From Streptomyces sp. MRC013 (GTDB lineage Bacteria > Actinomycetota > Actinomycetes > Streptomycetales > Streptomycetaceae), in contig NZ_CP094264.1 in NCBI RefSeq assembly GCF_023614235.1, positions 1,054,001 through 1,118,000 on the forward strand: a stretch of DNA of 64,000 nt, in the 5' to 3' direction. Below the pieces are notes generated by a model that saw only the letters and a program-made list of their open reading frames with translations, was not told the DNA's origin and did no database searches. The translations under genes were made by a program, and so were the position numbers. Within the stretch, counting starts at the first letter, position 1, and each line of letters starts with the position of its first letter. Below, piece after piece: positions 1 to 64,000 of this stretch.

Positions 1-11
1 AAAAAGCATAC

Positions 12-587
12 ATGGCGAATCTCTTGGACTACCACATGGACCCGGGCCTCCCCAGGGACAAACGCTATCCACACGACATGGAAAAGACCATTTTGGAGAT
101 CAGCAAGCAGTCAGGAGAGGTTAGCGGAACATTGGCCATCGGGAGGCAGGAAGGAGTGCTGGGGGAGGCTAAACAAGCCGATGAGGATTACGCGAACGCG
201 GTAAACAAGAGGAAAAGCGCAGTCACGGGAATCCTAGGCCTCGGGATCGGTGTAGGCGCTTCCTTCATCGCAAGCCCTGTGGTAGGAGCAGCAGTCGGCG
301 GCGCCGCAAACACTGTAAGCGGCGTAATTATTGAGCAGCTGTTCCAGGATGCCAAGGGGGAAGCTCTCGGCAAACGGGGGCATGAAGTCGCTCAGCTTTG
401 GAACGACAGCGGAGAAAAATCGGTCAAACTCAGCAGTGAGGCCGCCAGATATGCCGCGCAGGCGCACCGAGCGTCTTACGCTCCTCAGGTGGAAGAGTGG
501 GCCCGGGAGGGCTGCAAAGAAGGTCTCGATAATGCCTCAACAGCCGCTGACCGCATGGCAAAGGACCTTCAGACCGTTCCTGGGTGA
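12..587 (+). CDS. hypothetical protein, possibly missing its 5' end
   Basis: I do not recognise this family. The frame is open to the left edge, so the ATG at 12 may be internal. The visible 191 residues begin with a hydrophilic segment. A Gly/Ala/Val-rich stretch follows at about residues 70-105, with short motifs GILGLGIGVGA and SPVVGAAVGGAA, that could insert into a membrane. The rest is a long charged, Ala-rich helical tail. This layout (helical, glycine-zipper-like centre) is seen in the C-terminal parts of some secreted or toxin-like proteins, but no function is assigned. Codons ending in A or T are far commoner than in the rest of the window, so the gene may be horizontally acquired. 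A lipoprotein gene follows 44 bases downstream. Confidence 0.6.
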   Translation: MANLLDYHMDPGLPRDKRYPHDMEKTILEISKQSGEVSGTLAIGRQEGVLGEAKQADEDYANAVNKRKSAVTGILGLGIGVGASFIASPVVGAAVGGAANTVSGVIIEQLFQDAKGEALGKRGHEVAQLWNDSGEKSVKLSSEAARYAAQAHRASYAPQVEEWAREGCKEGLDNASTAADRMAKDLQTVPG

Positions 588-631
588 TCACAGGGCAAGA
601 AACAACGGCATGATCCCAAATAAAGGATGCC

Positions 632-1192
632 ATGAGTCTCAAAAATTTTTTCCCCGATATGACCCCTGCCATGAGCGCGGCCTGTCTCGCTTTCGTCTCA
701 CTCGCCTTGGCCTCCTGCTCTTCTCCTGACGCCCGGGAATATGAGATTCCCGAAACTCTATGTGGGGCCAATATCCCTAAGGACCTGCTGGGATCCATCC
801 TGCCAAACGGTAAGGAAATTTCTAAAAAGGAAAAAGTAGGGATGGGGTCGAAATTCTGCTATCTGAGTGTCGACGGCAAAGAGGCCTTCGCTGCTGCCGT
901 TGAGTGGCGTGCGGAAGGGACACCCTTGACCGATGTCGCAAAGGGAATGCATGGAATTGACCCAAGTGACAAGATCACTCCCGACAGGCGGTATATCTAC
1001 TCTGCCACTGGAGCCGCTGGCCTGGTTGAGTGTGCTGATCCGAGCCTTATTGACAAGGATGTCAAGGGCGACCTCTTCACATGGATTTATGCAGCCGGTG
1101 CAACCAAGGGCGAAGGTGACATCAAGTCCCTGATCAAGGCATACACCGAGGCTATGGCGACTTCTGACGCATGCCGCAACAAGATTTGGTGA
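632..1192 (+). CDS. predicted secreted lipoprotein
   Basis: The 186-aa product starts at ATG 632, preceded by an AAAGGA ribosome-binding site seven bases upstream. Residues 14-29 form a hydrophobic signal segment ending in the lipobox LASC, so the mature protein should be diacylated on that cysteine and anchored outside the membrane. The mature part carries four further cysteines (in CGAN, KFCYL, VECAD and DACRN), which could form two disulfides. This is the look of the small DUF3558-type actinobacterial lipoproteins, but I cannot confirm that family by eye. Composition is A+T-rich for the window, as in the preceding gene, suggesting they arrived together. Confidence 0.75.
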   Translation: MSLKNFFPDMTPAMSAACLAFVSLALASCSSPDAREYEIPETLCGANIPKDLLGSILPNGKEISKKEKVGMGSKFCYLSVDGKEAFAAAVEWRAEGTPLTDVAKGMHGIDPSDKITPDRRYIYSATGAAGLVECADPSLIDKDVKGDLFTWIYAAGATKGEGDIKSLIKAYTEAMATSDACRNKIW

Positions 1193-1394
1193 CTGCGGGG
1201 GAAGAGACTGTCACGGCAGTGAACCCTTTTCGTTCTGAATAGCTGCAGGTCAGCAGTGTGTGGGCGGCTTGGACGGTGGTGCCGATGCGGCCGGTGGAGC
1301 ATCTGGCCCGACGAAGGATTCTCCAGGACTTCAGCTGCGCGAAGGCGCGTTCTCCTGGTGTTCTCAGCCTGGAGTGATCGCGACTGAACTACTC

Positions 1395-2150
1395 GTACTC
1401 AACTTGAATTCGTGATGCCGGTCAGCCGTTCATGATCAAGTCTGTACCGGCGAGGCAGCCGTCGATCAGGTGCGGACGGTATTGGGTCTGCTTGAGGTTG
1501 CGTTTGACCAGCGACCAGACCCTCTCTCGGGGAGTGAGGTCAGATGCGTAGGTAGGCAGTCGGAAGACGGCCAGCCAGTCCCCGCTGGCCTCGAAGAACG
1601 CCTTCAGCGGCGGGACGAGGTGGATGCGGGCGTTGTCCCAGACGAGCACGATCGGTCCGCCGAGCTGGAGACGGAGCCCGGACGATCCATACCGTTTCAG
1701 CAGCAGCCACGTGCCCTCCATCGTGTAGCTCACGTGTGAAACAGCCGGCCGATCAGCGTCTTGATCCACGCTCGTGTCCAGCGCTGATCGATCCAACCGT
1801 GGGCCAGCGGCCCACGTTCCAGTTCCCGTTCCAGCCTCGCGATCTGCGCGCCGCTGAGCCTCGGCCGCCCCGGCGATCCCTTCGACACAACCCCCGCTTC
1901 ACCACGCTCACGCCACTGGCGACGCCACCGCTCCGCCGACCGCTCCGTCACCCGCAGCGCGGCAGCGATCTCCCCGTTCCCCTGCCCACCCGCGAAACGC
2001 TCCACGGCCTGCAGCCGGATCCGCTCCCGCGCGGGCCTCCCTGCGTCGGTCAACCCGCCACTCTGCGCGTATCTCACGATCCAGAGCTACCGGAGCGGAC
2101 CCGCCGCCGTCAGGCGAACAGCTCCGACATCACTCAACCAAGTTCAGTAC
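1395..2150 (-). mobile_element. IS630-family insertion sequence remnant, internally deleted
   Basis: Imperfect terminal inverted repeats bound the element: 1395-1421 and 2124-2150 match at 20 of 27 positions when one is reverse-complemented, and each outer end carries a TA, the usual IS630 target. Inside is a transposase remnant in two frames. At about 750 bp the element is shorter than typical IS630 members (about 1.1 kb), and the missing part corresponds to the middle of the transposase. It separates the A+T-rich genes at the left from the ESX genes. Confidence 0.75.
1422..2077 (-). pseudogene. IS630-type transposase, frameshifted and internally deleted
   Basis: The upstream piece (2077 to about 1730) encodes the helix-turn-helix N-terminus, with EIAAALRVTERSAERWRRQW and GRPRLSGAQI. 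It runs into a stop right after GRLFHT. The next frame resumes at once with SYTMEGTWLLLKR, so a two-base insertion near 1733 caused the break. That frame then jumps from the winged-helix end directly to GGPIVLVWDNARIH, the second catalytic Asp region of the DDE domain, and ends with LTPRERVWSLVKRNL, which holds the final Glu. About 100 residues carrying the first catalytic Asp are gone. The element cannot transpose by itself. Confidence 0.85.
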
Positions 2151-2225
2151 CTGACCCCGCGGAGCAAGGTCTCCGTCATCTTGCCAACCGGGGGACACGG
2201 CCGATCCATTTCCTGGAAAAGGAGA

Positions 2226-2258
2226 AGGGGCGGACACCTCCCGCGCGTGTCCGCCCCT
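2226..2258 (-). terminator. intrinsic terminator of the leftward ESX gene group
   Basis: A perfect 12-bp stem (2226-2237 with 2247-2258) and a nine-base loop lie 27 bases beyond the stop of the last WXG100 gene. In the direction of transcription the stem is followed by a pyrimidine tract with a TTTT run. Confidence 0.75.
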
Positions 2259-2284
2259 CTTCCGGTGTTGGCCGGTGTCGTCGC

Positions 2285-2584
2285 TTACATGAAGTTCGAC
2301 GCGGCCTTCTTGTCGCCCTGCTGGTAGGCGGGAGCGGCCTCGCGGACCGCCCGGGCGATCTGGTTCAGCGCCTTGTGGATCTCCATCGCCCTGCGGTCCC
2401 AGTCGGTCTGCGCGGTCTTGTACGCCTCGCGCGCCTCGCCCTCCCAGAGGTCGGAGATCGACGCGATCTTCGCCTGGATGGCCTCCAGGCTGGTGTTCAG
2501 CCGTTCGGCCTGCTTCTCGATGTTGCCCGCCGCCTCCTGCAGGCTCGAGTAAGTAACGATCATCGTGCCGTCGTTCTGCGTCAT
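2285..2584 (-). CDS. WXG100 family type VII secretion substrate (EsxA/EsxB-like)
   Basis: The protein is 99 aa, the family's normal size. It is predicted to be a helical hairpin with the turn motif W47-E-G49 (in SDLWEGEA) in the middle. Helix 2 ends in a charged C-terminal tail. A GGAGG ribosome-binding site stands seven bases before ATG 2584, which sets the start well downstream of the long open frame in this region. WXG100 proteins are exported as dimers by the EccC-dependent ESX apparatus. The adjacent WXG100 gene, 62 bases upstream in the same direction, is the obvious partner. The C-terminus lacks a clear YxxxD/E export motif; AYQQGDKK is the nearest match. Confidence 0.9.
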   Translation of the reverse strand: MTQNDGTMIVTYSSLQEAAGNIEKQAERLNTSLEAIQAKIASISDLWEGEAREAYKTAQTDWDRRAMEIHKALNQIARAVREAAPAYQQGDKKAASNFM

Positions 2585-2646
2585 CGGTCCTCCAACCGGG
2601 TCGTGCTGTCGTGTGCCGGCCGAGAGCGGTGCACGGCCGGGAAAGG

Positions 2647-3006
2647 TCAGTACTTGCTGAGGTTCGACGTACGGGCCTCGGTCGAGGAGTCGCCCGAGTA
2701 GCCCTCCGCCACGTCGACGCCTCGGAGGGCGGCCTCCACCTCGGTGTCCGTGTTGCCGGCGATGGTGCGGGCCGCCTCGATGGCCTCCTGGAACTTCAGC
2801 AGGAGCTTGCCGATGCCGACCATGTTCTGGTTGATCGCGTTCTGCTTCACGTTGAACGCACCGGCACCGATACCGGCCCAGCGGCCCTCCAGGCTGTCGA
2901 TCGTCCCCTGCAGGACGGACAGCTGGCTCTTCACGTCGTCGAACTGGGAGGTCAGCTCCTGCTGCAACTTCGTGAGGGCAACGCCATTGACCTTCTGGAC
3001 TGCCAT
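2647..3006 (-). CDS. WXG100 family type VII secretion substrate, partner of the next gene
   Basis: This 119-aa helical protein has the W43-A-G45 turn (GRWAGIGAGAF). The C-terminal extension, rich in Ser, Thr and Gly, makes it longer than the usual 100 residues. Start ATG 3006 has a GAGAGGAAG ribosome-binding site. It lies between a mycosin gene and the second WXG100 gene, all leftward, as expected for an esxB-esxA pair. The two products probably form a heterodimer; this is inferred from adjacency and family knowledge. Confidence 0.9.
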   Translation of the reverse strand: MAVQKVNGVALTKLQQELTSQFDDVKSQLSVLQGTIDSLEGRWAGIGAGAFNVKQNAINQNMVGIGKLLLKFQEAIEAARTIAGNTDTEVEAALRGVDVAEGYSGDSSTEARTSNLSKY

Positions 3007-3080
3007 GCGATGTGCTTCCTCTCTGGAGGTTCCGGTGGGTCGGATCGCCACCGTCGGGTGCGGGCGGCTTGTTCCTGCCG

Positions 3081-4328
3081 CTATGCCGTACGGCGCTTGC
3101 GTACGAAGAAGATGCCTCCCGCGACGACGACCGCGGCTGCGGCGCCGCCAAGAATGAGGCCGAGGGAGCTCCCGTCCCCGGCTCCCCCGCCGGAGCCTGC
3201 CACGGTCTGACCGGGCGTGGGCCGGCCCTGCGGGGCTTGTGACGAAGCTGGTGCAGACGCAGCGGGCGAGGCGGGTGATGCGGACGAACCGCCCTTGGCG
3301 CCCGTCGTGTTCTCGTTCGTCAGCGGGTTGATGTTGGGGTCGCCGGGCTTGCCCAGACCGCGGTTGATGTGGGCTCCGGGGCGGACGACACCATGGCCCA
3401 CGTAGTTGCTGACCGTGCCGGGCTTCCAGCCCTCGCCCTTGCCCGCGCTTTCGAGCATGACGCGCAGGACCTGGTTCGCGGTCCACTCCGGGTGCAGGGA
3501 CCAGATGAGGGCGGCGGTGGCGGAGGCGATGGCGGTGGCGGCGCTGGTGCCGTCCGCTCCGTCGCAGTAACGGGTGAACGTCGCGTCGCACCAGTACGGG
3601 ATGTCGCTGCCCGGAGCCGAGATGTCCACCATTTCGCCATGGGTGGAGTACTTGCCGACCCGGCCTTCGGAATCGGTGGCCGCGACCCCCACGGTTTCGG
3701 GCAGCCCCGCGGGATACTGGCTCTTGTTGTCCTCATCTCCGGTGTTGCCGGCCGAGGCGAACAGGAGCTTGCCCCTCTTCTGGGCGTAGGCTGCAGCCTC
3801 CCTCATGCGCTCGGTCTCGCCGAAGACGCCGAAGGACATGCTGATGATCTTTGCATCGCTCTCAGCGGCAGCCTGCATGGCGTCTTCAACGTGCCAGCTG
3901 TTTTTTCGTCGGCTGATGCCGTCGAGGGCAATGCGGAAGGGGATGATCTTGGACTTTGGAGCAAGTCCCTGGATGCCTCCGCCGCGTCCGGTGCCCGCGA
4001 TCAGCTCGGCCATGGTGGTGCCGTGACCGGAGTAGTCGTCGGTCTTCCCGTCACCCCCGGTTGTGTCGAGCCCCTTGAGGACCTGTCCCTTGAGCGACGG
4101 GGTGGAGGCGTTGACGCCGGAGTCGATGACAGCCACTTTGACGCCTTCTCCAGTGGCCTTCTTCCAGATCTTGTCGACATGCATTGCGTCCAGGTACCAC
4201 TGCTGGGCGCGGATGTCCTCCGCTGCAGCGGCAGGAGCCAGGCCGACGAACCCGATGGTCCACGCGCTTACGAGCGCAACCGCGCATGTGACCCGTCGCC
4301 TCAGCCGACGCGCCGTTCCTGTTGTCAT
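3081..4328 (-). CDS. mycP: mycosin-type subtilisin-like serine protease, membrane anchored
   Basis: This 415-aa S8 protease has an N-terminal signal segment (about residues 13-36). The catalytic triad is D69 (AVIDSGV), H102 (SGHGTT) and S262 (DGTSAAT), with oxyanion N195 (SAGNTGD). A Ser/Pro/Ala linker (about 345-385) leads to one C-terminal transmembrane helix (about 389-409) and a basic tail. That architecture is typical of ESX mycosins, which face the cell exterior and process secreted substrates or stabilise the secretion complex. The start at 4328 is supported by GGGAG seven bases upstream; the open frame continues much further upstream but lacks sense. The central part is less G+C-rich than its neighbours. 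It is the second mycosin of the locus, the other lying at 6.7-7.9 kb. Confidence 0.9.
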   Translation of the reverse strand: MTTGTARRLRRRVTCAVALVSAWTIGFVGLAPAAAAEDIRAQQWYLDAMHVDKIWKKATGEGVKVAVIDSGVNASTPSLKGQVLKGLDTTGGDGKTDDYSGHGTTMAELIAGTGRGGGIQGLAPKSKIIPFRIALDGISRRKNSWHVEDAMQAAAESDAKIISMSFGVFGETERMREAAAYAQKRGKLLFASAGNTGDEDNKSQYPAGLPETVGVAATDSEGRVGKYSTHGEMVDISAPGSDIPYWCDATFTRYCDGADGTSAATAIASATAALIWSLHPEWTANQVLRVMLESAGKGEGWKPGTVSNYVGHGVVRPGAHINRGLGKPGDPNINPLTNENTTGAKGGSSASPASPAASAPASSQAPQGRPTPGQTVAGSGGGAGDGSSLGLILGGAAAAVVVAGGIFFVRKRRTA

Positions 4329-4354
4329 CCTGGCTCCCTGCACCTTTCCTGTAC

Positions 4355-6040
4355 TCAGTCGATCACTGGGGGAACGGCGCCGCGCCGCCGGGCCGCCCAT
4401 GTCTCTTCGTCTTCCACGAGGAAGTCGGGGCGCTCGGAACCGGAGTGCCCCTTGTCCTTCTGGTCCTTGTCCCGTTGTGAGCGCGGGGTACCCACGACGC
4501 CGTTCACGCTCGGCGTGCCCCGGCCCGTGGAGCGGGCAGCCGCACCCGGGTTGGCGCCGATGACACCGCCCGTGGCGGGGCGCGCCGCCGACGGACGGCC
4601 TTGTGCCGCACCCTGGCCGCCGATGACCGTGCCCGTGGGGATGCGGGGACCACCGGCGCCGCCCGTGGCCACACGCTGCTGTGGCGTACCGCCGACGATG
4701 CCCCCGCTCGGCCGCCCGGTGACGGGCGCGGCGCTCCCCGTGCGGCCGGCGCCCGAGGTGCCCGGGGCGCCGGGTCGGCCGACCGTGTTGTTCGGGTTCT
4801 GGCCGCCGATCACTCCCTGACGCCCGGCGGCGGGGGTGCCGGAAGCGCCGGGCGCACCGGGACGGCCGACCTGGCTCGCTTGGCCGGGTCCGGCGGTGCG
4901 TCCCTGACCGGTGCCGCTCTGCCCCGCCTGCGGAACCCCGGAAAACCCGGGTCGGCCGAACTGGCTCGTGCTGGGCTTGGTGGTACGCGAAACGGCAGGC
5001 ACGGCCGGGTTTCGGCCACCGCCCGTACCACGCCCGGTGCCCGGGATGCCCGGCACCATGGGCGGTGGTGTGACGGGGCCTCCGGTGGCCGTGGGAGTGG
5101 TCGGCGTGGGTGAGGGCGCCGGCGGGGCCGTCGCCGGCGGGGCCGGAGGTGCGATGGTGTCGATCTGCATCGACGGGTCCAGCGTCGTCGGGCCCGGAGT
5201 AGGGCCGAGCGCGTTGGCACTCGTGCCGCCTGTGAACCCACCGCTTTCCGCCGGCCGGGAATATCCCCCCTGCGAGTCGCTGCTCTTCGCAGCGCCCATA
5301 GTGGCCTGTCCAGTACTCTGCGGCAATCCGTTGCGGTTGGAGCCCAACGAGGGCAGCGGCACCGGGACCTTCAGGCGCTCCGGGAACTTGGGCGGCTCCT
5401 GGGAGGCCAGCGTCGACTCCGACACCGCGTAGAACGACGCCAGGCGGTTCATCTGGTTGATGGCCTCCTGGCGGTCGCGCTCCGCCTTGAGGGCCTTCTG
5501 GTAGTCCTCGTTGTCCGCCGTGCGCTCCGACGGGGGGAAGTCCGTGGGCTTCTTCGGGTCGGGGCGGGTGTCGCGGGGCGGGCGCGCGCTGCGCACCGAG
5601 GCCAGGCCCGTGCTGGCGACCTTCATCTGCGCGCCCACCACGTTGGCGAAGCCCGCCAGGTTGTACGTGTACGCGACGAGGTCGGAGGCGAAGCGCTGGA
5701 ACTCCGTACCCGCCTCGCCCTTCAGCTCCACCGCCGCGGCGTCCTTCTTCAGGTCGCGCGCCGCGTCGTTGAGGGCCTTGCGGGCGGCCTCCAGGGCCGT
5801 GCCGGCGGCCTCCAGGTCGGACGGATTGGCCGCTTCGAGGAGGTCCAGCATGGCGTTGAGCGGGGCGTTCTCGAAGTTCGTCTTGCCGAAGAGGCCACCG
5901 GGACCTCTGGTGCAAAAACCGCTGGGGTCGAGCTGCGCCGTGAGGCGCTCCCACCGGTCCGTGGCGGCGAACACCGTCTGGATCTTCGCCGCCTCCTGGC
6001 TCTGCACCTGCTCGGGGGCGAGGTTCTTCTCGGTTCCCAT
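4355..6040 (-). CDS. type VII secretion-associated protein, helical head with a Pro/Gly/Ala-rich tail
   Basis: The 561-aa product has a helical N-terminal half (about residues 1-230) rich in Ala, Leu and charged residues. The second half (about 240-540) is low-complexity, rich in Gly, Pro, Ala, Thr, Gln and Arg, with repeated short units such as VGRPGAPG and VIGG. A charged C-terminus ends the protein. No signal peptide is visible. A long helical domain followed by a disordered tail resembles PPE/LXG-style substrates of type VII systems, but I cannot assign a named family. It begins five bases after the stop of the upstream gene, so the two are probably translationally coupled, with ATGGGG at that stop serving as ribosome-binding site. 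The location between two mycosins suggests a substrate or a wall-spanning accessory protein. Confidence 0.7.
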   Translation of the reverse strand: MGTEKNLAPEQVQSQEAAKIQTVFAATDRWERLTAQLDPSGFCTRGPGGLFGKTNFENAPLNAMLDLLEAANPSDLEAAGTALEAARKALNDAARDLKKDAAAVELKGEAGTEFQRFASDLVAYTYNLAGFANVVGAQMKVASTGLASVRSARPPRDTRPDPKKPTDFPPSERTADNEDYQKALKAERDRQEAINQMNRLASFYAVSESTLASQEPPKFPERLKVPVPLPSLGSNRNGLPQSTGQATMGAAKSSDSQGGYSRPAESGGFTGGTSANALGPTPGPTTLDPSMQIDTIAPPAPPATAPPAPSPTPTTPTATGGPVTPPPMVPGIPGTGRGTGGGRNPAVPAVSRTTKPSTSQFGRPGFSGVPQAGQSGTGQGRTAGPGQASQVGRPGAPGASGTPAAGRQGVIGGQNPNNTVGRPGAPGTSGAGRTGSAAPVTGRPSGGIVGGTPQQRVATGGAGGPRIPTGTVIGGQGAAQGRPSAARPATGGVIGANPGAAARSTGRGTPSVNGVVGTPRSQRDKDQKDKGHSGSERPDFLVEDEETWAARRRGAVPPVID

Positions 6041-6045
6041 CGGCG

Positions 6046-6504
6046 TTACCCCATGTCCTTCGAGACGTCCGGCCTGTCCGTACGCGGCTGGTCCGGCCTG
6101 TCCGTACGCGGCTGGTCCGGCCTGTCCGCCTTCTCGTCGTCCTTCTCGCGCTCCTTCGCCGCCGCCTTCAGACGGTCGTCGATGGCGTGGAAGCGCTGGC
6201 GCGTGTCCTCGTCGACGTTGTCGAAGCCGACGTCGGCGGCTCGGACGCCGAGGCGCAGGAGCTCCATCTGGTCGGCCAGGAGCTTGGAGAGCGACACCAG
6301 TTCCTTGTGGACGCGGGCGTACTGCTTGAAGAAGCCGTCCGCTTCCGCGAAGGGCAGGCCGGTGCCGCTGAAGGCACCGCGCTCGACGGTGTGCTCGGCG
6401 ACCTTCTTGCTGCCGCCGGGGCTGCTCTCGAATTCCGTCAGCAGTGCGTCGATCCTGGTCTGGAAATTCCGTAGCGCGCCTGCACCGCGCTCAAGGTCGC
6501 CCAT
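6046..6504 (-). CDS. small helical type VII secretion-associated protein
   Basis: The protein is 152 aa from ATG 6504. An in-frame ATG at 6549 would add 15 residues, but these translate the probable ribosome-binding region (GGGAGGG), so I prefer 6504. Residues 1-115 are predicted helical with heptad-like leucines (LVSLSKLLADQMELLRLG). The acidic/basic C-terminus contains a tandem eight-residue repeat, TDRPDQPR. It resembles WXG100/EspB-like helical hairpins in size but lacks a W-x-G turn. It is coupled to the following gene and is probably its partner or chaperone; that is inference. Confidence 0.7.
   Translation of the reverse strand: MGDLERGAGALRNFQTRIDALLTEFESSPGGSKKVAEHTVERGAFSGTGLPFAEADGFFKQYARVHKELVSLSKLLADQMELLRLGVRAADVGFDNVDEDTRQRFHAIDDRLKAAAKEREKDDEKADRPDQPRTDRPDQPRTDRPDVSKDMG
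6067..6128. repeat. 24-bp in-frame tandem repeat
   Basis: The unit occurs twice completely (6067-6090 and 6091-6114) and once partially (6115-6128). It encodes the repeated TDRPDQPR segment of the preceding helical protein. A unit length divisible by three allows copy-number change without loss of frame. Confidence 0.9.
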
Positions 6505-6692
6505 GGCCCTTGTCCCTCCCCGTTCCCCGTTGTTCCAGCGGCCCTGCATTGCGATCAGGTCATTGGGTCATCCACCGATCGCACGTCCGCCACTCTATCC
6601 AGTGCCTCCGACAGCCCCAAGTGCCTTACCCGTCGGGCGCCTTCCCCGGCGGCGGAGGGGGCCCTTCGGTTGCGTGCGGCCGCGCACGCCCG

Positions 6693-7949
6693 TCATCCGC
6701 TCGCGGGGCGCGCCGCCGTACGGCTCCGGCGGCGGGCGTCGCGGAGGGCGATCGCGGTGCCGGTGATGGCGGCGACGAGGACGCCGCCGCCCACGACGAC
6801 GTACGTCGCGAGGCGGGCGTCGCGCTGCTCGGGCGTCTCGCCCAGGTGGAGCTCGGCCGGTGTCGGCGGCTCCGCGTTGACGACGCCCTCGCGGGCGACC
6901 GGGGCCTCGACGGGTCGGTCGTCCTCCGTCAGCGCCCGGACCGGGTCCACGACGCCCCACCCCACGAGCCGGTCGTGACCGGCGATCGAACGCTCGGCGG
7001 TCTGCTGGATCTGGGCGACGATCTGCTTGGGCGTCCAGTCCTTGTGCTTGGCCCTGATGAGGGCGGCGATCCCGGCGACGTAGGGGGCGGAGAAACTGGT
7101 GCCGTTGTCGGCGCAGTGGCCGCCGCCCGGCACCGTGGTGATCATGTCCACACCGGGTGCGGCGACGCCGACGAAGTCGCCGGACTGGGAGAAGGCGGCG
7201 CGTTCGTTGTTGCGGTCGGAGGCGGCGACGGCGAGGACGCCCTCGTACGAGGCGGGGTACGTCGGTTTCACGTTGCCGTCGATGCCGTCGTTGCCCGCGG
7301 AGGCGACGACCACGATCTTCGCGTCCAGGGCCTTCTGGACGGCCTCCTTCAGCAGCGGGGTCGGCTCGACGGCGTTCGCCGTGTCCTGGGAGATGTTGAT
7401 GACGTGGGCCTTCTCGTCGATGGCGTGCAGGATGGCCGCCGCCAGCGTTCCGGCCGTGCCGTTGCCGTCCGCGTCGTTCTGCTGGATGGGGATGATCGTG
7501 GCGTCCGGGGCGAGGCCGACGAAGCCGGTGCCCTTCATGGGGCGTGCGGCGATGATGCCGGCGACCTTGGTGCCGTGGCCGACCGTGTCGGTGGTGCCGT
7601 CCTCCTTGCCGCGCTCGACCTTGTTGCCGTGCTCGTCCTCGGCGTCCTTCGGGATGAGGTTGATCCCGCTCCCCACGTCGACGGCCGACTTCAACTGCGG
7701 GTGCCTGACGTCGACGCCGGTGTCGATGACAGCGACGCGGACGCCCTTGCCGGTGGACTGCTTCCAGAGCTCGTCGAGCAGGACCCGCTGGAGGGCCCAG
7801 GGGCGGCCCTCGTAGGGCTTGCTGGGGTAGGTGCACTGGCCGGGGGCCTCCGCCGCGGCCGGCGGGGCGGGCAGGGCGACCCCGAGGAACGCCGCCGCCA
7901 GGGCCGCCGCCCGCCTCCGGTTCACGCGCCGCCTGTTCGTGGACTGCAT
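6693..7949 (-). CDS. mycP: type VII secretion-associated serine protease mycosin
   Basis: This 418-aa S8 protease has a basic N-terminus and a signal segment (about residues 13-33). The N-terminal extension typical of mycosins follows (CTYPSKPYEGRPWALQ), then D76 (AVIDTGVD), H125 (VGHGT), N220 (SAGNDG) and S285 (NGTSFSAP). A C-terminal transmembrane helix (about 384-405) ends in an Arg-rich tail. It is the more canonical of the two mycosins here and sits immediately downstream of eccB, the standard ESX arrangement, with 16 bases between them. It should be anchored in the membrane with the protease domain outside. Confidence 0.93.
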   Translation of the reverse strand: MQSTNRRRVNRRRAAALAAAFLGVALPAPPAAAEAPGQCTYPSKPYEGRPWALQRVLLDELWKQSTGKGVRVAVIDTGVDVRHPQLKSAVDVGSGINLIPKDAEDEHGNKVERGKEDGTTDTVGHGTKVAGIIAARPMKGTGFVGLAPDATIIPIQQNDADGNGTAGTLAAAILHAIDEKAHVINISQDTANAVEPTPLLKEAVQKALDAKIVVVASAGNDGIDGNVKPTYPASYEGVLAVAASDRNNERAAFSQSGDFVGVAAPGVDMITTVPGGGHCADNGTSFSAPYVAGIAALIRAKHKDWTPKQIVAQIQQTAERSIAGHDRLVGWGVVDPVRALTEDDRPVEAPVAREGVVNAEPPTPAELHLGETPEQRDARLATYVVVGGGVLVAAITGTAIALRDARRRSRTAARPASG

Positions 7950-7965
7950 CGTGTACGCCTCCGCC

Positions 7966-9495
7966 TCACGAGCCCTGCGGCTGCCGGGCCGCGGCCGTCG
8001 ACAGGCGCGGGCCGGTCGGCAGGAACGCCGACCAGGCGGCCGGTACGGGTCGCGGGTCCACGTCCTTGTAGCCGAGCCTGTTCTGGGCCTGCTGCGCCTC
8101 CAGGAGGCGCGCCTTCTTCTCCTCCGCGGAGCCGGAGGAGCCGATGCCGGAGTCGTCGGCCGGGTTGTCGCCGTTGGACTGCATCGCGTACCGCAGACCG
8201 GTGTCGGTGACGAGGAACAGGAAGCCGGCGTCGGTGCGCGAGCCGGTGAACTGGCGGAAGAGGAGGCCGGTGCCGGGGGTGACGTACGCGCTGCTGGAAC
8301 CGGTGGGCAGCGGCGCCGGGAAGTCCTCGCCGGCCCAGGTGCTGAGGGTGGTGGAGCCGTCGTCCTCGTCGACCTCGCGCAGCACGTTGCAGACGGTGTT
8401 GCGGCTGCCCTCGCCGGTGTTCGCGGAGTTGACGGGCCTCGGGGCGTGCTGCGGCCACTTCTTGTCGCGGCCGAACGCCTCGCCCGGCCGGAAGGCGGCG
8501 GCGCTGACGGAGGTGGCCTGGCCGTTCTGGCCGAGTCGGATCAGCTCACGGCTGTTGAGCAGCAGTTTGGCGGTGAAGTCGGAGACGGGGGCGACCCTGC
8601 CCCGCAGGACGACGTACTGCTGCTTCCTGGTGCCGTCGGTGGCGGTGAGAACCATGCCGACCTTGTTGACGCCGGAGTCCAGTCCGGGGACGCCGGCGGG
8701 GGAGCCCGGCTCGCCGTCGACGGTGGGGAAGGTGATCTCGTCGCCCTTGTGGAGGGTCTCCAGCCAGCCGGCGGAGACGCGCTGCGGGGTGCGGCCCTGG
8801 CCGACGAGCTGGCGCAGCAGCAGTTCGTTCTTCTCGACCGGGTACGCGGTGCCGCCGGCGTCCACGACGTAGCGGGTGCGGTCGGGGGCGGGGCCCTCGA
8901 CGTACAGGAGGTCGCCGCCGCCCAGCCGGTTCGCGCCCTCGGTCTTGTCCTTCTCGCGGTCGGCGAGGACGAACGCCGCCTTCTGGATGGCGCGGCCGCC
9001 CTCGACGGGGCGCTCGCACACGGCCCAGCGCTTGGCGGCGCCCGCCTCCTTGGCGTCGGGGAGGCGGTCGGGCGCGTACGGGATGCCGAGGGTGGCGCCG
9101 TGCCGGATCTTCCCGCTGTCGAGCACGGACTCGTCGACCTTGATGACCGTCCCCTTGTCGGGGTCGAGGAGGAGCTTCGCGGAGGCCATGTTGAGGACCG
9201 GGTGGAGCTGCTTCGTGCTGCCGGTCTTCAGGACGACGTAGCGCGTCGTCGACTTGCTGGCGATGATGACGTTCTCGCCGTGCGCGTCCCAGTTCTTCGG
9301 GGCGACCGGGCGGAACATCCCCCAGGCGCCGGACACGGCGAGCACCACGACGCCCACGATGACCCCGGGCAGCACCGCGCGCAGCGGACGGGGGGCGCCC
9401 TCCTCGGAGCCGGTGGAGTTGGGCTGGACGAATTGGGCGACGAGTCTCCGTTTCGCGAAGGTGTAGGCGTTGAGTTCGTCCCGACGCGATGCCAT
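7966..9495 (-). CDS. eccB: type VII secretion core membrane protein EccB
   Basis: The 509-aa protein opens with the EccB signature MASRRDELNAYTFAKRRLV in the cytoplasm. One transmembrane helix follows (about residues 43-62, VIVGVVVLAVSGAWGMF). The rest is the large extracytoplasmic domain with repeated beta-rich modules (for example RYVVLKTG and QYVVLRGR) that give the elongated R1-R4 fold. EccB, EccC, EccD and EccE form the ESX membrane complex. Length and topology match the family. Its start faces the divergently transcribed eccE across 180 bases, so both may be controlled from the shared promoter region. Confidence 0.95.
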   Translation of the reverse strand: MASRRDELNAYTFAKRRLVAQFVQPNSTGSEEGAPRPLRAVLPGVIVGVVVLAVSGAWGMFRPVAPKNWDAHGENVIIASKSTTRYVVLKTGSTKQLHPVLNMASAKLLLDPDKGTVIKVDESVLDSGKIRHGATLGIPYAPDRLPDAKEAGAAKRWAVCERPVEGGRAIQKAAFVLADREKDKTEGANRLGGGDLLYVEGPAPDRTRYVVDAGGTAYPVEKNELLLRQLVGQGRTPQRVSAGWLETLHKGDEITFPTVDGEPGSPAGVPGLDSGVNKVGMVLTATDGTRKQQYVVLRGRVAPVSDFTAKLLLNSRELIRLGQNGQATSVSAAAFRPGEAFGRDKKWPQHAPRPVNSANTGEGSRNTVCNVLREVDEDDGSTTLSTWAGEDFPAPLPTGSSSAYVTPGTGLLFRQFTGSRTDAGFLFLVTDTGLRYAMQSNGDNPADDSGIGSSGSAEEKKARLLEAQQAQNRLGYKDVDPRPVPAAWSAFLPTGPRLSTAAARQPQGS

Positions 9496-9675
9496 GTATC
9501 CGCTGTCCCTCTCCCCGCTGGGCAGCCGTGTCCCCTGGTGTCCGGGACGCCGGCCGTCGTAACCGCCCCCCTACTATGCCTGTTGGCGGCCGGGCCTCTC
9601 TGCTCAGGTAGGGTGATCGCCCGGTCAACGGCCGTGTGAATTCGGCTTTTACGGACACGAGGGGGCATCGCGGCG

Positions 9676-11046
9676 ATGGGTACGGCGACGCGCGCGCGCA
9701 CGGGGCGGTCCGGCGGGGGACGCCCGGCCCGTTCCCGCCGGCAACGCGGCAACGGGCACCGGGCCGGAGGGCGCGGTCCCGCCCCGACCCCCGGGACCGC
9801 CGCCGCCCCGGCGTCCGGGGCCGCCCCCGCCCCGCGCCCGTTGTCGCGGGTCGGCCGCGTGGGGCCCTTCCAGCTGCGCCAGCTGGTCCTGGTCGAGCTG
9901 GCCCTGGCGCTGGCCGCGGTCGGGGTCGCGCTGCAGGGCCTGTGGCTGATCCCGACGCTGTCCTTCGCCGTGGTGCTCGTGCTGCTCGCGGTGGCGCGGC
10001 GGCGCGGCCAGGCCGTGCAGGACTGGTCGTCGACGGCACTGGCCCTGCGCGCCCGCCGCCGGGCGGCCGCGCCCGCCGCCGTGGACGTCGACCCGTCGCT
10101 GGCGCCGATCGTGGAGGGGCTGCCGGGGTTCCGGCCGTTCCCCTACGTCGACCGGAAGCGGCGCACCGTCGGCATGCTCGGCGACGGCACGTTCCTGACG
10201 GCGGTCGTGCGGGTCGAGGCGAGCGGTGCCGCGCCGAGGCCGGCGTTCGGCGCGCGGACGCTTCCGCTGTCCCTGCTCGGCGGGGCGCTGGAGGTCGACG
10301 ACATCGTGCTGGAGTCGGTGCAGCTGGTGCAGCAGGTGCGTTCCGCGCCGGCGCCGCACCTGCCGCAGCAGGCGGTGGCCCGGTTGTCGTACGCGCCGCT
10401 GCAGCAGCGCACCGGGGCGCCCGCGCTGCGGATGACGTGGGTGGCGCTGAAGCTGGACCCGGAGCGCTGCCGGGAGGCCATCGAGGCGCGCGGCGGAGGC
10501 GTCGGGGGGGCCCAGCGGTGCCTGGTGCGCGCGGCGGACCACGTGGCGAGCCGGATCACCGGCGCCGGCTTCGAGGCCGTCGTGCTCGACCAGGAGGAGC
10601 TGAACTCCACGATGGCGACCGCGGCGTGCGCGAGTCCGCGGCTGGCCGCCCGTGCGCACCGCCCGGACGCCACGCCGCAGCGCCGGACGGTGGAGACGGC
10701 GCGGGTGTGGCGCTGCGACGACCGCTGGCACACGACGTACGCGGTGGGCCGCTGGCCGGCCCTGGCGGGCGGCGGGGGCTCGCCCCTGGCGAGGCTGGTG
10801 TCGCTGCTGACGGCGACGCCCGCGTACGCGACGACGTTCGGCCTCACCATGCGGCGCGGTTCGCGGCGGGACGCCGTGGACGTGGCCGGGTACGTGCGGA
10901 TAACCGGCGGCTCGGACAGCGAACTCATCGGAGTGCGGCGGGCGCTGGAGCAGGCCGCCCGGTCGGCGAAGGTCGGTCTGGCGCGGCTGGACCGGGAGCA
11001 GCTGCCCGGTGTGCTGGCGACGCTGCCGCTGGGAGGGACGCAGTGA
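9676..11046 (+). CDS. eccE: type VII secretion protein EccE
   Basis: The 456-aa product has an Arg/Gly/Ala-rich N-terminal tail (about 1-57) and two closely spaced hydrophobic helices (about 63-108, LVELALALAAVGV and LSFAVVLVLLAV). A cytoplasmic domain follows, with the EccE-like run YVDRKRRTVGMLGDGTFL. EccE is the peripheral membrane component of the ESX complex. Identification rests on topology, on this motif and on position opposite eccB and mycP. The stop codon overlaps the next start as ATGA, so the downstream gene is probably co-translated. Confidence 0.85.
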   Translation: MGTATRARTGRSGGGRPARSRRQRGNGHRAGGRGPAPTPGTAAAPASGAAPAPRPLSRVGRVGPFQLRQLVLVELALALAAVGVALQGLWLIPTLSFAVVLVLLAVARRRGQAVQDWSSTALALRARRRAAAPAAVDVDPSLAPIVEGLPGFRPFPYVDRKRRTVGMLGDGTFLTAVVRVEASGAAPRPAFGARTLPLSLLGGALEVDDIVLESVQLVQQVRSAPAPHLPQQAVARLSYAPLQQRTGAPALRMTWVALKLDPERCREAIEARGGGVGGAQRCLVRAADHVASRITGAGFEAVVLDQEELNSTMATAACASPRLAARAHRPDATPQRRTVETARVWRCDDRWHTTYAVGRWPALAGGGGSPLARLVSLLTATPAYATTFGLTMRRGSRRDAVDVAGYVRITGGSDSELIGVRRALEQAARSAKVGLARLDREQLPGVLATLPLGGTQ

Positions 11047-11762
11047 TGCTCGGAACACGGTCGGCCCGCGCCCCGCGCGGACTGTTCGGCCCGCGCCACG
11101 CGGGCCACAGCGTCGCCGCGGACGGCCTGGGCGCCCTGTCCCTGCCGGTGGGCGACGACGGCGTGGTCATCGGGGACGACGCGGAGGGCAACCCCCGCAT
11201 CGTGGGCTTCCACCGCTCCACCCCGTACGACGTGCTGCTCATCGGCGGTCTGTGGACGGCGCAGGTGCTGGCGCTGCGCGCGGCGGGCACGGGCGCCCGC
11301 GTCGCGGTCGAGACCGGCCGGGCGCAGGCCTGGACGGCGCTGGCGCACGCGGCCGGCGCGGGCCTGGAATGCGTCACGCTGCACGACGTGGGCCGGGTGC
11401 CGCCGATGGGCGCCACGGTGGGCAGTCCGGTCGTGGTCGTCCGGGACTGCGGCATGCGGCCGCCGCGCGGCCGGGTCGTGTCGTCGCCGTGGCAGTCGGT
11501 GCTGACGCTGCTGCCGTACCTGAGTCCGGTCGCGCCCCGGCTGATGCGCGCCGCGACGCTCGTGGGGGTGCAGCGGGTGTCCCCGCAGGAGGCGGAGCAG
11601 ATCGGCCGGATCCTGGGGCTGGCTCGGGCCGAGTACGAGGCCCTGCCGACGCTCGCGGACGGCGTGACGCTGTGGTGCGCGGGGCGGGAGCGGCACTGGG
11701 TGATGACGGCCGGCACCGACGCCGAGACGGGGCTGCTGGGTGCGGCCCGGCGGATGGACTGA
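11046..11762 (+). CDS. conserved protein coupled to eccE, function unknown
   Basis: The 238-aa protein starts at the ATG overlapping the eccE stop by four bases. It has no signal peptide or clear transmembrane segment. The middle contains a Rossmann-like alternation (YDVLLIGGLWTAQVLALRAA, GARVAVETGRA, SPVVVVRDCG). A helical C-terminus follows (SPQEAEQIGRILGLARAEYEAL). I do not recognise a catalytic motif. Tight coupling to eccE points to a role in or near the ESX membrane complex. Confidence 0.7.
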   Translation: MLGTRSARAPRGLFGPRHAGHSVAADGLGALSLPVGDDGVVIGDDAEGNPRIVGFHRSTPYDVLLIGGLWTAQVLALRAAGTGARVAVETGRAQAWTALAHAAGAGLECVTLHDVGRVPPMGATVGSPVVVVRDCGMRPPRGRVVSSPWQSVLTLLPYLSPVAPRLMRAATLVGVQRVSPQEAEQIGRILGLARAEYEALPTLADGVTLWCAGRERHWVMTAGTDAETGLLGAARRMD

Positions 11763-11940
11763 GGTCGCGGCGGGGGGCCGGTCGGGGGTTCCGGGCGGTT
11801 TGTCAAGCGACCCGGGTCCCGCGGCGCGCACGGCCCTAGGATGCCGGGGAGGCGACGCGGACCGCGGCCGCCGTCGCGGTCGACCGGACGGGCCCCGGGA
11901 GGGCACGTCCATTCCAGCCGTTACCGAAAGGACTCGAGCG

Positions 11941-12174
11941 ATGGGCAGCGCACAGGAGAAGGACGAGTTGTACGCCCTCGACATCTCCGGGGTGGAGTGG
12001 CACGGCGCCCCGGGCACCAGCCCCGACGAGGAGCGCGTCGAGATCGCCCACCTGCCCGGTGGCGCGGTCGCCATGCGGTCGTCGTTGGACCCGGACACGG
12101 TCCTGCGCTACACGGAGGCGGAGTGGCGGGCGTTCGTCCTGGGCGCACGCGACGGGGAGTTCGACCTGAAGTGA
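11941..12174 (+). CDS. DUF397 domain protein
   Basis: The 77-aa protein carries the DUF397 pattern: SGVEWHGAP at the start, a central VEIAHLPGGAVAMRSS, and the ending TEAEWRAFVLGARDGEFD. DUF397 proteins are abundant in streptomycetes and usually sit beside XRE-type regulators; the best-known members influence development. No XRE gene adjoins this one, which instead closes the eccE gene group. Start ATG 11941 has a GAAAGGA ribosome-binding site. A strong terminator follows 22 bases after the stop. Confidence 0.9.
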   Translation: MGSAQEKDELYALDISGVEWHGAPGTSPDEERVEIAHLPGGAVAMRSSLDPDTVLRYTEAEWRAFVLGARDGEFDLK

Positions 12175-12196
12175 GCCGCCGGTACGGCGGTGGCGA

Positions 12197-12239
12197 CGGG
12201 CCCCGCCCGCCCGGGACCTCCCCGGGCGGGCGGGGCCCG
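12197..12239 (+). terminator. strong hairpin terminator after the eccE-DUF397 group
   Basis: A perfect 19-bp G/C stem (12197-12215 with 12221-12239) with a five-base loop stands just after the DUF397 stop. There is no long T tract, as is common for actinobacterial terminators. From here to 12457 I see nothing else convincing. Confidence 0.85.
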
Positions 12240-12457
12240 CTTCCGTGTGGAGGGGCCGCCGGCGGCGCTCGGCCCGGGGTCCGCCCCGGTCCGGGATCCG
12301 TCTCCGGCGGGAGGTTCGGGCCCACGGAATTGTGAGCGCCCGTCAATACGTGAGCTTCTGAGGAACTTTGCCCCCCTTCACCTTCACGTAGAGCTTCCGG
12401 CGCGTCACTCGGCGGTGAGATCCGTCGCCCCGGGGGCGTCCTTGTGGACCGACGGGC

Positions 12458-12488
12458 CTGACACCCGGGTGCCGTCGGCGATTAGGGT
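12458..12488 (+). promoter_or_regulatory. possible vegetative-type promoter for the ParA-like gene
   Basis: CTGACA (12458-12463) and TAGGGT (12483-12488) resemble -35 and -10 elements with a 19-base spacer, 127 bases before the GTG start. The match is modest and is given only as a candidate. Confidence 0.3.
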
Positions 12489-12614
12489 GGGAAGGGCCGG
12501 CCATGACCCCGCGCGGGCGTGCGGTGCACGCCGGGGGAGCCGGGCCACGGACGACAGGAACGGTCGCCCACACCCACGACGGCACAAGGGTGCTCGACCA
12601 CACCAGGAGGCAAA

Positions 12615-15485
12615 GTGAACGGCGATCGGGACGAGATCCACCGGGGATGGAACACTCCTCCCGCCGACGATCCGTCCGACATGGACGCCGCCGAGATGAC
12701 GGGTGAGTTCACCATCGACTACACCCCGCCCGCCTGGTACACGCAGAACGCCGGCGGCCCGGAGTCCCCGGCGCCGGGTGCGGCGCCGCCTCCCCCGCCG
12801 CCGACCGGGCAGCCCATCGCCGTTCCGGGCCTGCCGCAGAGCGGCGGCTTCCGGCCCGACTCCACGCCGCCGCCCGCCTCCCCCGCCGTCCCGCCCGCGG
12901 CGCCTCCGGCGACCGGGCCGGGAACGCCCTCCGCGCACGTGCCCGCCCCCGCGGCGCAGCCGTTCGGGGGCGGCGACCCGGAGGGCGGGGTCACGATGCG
13001 CTTCTCGCCCGCCGAGCTGAAGCAGGAGATGGACGAGACCGCGAGGCGTACGGAGGCCGGAGCGGACGCCGGTGCCGAGAAGCGCGCCGGGGACGGCGGT
13101 ACGGCGGGGGGCACCGACGGACCGGAGGGCGCCCCGGCCCCGGACGGGGAGGGGGAACCGGTCGCCGGCGCGGCGGCCGACGGGCCGGGCGGCGAAGACC
13201 GGGCCGACGGGACCGGCGCGGACGCCCCGGACGAGGTTCCGGCCGACGGCACCCCCGCCGCCGGCGCCGGCGGCACCCCTGCCGGCGACGGTGACGGTGG
13301 GGAGGACGGCCGGAGGGACGAGCCGGTGGACGGGGGCGACGGCCAGGCCTCCGGCGACCGTCCGGCGCCGGACGCCGCGCCCGTGCCGGACGCCGCGCCG
13401 GTGGCCGGTGAGCCCGTTGCGCAGCCGTGGCCGCCGCACCCCTCCCAGCAGGGTGCTCAGGGCGGCGGACCGGCCGTGCCGGCTCTGCCGCCGCTGCCGC
13501 CCTCGTTCCAGCCGGCCGCGCCGGCCGGGGCGCAGCAGTGGCCCGCGCCGGCGCCCAGCGTCGACCAGTCCGCTCCGCCCGCCCCGGCGGCGGCGCCCGC
13601 GTGGCCGGGGGCCGCTCCTCCGGCCGGAGTGCCGCAGCAGCCGGGGGCGCCCTTCGCTGAACCGCAAGCCCCCGCGCAGCCGCACGCCGGGTACGGTTTC
13701 CCGCACCCCCACGCGCAGCCCTCCACGCCCCCCACCCCGGCGCCCCACAACCCGTACGGCCCCCCCGGCACGACCACCAGGCACCCGAACCCACCACCCC
13801 CGCACAACCCCACGCCGGATACGGCTTCCCGCACCCCCACGCGCAGCCCTCCACGCCCTCCACGCCCCCCACCCCGGCGCCCCACAACCCGTACGGACCC
13901 CCCGGCACGACCACCAGGCACCCGAACCCACCGCCCCCGCACAGCCCCACGCCGGATACGGCTTCCCCGGCGGGCAGGCCCACCCCGCGCAGCCCCAGGT
14001 CCCTCCCGGTCGGCCGCAGCAGCCCGGCCCGCCGCAGGACGGGTACGGCTTCCCCCCTCCCCAGGCCCAGGCTCATCCTCAAGTCCAGGCGCAGGACCCC
14101 TCCCCCGCCCCCGCCGTCGACCCCCGCACCGGTGCCGCCTGGCCCTCCCCGGTGGCGCACGACCAGCGGCAGGCGTCCGTTCCGGGCGCCCCGCTCGGTT
14201 ACACGGCGGCGGTCGAACTGTCCTCGGACCGGTTGCTCCGCAACACCAAGCAGAAGCCCAAGAGCAGCCGCAACCCCTCCCCCGGCTCCCGTTTCAAGCT
14301 CGGCGGCAAGAAGGAGGAGGCGGAGCGGCAGCGCAAGCTCGAACTGATCCGCACGCCGGTCCTGTCGTGCTACCGCATCGCCGTCATCTCCCTCAAGGGC
14401 GGCGTCGGCAAGACCACGACGACGACCGCCCTCGGCTCCACCCTCGCCAGCGAGCGGCAGGACAAGATCCTCGCCATCGACGCGAACCCGGACGCCGGCA
14501 CGCTCGGCCGCCGCGTGCGGCGCGAGACCGGGGCGACCATCCGCGACCTGGTCCAGGCGATCCCGTACCTCAACTCGTACATGGACATCCGCCGGTTCAC
14601 CTCGCAGGCGCCCTCCGGACTGGAGATCATCGCCAACGACGTGGACCCGGCCGTCTCCACGACGTTCAACGACGCCGACTACCGGCGGGCGATCGACGTG
14701 CTCGGCCGCCAGTACCCCGTGATCCTCACCGACTCCGGCACGGGCCTCCTCTACAGCGCCATGCGCGGCGTGCTCGACCTCGCCGACCAGCTGATCATCA
14801 TCTCGACACCGTCCGTCGACGGTGCTTCCAGCGCGTCCACGACGCTGGACTGGCTCTCCGCGCACGGGTACGCCGAGCTGGTGCAGCGCTCCCTGACCGT
14901 CATCTCGGGCGTCCGCGAGACCGGCAAGATGATCAAGGTGGAGGACATCGTCCAGCACTTCGAGACGCGCTGCCGGGGCGTCGTCGTGGTGCCGTTCGAC
15001 GAGCACCTGGCGGCGGGCGCCGAGGTCGACCTCGACATGATGCGGCCGAAGACGCGAGAGGCGTACTTCAACCTCGCCGCGCTGGTCGCCGAGGACTTCA
15101 CCCGCGCGCAGCAGGCGCAGGGGTTGTGGACCGGTGGCGGGCACAGCGGCATGCCGCCGCAGATGGCACCGCCGATGCCGGGCCAGCCGGTTCCCGGGCA
15201 GCCCGCCCCCGGCCAGCCGTACGCCGCCCAGCCCCCCTACGGCGGACAGCCCCCGTGCCGGGGCAGGCCTCGCCCGGGCAGCCGTACGGGCAACCGCCGC
15301 AGGACCCGGGCCAGTCCGCCCGGCCCGGGGTGCCCCCTCAGGGCTGGCCCCAGCAGCCCCCGGCGGGGCAGCCCGGGCAGCCGCCCCAGCCGGGCGGCCG
15401 GCAGTACGGCGACCCGGAAGCGCCCACCCCGGCCCCCGCCTGGCCGCAGCAGCCCCCGCAGGCCCCGGGCCCGGCCCCGGAGTAA
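12615..15485 (+). CDS. ParA/MinD-like P-loop ATPase with long Pro-rich tails; three frame breaks in the given sequence
   Basis: GTG 12615 follows CAGGAGG and opens with [22 protein letters not shown] disordered Pro/Ala/Gly-rich N-terminal region of about 520 residues leads to a ParA-type ATPase. That domain has the deviant Walker [11 protein letters not shown] (near 14397), [19 protein letters not shown] and [14 protein letters not shown]. The product ends in a second PGQP-rich tail. It reads through only if one base is restored near 13768, near 13905 and near 15254, each in or beside a C/G run. The three shifts add up, so the last part returns to the starting frame and ends at 15485. The family is conserved beside the streptomycete ESX locus; a role in positioning the secretion complex is inference. 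Confidence 0.8.
13683..13947 (+). repeat. duplicated Pro/His-rich linker segment in the ParA-like gene
   Basis: Two direct copies, 13683-13810 (128 bp) and 13811-13947 (137 bp, with a nine-base insert), each begin [16 protein letters not shown] when read in their own frames. A third copy starts at 13948 and diverges. Each copy is one base short of a multiple of three at the same place (a C run followed by GG), so the frame slips once per copy. Confidence 0.85.
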
Positions 15486-15505
15486 CGGCGCGGCGGGAAA
15501 CGGGA

Positions 15506-15539
15506 GAGGACCCGCACCGTCTCCACGGTGCGGGTCCTC
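15506..15539. terminator. bidirectional hairpin between the ParA-like gene and ribF
   Basis: A perfect 15-bp stem (15506-15520 with 15525-15539) with loop CTCC sits between the converging ends of the two genes and can serve both. Confidence 0.85.
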
Positions 15540-15589
15540 ATCGGTGCGCCCGTCGCGCGCCGTGCTCTCCCGTCGCGCGCCGTACCGCC

Positions 15590-16543
15590 CTATCGCGCGT
15601 CGTACCGCCCGGTCAGTTCGCGGCAGCGCTCCACGTCGTCCGCGATGGCCTTCAGCAACGCCTGGACCGAGTCGAACTTCCTCTGGCCCCGCACGTGGGC
15701 GAGGAAGTCGACGGCCACGTGCAACCCGTACAGGTCGAGGCCGACGCGGTCGATGGCGTACGCCTCGACGGTCCGCTCCGTCCCGTCGAACTGCGGATTG
15801 GTGCCGACGGAGATCGCCGCGGGCATCCTCTCGCCGTTCGCGGTCAGCCAGCCGGCGTAGACGCCGTCGGCGGGGACGGCCGTGTACGGCAGGGTCTCGA
15901 CGTTCGCCGTGGGATAGCCCAGTTCGCGGCCGCGCTGAGCGCCGCGGACGACGACGCCCTCGACGCGGTGCGGGCGGCCCAGAATCTCGGCGGCGCCCTC
16001 GACGTCCCCCTCGACGACCAGGCGCCGGGTGAGCGTCGAGGAGAACGGGTGCCCGCCGCCCGCCTCGCCGGTGACGTACAGGTCGACGACCTCGACCTCG
16101 TAGTCGTACGTGGCGCCCAGCTCGGCCAGGTAGCCGACGTCGCCGGCGGCACGGTGGCCGAAGCGGAAATTGGGGCCCTCGACGACCAGGCGCGCGTGGA
16201 GCTTGTCGACGAGGACCTTCACGATGAAGTCGGCGGGCGACAGCTTCGAGAACCCGGTCGTGAACGGCAGGACGAGCACCGCGTCGACGCCCAGCTCCGC
16301 CATCAGCTCCGCCCGCCGGTGGTGCGGGGCGAGCAGCGGCGGGTGGCTGCCGGGGCGGACGACCTCGGAGGGGTGCGGGTCGAAGGTGACGACGACGGCG
16401 GGGACGCCCGACTCGCGGGCGCGCTCCACGGTGCGGCCGATGATCAGCTGGTGCCCGCGGTGGACGCCGTCGTAGGAACCGATGGTGACGACGCTGCGCC
16501 CCCAGTCCTGGGGGATCTCCTCCAAGCCTCGCCAGCGCTGCAC
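15590..16543 (-). CDS. ribF: bifunctional riboflavin kinase / FAD synthetase
   Basis: The 317-aa enzyme makes FMN from riboflavin and then FAD from FMN. The N-terminal nucleotidyltransferase domain shows [11 protein letters not shown] and [10 protein letters not shown]. The C-terminal riboflavin kinase domain shows [10 protein letters not shown] and [13 protein letters not shown]. Length is normal. The start is GTG 16543 ([11 protein letters not shown]). It lies downstream of the truB cluster in the same direction, as in many bacteria, but the large trypsin-like gene intervenes. I see no FMN riboswitch ahead of it. Confidence 0.96.
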
Positions 16544-16584
16544 TGTGACCGCTCCTCGCCCGAACCCGTGTGTGTGTCAGTGCG

Positions 16585-19500
16585 TCATGACCGATACGCA
16601 GGTCTAAGGGTGCCATGCCCGCGGAGTCCGCCCCGCACCGGCATGGCGGCCGGTACCCGCCCGGTCACGGGCGGATCCTGCCCCCGCGGTCCCCGCTCGG
16701 CGGGCCGTCCGGCCGCGCGGGGGGCCGCGGGACCCGCGGGGGCCGCCCGCCGGTGGGGGGCCTCGGCGGACCGGCCGGTCAGCAGCGCGGCGAAGCCGGG
16801 GACCTCGCCGGCCAGCTCGGCCAGCCGCCGATCGAGGCGTGCCGCGCCCTCCGGCGTGCGGGCCAGCAGTTCGGCGCTGCGCAGGACCAGGTCCCGGGTG
16901 CGGGGCTCCGGGCGTGCCGCCGCTCCGCGGGCGGCGGCCTCCAGCAGCGCCTCCGGCACGGCGGGATCGGGCCGTTCGCCCCGCTCCAGGTCGAGGAGCG
17001 CGTCGAGGAGTTCGCCGCGCAGGGCCCTCGACACGGGCGTGCCGGGCGCCGCGAGGACCGGGGCCAGCGCGGCGCGCACCTCGGCGGGGCGGCCCCGCAG
17101 CAGGTCGGTGACGAGCGGGAGGAGGACGGCGCGGGCGGCGGGGCCCTGCTCCAGGCGCCGGTCGACGTGGGCGGCGGCGTGCACGGCACCGCCGGGGTGG
17201 CCGTCGACGTACCCCCGGACGAGGGCGGCGGCGCGCCGGGCGAGCGCGGGGGTGCGCACGTCGGCGAGGGCGTCCAGGACGTCGGCGGCCGCGGCGGGGC
17301 CGCCGACGTGCAGTCGGGTGCGGAAGGCGGCGAGGACCGGCTCGGGGTGGGTGGTGAGCGCGGCCGTCAGCGCCCGGGCCGGCAGACCGCGGTCGCCGGC
17401 GCGGAACACCGCGAGGGCCTGCCGCAGGTGGCGGGCCCGGCCGTGCGGGTCGTGCACGAGGACGGCGAGGGCCGCGCCGTGCAGGGAGTGGTCGCCGGGG
17501 CGGGCGAGGAGGGCGAGGGCCGCGTACCGGAGGGCCCCGCGGTCGGCGTCGGCGGTGACGCGGGCGGCGAGGAGCGGCCCGTACGCGGCGGCGGCGACGC
17601 GGCGGGCGGGACGCGCGTCGTCGTGCGCCCAGCGGTCGACGGCGCGGCACAGAGCGGCGGGCTCGTCGCGGACCAGCACGGCGAGGAGCCCGTCGGCGTG
17701 CGGGTGGGCGGTGGTGACCAGCGCTTCGCACAGGTCGTCGGCGGCGAGGCCCCGGTGTGCGTGGAGCAGCGCCCGGGCGGCGTCGGCGACGGTGGTCCGG
17801 GCGGGGGAGCCCGGTCCGGCGGGGAGCGGCCGGTCGTCGGTGAACCACCGGCACAGCAGGGGCTGCACCCCGCGCGGATCGGCCGCCAGACGCCGGGCGA
17901 CCGCCTCCAGGCAGCCGGGGCGGCCCGGGGCGTCCGCGGGGAGGACGCGGCGCAGGAGGTCCAGGCGTTCGTCCTCGCCGAGGCGCAGCCGCTCCCAGAA
18001 CGGCGCCCCGTACGCGTCGCGGTCCCCGGCGGCCGGCCGTGCCGCGAGGCGCGCGGCCAGCAGCCGCAGGACCCCCGCGTACGGCCGGGCGTCCCGGACG
18101 CCCTGCAGCGTCCCGCGCAGCAGCCGGTCCGCCCACCGGTCGGCGTCGGCCGGCCCTCCCCCGCGGTGGACGAGCCGCTCCAGCCGGGGCGCGAGCTCCC
18201 CCGCGCCCCGGTACCGCTCCACCAGCAGCAGTGCCCGCACCACGACGCCGGCCCGGTACGTGGGCACCTCCGCGGAGCGGGGCTCGGCGGTACCGGGCGG
18301 CGGCGGATGCCCGGGCGGCGTCCCCGCCCCGAGAGCCGGCCCGGACGGGGCGAACCGCCCGGGAACCCCTCCGGACGGGGGGAACAGGTCGGGAACCCGC
18401 CCGGGCGTGGCGAACCCTTCGGGAACCCCTCCGGACGAAGGGACCGGCCCGGGGACCCGCCCGGACAGGGCGAACCGTCCGCGTGCGGCGTCCCGGGCCG
18501 GGGTGCGGCCTGCGGCCGGAAGGCCGTACGGGGGCGCGGTGGACCCGCCGGACGGGGCTGCGCGCCCCTCCGGCCGGCCCGCCGGGCCCGGCGCCGCCGG
18601 GAGGGCCGCGGGGGCCGGGCGGCCTGCGGGGAGGGCCGGGGCCGGTGCGGCCGCTGCGGGCGGCGGGGCCGCACCGCGCCCCGGGGGCGTGCAGGGCAGG
18701 CGGTCCGGTCCCGGGGCCTCGGGGCCGCGGGCGTGCACCAGGGACTCCAGCGCCGCGTCCACGTCGAGGTGGACGGCCTGGAGCCACTCCGCGAACCCCT
18801 CGTCCGCGAAGCGGTACCCCGCGCCCGCCGCGACCAGCAGTCCTTCCGTGAGCACCGCCGGCGCCCAGCCGGCGTCCCGGGGGAACAACTCCTCGAACGA
18901 GGCCCGGTCCAGTTCGCCGTGGCCCGGGCCGAGGCAGCGCCGGGCCGCCTCGTGCACGCGGCCGGCGGCCTCGGCGGCGAGCTCCCGCACCCGTGCCCCC
19001 GGCTGCGCGGGCCGGTGCCCGGCGGCGACGCGGTGGGCGGCGCGCAGGCACAGCAGCTCCAGGTGGGCGGCGAACACGTCGGCCCGTTCGGCGCGGGCCG
19101 GCACGGCTCCGGGGAACGCCGCCCGCACGTCCGCGAGGAGCCGCAGCGCCAGCGGGTGGCGGGCGTCCGCGGGCGCGAGGGCCCCGGCGGGGAGCCCGTA
19201 CCGGACGCGGGCCTCCTCGGCCTCCCCGCGGGTCAGGTCCCCGACCCGCACGGCGGGCGGGATCCCCCGGCGGGCGCCCCGTCCCCGTACAGCACGTCCG
19301 GCGGGTACAGGGCTCCGGCCGCCTCCCAGTACGCGGGCCCGCAGGCGAGGGCGAGCCGGACACCGTGCCGCCGGAGCCAGTCCACCGTCCGGGAGGTCCA
19401 TCCGGGCAGTCCCTCCGCGAAGGAGGGCGGAGCCTCCTCGGGCCCGTCGAGCAGGACCAGCAGCGGCCGGCCCGCGTCGCCGGCGACCCTGGCGGCGTGC

Positions 19501-20522
19501 CGGGCCGGCGCGTCGGGGGCCTCGGCACGGGCCTGCGGGCGGGCGCCCCGGGTTTCACCGGCCGCGGCGGCCGCCCGGTGCGCCCGGTCCAGCGCGCGGC
19601 CCACGGCGTCCCCGAGCGAGGTGTCGCCGCGCCGCAGGTCGACGCCGCGCAGCCACAGGACCGGCTCGGGAGCGGTACCCGCGGCGCGCCGGTCGGCGAG
19701 GGCGGCCAGGACGGTGGTGCGCCCGCTGCCCGGTTCTCCGACGAGCCCGCAGACGAGGGGGCGGCCGGGGGCGGGCGCGGAGGCGGCGAACAGGTCGAGG
19801 AGGCGGGCGACGGCGGGCCGTGCGACGGTTCGGGCCGGGTGGACGGCGGGATGGGTGAGCCGGGCGAGCCGGAGGGCGCCCGCGAGGTTCAGGTCCGCGC
19901 CGTGGGCCGGGACCGTGGCGGCGTTGCGGCGGAGCAGGGCGGCGAGGGGGCCGCCGGGGACCCGGGCCGCGGCGCGGGCCAGGGGCAGGGCGAGCCCGGC
20001 GGCGCGGTGGTCGGTGCGGAGGGAACCGGCGAGGACGGCGAGGACGGCACCGGTGGCGGCGTCCAGGACGGGACCGCCCGCGGCCCCTCCGTGCTCCAGC
20101 GCTTCGCGGCCGTCGGTGCCGATGGCGAGTTCGAGGGCCTCCCCGACCGGGTGGAGGCCCTCGGCGGTGGGGTGGGCGGCCCGTGCGGTGCCGAGGACGC
20201 GTGCCTCGCGCCAGCCGTGGGCGTGGACGTGTACGTAGGCGCCCGCGGGGGGCGCGGGGCGGTCGGCGATGGGGAGGGGGCGGACGCCGAGCCCGTCGGT
20301 GCGGACGAGGGCGAGGGCGTCGGCGGGCAGGGCGGTGACGGCGTCGGCGGTCACCTCGCAGCCGCTGCCGTCGGGCGCCCGGACGACGATGTGTCCCAGG
20401 TCGCCGACGGTTTCGTGGCTGGTCACGACCGTGCCGAGGTGGTCGGCGACGAAACCGGCGCCTCTCGTCCGGCCCGTCCGGTCACAGATGCGCACCGGTG
20501 TCGCCCGGTCCTGTCGTCCCAT
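16585..20522 (-). CDS. trypsin-like domain fused to a P-loop NTPase and helical repeats; protease serine replaced; one frame break
   Basis: Reading needs one base restored in the C5 run at 19264-19268, which joins YGDGAPAGG to IPPAVRVGDL; the full protein is then about 1310 aa. Residues 1-190 resemble a trypsin-like peptidase: FVADHLGTVVTSHETV holds the His, ADALALVRTD the Asp, and the nucleophile loop reads GGAAGGPVLD where active enzymes have G-(D/N)-S-G-G-P, so Ser is Ala. A P-loop (GEPGSGRTTVL) and LLVLLDGP (Walker B-like) follow. The remaining 900 residues are Ala/Leu/Arg-rich helical repeats interrupted by a Gly/Pro-rich stretch. The architecture recalls STAND-type sensor proteins with a peptidase-like effector. 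It starts at ATG 20522 between truB and ribF. Confidence 0.75.
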
Positions 20523-20707
20523 GGCTCGACCGTAGGACCGGGCTGATCGGGCCGGGAAACGCGGTCGTCGGGCGCGCCCCCGAATGTCCCCCGGTTCGCT
20601 TCGAGCGCCCGTCCGAGCGGGTGAATAGGCATTCCGGTGCGGGCGTGGCGGAGCGGGCGCGGGCGACCGGCCCGCTCCGCGGTGCGGCCCGGCGCCGGGG
20701 CGGGTGG

Positions 20708-21635
20708 TCAGCCGAAGACGGCGACGCTCTTGGCCTTCCCGCCGCGCTCCTCGACGAGCGCGAGGAAGCGGCCCCCGGGCCCGAAGACGGCGACGGGGCC
20801 CTCGCCGTGGGGGGGCATGTCGATGCGCACGCCGTTGAGGAGCAGCTTCGCGCGCCGCTCGTCGACGTCCCAGCGGGGGAACGCGGCGGCGGCGGCCTCC
20901 GCGATGGGCATGACGGTGAGCTGCTCCTGGAGCTGGTCCAGGGTGCGTGCCGCGTCGAGCTTGTACGGGCCGACACGGGTGCGGCGCAGCGCGGTGAGGT
21001 GCCCGCCGACGCCGAGGTCGGCGCCGACGTCGCGGGCGAGGGCCCGGACGTAGGTGCCGGAGGAGCAGACGACGGAGACGACCAGGTCGACGACGGGGGT
21101 GCCGTCGTCGGCGACGGCGGCGCGCATGTCGTACACGGTGAACCGGGAGACGGTCACCGGGCGGGCCGGGAGGTCGAACTCCTCGCCGCCCCTGACGCGC
21201 GCATAGGACCGCTTGCCGTCGATCTTGATGGCGCTCACCTTGGACGGCACCTGCATGATGTCGCCGGTCAGCCTGGCCACGGCCGCGTCGACCGACTCGC
21301 GGGTCACCCGGGAGGCGTCGGTCGACGAGGTGATCCCGCCCTCGGCGTCGTCGGTGACGGTGTTCTGGCCCAGCCGGACGGTGCCCAGGTACTCCTTCTC
21401 CGTCAGCGCGAGGTGGCCGAGGAGCTTGGTGGCCCTCTCGACGCCGAGGACGAGGACGCCGGTGGCCATGGGGTCGAGCGTGCCGGCGTGGCCGACGCGG
21501 CGGGTGCGGGCCATGCCCCGCATCTTGGCCACCACGTCGTGGGAGGTGAACCCCGAGGGCTTGTCGACGATGACGAGGCCGTCCCCGGGGGGCCCTCCCG
21601 GCACCGGCCGGGAGGGCGTTCGCTGCGTTGCTCAT
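20708..21635 (-). CDS. truB: tRNA pseudouridine(55) synthase TruB; one probable frame break near the start
   Basis: TruB converts U55 of tRNAs to pseudouridine. The motif [17 protein letters not shown] and the catalytic block [16 protein letters not shown] (catalytic Asp) are present, and the C-terminal PUA-like region ends in KSVAVFG. The ATG at 21635 overlaps the rbfA stop as ATGA, the expected coupled start ([11 protein letters not shown]). It is out of frame by one base in the G6 run at 21587-21592 on the plus strand. Without correction translation could begin at GTG 21604 (298 aa). I favour the coupled ATG and an extra base in the given sequence. Confidence 0.93.
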
Positions 21636-22093
21636 CGGGCGCCGGCGCCGTCCTCGTCGTCCTCGGCGTCGTCCTCGCCGGGCCTGCGGTACGGGTCGGC
21701 CTCGCCGGCGTACGTCTTGCCCGTGGACACCTGGCGCACCTCGGCGTCCTTGGCGCGCGCCTTGTCGAGGAGGTCCTCGATGGTGCGGGCGTTGTCGGGC
21801 AGGGCGTCCGGGACGAACGTCAGCGTCGGCGTGAAGCGGACGCCGGTCTGCCTGCCGACCTCGGAGCGCAGGATGCCCTTGGCGGACTCCAGCGCGGCCG
21901 CGGACGCGGCGCGCTCCTCCTCGTCACCGTAGACCGTGTAGAAGACCGTGGCCTCCCGCAGGTCGCCGGTGACGCGGGCGTCCGTGACGGTCACGAACCC
22001 CAGCCGCGGATCCTTGATTCGCCGGTCCAGGGTCTCCGCGACCACGACCTGGATGCGATCGGCCAGCTTGCGGGCCCGCGCGTTGTCGGCCAC
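21632..22093 (-). CDS. rbfA: 30S ribosome-binding factor RbfA
   Basis: The 153-aa protein has the RbfA fold signature [19 protein letters not shown], the ATVFYTVYG strand and the C-terminal [10 protein letters not shown] helix. An acidic tail ([10 protein letters not shown]) follows, as in other actinobacteria. RbfA helps mature the 16S rRNA 5' end during 30S assembly. The start is GTG 22093 and the stop overlaps truB. It belongs to the nusA-infB-rbfA-truB translation cluster. Confidence 0.96.
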
Positions 22094-22120
22094 CGGTCCG
22101 TCTCCTCTTCCGTCTTGCGT

Positions 22121-22414
22121 TCACTCTTCGTCGGTGTGCAGGCGCCGTCGTACGGACAGCAGCTCCACCTCGGGCCGGGCGGCGATGAGGCGCTCACACC
22201 GGTCCAGTACCCCTGTGAGGTGCCCGATGTCCCCGGAGACCATCGCCACGCCGATCTCGGCCCTGCGATGGAGGTTCTGGTTGCCGGTCTCCGCCGCACT
22301 CACCGCGAATTTCCGCTGGAGTTCGGCGACGATCGGCCGGACGACGGAGCGCTTCTCCTTCAGCGACCGTACGTCGCCGAGGAGCAGGTCGAAGGACAGC
22401 GTCCCCACGTACAT
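22121..22414 (-). CDS. ylxP: DUF503 family protein (YlxP)
   Basis: The 97-aa protein matches the DUF503/YlxP pattern: MYVGTLSFDLLL, SLKEKRSVVRPI, the NQNLHRRAEIGVAMVSGD block and the EVELLSVRRRLH end. These proteins are almost always encoded between infB and rbfA, as here, and are linked to ribosome assembly, although the reaction is not defined. Start ATG 22414 is chosen by family length. Confidence 0.92.
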   Translation of the reverse strand: MYVGTLSFDLLLGDVRSLKEKRSVVRPIVAELQRKFAVSAAETGNQNLHRRAEIGVAMVSGDIGHLTGVLDRCERLIAARPEVELLSVRRRLHTDEE

Positions 22415-22496
22415 GCACAGTCCGGATGTCCCGCCGGTTCGGGTTCGGTGGGCCCCCGCCTTCAGCGGCGGGGACATCCGAACCGTACACGCAGCG

Positions 22497-22541
22497 GCCG
22501 GGGCCGATCGACGGAAATTCCTTCCGCCGACCGGCCCCGGC
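22497..22541 (-). terminator. hairpin between infB and ylxP
   Basis: Arms 22497-22510 and 22528-22541 pair over 14 bp with one mismatch, with a smaller inner stem. It lies 28 bases after the infB stop and has no T tract, so it may be a partial terminator rather than a complete one. A second inverted repeat (22423-22432 with 22471-22480) lies between it and ylxP. Confidence 0.6.
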
Positions 22542-22568
22542 TTCCGCTGTGCAGTCGCGCCGGCCGGG

Positions 22569-25500
22569 TCAGCCGCGCGGCTTCTCGCGCATCTCGTACG
22601 TCGCGATGACGTCGTCGACCTTGATGTCGTTGAAGTTGCCGAGGTTGATACCGCCCTCGAAGCCTTCGCGGATCTCGGTGACGTCGTCCTTGAAGCGGCG
22701 CAGACCCTCGATGTTGAGGTTCTCCGCGACGACCTTGCCGTCGCGCAGGAGGCGCGCCTTGGTGTTGCGCTTGACCATGCCGGACCGGATGAGGACACCC
22801 GCGATGTTGCCCAGCTTGGACGAGCGGAAGACCTCGCGGATCTCCGCCGTGCCGAGCTCGACCTCTTCGTACTCCGGCTTGAGCATCCCCTTGAGGGCCG
22901 CCTCGATCTCCTCGATGGCCTGGTAGATCACCGAGTAGTACCGGACGTCGACGCCCTCGCGCTCCGCCATCTGCGCGGCACGGCCGGCCGCGCGGACGTT
23001 GAAGCCGATGACGATGGCGTCGGAGCCCATCGCCAGGTCGATGTCGGACTCGGTGACCGCACCCACACCGCGGTGCAGGACCCGGATGTCGACCTCTTCG
23101 CCGACGTCGAGCTGGAGCAGCGAGGACTCGAGGGCCTCGACCGAACCGGACGCGTCGCCCTTGATGATGAGGTTGAGTTCCTGGATCTGACCGGCCTTGA
23201 GCACCTTGTCGAGGTCCTCGAGGGACACCCGGCGGACGCGCTTGGCGAAGGCGGCGTTGCGCTCCCGCGCCGCGCGCTTCTCGGCGATCTGACGGGCCGT
23301 GCGGTCCTCGTCGACGACGAGGAAGTTGTCGCCGGCGCCCGGGACGTTGGTGAGGCCCAGGACCAGGACGGGGGTCGACGGACCCGCTTCCTCGACGTTG
23401 TTGCCCTTGTCGTCGAGCATCGCCCGGACGCGGCCGTACGCGTCGCCGACCACCATCGTGTCGCCGACCCGCAGCGTGCCGCGCTGGACCAGGACGGTCG
23501 CCACGGCACCGCGGCCGCGGTCGAGGTGCGACTCGATCGCGATGCCCTGCGCGTCCTGCTCCGGGTTGGCCCGCAGGTCGAGCGAGGCGTCCGCCGTGAG
23601 GATCACGGCCTCCAGCAGGGAGTCGATGTGCAGTCCCTGCTTGGCGGAGATGTCGACGAACATCGTGTCGCCGCCGTACTCCTCGGCCACCAGGCCGTAC
23701 TCGGTCAGCTGACCGCGCACCTTGACGGGGTCGGCGCCCTCGACGTCGATCTTGTTGACCGCGACCACGATCGGCACGTCGGCCGCCTTGGCGTGGTTCA
23801 GCGCCTCGATCGTCTGGGGCATCACGCCGTCGTTCGCCGCCACCACGAGGATCGCGATGTCGGTGGACTTGGCACCGCGGGCACGCATGGCGGTGAACGC
23901 CTCGTGACCCGGGGTGTCGATGAAGGTGATCCTGCGCTCTTCGTCGTTGACCTGGGTCGCGACCTGGTAGGCGCCGATGTGCTGGGTGATGCCGCCGGCC
24001 TCGCCCGCGACGACGTTCGTCTTGCGGATCGCGTCGAGCAGGCGGGTCTTTCCGTGGTCGACGTGGCCCATGACGGTGACGACCGGCGGACGCGGGGCGA
24101 GGTACTCCTCGCCGCCCTCGTTCTCGCCCCACTCGAGGTCGAAGGACTCGAGCAGCTCGCGGTCCTCCTCCTCCGGCGAGACGATCTGAACGGTGTAGTT
24201 CATCTCGTCGCCGAGGAGCTGCAGCGTCTCGTCGGAGACGGACTGCGTGGCGGTGACCATCTCGCCGAGGTTCATCATCACCGCGACGAGCGACGCCGGG
24301 TTGGCGTTGATCTTCTCGGCGAAGTCGGTGAGGGACGCACCGCGCGACAGGCGAACGGTCTCGCCGTTGCCGCGGGGGAGCATCACACCGCCCACGGACG
24401 GGGCCTGCATGGCCTCGTACTCCTGGCGCCTCTGGCGCTTCGACTTGCGGCCGCGGCGGGCGGGACCGCCCGGACGGCCGAACGCGCCCTGCGTGCCACC
24501 ACGGCCGCCGGGGCCGCCGGGACGACCGCCGAAGCCGGGACGACCGCCGCCGAAGCCGCCGCCACCCGGGGCACCGGGACGGCCGGCGCCGCCGCCACCA
24601 CCGGGACGGCCGGCGAAGCCGCCGCCGCCACCGGGACGGCCGGCGAAGCCGCCGCCGCCACCGGGACGACCGCCGGGACCACCCGGACGGCCACCGGTCG
24701 CGGGACCGCGGCCGCCGGGGCCGGGACGCGGACCGGCGGCGGGACGCTGCGGCATCATGCCCGGGTTCGGGCGGTTGCCGGCGGGGCCGCCGCCCGGGCG
24801 CGGGGCCTGGGGACGCGGCATGGAGCCGGGCGTGGGGCGCGGGCCGCCGGGACCCGCCTGCGGACGCGGACCGCCCTGGCCGGGGGCCTGCGGACGCGGG
24901 CCGCCGGGAGCGCCCGGGGCGCCGGGACGCGGGGCACCGCCCGGACGGGGCGCCTGCGGGCGCGCCATGCCGGTGGAGCCGCCGGAGGTGAACGGGTTGT
25001 TGCCCGGGCGCGGGCCGGCGGGGCGGCCGCCCGGACGGGGGGCCTGCTGGCCACCGGGGCGCGGGGCGCCCTGGCGTCCGCCGCCCTGCTGGCCGCCGGG
25101 CGTCTGGGGACGCGCGGCGGGGCGGGGGGCCGGGGGCGGCACCGGGCCGGGGGCCGGCCGCGGGGGCCGACGGGGGCGCGGTGAACTCGGGCTTCGTCGG
25201 GGCCGGGGTCGGCCTGGCGGCCGGGGCGGGCTTCGGACCCGGGGTGGGGCGCGGGCCGGGGGCCGGCGCCGCGGGCCTCTCCGCCGCCGCGGGCCTCGGC
25301 GCGGGGGCGCCGGGCTTCGGGGCCGCGGGACGCTCTCCCGTCGGGCGGGGGGTGCCCCCGGCCTGCGCCGGTGAGGGCGCGGCGGGCCTGGCGGGCGCGG
25401 GGGTGCCGCCCTCGCGCTTGGCGGGGGCGGGGGGCGCGGCCTTGCGGGGCGCGCCGGGCTTGGCAGCGGACTTGCCGGCGGAGCCGGGTCCCTGCAAAGC

Positions 25501-25644
25501 GTCGGTCAGCTTACGGACAACCGGCGCCTCGATCGTCGAGGACGCCGAACGCACGAATTCACCGAGTTCCTGGAGCTTGGCCATGACGACCTTGCTCTCC
25601 ACACCGAACTCCTTGGCGAGTTCGTATACCCGGACCTTAGCCAC
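22569..25644 (-). CDS. infB: translation initiation factor IF-2; one frame break in the N-terminal linker
   Basis: The start [18 protein letters not shown] at 25644 and the N-terminal helix domain lie in one frame. From about 25142 the rest lies in another frame. Removing one base from a C run between 25142 and 25170 joins them. The linker is rich in Gly, Pro, Arg and Ala, with an [10 protein letters not shown] repeat. The GTPase domain has [16 protein letters not shown] and NKID, followed by domains II-IV with the normal end [14 protein letters not shown]-2 positions initiator tRNA on the ribosome and is essential, so the break is best read as a sequence error. The corrected length is about 1025 aa, typical for streptomycetes. 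Confidence 0.95.
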
Positions 25645-25763
25645 TTCGCTCCTTTGAGGTCCGGTTACCGCCGGACCGTCGCTACTTCATGGGCGTACTC
25701 ATCGCGTACTCATCGAGTGCTCATCGCAATCTCGACCTACTTCCACTCGCGAGGTACCTGACC

Positions 25764-25782
25764 GCACGGGCTCTCCCCGTGC
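25764..25782 (-). terminator. short hairpin just after ylxR
   Basis: A seven-bp stem GCACGGG/CCCGTGC with a five-base loop lies nine bases beyond the ylxR stop in its direction. Its length suggests pausing or mRNA processing between ylxR and infB rather than full termination. The 25694-25730 stretch also has two or three GTACTCATCG-like direct repeats of no known role. Confidence 0.45.
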
Positions 25783-25790
25783 CGTGCTTC

Positions 25791-26069
25791 TTACGGTGTC
25801 GCCTGCTCGAGGTGACGGCGGACGTGCGCGGTGTCGAGCGGACCCCGGACCCGGAGGGACCGGGGGAACGCCCGGCGGCGGACCGCCAGATCGAGACAGG
25901 ACTGGTCGGGATGCACATAGGCACCCCGACCGGGCAGCGTACCGTGTGGATCGGGGGTGCACACACCCTCGGTCGCCACGATGCGCAACAGATCGCTCTT
26001 GGCCGCCCGCTCCCGGCATCCCACACAGGTTCGCTCAGGGCGTGCGCGGTCGTGCGTCCGGCCAGACAC
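25791..26069 (-). CDS. ylxR: YlxR (DUF448) RNA-binding protein
   Basis: The 92-aa product carries the family signature PERTCVGCRERAAKSDLLRIV and the GRGAYVHPD loop. YlxR lies between nusA and infB in most bacteria and is thought to bind RNA. I chose GTG 26069 (VSGRTHDRARPERTC) over a TTG two codons upstream because it matches the usual N-terminus. The preceding nusA stop is 111 bases upstream. Confidence 0.92.
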   Translation of the reverse strand: MSGRTHDRARPERTCVGCRERAAKSDLLRIVATEGVCTPDPHGTLPGRGAYVHPDQSCLDLAVRRRAFPRSLRVRGPLDTAHVRRHLEQATP

Positions 26070-26180
26070 GTACAAGTCTACCTCCCCGCACCGACCTCAC
26101 CTCTTCGAGGCGAAAATCGAACGGTCGTTGTCGTGATCCCGCCGTGGTCCCGCTGTGGCACAACGTGACCGCGGGGACGC

Positions 26181-27182
26181 CTATTCCCCGGCGGGCGGCG
26201 AGGCCTGCTCGGTGTCGGGGCGGATGTCGATGCGCCAGCCGGTGAGACGGGCGGCGAGGCGGGCGTTCTGGCCCTCCTTGCCGATCGCCAGGGACAGCTG
26301 GTAGTCCGGCACGGTGACGCGGGCGGACCGGGCGGCCGGGTCGACGACCTCGACCTTGGAGACGCGTGCCGGGGAGAGGGCGTTCGCCACCATGTCCGCC
26401 GGGTCGTCCGACCAGTCGACGATGTCGATCTTCTCGCCGTGCAGCTCGGCCATGACGTTGCGCACCCGGCCGCCCATCGGGCCGATGCAGGCGCCCTTGG
26501 CGTTGAGCCCGGAGCGCGTCGACCGCACGGCGATCTTCGTGCGGTGGCCGGCCTCCCTGGCGATCGCGGCGATCTCGACGGAACCGTCGGCGATCTCCGG
26601 GACCTCCAGCGCGAACAGCTTCCTCACGAGGTTGGGGTGGGTGCGCGACAGGGTGACGGACGGTCCGCGCACGCCCTTGGCGACGCGGACGACGTAGGTG
26701 CGCAGGCGCAGGCCGTGCGGGTACTCCTCGCCGGGCACCTGCTCCTGGACGGGGAGGATCGCCTCCAGCTTGTCGTCCAGCTTGACCAGGACGTTCTTGG
26801 GGTCCTTGCCCTGCTGGACGACGCCGGCCACGATGTCGCCCTCGCGGCGCGCGTACTCGCCGAACGTCATGTCGTTCTCGGCGTCGCGCAGCCGCTGCTG
26901 GATCACCTGGCGGGCCGTGGTCGCCGCGATGCGGCCGAAGTCCGACGGGGTGTCGTCGAACTCCTTGGGTTCCTGCCCCTCCTCCAGGTCGGCGGGGTCC
27001 TCCTTCGCCCACACCGTCACGTGGCCGGTCTGCCGGTCCAGCACGGCGCGGGCGTGGCGGCGGGCTCCCTCGGTGCGGTGGTAGGCGATGAGGAGGGCCG
27101 ACTCGATCGCCTCGACCAGCAGCTCGAAGGGGATCTCCTTCTCATGTGCCAAGCCCTTAAGGAGCTTCACATCGATGTCCAC
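26181..27182 (-). CDS. nusA: transcription termination/antitermination protein NusA
   Basis: The 333-aa protein has the NusA N-terminal domain ([19 protein letters not shown]), an S1 domain ([21 protein letters not shown]) and two KH domains ([39 protein letters not shown]). It lacks the acidic repeats of proteobacterial NusA, as is normal in actinobacteria. It binds RNA polymerase and modulates pausing and termination. The start is GTG 27182, two bases after the rimP stop, so the pair is coupled. Confidence 0.97.
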
Positions 27183-27184
27183 GG

Positions 27185-27684
27185 CTACGCCTCCTCCTCT
27201 TCCTTCTTGTCCTTGCGGTTGAACTCGATCTCCACGCGCGCCCTGGCGACCTCGGGGAACTCCACCCGCCGGGCGGTGGGCCTGCGCCCCTTCACGCCCG
27301 GCACCTCCAGGTCGAGCCCCTCGTCGTCCACGCCGAGGACGCGGGCGACGAGGTCGCCCCCTCGTGCAGCCGGAACCTCACGAGGCGGCCGGTGGCGCGC
27401 ACGAAGTGGCGGTGCTCGGTGAGGGGGCGGTCGGCGCCCGGCGAACTCACCTCGAGGACGTACTCGCCCTCGCCCATCGCGTCCGTCTCGTCGAGCGCCT
27501 GGGAGATGGCGCGGCTCAGGTCGGCGACGGCGTCGAGTTCCACGCCGTCGTCCGAGTCGACGACGACCCTCAGCACCCCGCGGCGGCCGGCCCGGGACAC
27601 CTCGATCTCTTCCAGATCCAGCTGCCTGGCGGTGACGAGCGGTTCCAGCAGCCCGCGCAGCCTCTCGCTCTGGGTGGTGCTCAT
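27185..27684 (-). CDS. rimP: ribosome maturation factor RimP; one frame break
   Basis: The start [16 protein letters not shown] at 27684 leads into the RimP N-terminal domain ([26 protein letters not shown]). The frame is lost after FRLHEG. Restoring one base in the C5 run at 27357-27361 gives [15 protein letters not shown] and a normal ending in KDKKEEEEA with stop at 27185. The corrected length is 166 aa. RimP is needed for 30S maturation and classically precedes nusA. It is the first gene of this cluster, facing a divergent lipoprotein gene across 155 bases. Confidence 0.92.
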
Positions 27685-27839
27685 CCGGGTGACTCCTCGG
27701 CCGCGTGTGCTGTTGTGGGTTCGTCGCGTGTCAGACAAAGGGTATCCGGTCCCGAGGGGTGTTGCCGTCCACCCCGGACCGACCCGCGGGTACGCTCGCC
27801 TGCGGTGATCTTCGACTGGTGTACCCGAAGGAGTGAGGC

Positions 27840-28415
27840 GTGGGGCGCACGGGGCTGACGCGGAGGCGGGTGCTCGCGGCGGCGACGGCGGCCACGGCGC
27901 CGGCCGGCTGCTCGGGGCCGGGTTCCGGCGGAGGCGACCGTCCCGGCGCGTCGCGCCCCTCCGCGGCCGAGCGGGCGCGACGCGCCGAAACGATCCTGCG
28001 CCGCAGGTCGGCGGCGGTGAGCGGGGTGCTGCTGGCCGGTTGCGACGAGGTGCTGGGCGCCCATCCGGCCCTCGGCTCCCGGGTGGCCCCGCTCCGCGAG
28101 GTGACGGTCCGCCACCTGGCGGCGCTGGAGCCGCGGGACGGCCCGGTCCCCGGGACGGCGCCCCCGGCGCCGGCCGGTGGAGCGGCGCCCGGCCCGGCCG
28201 GCGCGCCGTCACCGGCGCCGCACCCCTTCCCCGAGGGCGTGCCGGCCGAGCCGGGCGCCGCGCTCGGGGAGCTGGCCGCGCTGGCGTCCCGTACCGCGGC
28301 GGCGCACACCGCGGCCCTCGTCGGCGCGCCCCCGGAACTGGCCCGCCTGCTGGCGTCGGTCGCCGCGGCGGGGGCGGCGCAGGCGTTCCTGCTCGGCGCG
28401 GGGAGCCGGGGATGA
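27840..28415 (+). CDS. predicted lipoprotein, possibly Tat-exported
   Basis: The 191-aa product starts at GTG 27840. The N-terminus TRRRVLAAATAATAPAGC combines a twin-Arg-like motif with a lipobox ending at Cys24, so export through Tat and lipidation are likely. The mature part is Ala/Pro-rich with a low-complexity insert (about residues 105-130) and helices at both ends. No recognised enzymatic motif is present. The stop overlaps the next start (ATGA), and the next product is ferritin-like, so the two probably work as a unit. Confidence 0.75.
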   Translation: MGRTGLTRRRVLAAATAATAPAGCSGPGSGGGDRPGASRPSAAERARRAETILRRRSAAVSGVLLAGCDEVLGAHPALGSRVAPLREVTVRHLAALEPRDGPVPGTAPPAPAGGAAPGPAGAPSPAPHPFPEGVPAEPGAALGELAALASRTAAAHTAALVGAPPELARLLASVAAAGAAQAFLLGAGSRG

Positions 28416-28828
28416 GCGCCCTGGAGGCCGCGCAGGCGGTGCTGGCGGCGGAGCACGCCGCGGTGTACGGGTACGGCGTGGTCGGCGCCCGGGTCGACGC
28501 GGCCGGGCGGGCGGAGGCCGCGCAGGCCCACGCGGCGCACCGGGCGCGGCGCGATGCGGCGGCCCGGACCGTGCGGGACCTGGGCGGCACGCCGGCCGTG
28601 GCGGCGCCGGCGTACGCGCTGCCGTTCCCGGCCGCGGACGGGGAGGCGGCGGTGCGGCTGGCCGCCGTGCTGGAGGACCGGATCGCGGGCGCGTACGCCG
28701 ACCTCGTACGGGCCGCCGGGGGCTCGCTGCGCCGGGACGCGGCGGCCGCGCTGCGCGAGGCGGCGGTGCGGGCCGTGCGCTGGCGCGGGCGCGGCGTAGC
28801 CTTTCCCGGACTCGCCGAGCGACCGTGA
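28412..28828 (+). CDS. ferritin-like DUF4439 protein
   Basis: The 138-aa all-helical protein begins SALEAAQAVLAAEHAAVYGYGVVGARV. The AEHAAVYGYG motif in helix 1 and the second helical pair with HRARRDAA match the DUF4439 ferritin-like domain. The E/H pairs that would bind metals in true ferritins are only partly visible. It overlaps the upstream lipoprotein gene by four bases and has no signal peptide. Confidence 0.85.
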   Translation: MSALEAAQAVLAAEHAAVYGYGVVGARVDAAGRAEAAQAHAAHRARRDAAARTVRDLGGTPAVAAPAYALPFPAADGEAAVRLAAVLEDRIAGAYADLVRAAGGSLRRDAAAALREAAVRAVRWRGRGVAFPGLAERP

Positions 28829-28881
28829 GCCCCGCTCCCCGCGCGGCTCGCGCCGCAGGACCGAAAGGTGGCCCCGCACGC

Positions 28882-29804
28882 ATGGTCCGCGCCGCTGACG
28901 CCCCCGTGCCCGAACCGCCGCGCCGTCTGGTCCGGGCACTCGGCGAGACGTACGGCGGGGCCGCGGCGGGCGCGTGGCTCGCCGGGCTGCCGGACACCGC
29001 GCGCCGGGCGCTGTCCGGGCGCGGCATGACCGCGGAGCGGGTGGTGGAGCCGGGTGGCCGCAGCAGCGTGGTGGTCCTGGCGCGGCGGGCCCGCGGGGAG
29101 CGGGCCGCGCTGAAGCTGGCGCCGCCGTTCGCCGCGCCCGACCTGGAGCGGGAGGCGCTCGCCCACTGGGACGGCCGGGGCGCGGTGCGGCTGCTGGACG
29201 ACGCCGGCGACGGGCCCGGACTGCCGCTGGAGCGGCTGCGGCCGGAGGTGTCGCTGCGGTCCCTGCCGGACGCGAAGGCGCTGCTGGAGGCCGCCGGCGC
29301 GGTGCGGCGGCTGTGGGTGGGAGCCCCCGGGGGCACCGCTTCGAGTCGGTGGCGGAGCGGACGGCGCGCATGGCGGGGGCGATGGCCGCGTACCGGACGG
29401 ACGGGGCGGCGGGCGCCCTGGTGGCGGCCGCGCTGGAGGCCCGCGACGGGCTGCTGGCGGACGTGCCCGAGGCACTGCTGCTGCACGGCTGCTTCCGGCA
29501 GGGCAAGGTGCTGGCCGGCGAGCGGTCCCCGTGGCTGGCGGTGGGGCCGGAGCCGGTGGTGGGCGAGCGGGCGTACGACCTGGCGCGGCTGGCACGCGAC
29601 CGGGTCGAGGACCTGGTGGCGGAGGCGTCCGGCGCGGCGGCGGCGCGGCGGCGCGTGGACGGGCTGGCGGACGGCCTGGACGTGGACCGGGAGCGGCTGC
29701 GCGGCTGGACGCTGTTCCGGGCGGTCGAGGCGGGGGTCCGCGCGCTGGCGGCCGGGCGGGGCCGCGAGGCGGAGCCCCTGCTGGAGTTCGCGGGCTGGCT
29801 GTGA
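28882..29804 (+). CDS. aminoglycoside phosphotransferase-like protein with altered catalytic motifs; one frame break
   Basis: ATG 28882 starts MVRAADAPVPEPPRRLVRALG. Restoring one base in the G5 run near 29327-29331 joins APGG to HRFESVAERTARMAG and gives about 307 aa. Layout and motifs such as LERLRPEVSLRSLPDA resemble the streptomycin 6-kinase/hydroxyurea-phosphotransferase branch. Where active members have HGDLHxxN followed by a DPKP-type metal site, this protein reads HGCFRQGKVLAG and VGPEPVVGE. The catalytic Asp, the metal-binding Asn and the second metal Asp are thus absent. It is probably a pseudokinase rather than a resistance enzyme. Confidence 0.75.
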
Positions 29805-29965
29805 CCGGCCGGGCCCGGGGCGGCCGGGGACCCGCACCCGGGCGGCCGGGGACCCGTACCGCGGGCGCGTGACCACGGGAGCACTGTCCGACCCGCCCAT
29901 ATGGGTGCACTATGGGGCATAACCCTTCCACCGCTCCCGGTTCGACTCGACGGCAGGGGGTCGTC

Positions 29966-30970
29966 ATGGGCGAGGAACTGCTGACCGCGGCCGTGCTGGC
30001 GGGCTCGGCCGCCCTCGCGTACGCCGGAGCCGCCCTCCGGGTCGTCAAGCAGTACGAGCAGGGCGTGGTCCTGCGGTTCGGACGGCTGCACAACCGGGTG
30101 CGGGGGCCGGGACTCACCCTGATCGTCCCGCTGGCCGACCGCATGCGGAAGGTGAGCATGCAGATCGTGACGATGCCCGTGCCCGCTCAGGACGGCATCA
30201 CCCGCGACAACGTCACCGTCCGGGTCGACGCGGTGATCTACTTCAGGGTCGTCGACCCCGTCGAGGCCGTGATCCGCGTCGAGGACTACCGGTTCGCCGT
30301 CTCGCAGATCGCGCAGACGTCGCTGCGCTCGATCATCGGCAAGAGCGACCTGGACGACCTGCTCTCCAACCGGGAGAAGCTCAACGAGGGGCTGGAGCTG
30401 ATGATCGACAATCCGGCCGTCGAGTGGGGCGTCACCATCGACCGGGTGGAGATCAAGGACGTGTCGCTGCCCGAGACCATGAAGCGCTCCATGGCCCGGC
30501 AGGCCGAGGCGGACCGCGAGCGCAGGGCCCGGCTGATCAACGCGGACGCGGAGCTGCAGGCGTCCAGGAAGCTGTCGGAGGCCGCGCGGGAGATGTCCGA
30601 CACGCCCTCGGCGCTCCAGCTGCGGCTGCTCCAGACGGTGATGGCGGTCGCCGCCGAGAGGAACTCGACGCTCGTCCTGCCGATCCCGGTGGAGCTGCTG
30701 CGCTTCCTCGAGCGGTCCGCCGAGGCCGCGGAGCGGCGGCCCGGGCGCCGCGGGGAACCGGAGGGGCCCGGGACGCGCTCCGGGCGCCCCGGGCTCGCCG
30801 CCGCCCCGGGCGACCCCGTCGCGGCCGCGCCCTGGGACCCGCCGCGCCCGGAGTCCGCGCCGCCCGTGCCCGCACCGGCGCCGGCCGCCCCCGGGGGACG
30901 ACGGCGCCGGTACGGCGGGATGCCTCTGAGGAACGCCGCCGGGGACCGCCCGGCGGCTACTCGGCGGTGA
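29966..30970 (+). CDS. slipin / SPFH (band 7) membrane protein
   Basis: The 334-aa protein from ATG 29966 (an in-frame ATG at 29912 would add 18 residues) has an N-terminal membrane segment (about 5-25). The SPFH domain has the slipin signatures [14 protein letters not shown] and [10 protein letters not shown] coiled-coil stretch follows ([25 protein letters not shown] split over two helices), then a Pro/Arg-rich tail. Slipins oligomerise on the membrane and organise microdomains. The last 14 bases overlap the convergent proS gene. Confidence 0.9.
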
Positions 30971-32658
30971 GGCGGGCCACCGCCTCGTCGACGGTCAGTT
31001 CCTCGCGCTCGCCCGTGCGGCGGTCCTTCAGCTCCACCACGCCCTCCCCCGAGCGGCGGCCGGCGACGAGGATCCGCGGCACGCCGATCAGCTCGGCGTC
31101 GGTGAACTTCACGCCCGGCGACACGCCCGCCCGGTCGTCGACGAGGACGCGCAGACCGGCCTCGCGGAGCTTCTCGGAGACGTCCAGGGCCAGCTCCGTC
31201 TGGAGCGCCTTGCCCGCGGCGACGACGTGGACGTCGGCCGGGGCGATCTCGCGCGGCCAGCACAGGCCCTTGTCGTCGGCGGTCTGCTCGGCCAGGGCCG
31301 CGACCGCGCGGGAGACGCCGACGCCGTACGAGCCCATGGTGACGCGGACCGGCTTGCCGTTCTGGCCGAGCACGTCCAGCTGGAAGGCGTCGGTGTACTT
31401 GCGGCCGAGCTGGAAGATGTGGCCGATCTCGATGGCGCGGTCCAGCTTCAGGCCGGTGCCGCACTGCGGGCAGGGGTCGCCCTCCTCGACCACGACGACG
31501 TCGAGGTAGTCGTCGACCTGGAAGTCGCGGCCGCAGACGACGTTCCCGGCGTGCTTGTCCTGCTTGTTGGCGCCGGTGATCCAGGCGGTGCCGGGCGCGA
31601 CGCGGGGGTCGGCGATGTAGCGCACCTTCTCCAGGCCCTGCGGGCCGACGTAGCCGCGCACCAGGTCGGGGCGGCCGGTGAAGTCCTCGGCGGTGACCAT
31701 CTCGACGACGGCGGGCGCGAGGTGGTCCTCCAGCTTGCCGAGGTCGACCTCGCGGTCGCCGGGGACGCCCACGGCGACGATCTCGCCGTCGACCTTGACC
31801 AGGAGGTTCTTCAGGGTCGCGGAGGCGGGGACGCCGAGGTGCTCGGCGAGCGTCTCGATGGTCGGCGTGTCCGGGGTGTCCAGCTCCTCCACCGGGCCGT
31901 GCGCGGAGCCGTCGGCGGCCTCGCCGGCCGGGAAGGTGACGGCCTCGGTGTTGGCCGCGTAGTCGCAGGACGGGCAGTACACGAAGGTGTCCTCGCCGGC
32001 CGCGGCGGGGGGCCAGGAACTCCTCGGAGGCCGAACCGCCCATGGCGCCGGAGACCGCGGAGACGATCTTGTGGCGGAGGCCGAGGCGCTCGAAGATCCT
32101 GACGTACGCCTCGCGGTGCAGGCGGTACGACTCGGCGAGGCCCTCGTCGGTGGTGTCGAACGAGTACGAGTCCTTCATCTGGAACTCGCGGCCGCGCAGG
32201 ATGCCCGAACGGGGGCGGGCCTCGTCGCGGTACTTGGTCTGGATCTGGTAGAGGATCACCGGCAGGTCCTTGTAGGACGCGCACTGGTCCTTGACGAGCT
32301 GGGTGAAGATCTCCTCGTGGGTGGGGCCGAGCAGGTAGTCGGCGCCCCTGCGGTCCTGGAGGCGGAAGAGCTCGGCGCCGTACTCGTCCCAGCGGCCGGT
32401 CGCCTCGTACGGCTCCTTCGGCAGCAGGGCGGGCAGGAGGACCTCCTGGGCGCCGATGGCGTCCATCTCCTCGCGCACGACGCGGGAGACGTTCTCCAGG
32501 ACCTTCTTGCCCAGGGGCAGCCAGGACCAGATGCCGGCGGCGTTGCGGCGGACGTAGCCGGCGCGGACGAGCAGCTTGTGGCTGAGCGTCTCGGCGTCCG
32601 CCGGGTCGTCGCGCAGTGTCTTGACCATCAACCGGGACATGCGCTGGACCTGGGCCAT
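30957..32658 (-). CDS. proS: prolyl-tRNA synthetase; one frame break
   Basis: The N-terminal class II core ([49 protein letters not shown]) lies in one frame up to FLAP. One extra C in the C6 run near 32011-32016 separates it from the rest, which resumes as [17 protein letters not shown]. The bacterial editing domain ([21 protein letters not shown]), motif 3 ([14 protein letters not shown]) and the anticodon-binding domain follow. The corrected length is 566 aa, normal for the type with an inserted editing domain. It charges tRNA-Pro and is essential. The start ATG 32658 has GGAGAGA. Confidence 0.95.
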
Positions 32659-32726
32659 GGGGATCTCTCCTGCGGTGAAAAGTGTGATGGGCAGGAGGTT
32701 AGCCGGGCGGCCCCGGCCTGCGGAAA

Positions 32727-33327
32727 TCAGTTGCCGCGCGGGTCGCGCCGCCCGGGCCGCCCCGGGGTGCCCGGCCCGCCGCCGGCCCGCCGCCCGCGCA
32801 GGGGCAGGGGGGGCGCCCATCACCGCGTACGGGCGGGTGGCGCTCGGGAAGTGGACCCGGCGGGCGAGGTCCTCGTAGCCGAGGGAGCGGTAGAGCCTGC
32901 GGGCGGGGCTCTCCGTGTCGATCGCCGAGAGGATCGAGCGGGGCTCCCGCGCCGTGCCGGTGATGGTGGTGATCAGCTCCGTGCCGATGCCGCGGGCCTG
33001 GTGGGCGGGGTGGACGTGGAGCTCGGTGATGACGAACGAGTCGTCCAGCCAGTCCTCGTTGCCCTCGCGGACCAGGTAGGGCTGGACGACCGTCGACCAC
33101 CAGTGGGCGCGGTCGTTGGGCATGCCGTACACGAAGCCGACGAGGCGCCCGTCGGGGGTGGTCGCGCCGTACGCGCGGGCGCCCCGGCAGGCCATGTGGC
33201 GGACCACGATGTGGCGGCGCACCGCGACCTCGGCCCCGCTCAGCCCGAAGGCGAGGGCCTGCACGGCCAGCGCGTCGTCCACCCGTGCCGTCAGGTCGAG
33301 CGGTCCGACCACCGCGGCGTCATCCAT
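32727..33327 (-). CDS. GNAT family N-acetyltransferase; frame break near the C-terminus
   Basis: The protein starts [18 protein letters not shown] and has the GNAT motif A ([20 protein letters not shown]), with the acetyl-CoA loop Q/R-x-x-G-x-G/A in QARGIG, and the motif B region ([15 protein letters not shown]). In the given sequence the frame runs without a stop straight into proS. Removing one base from the G7 run near 32807-32813 gives [11 protein letters not shown] and a stop at 32727, length about 199 aa. The substrate is unknown. It is probably co-transcribed with proS. Confidence 0.8.
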
Positions 33328-33355
33328 AGCCGAACCCTACGTCGCGTCCGCGCCC

Positions 33356-34201
33356 TCAGAACAGCACGCTCATGAACGCGCCCACCTCGCGGAAGCCGAC
33401 CCTGCGGTACGCGGCCCGGGCGGGCTTGTTGTAGTCGTTGACGTACAGGCTGGCCACCGGCGCCACGTCCGCGAGGGCGTACCGCAGGACGGCGGCCATG
33501 CCGGTCTCCGACAGGCCCCGGCCCCGGTACTCGGGGGCGACCCAGACCCCCTGGATCTGGCACGCCCTGGGCGTGGCCGCGCCGATCTCCGCCTTGAAGA
33601 CGACCCGGCCGTCCTCCACGCGCGCGAAGGACCGGCCGGAGGAGACCAGTTCGGCGACGCGCGCCTGGTACAGCAGCCCGCCGTCGCCCGCCGTCGGGGA
33701 GACGCCGACCTCCTCGGTGAACATCGCCACGCACGCCGGCATGATCAGGTCCATCTCGTCCTTGCGGACGCGGCGGACCAGCGGGTCCGGCTCCACGTCG
33801 GCGGCGGGCCGCTCGGCGACCATCAGCGGCTGGTGGGGCCGTACGTCGCGGGCGGGGCCCCAGCCGGGTTCGAGGAGGCGCCACAGCTCGGCGGTCGGCT
33901 CGGCGGGGCCGACGATGGAGGAGCAGCGGCGGCCGGTGCGGCGGGCGCGGTCGGCGAAGGCGCGGACCGCTTCGGGGGTGGCGCAGACGGGGACGAGGTT
34001 GGCGCCCGCGTAGCACAGGGAGCGCAGCCGCCCCCCGGAGTACCAGCCCCACATCTCGCCGCCGAGGCGCCACGGGTCGAGGCCGGCGGCCCGGACGCGG
34101 GCGGTGACGAACGTGTTGGCGACGGGCTCGCTGTCGAGGACTGCGAGCGCGGCGCCGAGGTCCCCGGGCTCGAGGACCCGGGTGGTGGTGTGCGTCAACA
34201 C
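33356..34201 (-). CDS. GNAT family N-acetyltransferase with an N-terminal DUF4081-like domain
   Basis: The 281-aa protein starts at GTG 34201 ([16 protein letters not shown]). The first half is a degenerate acetyltransferase-like fold (DUF4081 type). The second half is a true GNAT domain with [20 protein letters not shown] as acetyl-CoA loop and [20 protein letters not shown] as motif B. Such two-domain GNATs are conserved next to ispG in streptomycetes. The substrate is unknown. The apparent continuity with ispG upstream comes from a frame break in ispG, not from a fusion. Confidence 0.87.
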
Positions 34202-34415
34202 GGGGGCCTCACCAGTGGGTCTGTCGGTTCCCGCACTGTACCCGGCGGCACCGCGACCGTGCGGGGCGCTCTCCCCGGGGGCCGCTCCGCCCCCGGGGCC
34301 GCCCGGCGTCCTTCCGGCGGCCGGCCGTGTCCGCCGCCCCGCGTCCGCGTGGCCCCGTGCCGGCCCCGCCTCCGCGAGCCGGGGCCGGGGCCGGGGCGCC
34401 GGCGGGGCGGGAGGG

Positions 34416-35569
<1,154 letters not shown>

Positions 35570-35746
35570 CTGCTGTGCAACCCCAAGGTGTGATCGAGGT
35601 CCCGGTATCGGCGGGCTCCGGGCTCCGAGATTACAGGTGGGCCACGCCCGGCGGCACACCACGGCGGGGCGTGCCGCTCCCGGGCGGCGACCGGAGGCTC
35701 CCGGCCGTCCGGCCGCCGTCCGGGCCGCCCGGGAGCGGGGTGCGGG

Positions 35747-37048
35747 CTACGAGATCCTCACCGGGTTCACGATGTCGGCGAGGAGCACCAGCACCGTGAA
35801 GCAGACGAAGACGCCCGCGACGACGTACGCCACCGGCATCAGCTTCGCGACGTCGAAGGGGCCCGGGTCGGGGCGGCGCAGCAGCCTCGCCAGGTGACGC
35901 CGCGCCGACTCCCACAGGGCGCCCGCGATGTGGCCGCCGTCGAGAGGCAGCAGGGGCAGCATGTTGAAGAGGAACAGCGACAGGTTGAACGTCGCGAGGA
36001 CCAGCAGGAACGACGCGGCGATGTTCTGCGTCGGCACGTCGAGGTTCATGACCTCGCCGCTGATGCGGGCGGCGCCGACGATGCCGACCGGGGAGTCGGC
36101 CCCGCGCTCGCCGTCGCCGAAGGTGGCGTCCCACAGGTCGGGGACCTTGCCGGGGAGCGCGACGACGGCGTGGACGCCGTCCTCGATCATGTCGCCCATG
36201 CGGTCCACGGACTGGCCGAAGGTGAGCGGGACGATCTCGGTCCTGGCCGCGAAGCCGAGGTAGCCGGCCGGGACGTACTCGCCGGGGACCGCCTCTCCGT
36301 CGGCGTCCTTCTTCACCACCATGTTCTTCTCGAGCACGGGGTGGAGGTCGAGCCGCCGGCCGTCGCGCTCGACGGTGATCGTGGCGGGGCCGATCGTGTC
36401 GCGGATGCGGCCGGACAGCTCGGCCCAGTCGGCGACGGGCTCGCCGTCGAAGGCGACGATCCGGTCGCCCTCCCTCAGGCCGGCGGCGTGGGCCGGGGAC
36501 TCCCTGTCGCCCCTGGCGCACGTGTCGCGCTCCTCGCTCTGCGCGATGACGCACCTCTGGACGCCGGCGACCTCGGTGGTCTGCGTGGCGAAGCCGAACG
36601 ACATGGCGACGCCGAGGAAGATCGCGACGGCGAGGACCAGGTTCATGAACGGTCCGGCGAACATGACGACGACGCGCTTCCACGGCTTGCGCGTGTAGAA
36701 CAGCCGCTTCTCGTCGCCCGGCTGCAGTTCCTCGTACGCCGCCGAGCGCGCGTCCTCGATCATGCCGCGCCAGGGGGAGGTGGAGCGGGCCTCGACGCGG
36801 CCGTCCTCGCCGGGCGGGAACATGCCGATCATGCGGATGTAGCCGCCCAGGGGGACGGCTTTGATCCCGTACTCCGTCTCGCCCTTCCTGCGGGACCAGA
36901 GGGTCGGGCCGAAGCCGACCATGTACTGGGGGACGCGGATGCCGAACAGCTTGGCCGTGGACAGGTGGCCCAGCTCGTGCCAGGCGATGGAGATCAGCAG
37001 TCCCACGGCGAACAGCGCGATGCCGAGGATCGTCAGCAGTACGGTCAT
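35747..37048 (-). CDS. rip1: M50 site-2 protease (RseP/Rip1 type)
   Basis: The 433-aa integral membrane zinc metalloprotease has H24-E-x-x-H28 (WHELGH) in the first transmembrane helix and the second zinc motif [10 protein letters not shown] near the C-terminus. A PDZ domain lies between them ([21 protein letters not shown]). Further membrane helices lie at about 130-150, 345-370 and 408-428. Family members cut anti-sigma factors and signal peptides inside the membrane. The ATG overlaps the dxr stop (ATGA), the standard actinobacterial dxr-rip-ispG order. Confidence 0.95.
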
Positions 37049-38305
37049 GCGCGGACCTCCACGGTCGTTCCTGCGGCCTCGGCGGCCAGCTCGCGGGCCC
37101 GGGAGCGGGCCCATGCCTCCGCTTCCAGGACGTCCTCGACCGTCAGCGGGGTTCCCGGGTCGGGTGCGCCGTGCTCGGCGACGACCTCGGTGACCGTGTC
37201 CATGATGCCGGTGAAGGGCAGCGCGCCGGCGAGGAAGGCGTCGACGCACTCCTCGTTGGCGGCGTTGAACACGGCCGGGGCCGTGCCTCCCAGTCCGCCG
37301 ACGTGCCGGGCCAGGCCGACGGAGGGGAACGCCTCCGTGTCGAGCGGGAAGAACTCCCAGGTGGACGCCGTGGACCAGTCGAAGGCGGGGGCGGCGTCCG
37401 GAACGCGCTCGGGCCAGCCCAGGCCGATGGCGATGGGGCCGCGCATGTCGGGCGGGGTGGCCTGGGCGAGGGTGGAGCCGTCGGTGAACTCCACCATCGA
37501 GTGCACGTAGGACTGCGGGTGGACGACGACCTCGATGCGCTCGAAGGGGATGTCGTACAGCAGGTGGGCCTCGATGACCTCCAGGCCCTTGTTGACGAGC
37601 GTGGCGCTGTTGACGGTGATGACGGGGCCCATCGCCCAGGTGGGGTGGGCGAGGGCGTCCTCGCGGGTGACGCCGGCCAGCTCGGCGCGGGTGCGGCCGC
37701 GGAAGGGGCCGCCGGACGCGGTGACGACGAGCTTGCGGACGTCGGCGCGGGTGCCGGCGGCGAGGGCCTGGAACAGCGCGGCGTGCTCGGAGTCGACCGG
37801 GATGATCTGGCCGGGCTTGGCGACGGCCTTGACCAGGGGGGCCGCCGACGATGAGCGACTCCTTGTTGGCGAGGGCCAGGGTGCGGCCGGCTTCGAGGGC
37901 GGCGAGCGTCGGGGCCAGGCCGATGGAGCCGGTGATGCCGTTGAGGACCGTGTGGCAGTCGGACGCGGCGAGCCGGGAGGCGGCGTCCGGGCCGGCGAGG
38001 ATCTCGGGGAGCGGCTCGGTCCCGTACCGCTCCGCCAGCGCCTCCCGCAGGGCCGGCACCGCGTCCTCACGGGCCACGGCGACCGTGCGGACGCGCAGCC
38101 GGTGCGCCTGCTCGGCGAGGAGCCCGGGCCGGCCACCCGCGGCGGAGAGCGCGGTGACGCGGAACCGGCCGGGGTTGCGCAGCACCAGGTCGATGGCCTG
38201 GGTGCCGATGGACCCGGTGGAGCCGAGGACGACGACGTCCCGGCGGCCTTCGGCCGGATCGAAGGCGATGTGCGGGTCGGCGAGGGGTGCTGGGCTGTCG
38301 CTCAT
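37045..38305 (-). CDS. dxr: 1-deoxy-D-xylulose-5-phosphate reductoisomerase; one frame break
   Basis: Dxr makes MEP from DXP with NADPH. The N-terminal Rossmann domain ([17 protein letters not shown]) and [13 protein letters not shown] lie in one frame. One extra C in the C6 run near 37840-37845 shifts the remainder, which resumes as [19 protein letters not shown]. The catalytic loop and metal site regions ([27 protein letters not shown]) and the C-terminal domain are normal. The corrected length is 419 aa from ATG 38305. It is essential in this pathway, so a sequence error is the likely cause. Confidence 0.94.
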
Positions 38306-38647
38306 GCCCCCATTCTCGCCGCATCGGGCACCGGTGTTGACCGGCTTCCCCGATGACGCCCCCGGAGGGCGCCGGGGGGCGCGGTGCCGGGGGTCCCGGG
38401 CGGGGGCCGGTGCCGCGGCGGGCGTGCGGGGCCGCCCCCGCGGTGTGCCCCTCCCGCGCACGGCGACGGGCCGGGGCCCGCGTTCACACCGGCCGGCCCG
38501 GCGGAACGCTAAGGCGGCCGGAGCCCCTGCGCAGTGGGCTAGCTTTGCCGCCCCTGACCTGCTGTTTCTTCCTGACCTGCGGGCTTGCGACGCTTTTCCT
38601 CCCGCATCTTTCCTCATCTGCCCGCATCCCCCATCGCTGGAGACCTC

Positions 38648-38669
38648 CCCTGTTCCCGCGGGAACAGGG
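38648..38669. repeat. 22-bp perfect palindrome
   Basis: The half-site is CCCTGTTCCCG and the sequence equals its own reverse complement. Part of one half-site, GGGAAC (38671-38676, within GCGGGAAC), is repeated next to it. It could bind a dimeric regulator or be a recombination-related site; no gene is clearly served. Confidence 0.6.
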
Positions 38670-38701
38670 CGGGAACACCAGCCAGGCCCCGGACAGAGGG
38701 A

Positions 38702-38727
38702 AGGCCCGGCGGTCGGCCGCCGGGCCT
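38702..38727. terminator. hairpin, possible terminator
   Basis: An 11-bp stem AGGCCCGGCGG with its complement and a four-base loop. No T tract follows on either strand, and it stands about 400 bases from dxr's start, so its gene is unclear. Confidence 0.4.
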
Positions 38728-39039
38728 CCTCACATCACGCCCCGTCAGCTTACGGAGCATGGACCGGAACGCACTCGCCGGCAATTGCCAGTCGGGTTTG
38801 CACACGCTCGGATCATGTCCGAAAACGTGTATGACACACAAGTCCCGGCCGCCACCAGCTCCCCGCCTCACACGCGTCCGGCAACCTCGTTCACCCGAAA
38901 GGGTGGACGGACAGCGAAGCCCCGTGCCCCGCTGTAAAACCTGATCGCCACGCCCTTCGCCGCCGCCGCGCCTGCCCCCTGACCCCCGGCGGCAGGCACA
39001 CCACGGCCCCGACACCATTCCCCTCTGGCGCCGGGGCCG

Positions 39040-39180
39040 ACGCTCCGGGACGTCGCGGCGCTCGCCGGCGTGTCCACGGGCACGGTGTCCAACGTCCTCA
39101 ACCGGCCCGAGACTGTGAGGGAGACCACACGGACACGGGTCGAGAAGGCCATCGCCGAAGTCGGCTTCGTCCGGTCGGCC
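39040..39180 (+). pseudogene. LacI-type helix-turn-helix fragment
   Basis: The translation reads TLRDVAALAGVSTGTVSNVL followed by NRPETVRETTRTRVEKAIAE and VGFVR, the DNA-binding domain of a LacI-family repressor up to the hinge region. There is no start codon with a ribosome-binding site before it, and no ligand-binding domain follows. The frame continues into unrelated sequence and then an integrase tail, making one chimeric open frame (39070-39654). Confidence 0.7.
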
Positions 39181-39357
39181 GGCACAACACGGGAAGCCGC
39201 CCACTGGCGCCGGTCCGGCCACGCACAGTGGATCTTCACTCCGGCCGCCACCGGCTGGTACCCGAAGAAGGCGCCGGCCGAGGCGCATCCCGTTCCAGTG
39301 ACCGGCGGTCCCTTCCCCGGCGCCCCTGTGCGCGGCCGTAACGCCTCCGGGCGAGCC

Positions 39358-39654
39358 GAGGCGTGCTGGGTGCCGATCAAGGACCGGCTGCCCCGCCACG
39401 GCCTCCGTCACGGCCACCGCACGCTCATGGAGGAGCTGGGCACCCCCAAGGTCCTGATGGACGAGCGGATGGGCCACGAGGACGGATCGGTCGGCGCGCG
39501 GTATTCGCACGTGACCGACTCCCTGCGCGCCACGCTCATGGAACAGCTCACCGAGGTCTGGCACGCCTCCCTGGCCGACCGTCTCGCTCTCCACCCCCGG
39601 TCGCCGGTGCCGGTGCTCGACCGGCTGTTGCAGGAGTTCGCCCAAGCCGCGTGA
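39358..39654 (+). pseudogene. C-terminal remnant of a phage/AICE-type tyrosine recombinase
   Basis: The segment from ACWVPIKDRLPRHGLRHGHR onward is the end of a streptomycete integrase. HGLRH gives the catalytic His and Arg. The GHEDGSVGARYSHVT block holds the second His and the nucleophilic Tyr (R-Y-S-H-V-T). The tail HPRSPVPVLDRLLQEF is typical of integrases of actinomycete integrative elements. At least two thirds of the protein, including the first catalytic Arg, is missing. It ends 107 bases before an orphan tRNA-Pro 3' half, consistent with integrases that act on tRNA genes. Confidence 0.8.
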
Positions 39655-39710
39655 CACCCTAAAACAAGATCACACCTAGTTGAGACCCAGGCACCCAGAT
39701 ACAAAGCAAT

Positions 39711-39744
39711 CAGGGCCGGTCTCCCCGAAGGGAAACCGGCCCTG
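39711..39744. terminator. hairpin beside the tRNA-Pro fragment
   Basis: Arms CAGGGCCGGT (39711-39720) and its complement (39735-39744) form a 10-bp stem. It lies 17 bases beyond the 3' end of the tRNA fragment on the minus strand, where a tRNA terminator is expected, and can also stop plus-strand reading from the integrase side. Confidence 0.7.
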
Positions 39745-39760
39745 ACCTGGTACTTCACTG

Positions 39761-39802
39761 TCGGGGTGGCGGGATTTGAACCCACGACCTCTTCGTCCCG
39801 AA
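39761..39802 (-). other. orphan 3' half of tRNA-Pro (CGG), probable attachment-site scar
   Basis: On the minus strand 39802-39761 reads from the anticodon loop (TTCGGGA) through the anticodon stem, variable region and T arm (GGTTCAAATCC) to the acceptor end CACCCCGA of a prolyl tRNA. Upstream of it there is no D arm or 5' acceptor strand, so this is not a working tRNA gene. Identity confined to the 3' half is what integration of an element into tRNA-Pro leaves behind; pSAM2-type elements use such a site. Confidence 0.8.
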
Positions 39803-40175
39803 TTAGGGACGCTACGTAACTGACGTGTGGCCCGCGACTCTCTGACCTGCACTGTAGTATTGCAAACGCGCAGGTCAGGGGCGTGAATTCAAGACTTTTC
39901 CCCGGTCCCGTGACGTCTGGCCGATCGCTGGAACACCTCTCCCGCATGTCTGACTTCTTCAAGATCACACCTGGTTTACACCCAGAATCGGCAGAAGTGT
40001 GTCAGACGTACGCCCAGGTCAGGGTGCGGGTAATAGTGCCGCCCCGCACCTCGCGCGACACCCTCAGAACTGGATGCCACACCCGGGACTCTGGTCAGTT
40101 CACCGGCCACAGGACGAGCGCGCGAACGGCTTCACCCACGGAGCTGGTTGATCCGATCCCAGGTGCCCACGTCCA
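39803..40175. other. non-coding stretch with an inverted repeat
   Basis: No gene is supported. A perfect nine-bp inverted repeat CTGACCTGC (39842-39850) and GCAGGTCAG (39870-39878), with a 19-base spacer, shares its core with the CCTGACCTGC copies near 38.56 kb. The second copy of the CAAGATCACACCT repeat is also here. Confidence 0.55.
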
Positions 40176-40985
40176 TCACAGACCCCCGTCCGGGGCGTGC
40201 GCCAGCGTCGCCGCCCGCTCCGCCATCGACCGCTTCCATTCCGTGCCGTCCTCGTCGGCGATCTCCCGCCACAGAGCCGCGGTAGCCAGACCGAGCGCGC
40301 TGAGTGCTTCCTGCGACGCACTGCGCCACGACGGGAACCGTCCGGCGAAGGTGAGCGCCGAGTCCACCGAGTGGCCGGCCTCCATGAGCCGCAGCGCTAG
40401 GGCGCCCGGGTCGATCCACGCCGCGCCCCGCGTCGGCCATGCCCAGTCCACGAGCCGGGCCCGATCGCCGACGATCAGGACGTTGTCCGGCGCGAAGTCT
40501 GTGTGCAGCAGCGTCGTCCCCGCGAACAGATGCAACGTGCCCGGCGGCGCGTAGTCCGCCCACCGGTCGACCGCGTCCTTGATGTCGACGTCGGTCGGGG
40601 CCGTGACCCCTTGCAGCTCGGTGAGCGCCGCTTCCACGAGCGGCAGATCCGCCGACCCGGGCGCGTAGTCGGCGTGCCGACCGTCAACCACCTCGTAGCC
40701 CAGCAGGCTCCAGCCGTCCAGCTCTAGATGCCAATACAGGCGCGGGCAGGACGTCGGCAGGTGCGGAGCCACAGCCGCCTCACGGCGCTGGGCGCTCACC
40801 TGCGGATGGTCGGCCGGGATGCCCTTCACGAAGACGCTGCCGCTGTCGGTCTCCAGGACCGAAGCGATGCCGGAATTCATGCCGCCGCTCACGGTCACCG
40901 CCTGATGTACGGCGCCGGTCTTGTCCGCAACGGCCTGGAGGACATCGTCGGGAAGCTGCTCGAAGGGGATACGGGTCATCGACAC
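40176..40985 (-). CDS. APH/choline kinase-like phosphotransferase downstream of the radical SAM unit
   Basis: The 269-aa protein has an intact kinase-like core: FVKGIP in the ATP-binding lobe, HTDFAPDNVL as catalytic loop with Asp and Asn in place, and LVDWAWP as metal site. It starts at GTG 40985 or ATG 40979. It follows the precursor-like peptide gene in the same direction after a 109-base gap, so it may belong to the same transcript. The substrate could be a small molecule, a peptide or an antibiotic; homology to aminoglycoside kinases alone does not show resistance. Confidence 0.82.
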   Translation of the reverse strand: MSMTRIPFEQLPDDVLQAVADKTGAVHQAVTVSGGMNSGIASVLETDSGSVFVKGIPADHPQVSAQRREAAVAPHLPTSCPRLYWHLELDGWSLLGYEVVDGRHADYAPGSADLPLVEAALTELQGVTAPTDVDIKDAVDRWADYAPPGTLHLFAGTTLLHTDFAPDNVLIVGDRARLVDWAWPTRGAAWIDPGALALRLMEAGHSVDSALTFAGRFPSWRSASQEALSALGLATAALWREIADEDGTEWKRSMAERAATLAHAPDGGL

Positions 40986-41094
40986 GCGCGGGTCCTTGGG
41001 TGCTCGGGGGAAAGGGGATGCCGCCCCGGCCAGGGTACGGCCGGGGCGGCATCAGGGGTGGAACGATCGGAAGCGGGTCGAGCCCGCCCCGGTC

Positions 41095-41307
41095 CTAGTA
41101 GGGCTGGTCGTCACCGGCCGAGCAGGAGCACTCGGCTCCCTCGGCGGCCGTGTCCAGGTCAGCGATGATCTGGAACTCGTTGTCGCCGATCGTCGCGGCG
41201 GGCAACGGCACCGGCAGCGCGCCGACCGGCCCGTCCGACGGGCGGCGGCCGATGGTGACCGCCACGGGCTGGCGCGGCGGGGCGAGGGCGGCAGTGGGCG
41301 GAGTCAT
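41095..41307 (-). CDS. 70-aa putative RiPP precursor peptide
   Basis: The peptide starts MTPPTAALAPPRQPVAVTIG and ends ADLDTAAEGAECSCSAGDDQPY when read in two parts. Its ATG overlaps the stop of the radical SAM gene (ATGA), so it is translated from the same message. It has a Pro/Val-rich N-terminal part, a helical acidic middle (EFQIIADLDTAAEG) and a C-terminal C60-S-C62 with Asp/Gly/Gln/Pro/Tyr, the usual leader/core layout. No signal peptide or domain is visible. The core position and the modification are inference. Confidence 0.7.
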   Translation of the reverse strand: MTPPTAALAPPRQPVAVTIGRRPSDGPVGALPVPLPAATIGDNEFQIIADLDTAAEGAECSCSAGDDQPY

Positions 41308-42467
41308 GATCCGTAACCTCCATGCTGGCAGTAGAGCTCTCGACGGTCCCCCGCCTCCTGGTAGAGCTTGGCAAGCGGCCGACACGTGCGACACGTGTCC
41401 ACCTTCGTGCAGCCAGAGCATCCACCGGTGCGGAGCTGTAGGGACTCGGCGATCACGCCGAGTCGGGTGAGGGCTTCGACGCCCTCGGTGACGAGGTTCA
41501 CGTTCGGGTCGCGGCCGACCTTGCAGACCGACGCGATGCCGTGCGGGTTCACGTGGAAGAACGTCCGCCCGGCATTGCAGCCCGTGAAGATGCTCCGGGG
41601 CTTGAGGTCTGCGTACGACTGCGAGGCGAGGGGATTCGCGCCGCCGTCGATCGTCGGCGACATGTTCGTGAACACCTCGTGGTGGAAGCCGTACGACTGG
41701 CACAGGGCCACCATCGCGTCGACCTCGTGGGCGTTGTCGTCCGACACGATCACGTTCAGTCGGACCGGTAGGCCGTCCTCGCGGGCGGCGTCCAGGCCCT
41801 TGATCCACCGGTCGTAGGCGCCGCGGTTCTTGGCGACCTTGTCGTACGTCTCGGCGGCCGCCCCATAGACGCTCACCGTCAGCCGGTACGGCCGGTGGCG
41901 GCGGAACAGGTCCCGGATCTGCGGCTTGCGCAGCGACGACCCGTTCGTGGAGACCTGGACCATCATGCCGAGCTGGTGGGCGTAGATGTACGCGGCGCCG
42001 AACTGCTTGTCGATCAGAGCCTCGCCGCCGGTGATCTGCAACCACAGCACGCCGGCCTCCTGCATCACCTGGAGGAGGCGCTGCTTGCCGTCCCAAGGCA
42101 GGCCGGAGAACTTCTTCTCGGGGAGGTAGCAGAAGTCGCAGTCGTAGTCACAGCCGAGGTTGATCTCCCACGAAGCCCGCCCGTACCCGTAAGCCGAGCG
42201 CTCGCGGACCAGGAGGACGTCGCCGGCCGGGGCTTCGGGCAGCTTGATACCCCACGCCTGTGCCGCCGCGTCGCCCACCCAGGCCGGGAGCACCAGACCT
42301 TCGCGGGTCGCGGTCGCCAGCTCCTCGTAGCGGACCTCGGGAATCCGTACGCCCGATGCCTGGCCCGGCCGCAGCAGGAGGTACTGGGCGAGGAACGGGC
42401 TCGCCACGAGCTGCGGTACATCGGTGCGATCCTCCTGTGCTGGTCTGGGACTCGTCGTTGTTGTCAC
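41304..42467 (-). CDS. radical SAM / SPASM-type protein, probable peptide maturase
   Basis: The start is GTG 42467, with GGAGG six bases upstream; a GTG at 42479 would add four residues. Numbered from 42467 (387 aa), the radical SAM cluster motif is C106-x3-C110-x2-C113 (NLGCDYDCDFCYLP) and the SAM-binding GGE motif follows at 147-149. Seven C-terminal cysteines (297, 315, 350, 353, 359, 362, 380, in CNAG, SVCKVG, GGCSGC, DTCRTC and LYCQHG) match a SPASM or twitch region holding auxiliary iron-sulfur clusters. Such enzymes modify ribosomal peptides. The coupled small gene just downstream is the natural substrate candidate. The extra 90-residue N-terminal domain could bind the leader. Confidence 0.88.
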   Translation of the reverse strand: MTTTTSPRPAQEDRTDVPQLVASPFLAQYLLLRPGQASGVRIPEVRYEELATATREGLVLPAWVGDAAAQAWGIKLPEAPAGDVLLVRERSAYGYGRASWEINLGCDYDCDFCYLPEKKFSGLPWDGKQRLLQVMQEAGVLWLQITGGEALIDKQFGAAYIYAHQLGMMVQVSTNGSSLRKPQIRDLFRRHRPYRLTVSVYGAAAETYDKVAKNRGAYDRWIKGLDAAREDGLPVRLNVIVSDDNAHEVDAMVALCQSYGFHHEVFTNMSPTIDGGANPLASQSYADLKPRSIFTGCNAGRTFFHVNPHGIASVCKVGRDPNVNLVTEGVEALTRLGVIAESLQLRTGGCSGCTKVDTCRTCRPLAKLYQEAGDRRELYCQHGGYGS

Positions 42468-42485
42468 GGCGACCTCCACGATTGG

Positions 42486-42686
42486 TCAGGCCGATGCGGC
42501 CTCAAAGCCGCGGGTGGTGTGCAGGTGGATCAGGGCTTCCAAGCGCCGAATGCAGCGGGTGCAGCACGTGAACGGCGCTTCCCCTGCCTCCGCGCTCTGT
42601 ATGGGCCCGATCCACAGGACGGGCACGTCTGTGGCTTCGCAGCGCCAGCACAGACCGATGACCCAGGCGCTATCCTTGGCGCTCAC
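42486..42686 (-). CDS. small Cys-rich protein, zinc-ribbon-like
   Basis: The 66-aa product (GTG 42686) holds LCWRCEATD and FTCCTRCIRRLE, two C-x-x-C pairs about 29 residues apart that could bind one zinc. It overlaps the preceding 28-aa frame by four bases (GTGA) and ends 18 bases before the radical SAM start. Similar small zinc proteins occur in streptomycete clusters with HTH-TPR regulators, but the function is unknown. Confidence 0.7.
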   Translation of the reverse strand: MSAKDSAWVIGLCWRCEATDVPVLWIGPIQSAEAGEAPFTCCTRCIRRLEALIHLHTTRGFEAASA

Positions 42687-42769
42687 CCGGTCTTGACCCC
42701 GAAGCAGAGGGCACCAAGCATCCCGACGAGGATCACCACATAGAGGACTTGTCTCCCCCGCTCAGCCAC
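42683..42769 (-). CDS. 28-aa single-span membrane peptide
   Basis: GTG 42769 lies inside the end of the ATP-binding protein gene (eight-base overlap). The short frame reads V-A-E-R-G-R-Q, a hydrophobic helix VLYVVILVGMLGALCFGV, then K-T-G and stop. That stop overlaps the next gene's GTG. The positive N-terminus and single hydrophobic span suggest a small membrane protein. Support comes from the chain of overlaps and its composition; there is no family evidence. Confidence 0.5.
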   Translation of the reverse strand: MAERGRQVLYVVILVGMLGALCFGVKTG

Positions 42770-43292
42770 CGGGGGCCTCCGCGTCGGCGTCGAGATTGGC
42801 CCACACGCGCTTGCCCCACCGCAGGGGCTCGACGCCCCACCGGCCGGGACACAGAGCCTCCACGATGAGCAGGCCGCGGCCGGACTCCGCCAGGTCCACG
42901 ACGGGGCGCAGGAGCAGCGCCGGCAGGATGCGGGACAGGTCCACCACAGCTACCTGGACGACGGACCGGTCCACCCGCGAGGCGGTCACCCGGATCGTGT
43001 CCCGCCGGCCGTGGTTCACGGCGTTGGCCACCAGCTCGGTCACGACGAGCTGCGCGGAGTCGGTGACGACCTCCAGGCCCCACAGCCGCAGCGCGCGGTC
43101 CACCAGGCGCCGCGCCGCACCGGCGGACTCCGCACGGCGAGGCAGGCACTCCGTGAACGCGGGCTTCCCGCGCACCAGGGTCTCGACCATCAGGCGCGCA
43201 CCGTTCCTCGTGAACCGGGGGGCCAGGCCATCGGCCGAGGCCGGGAGCGGCGCCTCTGCGGGGCAGGGCGGGGTGGACAGGGCCTTACGCAT
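42762..43292 (-). CDS. GHKL-type ATP-binding protein (RsbW-like)
   Basis: ATG 43292 overlaps the upstream gene's end by eight bases. The 176-aa protein carries the HATPase_c_2 motifs: N box QLVVTELVANAVNHG and the G1 region DLAESGRGLLIVEAL, followed by WGVEPL...GKRVWANL. Streptomycetes have many such stand-alone anti-sigma-factor-like ATPases, often beside HTH regulators and DUF397 proteins. The partner is unknown. It is part of the leftward chain leading to the radical SAM gene. Confidence 0.85.
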   Translation of the reverse strand: MRKALSTPPCPAEAPLPASADGLAPRFTRNGARLMVETLVRGKPAFTECLPRRAESAGAARRLVDRALRLWGLEVVTDSAQLVVTELVANAVNHGRRDTIRVTASRVDRSVVQVAVVDLSRILPALLLRPVVDLAESGRGLLIVEALCPGRWGVEPLRWGKRVWANLDADAEAPGG

Positions 43293-43620
43293 CGCCGTCG
43301 CCTTCCTCGCCGGTGGGCTCACGGGTAGCCGCCACCCCCAGGGAGACGAGGGCCGCGAGTCTGTCCGGCGGACACAGCAGACCCGGACCGTCGAGCGGCA
43401 CCACCCACCACGGCCCGGCCTTTTGAGGCTCAATCACATCCGGGGCCGGGACCAGCAGCAGCGCGCGGTAGGGGTGGCTCATGGAGCCCTCCACCTGCCA
43501 CGTCATGGCCACGGACGGGGGCACGAGGGCCGTGTAGGACCCCTGGTCCGGGAACCCGTCGCGGCTGTAGAAGACGGGACCGCCCTCCAGGCTCTCCGCG
43601 AGCGGCGGCGCGCACTTCAC
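43285..43620 (-). CDS. hypothetical protein of the radical SAM island
   Basis: The 111-aa product starts at GTG 43620, which overlaps the previous stop (GTGA). It contains TALVPPSVAMTWQVEGSMSH and ALLLVPAPDVIEPQKAGPWW, predicted beta strands with no transmembrane segment and no known catalytic motif. The tightly overlapping starts and stops argue that it is translated together with its neighbours. Confidence 0.65.
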   Translation of the reverse strand: MKCAPPLAESLEGGPVFYSRDGFPDQGSYTALVPPSVAMTWQVEGSMSHPYRALLLVPAPDVIEPQKAGPWWVVPLDGPGLLCPPDRLAALVSLGVAATREPTGEEGDGDA

Positions 43621-43838
43621 CGGGTCGTCAGGGCGAGCGCGGCGTGGACCAGCTCCTCGCGGATGATGACCGCCCCGAACAGGACACCCGGGCGCAGCCA
43701 CGCCGCGCCCCGGTTCTTCCACTCCGCGATGCCCTGCTGAATTGACGGGGCGGAAGGCAGGGGCCACGTCCCGTCTGTGAACGCCCTCTCACCGGCGGTC
43801 GCCACCCAAGTGATCGACTCCTCCACGCGCTGTTCCAT
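43617..43838 (-). CDS. small hypothetical protein, first gene of the leftward unit
   Basis: The 73-aa protein starts at ATG 43838 with GGGGG ahead of it; an in-frame start at 43889 would lie in the intergenic control region. It reads MEQRVEESITWVATAGERAF and later AAWLRPGVLFGAVIIREELV. I do not recognise it. It faces the HTH-TPR gene across 137 bases and begins the chain of overlapping genes. Confidence 0.65.
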   Translation of the reverse strand: MEQRVEESITWVATAGERAFTDGTWPLPSAPSIQQGIAEWKNRGAAWLRPGVLFGAVIIREELVHAALALTTR

Positions 43839-43975
43839 GTATGCCCCCAAGCGGCATTTATCTGGATCGCTGTGACCTACGTCATGCAACCGGCGCTACC
43901 GTGACGGGGACAACACCGGTTGGCGCCCGATGCGTTTACCGGGTTTAACGCCCTGCTTGGGAGGGTGCACACACC
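43839..43975. promoter_or_regulatory. divergent control region between the regulator and the small-gene unit
   Basis: The 137-base gap carries the promoters of both directions. A short inverted repeat TGACCTACGTCA (43873-43884) is a possible operator for the HTH-TPR regulator. GGGAGGG before GTG 43976 is its ribosome-binding site. Exact -10 and -35 boxes cannot be fixed by eye. Confidence 0.45.
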
Positions 43976-45373
43976 GTGACGACTTCTCGCGCGCGCAATG
44001 AAACTCTCCGACTCGCCTTGGAACAGGCGGGTCTGACGTACGACCAGTTCGCCGCAGACATCCGCCGCATCGCGGCCGAGGCCGGCGAGACTCTCCGCAC
44101 GAACCGGTCCGCCGTGGCCCACTGGGTCGCCGGCCAACCACCCTCCCCGGAAACCGCCGCCTACATTGCGGAAGCCCTGTCCCGTCGCCTCGGGCGGCAC
44201 CTCACCCCGGCCAATCTCGGCTGGCAGGTGCCCGAACATGGCAACGGGTCCGACGCCCGGCTTGGGTTGGGCATCGGACCCGATCCAGTGGACATCGTAC
44301 GGCGAATCGGGGAGGCCGACATCAACCGCCGAAAGATCCTTACGGGAGCCGCGTACAGCGTTGCCGCCGCTGCCCTGCCTCTTGGCCTCGCACAGGCGGC
44401 GGAAGCACAGGAGCGCGCAGCGGGCGCAGCAGGGCGCATGGTCGGGGAAGGCGACATCGACGCCGTCCGCTCCATGCTCAAGGCGTTCACCGCGATCGAC
44501 GAGCGCCAAGGCGGGCTGCACGGCCGTTCCGCCGTCATCCAGTGCCTCCGGACCGACGTCGCCGACCTCACCCGGGCCCGGTTCGCGAAGGAGGCCGTAC
44601 GCGGGGATGCCCTCACGGCCGTGGCTGCTTTCGTGTTCCTCGCCGGGTGGAAGGCCTACGACGCCGGGGAACACGGCCTCGCCCAGCGCTACTACCTCCA
44701 GAGCCTGGGCCTGACCCGGGAGGCCGGCAACCCGCTCCACGAGGCGTGGGTGCTGCGGATCATGGCCCACAACGGGATGGACATCGCCCGCCCCGAGCAC
44801 ACGCTGGACCTCGCGGACGCTGCCCTGTCCCTGGCCACGGGCCGCGCCGAGCCCGGGATACTGTCCATGTTCGTCGTCTGCCGGGCCCGCGCGCTCGCGG
44901 TCGCCGGCCGCGGCCCGGAGGCCGTCGCGGAGGTCCGCCGGGCCCAAGACCTCGCCATCCGGGGCGAGGACGACGTCCTGCCGTACTGGCTCACCCTGTC
45001 CGGCTCCCCCCGCGCGGCCGTGGCCTCCCACGCCGCGAAGGTGTTCCGTGCTCTCAAGGACCACCCCAACGCGGCCAAGCAGTACGCCTCCGCCGGGCGC
45101 GGCTACGGCGCCGTCGACCAAGGCGGCCTGTCCCGCATCACGGCCCTGTCCCTGGCCGCCCTGGGCAAGGAGCAAGCCGCCCAGGGGCACCTGGAGCAGG
45201 CGTGCACCACGTGGGACCAGGCCCTCACGTACTTCAGCGGGGTGTACTCCGATCGGGCGGTCAAGCAGGTCGGTTCCATTCGCCGGCAGCTCACCGTCTT
45301 CGAGCGGCGCGGCGTCGGCGCTGCCTCGCTCCTCAATGAGCGGGCCCGCTCCTGGCAGCTCACCCATGCCTGA
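43976..45373 (+). CDS. HTH transcriptional regulator with TPR-like C-terminus
   Basis: The 465-aa protein begins with an XRE-like helix-turn-helix (residues 10-55, LEQAGLTYDQFAADIR and TNRSAVAHWVAGQPP). After a linker with a hydrophobic Ala-rich patch (about 125-140), it has about 300 residues of tetratricopeptide-like helices (HGLAQRYYLQSLGLTREAGN, AEPGILSMFVVCRARALAV). This is the common Streptomyces regulator type found next to small ATPases and DUF proteins; it may sense a peptide or protein through its repeats. It likely controls the divergent unit. Confidence 0.85.
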   Translation: MTTSRARNETLRLALEQAGLTYDQFAADIRRIAAEAGETLRTNRSAVAHWVAGQPPSPETAAYIAEALSRRLGRHLTPANLGWQVPEHGNGSDARLGLGIGPDPVDIVRRIGEADINRRKILTGAAYSVAAAALPLGLAQAAEAQERAAGAAGRMVGEGDIDAVRSMLKAFTAIDERQGGLHGRSAVIQCLRTDVADLTRARFAKEAVRGDALTAVAAFVFLAGWKAYDAGEHGLAQRYYLQSLGLTREAGNPLHEAWVLRIMAHNGMDIARPEHTLDLADAALSLATGRAEPGILSMFVVCRARALAVAGRGPEAVAEVRRAQDLAIRGEDDVLPYWLTLSGSPRAAVASHAAKVFRALKDHPNAAKQYASAGRGYGAVDQGGLSRITALSLAALGKEQAAQGHLEQACTTWDQALTYFSGVYSDRAVKQVGSIRRQLTVFERRGVGAASLLNERARSWQLTHA

Positions 45374-45842
45374 CCTGGGCACACGAATACGCCTCGCTCG
45401 GGTTGGCGGTGAGCGGGGCGTCTCCGTCGGGACGCGTAGCACTTCAGCAGCATCAGCATCGGTAACTGACGGACCCGCAATAGGCCGCACGTGTAGTGAC
45501 GTTCCTGTGACACGAGGCAGAGGGCGGCCCGCTCCCGGAGTCGTGGAGGGGGACGCCCGGCATCACCCTCCGGGGGGCAGTTGTTGGTGGTGCTCGGGGT
45601 CCTCGCGTTCCGAGCCGCACAATCGGGCCAGGCGCCGGGTTGGCCCGCTCGCGCTTCTGCTCGCGAGCAGGTGAGCCCGACACCGGGACCGGCACGACCT
45701 CAGCCCGGCGAAGACCAGGCCGCCCGGACACGTCCGGACACGTGTCCGGCCTGGTCGGGGGGCGGCCGGATCCTCGGGCACGGGGACCTGAGCCGTCGCA
45801 CAGTGGGCTCCGGCCGCCGGGCCGGCCGTACGGGCGGCCGGG
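45374..45842. other. intergenic region with strong dyad symmetry
   Basis: No gene is supported. A 14-bp palindrome (45657-45670, half CTGCTCG) and a nested structure at 45713-45756 are present. The latter has outer arms GACCAGGCCG and its complement enclosing a 16-bp palindrome CCGGACACGTGTCCGG (45734-45749) preceded by a direct CCGGACACGT. It lies between convergent genes and marks the right edge of the island. Confidence 0.6.
45713..45756. terminator. large cruciform/terminator-like structure
   Basis: Ten-bp outer arms (45713-45722 and 45747-45756) can form a hairpin ahead of the convergent dehydrogenase and regulator ends. The inner perfect palindrome could instead be a protein-binding site. 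Confidence 0.5.
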
Positions 45843-47288
45843 TTACAGGGCCAGTCCGGTGAGGACCAGGACCCGCTCGTAGGTGTAGTCCTCCATGGCG
45901 TACGCGACGCCCTCGCGGCCGACGCCGGACTGCTTGACGCCGCCGTACGGCATCTGGTCGGCGCGGTACGAGGGGACGTCGCCGACGACCACGCCGCCGA
46001 CCTCCAGCGCGCGGTGGGCGCGGAAGGCGGTCCGCAGGTCGCGGGTGAAGACACCGGCCTGGAGGCCGAACCTGGAGTCGTTGACCTCGGCGAAGGCGGC
46101 GGTCTCGCCGTCCACCCGGTGCAGGGTCAGGACCGGGCCGAAGACCTCCTCGCAGGCGAGGGTCGTGCCGGCGGGCAGGTCGGCGAGCACGGTCGGGGCG
46201 TAGGAGGCGCCCTCGCGCTTGCCGCCGGTGAGGAGGGCGGCGCCGCCCTTGACGGCCTCGTCGACCCACGCCTCGACGCGCTTGGCGGCGTCCTCGCTGA
46301 CGAGCGGGCCCACGTCGGTCGACTCGTCGCCCGGGTCGCCGGTGCCCTGCGCCTCGACCGCGGCGACGATCTTCGGGACGAGCCGGTCGTAGACCGAGGC
46401 GTCCGCGACGACCCGCTGGACGGAGATGCAGGACTGCCCGGCCTGGTAGTTGGAGAAGGTGGCGATGCGGGTCGCCGCCCAGTCGAGGTCCTCCTCGGAG
46501 GACCAGTCGGCCAGCACCACGGCCGCGGCGTTGCCGCCGAGCTCCAGGGTGCAGTGCTTGTGCGGCACGGACTGCTGGATGGCGTAGCCGACCTTGTCGG
46601 AGCCGGTGAAGGAGATGACCGGCAGGCGCTCGTCCTGGACCAGCGCGGGCATGCGGTCGTTGGACACCGGCAGGACGGACCAGGAGCCGGCGGGCAGGTC
46701 GGTCTCGCCGAGCAGTTCGCCCAGGAGCAGGGCGGAGAGCGGGGTGGCCGGGGCCGGCTTGAGGATGATGGGGGCGCCGACGGCGATGGCCGGGGCGACC
46801 TTGTGGGCGCACAGGTTCAGCGGGAAGTTGAACGGTGCGATGCCGAGGACGGCGCCCTTGGGGAAGCGGCGCGTCAGGGCGAGGCGGCCGGTGCCGCCGG
46901 CGTCGGTGTCGAGGCGCTGGGCCTCGCCGCCGTTGAAGCGGCGGGCCTCCTCGGCGGCGAAGCGGAAGACGGAGACGGCGCGGCCGACCTCGCCCCGGGC
47001 CCACTTGAGGGGCTTGCCGTTCTCGGCGGTGATGAGGCGCGCGATCTCCTCGGTGCGCTCGGCGAGCCGCTTCGACACGTGGTCGAGGGCGGCGGCGCGG
47101 ACGTGCGCGGGGGTGGCGGCGAACTCGTCGACGACGGCGTGGGCGGCGGCCACGGCCTCTTCGACCTGGGCCTCGGTGGGCACGCTCACCCGGCCGACGA
47201 GGCGGCCGTCCCAGGGGGAGGTGACGTCGAAGGTGGTCTCGCCGGCGGCCTGGCGGCCGGCGAGCCAGAAGGCGTGGGTGGCAGTCAT
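45843..47288 (-). CDS. aldehyde dehydrogenase, likely succinate-semialdehyde dehydrogenase
   Basis: The 481-aa NAD(P)-dependent enzyme starts at ATG 47288 (MTATHAFWLAGRQAAG). The catalytic Cys is in NYQAGQSCISVQR and the general base Glu in LELGGNAAA; the cofactor region is FPKGAVLGIAPFNFPLN and SFTGSDKVG. It lies in the same direction as a PucR regulator and close to gabT, so oxidation of succinate semialdehyde to succinate fits. However, the family is broad and NAD/NADP choice cannot be read here. Confidence 0.85.
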   Translation of the reverse strand: MTATHAFWLAGRQAAGETTFDVTSPWDGRLVGRVSVPTEAQVEEAVAAAHAVVDEFAATPAHVRAAALDHVSKRLAERTEEIARLITAENGKPLKWARGEVGRAVSVFRFAAEEARRFNGGEAQRLDTDAGGTGRLALTRRFPKGAVLGIAPFNFPLNLCAHKVAPAIAVGAPIILKPAPATPLSALLLGELLGETDLPAGSWSVLPVSNDRMPALVQDERLPVISFTGSDKVGYAIQQSVPHKHCTLELGGNAAAVVLADWSSEEDLDWAATRIATFSNYQAGQSCISVQRVVADASVYDRLVPKIVAAVEAQGTGDPGDESTDVGPLVSEDAAKRVEAWVDEAVKGGAALLTGGKREGASYAPTVLADLPAGTTLACEEVFGPVLTLHRVDGETAAFAEVNDSRFGLQAGVFTRDLRTAFRAHRALEVGGVVVGDVPSYRADQMPYGGVKQSGVGREGVAYAMEDYTYERVLVLTGLAL

Positions 47289-47345
47289 CGCGGTCCCGGC
47301 CCTTCCGAGTAGTGGGGTGTCTGGCACACGTGCTTGGCGCTCACC

Positions 47346-48323
47346 TCACACGGTAGGCCCGGTGGAGCGGCTGGGGGTTTGTCCGCCGTGGAGTGGTAGC
47401 GGATCCGGCTCCGCCGGTTCGGCGGGGACGGGGCGCCGTTCGGCGCGGACGATCAGCCAGACGCCGGCGACGACGACGGCGCCGCCGAGGGCGATGGACC
47501 AGGTCAGCGCCTCGTCGAGGATCAGCCAGCCGAGGAGGACGGCGACGACCGGGTTGACGTAGGCGTAGGTGGCGGTGAGGGAGAGCGGGGCGCTCTGCAG
47601 GAGCCAGGCGTACGCGGTGAAGGCGATCAGCGAGCCGAAGACGGCCAGGTAGGCGAGAGCGGCCCAGGAGCGGGTGGAGACGTCGGCCAGGTCCAGTCCG
47701 CGCTGCTCGCCGCGGACGAGGCCGACGAGGGCGCAGCCGAGGCCGCCGGCCAGCATCTCGTAGGCGCTGGCGGTGAAGGGGTTGCGGGGCATCGGGATGC
47801 GGGAGGAGGAGAAGGAGCCCGCGGACCACATGAGGGTGGCGACGACGATGGTGAGGACGCCGCCGATGTGGACGTCGCCGCTCAGACCCGGGAGGCTGAG
47901 GACGGCGAGCCCGGCGAGCCCGAGCAGGACGCCGGCGTACGCCGAGGGGCCGGGGCGCTCGCCGAACACGCTGCGCAGGAGGACCACCCAGGCCGGCATG
48001 ACGGCGACGAGGAGGGCGGTGAGGCCGGAGGGCACGGAGGTCTCGGCGAGGACGACGAGCCCGTTGCCGCCGACGAGCAGCAGGAGGCCGACGGCGGCGG
48101 CGGAGGCGAGCTGGGGCCGGGTGACCTTCAGGGCGCCGGGTCCGTGGCGCCAGGCGAGCAGCGCGGCGAGGAGGAGGCCGGCGACGACGAAGCGGGCGCC
48201 GGCGGAGAGGAAGGGAGGCAGGGTCTCGACGGCGATGCGGATGCCCAGGTAGGTGGAGCCCCACACGAGGTACACGATCGCCAGTGCGGCCCATACGGCG
48301 CCGCTGATGCGCGCGGTTGTCAT
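47346..48323 (-). CDS. EamA/DMT superfamily transporter
   Basis: The 325-aa protein has ten predicted membrane helices arranged as two EamA repeats. The first begins VWAALAIVYLVWGSTYLGIR and the second begins near GGVLTIVVATLMWSAGSF. The YVNPVVAVLLGW motif near the end is typical of the family. These carriers usually export amino acids or metabolites. It lies 57 bases upstream of the dehydrogenase gene and 98 bases downstream of the PucR gene, all leftward. A polyamine, GABA or amino-acid substrate is a guess. Confidence 0.9.
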   Translation of the reverse strand: MTTARISGAVWAALAIVYLVWGSTYLGIRIAVETLPPFLSAGARFVVAGLLLAALLAWRHGPGALKVTRPQLASAAAVGLLLLVGGNGLVVLAETSVPSGLTALLVAVMPAWVVLLRSVFGERPGPSAYAGVLLGLAGLAVLSLPGLSGDVHIGGVLTIVVATLMWSAGSFSSSRIPMPRNPFTASAYEMLAGGLGCALVGLVRGEQRGLDLADVSTRSWAALAYLAVFGSLIAFTAYAWLLQSAPLSLTATYAYVNPVVAVLLGWLILDEALTWSIALGGAVVVAGVWLIVRAERRPVPAEPAEPDPLPLHGGQTPSRSTGPTV

Positions 48324-48421
48324 GAGCAGGAGAGTAGGGACGCGGCGGCCGTTCGGCAAAGAACCTGCCCGTTTCCGGGCACGGGGCCATGGGTTCTGGT
48401 ATCGATGGGGCGGTTTTCCCT

Positions 48422-49999
48422 CTACTTGGCAGGTTGGTCGCGCTTCGTCGGCCGGTCGCCCGTCGCCTTGAGGGCGAGCCACAGCTCCATGCGCACGTCC
48501 GGGTCGTCCAGGGAGCGGCCCAGGATCTCCTCGACCCGCCGCATCCGGTACCGCAGCGTGTGGCGGTGCACGCCCAGGTCCGCCGCGGCGGCGTCCCACT
48601 GCCCGTGCCGGGAGAGCCAGGCGCGGACGGAGGCGACGAGGTCGCCGCGGCCGGTCGCGTCGTGCTCGTACAGCGCCCGCAGCATGCCGTCGGCGAAGGC
48701 CCGTACGGCGTCGTCGGCCAGGAGCGGCAGCAGGGACCCCGTCGCCAGCTCCTCGTGCTCGACGAGGGCGCGGCCGCGCCGGCGGGCCACCGACAGGGCC
48801 TGCTCGGCCTGCTTGTAGGCGGTGGCCGCCGCTATCGGGCCGGCCGGGGCGGACAGGCCGATGACGACCCCGGCGTCGCCGGCCTCGCGGGCGGCGTACG
48901 CGTCGCAGGCGGCGACCACCGCTCCCCCGTCCCCGGCCAGGGCGACCAGCCGGTCGTCGCCCTCCGGGACCGTCAGCACGGCCTCCCCCGCGTGGGCGGC
49001 GGCCGCCTCCAGCGCGTCGGCGAGCACGGCGAGCGGGGGTTCGGCACCCGCCTCCGCCTCGCCCGCCGCCTCCGCGGCCAGCAGCCGGAACGGGGCGTCG
49101 AGCAGGCTCCCGTACAGGTCCCCGGCGACCGTGCGGGCGTGGTCGGGCTGCCCGGCGAGCATCATCCTCAGCACCGCCGCGCCGAGCCGCTGCTCGGCGG
49201 CCTGCAGGGACCGCGACCGCTCCGTGGTGAGGGTGAGCAGCGCGATCGCCGAGTGCACGGCGTACCGCTCCGCCGTGCCGGGGGCCGCCCCCGTGCCGAC
49301 CGCCAGCACGCCGCGCACGCGCCGCCCGGTGCCCAGCGACTGGAGCTCGACCCGGTCGTCGGTGCCCCCGACGACGGTGCTGGCCGGGGCGGGGCGGTCC
49401 CTCAGCCGCTCCACGTCCGGGGTGAGCCGGGCGGCCCGCCGCGCCGCCCAGTCGGGCGCGGCGGTCAGGACGGCGCCGGACGCGTCGTACAGCGCCGCCC
49501 AGCCGTCGACGTGCGCGGCCAGCCTGGCCACCACGGCGTCGGGGCCCTCGGCCAGCGCCGCCCGGGTCAGCTCCCGCTGTGCCTCGAACCCGGCGGTCAC
49601 GGCCCGGTACTGGTCGGCGGCGAGCGCGGCGGAGACCGCCTTGGAGATGGCGAGGAACGGGGTGCGGCGCGGCACCTCCAGCAACGGCAGCCCCTCCTCG
49701 CGGGCGGCCTGGAGCAGGGCGGCCGGGATCTCGTCGTGGTTCACGCCGACCGCGAAGCCGACCCCCACCACCCCGGCCCGGGCCAGCCGGCGGACGTACC
49801 GGCGCATCGCCCCGGCGTCCTGGGCGTCGAGCGTCATGGCGGTGGTGAGCAGCAGCTCGCCGCCCTCCATGTACGGGACGGGATCGGCGAGCTCGCTGAC
49901 GTGGGCCCAGCGGACGGGCGTGTCCAGGCGGTCCGCGCCGGTACGCACGACGAGCTTGAGCGCGGAGTGCTGGACGAGCGAGGCGAGGGTGAGCGGCAT
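48422..49999 (-). CDS. PucR-family transcriptional regulator
   Basis: The 525-aa protein has the PucR N-terminal ligand domain (MPLTLASLVQHSALKLVVRT, PYMEGGELLLTTAM), a GGDEF-like/CdaR middle region and the C-terminal HTH_30 domain. The last shows DLGVHRHTLRYRMRRVEEIL. PucR/CdaR regulators act on purine, sugar-acid or GABA catabolism genes; in actinobacteria they often adjoin gabT/gabD. The start is ATG 49999. It probably activates the neighbouring gabT and dehydrogenase genes in response to a catabolic ligand. Confidence 0.92.
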   Translation of the reverse strand: MPLTLASLVQHSALKLVVRTGADRLDTPVRWAHVSELADPVPYMEGGELLLTTAMTLDAQDAGAMRRYVRRLARAGVVGVGFAVGVNHDEIPAALLQAAREEGLPLLEVPRRTPFLAISKAVSAALAADQYRAVTAGFEAQRELTRAALAEGPDAVVARLAAHVDGWAALYDASGAVLTAAPDWAARRAARLTPDVERLRDRPAPASTVVGGTDDRVELQSLGTGRRVRGVLAVGTGAAPGTAERYAVHSAIALLTLTTERSRSLQAAEQRLGAAVLRMMLAGQPDHARTVAGDLYGSLLDAPFRLLAAEAAGEAEAGAEPPLAVLADALEAAAAHAGEAVLTVPEGDDRLVALAGDGGAVVAACDAYAAREAGDAGVVIGLSAPAGPIAAATAYKQAEQALSVARRRGRALVEHEELATGSLLPLLADDAVRAFADGMLRALYEHDATGRGDLVASVRAWLSRHGQWDAAAADLGVHRHTLRYRMRRVEEILGRSLDDPDVRMELWLALKATGDRPTKRDQPAK

Positions 50000-50108
50000 G
50001 GGACCGGCGGGCCTTCGGGAGGGGATACGGGGGACGGTTTTTCGCCGTCCCGTATGAACGGCTCCCTTCGATTCTGCCAGGACGTATGACTGCCGCCCAC
50101 GGTGCGGC

Positions 50109-52224
50109 TCATCCCCGCAGGTCGACCAGGAGCGGCGGCGCGTGCTCGCCGTGGACGCCGGTGACCGACAGGACGGCGTGCCCGGCGGGCACCCCGTGCG
50201 CCAGTTCGGAGGCCGACCAGCGCTGCCGCTCGACCTCCCGGACCGTGACGGCCTCGGCGGTGGCGGCGCGGCCGGTGACCAGGCGCCGCACGAAGTGCAC
50301 GGCCTTGGTGAACGGTTCGTCGGAGACGATCTGCCGGTTGGTGACGTCCCGCGCCTGCACCCACTCGGTGCCCCACACCTCCGCGAACCTGCCGCCGTCC
50401 CACGGCGCGAGGCCCGCGAACGCCATCCGGCAGCCGACCGCCCCCAGCAGCGGCCCGCGCAGCGCCTCCGGCACGTCCTCCAGGGTGCGCAGCGACAGCA
50501 CCACCCCCGCGTGCGCGGAACGCAGCCGCTGGACGGCGCGCACGGAGTCGGCGGTGATCGTGTCGGTCGCGTCGTCCAGCACGAGGCAGGCGAACAGCGA
50601 CCGGTCGGCGCGGGCCAGGGCGGCCTCGGCGAACTGCGCGAGCAGCAGCCGGGTGATGATCCGGGACGCCTCGGCGTGGCCGCGCTCCGGCAGGTCGACG
50701 CGGACGCGCAGCGGGTGCTCGACGGCGCGCAGCGAGAAGCGGCGGTCCTCCCCGTCGGTGGGGAGGAGGCCCGCGAAGGCGGGCCGGTCCAGGAAGGCGA
50801 CGCGCTCGGCGAGGAGGACCGCGACGTCGTCGCCGCGCTCGACCTGCCGGGCCCGGGCGTCCAGCTCGCGCAGCTGAGCGGGGTCCCCGGCGACGTCGGC
50901 GCGCAGCCGGGCGAGCGCCTCCGGGGCGCCGCCGAGGAGCTCGCGCAGCTCCGGTACGGCGGGGAAGCGGCCGTGGGCGGCCCGGTACGGTCCGATGAGC
51001 TGGGCCAGCGCGGTCGCGGCGCGGCGGGTCTCCGGGAGGAGGTCGCCGACCAGGGCCTCGGCGAGGGTGCGGGCGGCCTCGTCGGGGTCGTCGGCACCGC
51101 CGTACAGGTCGAGGCGGTGCCGTGCGTCGGGGCGGCCGACCGCGATGACGACGTCGAACGCCGCGTCCGGGGCGAGGGGCGAGCCCTGGGCGGTGACGGC
51201 GACGACGGCGGCCCGGTTGGCGAGCGCCTGGAGGCACAGCGACTCGGTGACGGGCCGGACGAGGCGGGCGGTCTTGCCGGACGCGGCCGGGCCCACGGCG
51301 AGGAGGGACGTGCCGAGCAGCGCCGGTTCGAGGGCGACGCCGATGGTGCGGCGGGCGTACGGGTTGCGGGGGTGGTCGGCGGCGGCGCCGATGCGGACCT
51401 GGCCGGTGGCGAGGTCGTGCACGGCGGTGCGGACCGGGAGGTCCCGCTCGCCGGAGGGGTGGGCGCAGGCGGCGGGGCCCTGGGCGCGCACCGCGTCGGT
51501 GAACGCGGCGAGGCGGCCGGGGTGGGTGCGCACACCCTGCCAGGCACGCTGGATGCGGGCGTAGTCCACGTCGCCGAGCGCGCCGGTGCGGACGGCCTCG
51601 GCGAGCCGGTCCGCGGCCTCCACCAGGCCGGCGGCGCGCAATTCGGGCCAGTCGGCGGGGTCGGCGCCGTGGCGGGGCGGCGGGGGCGGGGCGGCCTCGG
51701 CGCGGGAGCGGCGGGCGTAGCGGCGGAAGATCTCCGGGACGTGGCCGACGCGGGCGAAGAAGACGAGGAGGCCGCCGCCGACCAGCGCGTAGTAGACGTA
51801 ACTGGCGGTGGCCCAGGTGGACGGCTCGTAGCGCCAGGAGTCCGGGGTGAGGACGAGGAAGGGCCACAGCCAGTAGTGGCCGAGGTAGCCGTTCCACAGC
51901 AGGGACCACAGCAGCCAGCCGCTGAGCAGGGAGATCACCGCGCCCGCGAGGAGCCTCCGGAGGGGGACGAGCTCGGGCTCCTCCCGGGGGGCGGGGGCGG
52001 TGGCCGAACCGCCACACGCCCGGCTCGGCCTGCGGGCGCGGGGTGCGCAGCCAGTCGGCGACGGACGCCCCGCCCGGCGGCGCGGGCGGGACCGGCGGCG
52101 GGGGCGGCGTGCTCCGGGCCGCCGCTCCCGGCGGGGCCGGCGGGAGCGGCGGCGGACCGGCCGGGCGCGGGACGGGACCGGCGTGGGCGCCCCGTGCCTC
52201 GTACGACGTACCGTCCCTGTCCAT
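50109..52224 (-). CDS. membrane-tethered P-loop ATPase of the TraG/VirD4-like kind; one frame break
   Basis: The full gene starts at ATG 52224 (MDRDGTSYEARGAHAG) with a Pro-rich tail. One extra base in a C6 run near 51985-51990 shifts the frame before REEPELVPLRRLLAG. The rest contains two membrane helices (LLSGWLLWSLLWNGYLG; SYVYYALVGGGLLVFF). A large cytoplasmic domain follows, with the Walker A-like GPAASGKTARL, Walker B-like LFACLVLDDATD and a regularly spaced arginine-rich tail. It resembles conjugation-type coupling ATPases kept in streptomycete core genomes; the substrate is unknown. The corrected length is about 704 aa; GTG 51938 is the alternative start. Confidence 0.75.
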
Positions 52225-52465
52225 CAATCCTGCCCCCCTGAGCTGCCGGGCCGCGCGCGTCTGTGCACCGGTCAATCTAATGCCCGCGCGGGGTGCCGGG
52301 GCCGGTCGGCGCGGACGCGGGCGTCCCCGGGGCGGCGCTATGTCCGCCGCGGACAACGGCGCCGGCCGGACCACTCCCGAACGGCGCATGCCGGGGTGAC
52401 CCGCCGGGGCCTAGCCTGCGGGGGAGAGCAGACACAGCGTCCGTAAGCACCCCCAGGAGCCCCGC

Positions 52466-53800
52466 ATGACCGAAATTCCGCAGGAGCGCCGCGTCGTCAC
52501 CGCCATCCCGGGCCCGAAGTCGCAGGAGCTCCAGGCCCGCCGCGTCGCCTCCGTCGCGGGCGGCGTCGGTTCCGTGCTGCCGGTGTTCACCGCCCGCGCG
52601 GGCGGCGGCGTCATCGAGGACGTCGACGGCAACCGCCTCATCGACTTCGGCTCCGGCATCGCCGTGACCTCCGTGGGCGCCTCCGCCGAGGCCGTCGTCC
52701 GCCGCGCCTCCGCGCAGCTGGCGGACTTCACCCACACCTGCTTCATGGTCACGCCGTACGAGGGGTACGTGGAGGTCTGCGAGGCGCTGGCCGAGCTGAC
52801 GCCGGGCGACCACGCGAAGAAGTCGGCGCTGTTCAACAGCGGTGCCGAGGCCGTCGAGAACGCGGTCAAGATCGCCCGTTCGTACACCGGGCGCCAGGCC
52901 GTCGTCGTCTTCGACCACGGCTACCACGGCCGCACCAACCTCACGATGGCGCTGACCGCCAAGAACATGCCGTACAAGCAGGGCTTCGGGCCGTTCGCGC
53001 CCGAGGTCTACCGCGTCCCGGTCGCCTACGGCTACCGCTGGCCGACCGGCCCGGAGAACTGCGGCCCCGAGGCCGCCGCGCAGGCGATCGACCAGATCAC
53101 CAAGCAGATCGGCGCCGAGAACGTCGCCGCGATCATCATCGAGCCGGTCCTCGGCGAGGGCGGCTTCATCGAGCCGGCCAAGGGCTTCCTCCCGGCCCTG
53201 GTGAAGTTCGCCGACGACAACGGCATCGTCTTCGTCGCGGACGAGATCCAGTCCGGCTTCTGCCGCACCGGCCGGTGGTTCGCCTGCGAGGACGAGGGCG
53301 TCGTCCCGGACCTGATCACCACCGCCAAGGGCATCGCGGGCGGTCTGCCGCTCGCCGCCGTCACCGGCCGCGCCGAGATCATGGACGCCGTGCACGGCGG
53401 CGGCCTGGGCGGCACCTACGGCGGCAACCCGGTGGCCTGCGCCGGCGCGCTCGGCGCCATCGAGACGATGAAGGAGCTCGACCTCAACGGCAGGGCCGGG
53501 CGCATCGAGGAGGTCATGAAGGGCCGCCTCGCCGCCATGCAGGAGAAGTACGAGGTCATCGGGGACGTCCGCGGCCGCGGCGCCATGATCGCGATCGAGC
53601 TGGTGAAGGACCCGGCGACCAAGGAGCCGAACCCGGAGGTCGCCGCCGCGCTGGCGAAGGCCTGCCACGCCGAGGGCCTGCTGGTCCTGACCTGCGGCAC
53701 CTACGGCAACGTGCTGCGCTTCCTGCCCCCGCTGGTGATCGGCGAGGACCTGCTGAACGAGGGCCTCGACATCCTCGAGGGCGCCTTCGCGGGCATCTGA
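52466..53800 (+). CDS. gabT: 4-aminobutyrate--2-oxoglutarate transaminase
   Basis: The 444-aa class III PLP aminotransferase shows FNSGAEAVENAVKIAR, FDHGYHGRTNLTMALT, the Schiff-base lysine in LITTAKGIAGG and VADEIQSGFCRTGRWFA. It converts GABA and 2-oxoglutarate to succinate semialdehyde and glutamate. Length is normal. The start ATG 52466 has CAGGAG upstream. Dehydrogenases on both sides (45.8 and 58.5 kb) can supply GABA and use its product. A strong terminator follows at 54.07 kb. Confidence 0.96.
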   Translation: MTEIPQERRVVTAIPGPKSQELQARRVASVAGGVGSVLPVFTARAGGGVIEDVDGNRLIDFGSGIAVTSVGASAEAVVRRASAQLADFTHTCFMVTPYEGYVEVCEALAELTPGDHAKKSALFNSGAEAVENAVKIARSYTGRQAVVVFDHGYHGRTNLTMALTAKNMPYKQGFGPFAPEVYRVPVAYGYRWPTGPENCGPEAAAQAIDQITKQIGAENVAAIIIEPVLGEGGFIEPAKGFLPALVKFADDNGIVFVADEIQSGFCRTGRWFACEDEGVVPDLITTAKGIAGGLPLAAVTGRAEIMDAVHGGGLGGTYGGNPVACAGALGAIETMKELDLNGRAGRIEEVMKGRLAAMQEKYEVIGDVRGRGAMIAIELVKDPATKEPNPEVAAALAKACHAEGLLVLTCGTYGNVLRFLPPLVIGEDLLNEGLDILEGAFAGI

Positions 53801-54068
53801 CCCGCGGGGACGTGAAGAAGGTGTGGGGGGCCGATGGCGGGTTGGGGATCCGTCTGTCGGTCCCCCCTTCCGGTCGCGTAACGTCGGGGCCGATGAGAGA
53901 AGGACCCCGCCCGCAGGGGACTGCGGGCGGATCCGGGCCGGGGCCTCCCCAGTTCCGCCCCGGACGTGCCATAGCGCACACCGCCGGGACTCCGCGTACC
54001 GGCGATCCTCACCGATCGGGCCGCCGCCCGCCCCACACCCCCCGGGGCGAGCGGCACACCGGTCCTGA

Positions 54069-54105
54069 CGGCCGTCCCGGAACACCCCCTGTTCCGGGAC
54101 GGCCG
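54069..54105 (+). terminator. intrinsic terminator downstream of gabT
   Basis: A perfect 16-bp stem (54069-54084 with 54090-54105) with loop CCCCC is followed by GCTTTCG. It is the strongest hairpin on this strand after gabT. The stretch 53801-54068 has no supported gene. Confidence 0.85.
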
Positions 54106-54114
54106 GCTTTCGTC

Positions 54115-54787
54115 GTGGCGCTGCTCTCCCTGTGCGGGTTCCTGCTCGTCACCTGGCAGGTGGCGGTGGACGGCCCGCTCGCCGGGCTGGACGAGCGCGT
54201 CGGGCGGTCCCTGGTCGGCCGCGGCCCCGAGCGGTTCGCGGAACTGGGCGCTGACCTCGGCAACGTGCCCGTCGCCCTGCCCGTGCTGGCCACCGCCGCG
54301 GCGTACGCCGTACGGCGCGGGCGGCGGCGGGCGGCCCTGTACGCGGGCGCGGCCATGGCGCTCGTGCCGGCCCTGGTGGTCCCCCCTGAAGCTCCTCCTC
54401 GACCGGCCCGGCCCGCTCACCGACGCGGCGGGCCACTACCCCTCCGGGCACACGGCGACCGCGGTGGTGGCGTACGGCGCGGCGGCGCTGCTGGTGCACC
54501 GGCGCGCGCTGGTGCCCGTCGCCGCGGTGCTGACGGCGGCGACGGGGGCCGGCCTGGTGCTGCGCGGCTACCACTGGCCCCTGGACGTGGTGGGCGCGGT
54601 GCTGCTGTTCGGAACCGGTTTCGCGGGTTTCGCCGGCTTCGCCGCCCGCGGGCCCCGGGACCCCGCAGGGCCCCCGGCCGCCGAGGCGGGGCGTGCCCGT
54701 GCGGGGTGCCGGCGGCGGCTGCCATGCTGGCGCGCATGGAACGACGGGAAGAGCTGGTCGAGCGGGTCGGCAGGGGGGAGCGGGTGA
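54115..54787 (+). CDS. PAP2-family phosphatase, membrane bound; one frame break
   Basis: The first frame gives membrane helices ALLSLCGFLLVTWQVAV and VALPVLATAAAYAV. One extra C in the C6 run at 54381-54386 shifts the frame; corrected, it reads PLKLLLDRPGPLTDAAGHYPSGHT. The three PAP2 motifs are then present: K-x6-RP, PSGH, and the final motif in GLVLRGYHWPLDVVG, where Arg, His and Asp are kept. The substrate is a lipid or nucleotide phosphate outside the membrane. The start is uncertain: the terminator at 54069-54105 makes GTG 54115 more likely than ATG 53893. The end overlaps the next gene by 52 bases, so another indel near the C-terminus is possible. Confidence 0.7.
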
Positions 54788-55284
54788 AGTTCCTGCACTT
54801 CTGGGGGCACCGCCCGCGTCCCGACGGACGGATCGGGGCGGGTTGCCTGAGCCAGTGGTGGCCGTCGCCGTTCACGGTGGACGGCGTCGTCTACGCGACG
54901 GCGGAGCACTGGATGATGGCCGCCAAGGCGCGGTTGTTCGGCGACGCCGAGGCGGAGCGGGAGGCGGTCTCGGCGGCCGGTCCGGCGCTCGCCAAGAGGG
55001 CGGGGCGGCTGGTGCGCGGCTTCGACGAGGCCGTCTGGGAGCGCGAGCGGTACGGGATCGTGGTGGCGGGCAGCCGCCACAAGTTCGCCCACCACCCGGA
55101 GCTGCTGGGTTTCCTGCTCGGCACGGGTGAGCGGGTCCTGGTGGAGGCCAGCCCGATGGACCGCGTGTGGGGCATCGGGCTCGCCGCCGACGACGAGCGC
55201 GCCCGCGACCCGGCCCGCTGGCGGGGTCTCAACCTGCTGGGCTTCGCGCTCATGGACGCCCGCGAGGAGCTGCGCGGACGGTAG
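54736..55284 (+). CDS. NADAR family protein (YbiA/RibX-like)
   Basis: The 182-aa protein has the NADAR signatures: FLHFWGHRPRPDGRIGAGCL with the substrate-site Trp, QWWPSPFTVDG, the TAEHWMMAAKARLF helix, SRHKFAHHPEL and the end DRVWGIGLAADD. NADAR proteins cleave N-glycosidic bonds of riboflavin intermediates or of ADP-ribose adducts on guanine. It starts at ATG 54736 (or 54724). It follows the PAP2 gene closely, and the two may share a transcript. Confidence 0.92.
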   Translation: MERREELVERVGRGERVKFLHFWGHRPRPDGRIGAGCLSQWWPSPFTVDGVVYATAEHWMMAAKARLFGDAEAEREAVSAAGPALAKRAGRLVRGFDEAVWERERYGIVVAGSRHKFAHHPELLGFLLGTGERVLVEASPMDRVWGIGLAADDERARDPARWRGLNLLGFALMDAREELRGR

Positions 55285-55309
55285 GGCGGCGGCGGGGGCC
55301 GGACGACGG

Positions 55310-55342
55310 CGGCCCGGCGCACCCGGGAGGTGTGCCGGGCCG
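55310..55342. terminator. bidirectional hairpin between NADAR and DUF4190 genes
   Basis: Arms 55310-55322 and 55330-55342 pair over 13 bp with one wobble and a seven-base loop, between convergent genes. Confidence 0.75.
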
Positions 55343-55367
55343 CGCGGGCCGACGGGGACGGGGCCGG

Positions 55368-55832
55368 TCAGCCGGCGGGGGACGCCATGCCCATGGCGCT
55401 GGCGAACACCAGCAGGAGGAGGGCGGGGAACAGGACGGCCGAGATGATGCCGGTGACGAGACCCGCCGTGGCCGCGCCCTTGTTGGTCGCCTCGCCTCGG
55501 TTGGCCTTGCCGCGGCCGACCGCGCCGAAGATGATCGCGAGGATGCCCAGGATCACGCCGATGAACCAGAGGGCGACGGTCAGGTTGCAGACGACGCCGA
55601 TGATGCCGAGCACCAGGCCCGCGGTGCCCAGTCCGTTGCTGGGCTGGGGCACCGGCACGCCGTAGGCGGGCGCGGGCGCCGCGTACGGCGAGGGCTGCGG
55701 GGCGACCGGGTAGCCGGCCGGGGGCGGTGTGGGGGCGGCCGGTGCCGGGTACCCGTAACCGGGCTGCGGTGGCCGGCCGTCGCCGTACGGACCGGGTCCG
55801 AAGCCACCGGGCTGCTGATACGGGTCGGACAT
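55368..55832 (-). CDS. DUF4190 membrane protein
   Basis: The 154-aa product has a Pro/Tyr/Gly-rich cytoplasmic tail (about residues 1-65), then two membrane helices (GLGTAGLVLGIIGVV...ALWFIGVILGILAIIFG; AATAGLVTGIISAVLFPALLL) joined by the charged loop GRGKANRGEATNKG. That is the DUF4190 pattern. The function is unknown; proteins of this kind are common in streptomycetes. A second member lies 49 bases upstream in the same direction. Confidence 0.9.
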   Translation of the reverse strand: MSDPYQQPGGFGPGPYGDGRPPQPGYGYPAPAAPTPPPAGYPVAPQPSPYAAPAPAYGVPVPQPSNGLGTAGLVLGIIGVVCNLTVALWFIGVILGILAIIFGAVGRGKANRGEATNKGAATAGLVTGIISAVLFPALLLLVFASAMGMASPAG

Positions 55833-55881
55833 GCGTGGTCTCCCCTCCGAGAACTCGTCGGCCCATCGTATGGCCCGACGA

Positions 55882-56535
55882 TCACCTGGAGGGCGTGGTC
55901 CCCGGATCCGCGAGGGACAGGAAGGTGGCGTACCGGTCGCCGTGGTCCCGGTCGCCGTCTTCCTCGCCGCTCTGGACGATCGCCCAGACGATGGCGCCCA
56001 GGATCAGGACGCCGAGCACGATGCCGACCGCGCCGGTGACGATGCCCGCCGTGGCCATGCCGCCGTTGTCCGCCTCGCCCCGCTGGACGCGCTTGCGGCC
56101 GATGATGCCGAAGACCAGGGCGAGGATGCCGAGGACGATGCCGAGGCCGTAGAGGAAGCACGTCACGATCGAGACGATGCCGATGACCATCGAGGCGACG
56201 CCCAGCCCGTTCACCGGTCGGGGGCCCCACGCGCCGACGCCGCCGTACGTCCCGTGGTGCGAGCCGGGGTAGGGGCCCGGGTAGCCGTAGCCGCCCGTGG
56301 CGGGCGGCGCCGGGTAGCCGTACGGGCCGGGGGCGGGCTGCGCGGGCCCGCCGGGCGCGACCGGGGGCGGCGGCAGCCGGTCGCCGGCCGACGCGCCGAA
56401 GCCGGCGGCGGGCATCGACGTCACCGTCGGCTGATCGTGCCGCGCGGACGGCACGGGCCGGCCCGGACCGGACCCCTGCGGCGGCCGGCTCTCCGGCGGC
56501 GCCCAGGGATCGTTCCGCTCGGTGTTCTCTGACAT
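55882..56535 (-). CDS. DUF4190 membrane protein with a long N-terminal tail
   Basis: The 217-aa product has a Pro/Gly-rich tail (about 1-108) and the DUF4190 helix pair (GLGVASMVIGIVSIVTCFLY; GMATAGIVTGAVGIVLGVLI) with loop GRKRVQRGEADNGG. A short acidic C-terminus ends in LSLADPGTTPSR. Similarity to the next gene suggests a local duplication followed by divergence of the tails. Confidence 0.9.
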   Translation of the reverse strand: MSENTERNDPWAPPESRPPQGSGPGRPVPSARHDQPTVTSMPAAGFGASAGDRLPPPPVAPGGPAQPAPGPYGYPAPPATGGYGYPGPYPGSHHGTYGGVGAWGPRPVNGLGVASMVIGIVSIVTCFLYGLGIVLGILALVFGIIGRKRVQRGEADNGGMATAGIVTGAVGIVLGVLILGAIVWAIVQSGEEDGDRDHGDRYATFLSLADPGTTPSR

Positions 56536-56622
56536 GAGGCTCCCCCATCGTGTCCGGACATGCTAGCGACCCGCCTACGATGATCCGTGACCCGGGACGG
56601 CTCACCCACGCGGAGGACCACG

Positions 56623-57648
56623 ATGACCGATCTGCGCCCCTTCATCGCGGGCCTGCCCAAGGCGGAACTGCACGTCCACCACGTCGGTTCGGCCTCCCCC
56701 CGGATCGTCTCCGAGCTGGCCGCCCGCCACCCCGACTCGAAGGTGCCCACGGACCCCGAGGCGCTGGCGGACTACTTCACCTTCACCGACTTCGCACACT
56801 TCATCGACGTCTACCTGTCGGTCGTCGACCTGGTCCGCACCCCCGAGGACGTCCGGCTGCTCACCTACGAGGTCGCCCGCGACATGGCGCGGCAGAACAT
56901 CCGGTACGCGGAGTTGACGATCACCCCGTTCAGCTCGACGCGGCGCGGGATCGACGAGAAGGCGTTCATGGCGGCCATCGAGGACGCCCGCACCGCCGCC
57001 GAGACCGAACTCGGCGTGATCCTGCGCTGGTGCTTCGACATCCCCGGCGAGGCCGGTCTGGAGGCCGCGGAGGAGACCACCCGCCTCGCCCTGGACCTGC
57101 GGCCCGAGGGGCTCGTGTCGTTCGGCCTCGGCGGGCCGGAGATCGGCGTGCCGCGGCCGCAGTTCAAGCCGTACTTCGACCGGGCCGTCGCGGCCGGCCT
57201 GCACTCCGTGCCGCACGCCGGCGAGACGACCGGCCCGCAGACCGTCTGGGACGCGCTGAACCACCTGCGCGCCGAGCGCATCGGCCACGGCACGAGCGCC
57301 CCGCGTGACCCGGCGCTCCTCGCCCACCTCGCCGAGCACCGCATCCCCCTGGAGGTCTGCCCCACCTCCAACATCGCCACCCGCGCCGTCGCCGACCTCG
57401 ACCGGCACCCGATCAGGGAGATGGCGGCCGCCGGAGTCCTCGTCACCGTCAACTCCGACGACCCGCCGATGTTCGGCACCGACCTGAACACCGAATACGA
57501 GGTCGCCGCCCGCCTCCTCGGCCTCGACGAGCGGGGCGTCGCCGCCCTGGCGAAGAACGCCGTCGAGGCGTCCTTCCTCGACCCGGCCGGCAAGGAGCGG
57601 ATCGCCGCGGAGATCGAGGCGTACACGGAACGGTGGCTCGTGCTCTGA
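56623..57648 (+). CDS. adenosine deaminase superfamily, probably 6-aminodeoxyfutalosine deaminase
   Basis: The 341-aa enzyme starts at ATG 56623 after GGAGG. Zinc ligands are H17-V-H19 (AELHVHHVGSA), the His of SVPHAGETTGP, and Asp in NSDDPPMFGT; ERIGHG gives the second catalytic His. The HVHHVGSAS variant of the usual HLHLDGS marks a COG1816 subgroup for which actinobacterial members have been shown to deaminate 6-aminodeoxyfutalosine in the futalosine route to menaquinone. Adenosine deaminase is the alternative. Confidence 0.85.
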   Translation: MTDLRPFIAGLPKAELHVHHVGSASPRIVSELAARHPDSKVPTDPEALADYFTFTDFAHFIDVYLSVVDLVRTPEDVRLLTYEVARDMARQNIRYAELTITPFSSTRRGIDEKAFMAAIEDARTAAETELGVILRWCFDIPGEAGLEAAEETTRLALDLRPEGLVSFGLGGPEIGVPRPQFKPYFDRAVAAGLHSVPHAGETTGPQTVWDALNHLRAERIGHGTSAPRDPALLAHLAEHRIPLEVCPTSNIATRAVADLDRHPIREMAAAGVLVTVNSDDPPMFGTDLNTEYEVAARLLGLDERGVAALAKNAVEASFLDPAGKERIAAEIEAYTERWLVL

Positions 57649-57669
57649 CCCGCGCCGACAATGGGGCAC

Positions 57670-58362
57670 ATGCGCACCGTCACCGTCGTGGGGCACCGGG
57701 GCGACCCGTACCGGGTCCGTGAGAACACGGTCGCGTCGATCCGCTCGGCGCTGGCCCGCGGCGCGGACGCCGTGGAGGTCGACGTCCGGCTCACCTGGGA
57801 CGGCGTCCCGGTCCTCCTCCACGACGACACCCTGCGGCGGCTGTGGCGCGTCGACCGGCCGCTCGCGGCGCTGAGCTTCGCCGAGGTGCGGGAGCTGACC
57901 GGACCGGAGGGCGTGCCGACGCTCCACGAGGCGCTGGCCGCGTCCGCCCCGCACCGCGTGATGATCGACCTGCCGGGCGCCACCGAGGCGTCCGTGCGCG
58001 CCGTCGTCGGCGCCGTCCGCGAGTGCGACGCCGAGGACCGCGTGTACTACTGCTCCGGCGCGCCCGCCATGCTGCTCGTCCGCGCCGCCGACCCGGCCGC
58101 CGAGATCGCCCTGACCTGGACGACGCTCGCGCCGGTCCGCCCCGTCCTGCTGGACGCGCTGACCCCGCGGTGGCTCAACTACCGTTTCGGACTGGTCGGC
58201 AGGGCGCTCGCGGACCGGGCCCACCGCGACGGGCTGCTCGTCTCCGCGTGGACGGCCGACACCCGCAGGACCATGCGCAAGCTGATCGCCGACGGGGTGG
58301 ACTCGATCACCACCAACCGCGTGGACGCGCTCAACGCCGTACTGACGGGAGCCCGTACGTGA
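57670..58362 (+). CDS. glycerophosphodiester phosphodiesterase family protein
   Basis: The 230-aa protein has the GDPD signature GHRGDPYRVRENTVAS, the metal ligands in VEVDVRLTWDGVPVLLHDD, and a C-terminal WTADTRRTMRKLIADGVDSI typical of the TIM barrel. It cleaves glycerophosphodiesters to glycerol 3-phosphate and an alcohol. No signal peptide is present, so it acts inside the cell. ATG 57670 is preferred over 57661 because GGGGCAC then serves as ribosome-binding site. Confidence 0.9.
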   Translation: MRTVTVVGHRGDPYRVRENTVASIRSALARGADAVEVDVRLTWDGVPVLLHDDTLRRLWRVDRPLAALSFAEVRELTGPEGVPTLHEALAASAPHRVMIDLPGATEASVRAVVGAVRECDAEDRVYYCSGAPAMLLVRAADPAAEIALTWTTLAPVRPVLLDALTPRWLNYRFGLVGRALADRAHRDGLLVSAWTADTRRTMRKLIADGVDSITTNRVDALNAVLTGART

Positions 58363-58464
58363 CGGGCGGCCGCGCCGGTGCCGCCCGCGGCGCGCGGGCC
58401 CGAAGCCGCCGACCGGGCGGGGCGGAGGCGGCGGGCCGTCCGCGGGGCGCCCCGCGCGGAGACG

Positions 58465-58500
58465 GCCGGAGGGCGGACCCCGCGGGGTCCGCCCTCCGGC
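58465..58500. terminator. bidirectional terminator between the GDPD and dehydrogenase genes
   Basis: A perfect 36-bp palindrome (18-bp arms) sits between convergent genes, 14 bases before the dehydrogenase stop. A second palindrome (58441-58456) precedes it. Confidence 0.85.
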
Positions 58501-58513
58501 GCGTCGTCGGGCG

Positions 58514-59950
58514 TCAGCCCAGGGAGGTCATCACGTGCTTGATGCGGGTGTAGTCCTCGAAGCCGTACGCGGAGAGGTCCTTGCCGTAACCGGACTTCTT
58601 GAAGCCGCCGTGCGGCATCTCGGCGACCAGCGGGATGTGGGTGTTGATCCAGACGCAGCCGAAGTCCAGCGCCTTGGACATGCGCATCGCGCGCGCGTGG
58701 TCCCTGGTCCAGACGGAGGAGGCCAGGGCGTACTCGACGCCGTTGGCGTACTCCAGTGCCTGCTCCTCGTCGCGGAAGGACTGGACGGTGATGACCGGGC
58801 CGAAGACCTCGTTCTGGACGATCTCGTCCTCCTGCTTGAGGCCGGAGACGACGGTCGGCGCGTAGAAGTAGCCCTTGTCGCCGACGCGGTGGCCGCCCGC
58901 CTCCACCTTGGCGTGCGCGGGAAGGCGGTCGATGAAGCCGCTGACCTGCTTGAGCTGGTTGGCGTTGTTCAGCGGCCCGTACAGCACGTCCTCGTCGTCA
59001 GGCGCGCCGGTCCTCGTGCCGGCGGCGGCCTTGGCGAGGGCGGCGACGAACTCGTCGTGGATCGACTCGTGGACCAGGACGCGGGTGGCCGCCGTGCAGT
59101 CCTGGCCGGCGTTGAAGAAGCCGGCGACGGAGATGTCCTCGACGGCCTTGTCGACGTCGACGTCCTCGAAGACGACGACCGGGGCCTTGCCGCCGAGCTC
59201 CAGGTGGACGCGCTTGACGTCCTTGGCGGCCGACTCGGCGACCTGCATGCCGGCGCGTACGGAGCCGGTGATGGAGGCCATGGCCGGGGTCGGGTGCTCG
59301 ACCATCATCCGGCCGGTGTCGCGGTCGCCGCAGACGACGTTGAAGACGCCCTTGGGGAGGATCGAGCCGATGATCTCGGCGATCAGGACCGTCGAGGCGG
59401 GCGTCGTGTCGGACGGCTTGAGGACGACGGTGTTGCCCGCGGCGAGGGCCGGGGCGAACTTCCACACGGCCATCATCATCGGGTAGTTCCACGGCGCGAC
59501 CTGGGCGCAGACGCCGACCGGCTCGCGCCGGACGATCGAGGTCATGCCCTCCATGTACTCGCCCGCGGAACGGCCCTCCAGCAGCCGGGCGGCGCCCGCG
59601 AAGAAGCGGATCTGGTCCACCATCGGGGGCAGTTCCTCGGTCCGCGTGAGGCCGACGGGCTTGCCGGTGTTCTCGCACTCGGCGGCGACCAGGTCCTCGG
59701 CGCGCTCCTCGAAGGCGTCCGCGATCCTCAGCAGGGCCTTCTGGCGCTCGGCGGGGGTGGTGTCCCGCCAGGCGGGGAACGCCGCGGCGGCGGCCTCCAT
59801 CGCGGCGTCCACGTCGGCCTGGCCCGAGAGCGGAGAGGTGGCGTAGACCTCCCCGGTGGCGGGGTTGACGACGTCGATGGTCCGTCCGTCGGCGGCATCC
59901 CGGAACTCGCCGTTGATGTAGTTGCGCAGACGACGCAGTTCGGTGGTCAC
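58514..59950 (-). CDS. aldehyde dehydrogenase, likely gamma-aminobutyraldehyde dehydrogenase
   Basis: The start is GTG 59950 (VTTELRRLRNYINGEF) with AGGAGGGG eight bases upstream; an open extension to 60025 lacks support. The 478-aa enzyme has catalytic Cys in FNAGQDCTAATR, Glu in HLELGGKAPVV and cofactor motif GSVRAGMQVAE. The close match to PatD/betaine-aldehyde type enzymes (NYINGEFRDAADGRTIDV) suggests oxidation of 4-aminobutyraldehyde from putrescine to GABA, which the nearby GabT would use. Confidence 0.88.
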   Translation of the reverse strand: MTTELRRLRNYINGEFRDAADGRTIDVVNPATGEVYATSPLSGQADVDAAMEAAAAAFPAWRDTTPAERQKALLRIADAFEERAEDLVAAECENTGKPVGLTRTEELPPMVDQIRFFAGAARLLEGRSAGEYMEGMTSIVRREPVGVCAQVAPWNYPMMMAVWKFAPALAAGNTVVLKPSDTTPASTVLIAEIIGSILPKGVFNVVCGDRDTGRMMVEHPTPAMASITGSVRAGMQVAESAAKDVKRVHLELGGKAPVVVFEDVDVDKAVEDISVAGFFNAGQDCTAATRVLVHESIHDEFVAALAKAAAGTRTGAPDDEDVLYGPLNNANQLKQVSGFIDRLPAHAKVEAGGHRVGDKGYFYAPTVVSGLKQEDEIVQNEVFGPVITVQSFRDEEQALEYANGVEYALASSVWTRDHARAMRMSKALDFGCVWINTHIPLVAEMPHGGFKKSGYGKDLSAYGFEDYTRIKHVMTSLG

Positions 59951-60025
59951 GTGGCCACCCCTCCTGTCGATTTCGGTGTCCGTGGTCACCCCCGGTCCGG
60001 TGGTGCCGTTCGGCGGGTGGAACAC

Positions 60026-60397
60026 CCAGCCTAGTCGCTCATATCACGCTTTCGACAGGCCCGACGCTCCGTCACTTTTCTTTCTGCGGAAAAGCTGGCA
60101 TCGCACCATTGATTCCATGGTCGTCGAGTTGTCGGGGCGACGAGTCCTGGCGCAGAGCGGGGTACGGCCCGCCGAAGCGCGGGTTCCGGGTCCGTCGGCG
60201 GACGGCCCCCGCGATCGACGCCGTGTCCCCGGCGACCACCCGAGGGCGGCCCGGACGCGCCCGCGCGGGTGCATCCGGGTCGCGGGCGTTCCCCGCGGCG
60301 GCGCCGTCCCGCGGGGACCGGCGGACTACGTGTTATGTTCCGACCGGTTCGGGGGGATGGTCAGAAGGCTCCGAGCTGATCCGAGGGGATGAGAGAC
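60026..60397. other. upstream region of the ABC gene pair, no certain gene
   Basis: It holds the divergent control region of the dehydrogenase and the ABC genes. A short open frame from ATG 60118 (MVVELSGRRVLAQSG) runs to 60392 but degenerates into Arg/Pro-rich sequence, has no ribosome-binding site and is not called. TATGTT near 60336 is a possible -10 box for the ABC genes. Confidence 0.4.
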
Positions 60398-61126
60398 ATG
60401 GCGGCCCCGCCCGACAACGACGTGCTGTGGGCGCGTTCCCTGCACCACACGCACAACGGCTCCCCCGCCCTCAGCGGCGTCTCACTCGGCGTCCGCGAAG
60501 GCGAGATCCTCGCCGTCCACGGCCCGCGCGGCTGTGGGAAAACGACTCTGCTGCACTGCCTCGCCGGCCGGACCGTCCCCGAGGAGGGGGAGGTCTGGTT
60601 CGACGGCGCGCCCGTCCACACCATGGGTCCGCCCCAGCGGGAACGGCTCGGCCGCGACCGGTTCGCCTGGATCGACCCCGAGCCCGCCCTCGTACCCGAG
60701 CTCACCGCCTGGGAGAACGCCGCCCTGCCCCTGCTGCTGCGCGGCGTCCCCCGCCGGACGGCCAAGGCCGCCGCCCTCGAGTGGCTGGAGCGGCTCGACG
60801 TCGGCGACTGCGCCAAGCGGCGGCCCCGCGCCCTGCTCCAGTCGCAGCGCCAGCGCGTCAGCGTCGCCCGCGCGTTCGCCGCCGAGCCCGCCGTCCTCTT
60901 CGCCGACGAGCCCGCCGCCGCCCTGCACAGCGCGGAGGGGACGCGGGTCCTGCGCGCCCTCACCGCCGCGGCGCGCTCGCACCGGGTCACGGTCGTCCTC
61001 GCCACGTACGACGCGGAGGTCGCCGCCCTCGCCGACCGCGCCGTCGCCCTGTTCGACGGACGCCGCGTCGACGCCCCGCGGGCCGCCGAGGTGGAGGGGC
61101 GCGACGCGTGCTCGCTCTCCGTCTGA
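60398..61126 (+). CDS. ABC transporter ATP-binding protein with altered signature and switch motifs
   Basis: ATG 60398 (MAAPPDNDVLWARSLHHTH) is preferred over ATG 60389, which touches the ribosome-binding site. Walker A is GPRGCGKTT and Walker B is AVLFADEPAAALHS. The family's LSGGQ signature reads LLQSQRQRVSVARAF, so the Ser-Gly-Gly core is lost, and the switch His is Tyr (LATYDAEV). The 242-aa protein is otherwise of the MacB/LolD export type. Its end overlaps the permease gene by 19 bases. Confidence 0.85.
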   Translation: MAAPPDNDVLWARSLHHTHNGSPALSGVSLGVREGEILAVHGPRGCGKTTLLHCLAGRTVPEEGEVWFDGAPVHTMGPPQRERLGRDRFAWIDPEPALVPELTAWENAALPLLLRGVPRRTAKAAALEWLERLDVGDCAKRRPRALLQSQRQRVSVARAFAAEPAVLFADEPAAALHSAEGTRVLRALTAAARSHRVTVVLATYDAEVAALADRAVALFDGRRVDAPRAAEVEGRDACSLSV

Positions 61127-62319
61127 CCCGCGGCGCCCACCCCTCCCTCCTGCTGCGGCGGCTGCTCGTCGCCGTGGCGTCGGCCGGGACGGGCTTCCTG
61201 CTGCTGTGCGTCCTCGGGCACGCCGTGGCGCACCCCGACCGGGCTCCCGCCTCCCTGCTCCGGCTCGCCTGGTGCGCCCTGCCGCTCGCCGCCGCCGTGC
61301 ACCTGGCGGTCGCCGTGGCGCGCACCGATCCGGGAGCCCGCCCCCGCCCCGGGCTCTTCTCCGCCGGGCTCGGCCCGTTCCGGCTCGCCGCCGTCGCGGC
61401 CGCGTCGACCGCCGCCGCCTGCGCGCTCGGCTCGGCGCTCGCGCTCCTGTCCTACCTGCTCCTGCGCGGTGGCCTGCCCGGCCTGCCCGGCCTGCCGCCG
61501 AACGGGGCCGCGGCCGGGCCGTCGGCCGGCACGCGGCCCCTGCCGGTGCCGGCCGCGCTGACGCTGCTCGCGCTGGTTCCGGCCGCCGCCTCCACCGCCG
61601 TCGCCCTGGCCCTGCGCCCCGGCGGGCGCGCGTCCGGCCGGCGGCGGCCCCCCGCCGCAACGGGCACCGCCGGTGCCACTGCCCCCCTCCCCGCCGCCCG
61701 CGAGCCGTCCGGCCCGGCGCCGGCCGGCCTGCCCTGGGGCGTCGCCCTCGTGGCGGCGGGCCTGGCCCTGGAGGTGTACGGGACGCGCGGCGCGGGCGGC
61801 GGGGTGCCGCTGCCGGGCGGCGTGCCCGGCGGCCCCGCCCCCGTACTGGCCGGCTGGGCCCTCACCGCCCTGGGCCTGGTCGTGGCCGGGCCCGGCCTCG
61901 CCCACCTGTGCGGGCGGCTCCTGCAGGCGTACCGGCCGGGTACGGTGCGGCTCCTCGCGGGCCGCGCCCTGATGGACGAGTCCCGCCGCATCGGCCGGCC
62001 CCTCGGCGTGCTGTGCGCGGTCGTCTCCGCGGGGGTCGCGGTGAGCGCCCTGTACGCGCGGACGGACGCCCGGCCCCCCGGCCCGCTGTCCGGGCTCGGC
62101 GCGGCCCTCGTCCTGGTGTGCGCGGTGGCCGCCCTGTCCGCCGCCGCCGTGGAGAGCCGCCAGCACCGGGCGGGCACGACCGCCGTCCTGCGCCGGCTCG
62201 GCGCCCCGACGGGCCTGCTCCGCTCGGCCGCACTGCTGCGCGCGGCGGTTCTGGTCGCCGGGTTCGCCCCGCTGGCCTGGCTGACGGCCGCGCTGACCGC
62301 GCTTCCGCTCCGCCCCTGA
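61108..62319 (+). CDS. ABC transporter permease, FtsX/MacB-like
   Basis: The 403-aa product from GTG 61108 (VLALRLTRGAHPSLLLRRLL) has about eight to ten hydrophobic helices. Clear ones are LLVAVASAGTGFLLLCVLG, LAAVAAASTAAACALGSALA, VLAGWALTALGLVVAGPGL and LGVLCAVVSAGVAVSAL. A Pro/Gly-rich loop lies at about 125-160 and basic cytoplasmic segments between helices. It overlaps the ATPase gene, so the pair forms one transporter. The substrate is unknown; the extracellular loops are short. Confidence 0.8.
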   Translation: MLALRLTRGAHPSLLLRRLLVAVASAGTGFLLLCVLGHAVAHPDRAPASLLRLAWCALPLAAAVHLAVAVARTDPGARPRPGLFSAGLGPFRLAAVAAASTAAACALGSALALLSYLLLRGGLPGLPGLPPNGAAAGPSAGTRPLPVPAALTLLALVPAAASTAVALALRPGGRASGRRRPPAATGTAGATAPLPAAREPSGPAPAGLPWGVALVAAGLALEVYGTRGAGGGVPLPGGVPGGPAPVLAGWALTALGLVVAGPGLAHLCGRLLQAYRPGTVRLLAGRALMDESRRIGRPLGVLCAVVSAGVAVSALYARTDARPPGPLSGLGAALVLVCAVAALSAAAVESRQHRAGTTAVLRRLGAPTGLLRSAALLRAAVLVAGFAPLAWLTAALTALPLRP

Positions 62320-62687
62320 GACCGGCGGGCCCGGCGGTCGCGGAACGCCCCGGATCCGATGGCCGCACGGCACGCCTCCGCCCCACTGCCGCGGCCGCGG
62401 CCACCGGATCCGGACGCCGGAGGCGTTCGATCGGGCCGCCGCGGGCGGCGGCCCCGCCGGGCGGCGCGTAGGACCCCTTGAACCCAAGAAGGCCCCCCGG
62501 CGGCCTCCCGCGCCGCCCCGGCCGACACGGTGGAGGAGGCCGCGGCGGAACCGCTCCGCCCCGCGGGCCGCTGGGCCGCCGGGGGGCGCCGGCCGCACGA
62601 GCCGGGACGCGGGCGCTCCCCGCGGGGCGGAACGGGACCCTCCCCCGGGGCGACGTCCGCGCGGACCCGCGCCGGAAGCCTGGCCGC
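62320..62687. other. intergenic, no supported feature
   Basis: Very G+C-rich with several short dyads. Open frames on both strands lack ribosome-binding sites and family features. The GGAAG 13 bases before ATG 62688 is the ribosome-binding site of the next gene. Confidence 0.5.
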
Positions 62688-63653
62688 ATGGGACCGAAAC
62701 GGTGGTGGGCGGCGTGGCCGTCCTGGGCGGGGAGCGCCGCCTTCGTGTGGAGCGCGCTGTACGCGGCGGGTGCGGCACTGGCCGCGGCGACCGGCCCGGC
62801 GTTCGGGTACGCCCTGCTCGGCGGGGCCGCCCGGGGCGCGGCGGCGCAGTGGGCGTCGGCCGCGCTGTACGGGGGCGCGGCGGCGCTGGCGTACGGGATG
62901 CGGCGGTGGCCGGGACGGGTGTGGCCCGGGCGTGCGGCGTGGGGGGTGGTGGTGCTGTGCCTGACGTCCGGGTTCGGCTTCCTGCTGAGCCTGACGCGGG
63001 TGCTGGCGTTCCTCAGCCGCGACCAGCCGCCGATGGACTGGGCCGCGTGGGCCAACCAGGGCGTCGCCCTGGCGGGCGCCGCGCTGTGGCTGGGCGCGGC
63101 GTTGGCGCACCGGCGGCACGGGCGGGGCGTGTGCGCGCACTGCGGGGGCGTCCGCGCGTCCACGGACGCCCGGCCCACGAGGGCGGGGCTGGTCGCTGCG
63201 GCCGCACTCGTGCCGTACGCGGTGACGAAGACGGCCTGGGCGCTGGGCTGGACGGCCGGGTACGCCGGTGAGGGCCGTCCCGGCCTGGATCCGCGCTACG
63301 CGAGCGACCTGGCGATCCGGCTGTACGCGCACGGGGTGGACGCGACCGCCGTGCTGGCCGTCGTCGGGATGGGGCTAGCGCTGGCGCTCACCCGCTCGTG
63401 GAGCGCGGCGCCGGTACGGGCGGTGCTGCTGGCGCTCGGGTGGGCGGGGGCCGCGGCGCTCGTCCCGTTCGGGGTGTTCCTGGCGGTGACGGGGGTGCTG
63501 GTGTGGGCCGGGCCGGTCGACGTGGGGCTCGGGGACCACGCCCCTTGGGTGGTGGCCGTCGCGTACGGGGGCTTCTCGGTGTACGGGGCGGCACTGGGGC
63601 GCGCGACGGGGACGTACCGAGCGCGGACGCGCCGCCCGTGTACACGGTGCTGA
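62688..63653 (+). CDS. multi-pass membrane protein, function unknown
   Basis: The 321-aa protein has about eight predicted helices, for example AFVWSALYAAGAALAAATG, WGVVVLCLTSGFGFLLSL, GVALAGAALWLGAALAH and ALVPFGVFLAVTGVLVWAG. Between them is a cytoplasmic loop with GVCAHCGGVRAS, a C-x-x-C pair. I do not recognise the family. The last three codons include cysteine (RRPCTRC). It converges on the partial ABC gene, with three bases between the stops. Confidence 0.75.
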   Translation: MGPKRWWAAWPSWAGSAAFVWSALYAAGAALAAATGPAFGYALLGGAARGAAAQWASAALYGGAAALAYGMRRWPGRVWPGRAAWGVVVLCLTSGFGFLLSLTRVLAFLSRDQPPMDWAAWANQGVALAGAALWLGAALAHRRHGRGVCAHCGGVRASTDARPTRAGLVAAAALVPYAVTKTAWALGWTAGYAGEGRPGLDPRYASDLAIRLYAHGVDATAVLAVVGMGLALALTRSWSAAPVRAVLLALGWAGAAALVPFGVFLAVTGVLVWAGPVDVGLGDHAPWVVAVAYGGFSVYGAALGRATGTYRARTRRPCTRC

Positions 63654-63656
63654 TCG

Positions 63657-64000
63657 TCAGCCGAGGACGACGACCTCGTCCGGGGTGAACGCGACGCCGA
63701 CCACCGCGCCCCGCTCCGGCGCGTCCCGCAGGGCGCACTCGGCCTCCAGCGGGGGCGCGTCCGCGCCGTCGGGCCGCAGCAGGACCGCCACGTGGTGGCC
63801 CCGGAACGTCCGCCCCTCGACCGTGCACCGCAGTCCGCCGGCGGGGGCGCCGAGCCGTACGCCGGCGGGTCGCACCAGCAGCCGCGCGGCGCCCCGCGGG
63901 GTTCCGGGCGGTACGGGCACCCGGCCCCACGCGGTGTCGGCGGTGTCACCGCTCACGGTCGCGGCGACCACGTTGCCGAAGCCGAGGAACCGGGCGACGA
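63657..64000 (-). CDS. C-terminal part of an ABC transporter ATP-binding protein (TOBE domain)
   Basis: The gene runs in from the right edge; 113 codons are visible. VARFLGFGNVVAATV is the start of the TOBE segment that follows the ATPase domain in iron, spermidine and molybdate-type importers. The beta-strand pattern then continues (RLLVRPAGVRLGAP, VAVLLRPDG, GAVVGVAFTPDEVVVLG). The Walker motifs are outside the window, so substrate class cannot be set. Confidence 0.85.
   Translation of the reverse strand, partial: VARFLGFGNVVAATVSGDTADTAWGRVPVPPGTPRGAARLLVRPAGVRLGAPAGGLRCTVEGRTFRGHHVAVLLRPDGADAPPLEAECALRDAPERGAVVGVAFTPDEVVVLG

Follow-up and report, generated by a model that had tools for sequence, protein, structure and literature searches.

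Several described systems share some part with the locus reported here. The SPASM-type radical SAM enzymes QhpD and PapB make Cys-Asp thioethers. In the mycofactocin system, MftC acts on Tyr30 of MftA (PMC9012708), and among lasso peptides PadeK phosphorylates the conserved C-terminal Ser of precursors and AlbT acetylates another precursor (PMC9266682). Our study revealed a SPASM enzyme, a short peptide and a third gene that recur together as a family across actinomycetes, in which the type of third gene follows the last core residue of the peptide; this points to an undescribed modified-peptide family. The family is unnamed in every library searched, and no description of a radical SAM/precursor peptide/phosphotransferase cassette in Streptomyces was found in open-licence PMC. 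Peptide modification is supported by two regularities, one between the third gene and the terminal residue and one between that residue and enzyme position 274. Judged from these sequence patterns, the trio is probably a minimal RiPP-type pathway in which the enzyme would work at or beside the terminal residue and the kinase would phosphorylate Tyr.

The three-gene unit and its neighbours

The window, the whole 64,000-nucleotide stretch of Streptomyces sp. MRC013 analysed here, carries on its minus strand a radical SAM/SPASM enzyme gene (41304..42479), assigned by Pfam Radical_SAM, conserved cysteines and an AF2 model. It is followed by the gene of a 70-aa peptide with the tail ECSCSAGDDQPY (41095..41307), whose start overlaps the enzyme stop by 4 b (ATGA) and which is present in one copy in this genome, and then by the gene of a kinase-like protein (40176..40985), assigned by its position 3' of the peptide, a weak Pfam APH match and the APH-type catalytic loop HTDFAPDN. 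Every frame named in an earlier sequence-only reading of this DNA was found where it had been placed, and the overlaps agreed, including that of enzyme and peptide: 4 b between 43617-43838 and 43285-43620, 8 b between 43285-43620 and 42762-43292, 8 b between 42762-43292 and a 28-aa frame, and 4 b between the latter and a Cys-rich gene. The gap of 18 b given upstream of the enzyme applies to a start at the second GTG, at 42467; from the first GTG, at 42479, the enzyme has 391 aa and the gap is 6 b. No RNA gene was found by ARAGORN or by Rfam at the gathering threshold, and two sub-threshold Rfam matches (E 0.033, covering a tRNA fragment, and E 0.67) were taken as chance.

Loci were drawn from up to 30 matches per search, with longer stretches taken for chosen places; one set of proteins comprised 120 of 652, and the relatives kept were 80 of 190, among which the S. 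somaliensis DSM 40738 enzyme is 99% identical to that of the window. Within Streptomyces, the genus of the window, 72 of the 392 genomes sampled carry the cassette, and a scan of viral contigs found no relatives. The peptide lies directly 3' of the enzyme in all of the first 41 loci and was called by pattern in 156 of 160 loci of the wider set; of the four exceptions, two are copies of a single frame-broken enzyme whose peptide lies farther away, one is a fragment of an enzyme and one stops at a contig end. A check of co-occurrence proposed with the sequence-only reading thus returned neither a pattern of enzymes lacking the adjacent peptide nor a peptide with an unconserved C terminus, and the conserved unit is, as had been suggested, the SPASM enzyme, the adjacent 3' peptide and a phosphotransferase. 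No recurring protease or transporter was seen near the enzyme in the neighbourhoods compared, and release and export, if any, would therefore depend on other genes.

The upstream genes were counted in the 143 loci with 3.5 kb upstream, including the window and its near twin from S. somaliensis DSM 40738, and none of them belongs to the core. Four small proteins had been proposed as parts of the system, and these counts remove them: a frame similar to the 66-aa Cys-rich one (42486..42686, minus) occurs in 5 loci, to the 28-aa hydrophobic one (42683..42769, minus) in 3, and to the overlapping 73-aa and 111-aa frames (43285..43838, minus) in 4 and 6, respectively. In S. somaliensis DSM 40738 the last two are joined in a single open frame (97% over 184 aa) and are therefore not two independent small proteins. 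An anti-sigma-factor-like HATPase (42762..43292, minus; Pfam HATPase_c_2, 37.0 bits) has counterparts upstream in 48 of the 143 loci and probably has a regulatory role, and a divergent NsdA-family regulator (43976..45373, plus; 334 bits with NCBIfam NF053720, cut-off 75) has counterparts in 43.

Enzyme, peptide tail and position 274

The enzyme matches Pfam Radical_SAM at E 3.9e-15. Its CX3CX2C site (C110, C114 and C117) is Cys in all 122 relatives of the enzyme set thinned at 95%, and the seven C-terminal cysteines reported earlier (301, 319, 354, 357, 363, 366 and 384) are kept in 122/122, except 354 in 121/122. The SPASM motif is CX9-15GX4C...CX2CX5CX3C...C; the window enzyme, with CX12GX4C...CX2CX5CX2C...C, is one spacing off this motif with the seven cysteines conserved. 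The nearest folds to its AF2 model are the RiPP maturases SkfB and SuiB, whose alignment rows begin at enzyme residues 22-23, in a stretch before residue 94 that is barely tested by the aligner. The model places a b-b-b-a-a arrangement at residues 24-76, to which the same aligner warning applies, and we infer from it an RRE-like N-terminal domain; no Pfam or NCBIfam sequence match to an RRE domain was found in the enzyme.

At E<=1 there are 95 clustered proteins that match the peptide, which is beyond chance, and the two weakest of them have E 0.02; none of the 43 of these that were tried matched an NCBIfam family at E<=1, and a search of open-licence PMC for the tail strings returned only unrelated EGFR work. 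The conserved part of the peptide is not the ECSC end, as had been expected, but D-D-[N/Q]-P-[Y/H/F/N], with P in 121 of 122 peptides, N/Q in 120, D(-3) in 116 and D(-4) in 113. Compared over 105 pairs from 15 peptides of 70 residues, the final 12 codons show differences of 3.5%, 5.6% and 19.4% at codon positions 1, 2 and 3, respectively, and by this measure the tail is under selection as protein. All tails have at least one Cys, two in 90 peptides and one in 32. The Cys-Cys link proposed earlier cannot be the shared reaction, because of those 32.

Position 274 is the best of the 391 enzyme positions in tracking the terminal residue (0.77 bits, next 0.56): Ser goes with Tyr in 87/88, Thr with His in 23/23 and Gln with Asn in 2/2 loci. 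One Tyr locus has Ala, and the Phe loci vary (Val 5, Thr 2, Ala 1 and Ser 1). Later loci, with enzymes 59-98% identical to earlier ones, numbered 31, from which 8 identical to earlier loci and 3 broken ones (L317, L328 and L332) were removed; the pattern fits 20/20 of the remainder, with one alignment doubtful (two of these loci, L333 and L334, are cut short, and the alignment of L334 is poor at residue 274). Pair tests of position 274 against Tyr, on a tree built with position 274 included, gave p 0.125-0.5, which is not significant.

A thioether of the ranthipeptide or sactipeptide kind, in which a Cys sulfur would be bonded to carbon in a tail Asp or in the terminal residue and 274 would only position the tail, is a possible reading, if not one that we expect. 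The Cys present in every tail, the acidic residue that all 122 peptides have at -4 or -3, a second Cys four residues from the first Asp in the CxC class and the precedent of QhpD and PapB are consistent with it; against this, the Cys distance differs by class (-8/-10 or -6) while D-D-[N/Q]-P-X stays fixed, and the best co-varying enzyme position follows X, not Cys. This alternative concerns the bond, not the cassette. In a mycofactocin-like reaction, the C-terminal residue would undergo oxidative decarboxylation, a C-C bond to its neighbour would perhaps form next, and the product would be a small redox or signal molecule; we consider this unlikely. It agrees with position 274 following the terminal residue, with Y/H/F/N as the very last residue in 88/90 CxC peptides and with MftC as a precedent on Tyr30 of MftA (PMC9012708), but 29 of the 32 single-Cys peptides have 1-2 further residues after Tyr, and the enzyme, at 58.6 bits with the mycofactocin maturase model (NCBIfam TIGR03962, cut-off 265), was rejected as MftC.

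The third gene and the proposed pathway

The starting set of 160 loci held 131 distinct enzymes, of which 9 were replaced by longer loci, 3 without a peptide call (L040, L179 and L185) were dropped, and five were dropped for stops or shortness (L051, L087, L091, L093 and L180; four kinase with Tyr and one GNAT with His, all fitting the rule below). A further 50 loci gave 164 rows, and 12 enzymes were present twice, leaving 152 distinct loci. The frame-broken third genes of L064, L076 and L124 and the peptides of L231 and L261 were assigned by eye; L231 has a weak GNAT match at +1509, beyond the distance limit.

All but two of these 152 loci have a kinase or a GNAT acetyltransferase as the third gene, or carry both. 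No kinase locus lacks a terminal Tyr (0/102; kinase only 98, kinase and GNAT 4), and 47 of 48 GNAT-only loci end in His (36), Phe (9) or Asn (2), the other in Tyr; the two loci with neither have Phe and Tyr (107/4/39/9/2/1/1/1 over the 164 rows, recounted on 152). The two loci with Tyr and no kinase, L190 and L227, keep Ser at 274. Tyr changes to Phe together with kinase loss in L191 beside its sister L055, and in L147 and L222 beside L192, L221 and L224. A dependent-evolution fit of kinase and Tyr gave LR 36.8 (nominal p 2e-7) with the Markov rates at their bounds; independent changes are few (kinase 7, Tyr 5), and pair tests were not significant (p 0.125-0.25).

The HTDFAPDN loop of the window kinase is intact, as reported, and the protein scores 18.9 bits against Pfam PF01636 (APH), below the cut-off of 23.2, which three relatives also do not reach. 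Catalytic-loop and metal-binding residues are conserved among 81 kinases: H, T, N and the second D are kept in 80, one row being gapped, the catalytic D is D in 76 and E in 4, and Lys is kept in 79. When the kinase profile was run against PDB sequences, it brought up nothing beyond weak matches to kinases, the best at E 0.0088. The GNAT exceeded its Pfam cut-off in 3/3 tested, and the two replace each other at the same place 3' of the peptide. A phosphotransferase partner, as first proposed, holds for most loci, with a GNAT instead in about a third. On the whole, the enzyme-peptide-kinase unit of the sequence-only reading stands, and its small proteins, shared Cys-Cys link and ECSC end do not.

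These third genes might protect the producer by disarming a finished product, like aminoglycoside-modifying enzymes, as the APH-like loop, the GNAT matches above cut-off and the exchange at one place would allow. We find this improbable, given that both genes occur together in four distinct loci, no transporter recurs and they track one peptide residue; the tie of the kinase to the peptide Tyr favours tailoring over self-protection. The same phosphate could serve both, and the two are not mutually exclusive. Least likely is a modified peptide kept inside as a signal for the TPR-like NsdA-family regulator, which would suit the gene beside the window cassette, its upstream counterparts and the lack of a recurring exporter, but most loci have no such regulator within 3.5 kb upstream and NsdA-type regulators are common in Streptomyces.

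In the tailoring pathway that we prefer, the putative RRE-like domain would hold the peptide leader, the tail would enter the enzyme barrel and position 274 would recognise the last core residue; radical chemistry would take place at that residue or beside it, within D-D-[N/Q]-P-[Y/H/F/N]. The kinase would then phosphorylate the phenol of the terminal Tyr; the His, Phe or Asn versions, with no kinase and usually a GNAT, would probably undergo an alternative tailoring step. Our fullest version is tentative: a new RiPP class in which a single SPASM enzyme would work on the final core residue of D-D-[N/Q]-P-X under a one-residue code at 274 (Ser-Tyr, Thr-His, Gln-Asn), a kinase of the protein-kinase-like type would make phosphotyrosine in the product and GNATs would decorate the His/Phe/Asn versions. 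If true, the cassette would be a three-gene peptide pathway that is as yet undescribed and would fit on one plasmid. Tailoring chemistry could then be predicted from peptide sequence by the kinase-for-Tyr rule, and the 274 rule would allow the way in which a SPASM enzyme reads its substrate to be probed through single changes.

Comparison with known systems

Some candidates were rejected. ATP-grasp-modified RiPPs gave no precursor model match at E<=1 in NCBIfam for any of the 43 peptides tried out of 95, and the enzyme scores 44.2 bits against 180 for prokaryotic viperin (NCBIfam NF038283). PADLOC pVip matches enzyme residues 103-252 (E 1e-14), and viperins with a kinase neighbour resemble the cassette in that neighbour and in the radical SAM core, whereas the SPASM cysteines and the peptide are found only in the cassette.

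SkfB and SuiB, nearest in fold to the window enzyme, have 15-17% identity, their peptide differs, and the kinase or GNAT partner is on the side of the cassette. Ranthipeptides and sactipeptides have in common with it a SPASM enzyme and a Cys-bearing core, but among the maturase models covered no named one reaches its cut-off (StsB 56.9 bits against 625, SkfB 38.6 against 300 and AlbA 32.5 against 850). Paeninodin, with PadeK, offers a tailoring kinase that accompanies a hydroxyl residue conserved at the precursor end (PMC9266682); that residue is Ser there and Tyr in the cassette, the machinery is that of a lasso peptide, with a radical SAM enzyme absent from the part of its description drawn on here, and the kinases are likened by role only. 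Mycofactocin is similar in having a SPASM enzyme that acts on a C-terminal Tyr (PMC9012708), from which the cassette is distinguished by the tail D-D-[N/Q]-P-X and by a kinase or GNAT as the third gene.

Recurrence of the three-gene unit

The radical SAM/SPASM enzyme is encoded on the minus strand (41304–42479) with a CX3CX2C motif and seven more cysteines (Pfam Radical_SAM, E 3.9e-15), and its stop overlaps the start of the gene for the 70-aa peptide (41095–41307). The kinase-like gene (40176–40985) starts 109 bases past the peptide and was sub-threshold for Pfam APH (18.9 vs 23.2 bits). All genes were found where the sequence-only reading had placed them, and its core idea of an enzyme, peptide and kinase unit was upheld. 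The three-gene unit recurs. A peptide with the same tail followed the enzyme at 41/41 loci (the window and 40 relatives, one of which, L040, has a frame-broken enzyme), and enzyme stop and peptide start overlapped by 4 bases at 77/120. In a filtered ORF count of the 41 loci, the kinase recurred near the enzyme at 26, a GNAT acetyltransferase at 13, NsdA-family regulators at 21 and HATPases at 18; among the clusters listed, neither proteases nor transporters formed a recurring family. GNAT exceeded its Pfam cut-off in 3/3 tested. One locus, L332, was decayed: the enzyme end, peptide and GNAT start are gone, the remnants are fused and enzyme position 274 is Met.

Of the 143 loci with 3.5 kb upstream (counting the window and its near twin, L071), 48 carried a HATPase-like gene there and 43 an NsdA-like one. 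The window's four small upstream genes, which had been proposed as part of the system, occurred at only 5, 3, 6 and 4 of these loci and are not part of it. Two overlapping frames at 43285–43838 correspond to one open frame in Streptomyces somaliensis DSM 40738, the nearest named genome (99 % enzyme identity, among the best 80 of 190 relatives), which reflects either a gene split in the window or a difference in sequencing. The window's genome was found to contain one copy each of enzyme and peptide; another match to the peptide profile was weak and looks like a histidine-kinase frame. Next to the cassette, 48 bases (39755–39802) share 98 % identity with the 3' half of a tRNA-Pro(CGG) of which the genome has an intact copy at another site. 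The adjoining frame (39070–39654) begins like a LacI-type DNA-binding protein (36.2 bits) and ends like a phage integrase, the latter match falling below threshold (19.6 vs 27.1 bits); together these look like an old insertion scar.

The peptide tail

At the 122 loci left after thinning at 95 % enzyme identity, the peptides share the tail D-D-[N/Q]-P-[Y/H/F/N]. Counted back from the terminal core residue, P occupies -1 in 121, N/Q -2 in 120, D -3 in 116 and D -4 in 113, with at least one of -3 and -4 acidic in 122/122, and codon-position counts revealed that the tail is selected as protein. Of 90 CxC peptides, 88 end exactly at Y/H/F/N; 29 of the 32 single-Cys peptides have one or two residues beyond it. 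The Cys pair suggested earlier as the target of modification is thus not a general one, given those 32/122 single-Cys peptides. Lengths as called, some from guessed starts, were 26–78 aa (median 52). One peptide relative, P0161, is named 'ATP-grasp-modified RiPP' in UniRef, a name supported by no NCBIfam model.

Terminal residue, third gene and enzyme position 274

Two linked regularities join the tail, the third gene and the enzyme. Among 152 distinct enzymes, the kinase alone was found with Tyr (98) and kinase plus GNAT with Tyr (4), while GNAT alone was found with His (36), Phe (9), Asn (2) and Tyr (1), and neither gene with Phe (1) and Tyr (1). Fisher's test ignores kinship; a quick 122-enzyme tree showed 7 changes in the kinase and 5 in Tyr, and independent pairs were concordant in 3–4 cases and opposed in none (p 0.125–0.25, a test in which fewer than 6 pairs cannot reach 0.05). 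A two-trait Markov fit favoured dependence (LR 36.8, 4 df, nominal p 2e-7, rates at bounds). The tie between kinase and Tyr is most telling in groups of sister loci where Phe has replaced Tyr, with loss of the hydroxyl alone, and the kinase is missing: in L191, sister of L055, and in L147 and L222, sisters of L192, L221 and L224, the latter three carrying both genes. Tyr without the kinase occurs (L190, GNAT only; L227, neither) but the kinase without Tyr was not seen at these loci, an asymmetry predicted by a Tyr acceptor. H, T, N and the second D were kept in 80 of 81 kinases (one row was gapped), and 76 have D at the catalytic position while 4 have E. At L192, L193, L221 and L224, GNAT and kinase both follow the peptide, with Tyr in all; these loci represent either intermediates between cassette types or two tailoring steps.

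Position 274 had the top association with Tyr vs non-Tyr among the 391 enzyme positions (0.77 bits, next 0.56). It was Ser in 87/88 enzymes with Tyr peptides (Ala in 1), Thr in 23/23 with His, Gln in 2/2 with Asn, and Val (5), Thr (2), Ala (1) or Ser (1) with Phe. As L190 and L227 keep Ser, position 274 tracks the peptide, not the third gene. Ser-274 and Tyr each changed 5 times on the tree, and pairs were again concordant in 3–4 cases and opposed in none (p 0.125–0.5). All 20 later loci, which are relatives rather than independent draws, fitted the rule (Ser/Tyr/kinase 14, one of doubtful alignment; Thr/His/GNAT 5; Gln/Asn/GNAT 1). In the structure model, 274 lies shortly past a predicted strand (266–271) and within a low-confidence stretch (272–300), so a place for the terminal residue in the enzyme's active site is a proposal.

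Distribution and relation to known systems

Enzyme relatives were detected in 40/199 genomes of the genus (72/392 in a larger, overlapping draw), 31/197 of the order and 13/296 of the class, 8 of these 13 belonging to the window's own genus. One other family yielded 11/150 and its order 24/249; a further family yielded 6/35. The phylum draw matched 15/296: 6 belong to the genus, and the other 9 lie outside the class and match just part of the core (E 6e-34 to 6e-26). The cassette is therefore patchy and confined to the class in these samples. A large relaxase-like frame, identified by eye, lies ~6 kb upstream of the enzyme at five loci (L031, L032, L039, L040 and L043), so that some cassettes may be carried by mobile elements.

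None of the best 25 of 51 NCBIfam matches to the enzyme reached cut-off, and peptide and kinase had no NCBIfam match at E≤0.1. The named models tested for mycofactocin, viperin and ATP-grasp systems did not place the cassette in any of them. The cassette probably serves RiPP maturation, in which the enzyme would act at the terminal residue and the kinase product would be phosphotyrosine; a thioether is one candidate for the bond made. The nearest precedent found for the tie between kinase and Tyr is PadeK, which phosphorylates a conserved C-terminal residue of lasso precursors, that residue being Ser (PMC9266682).
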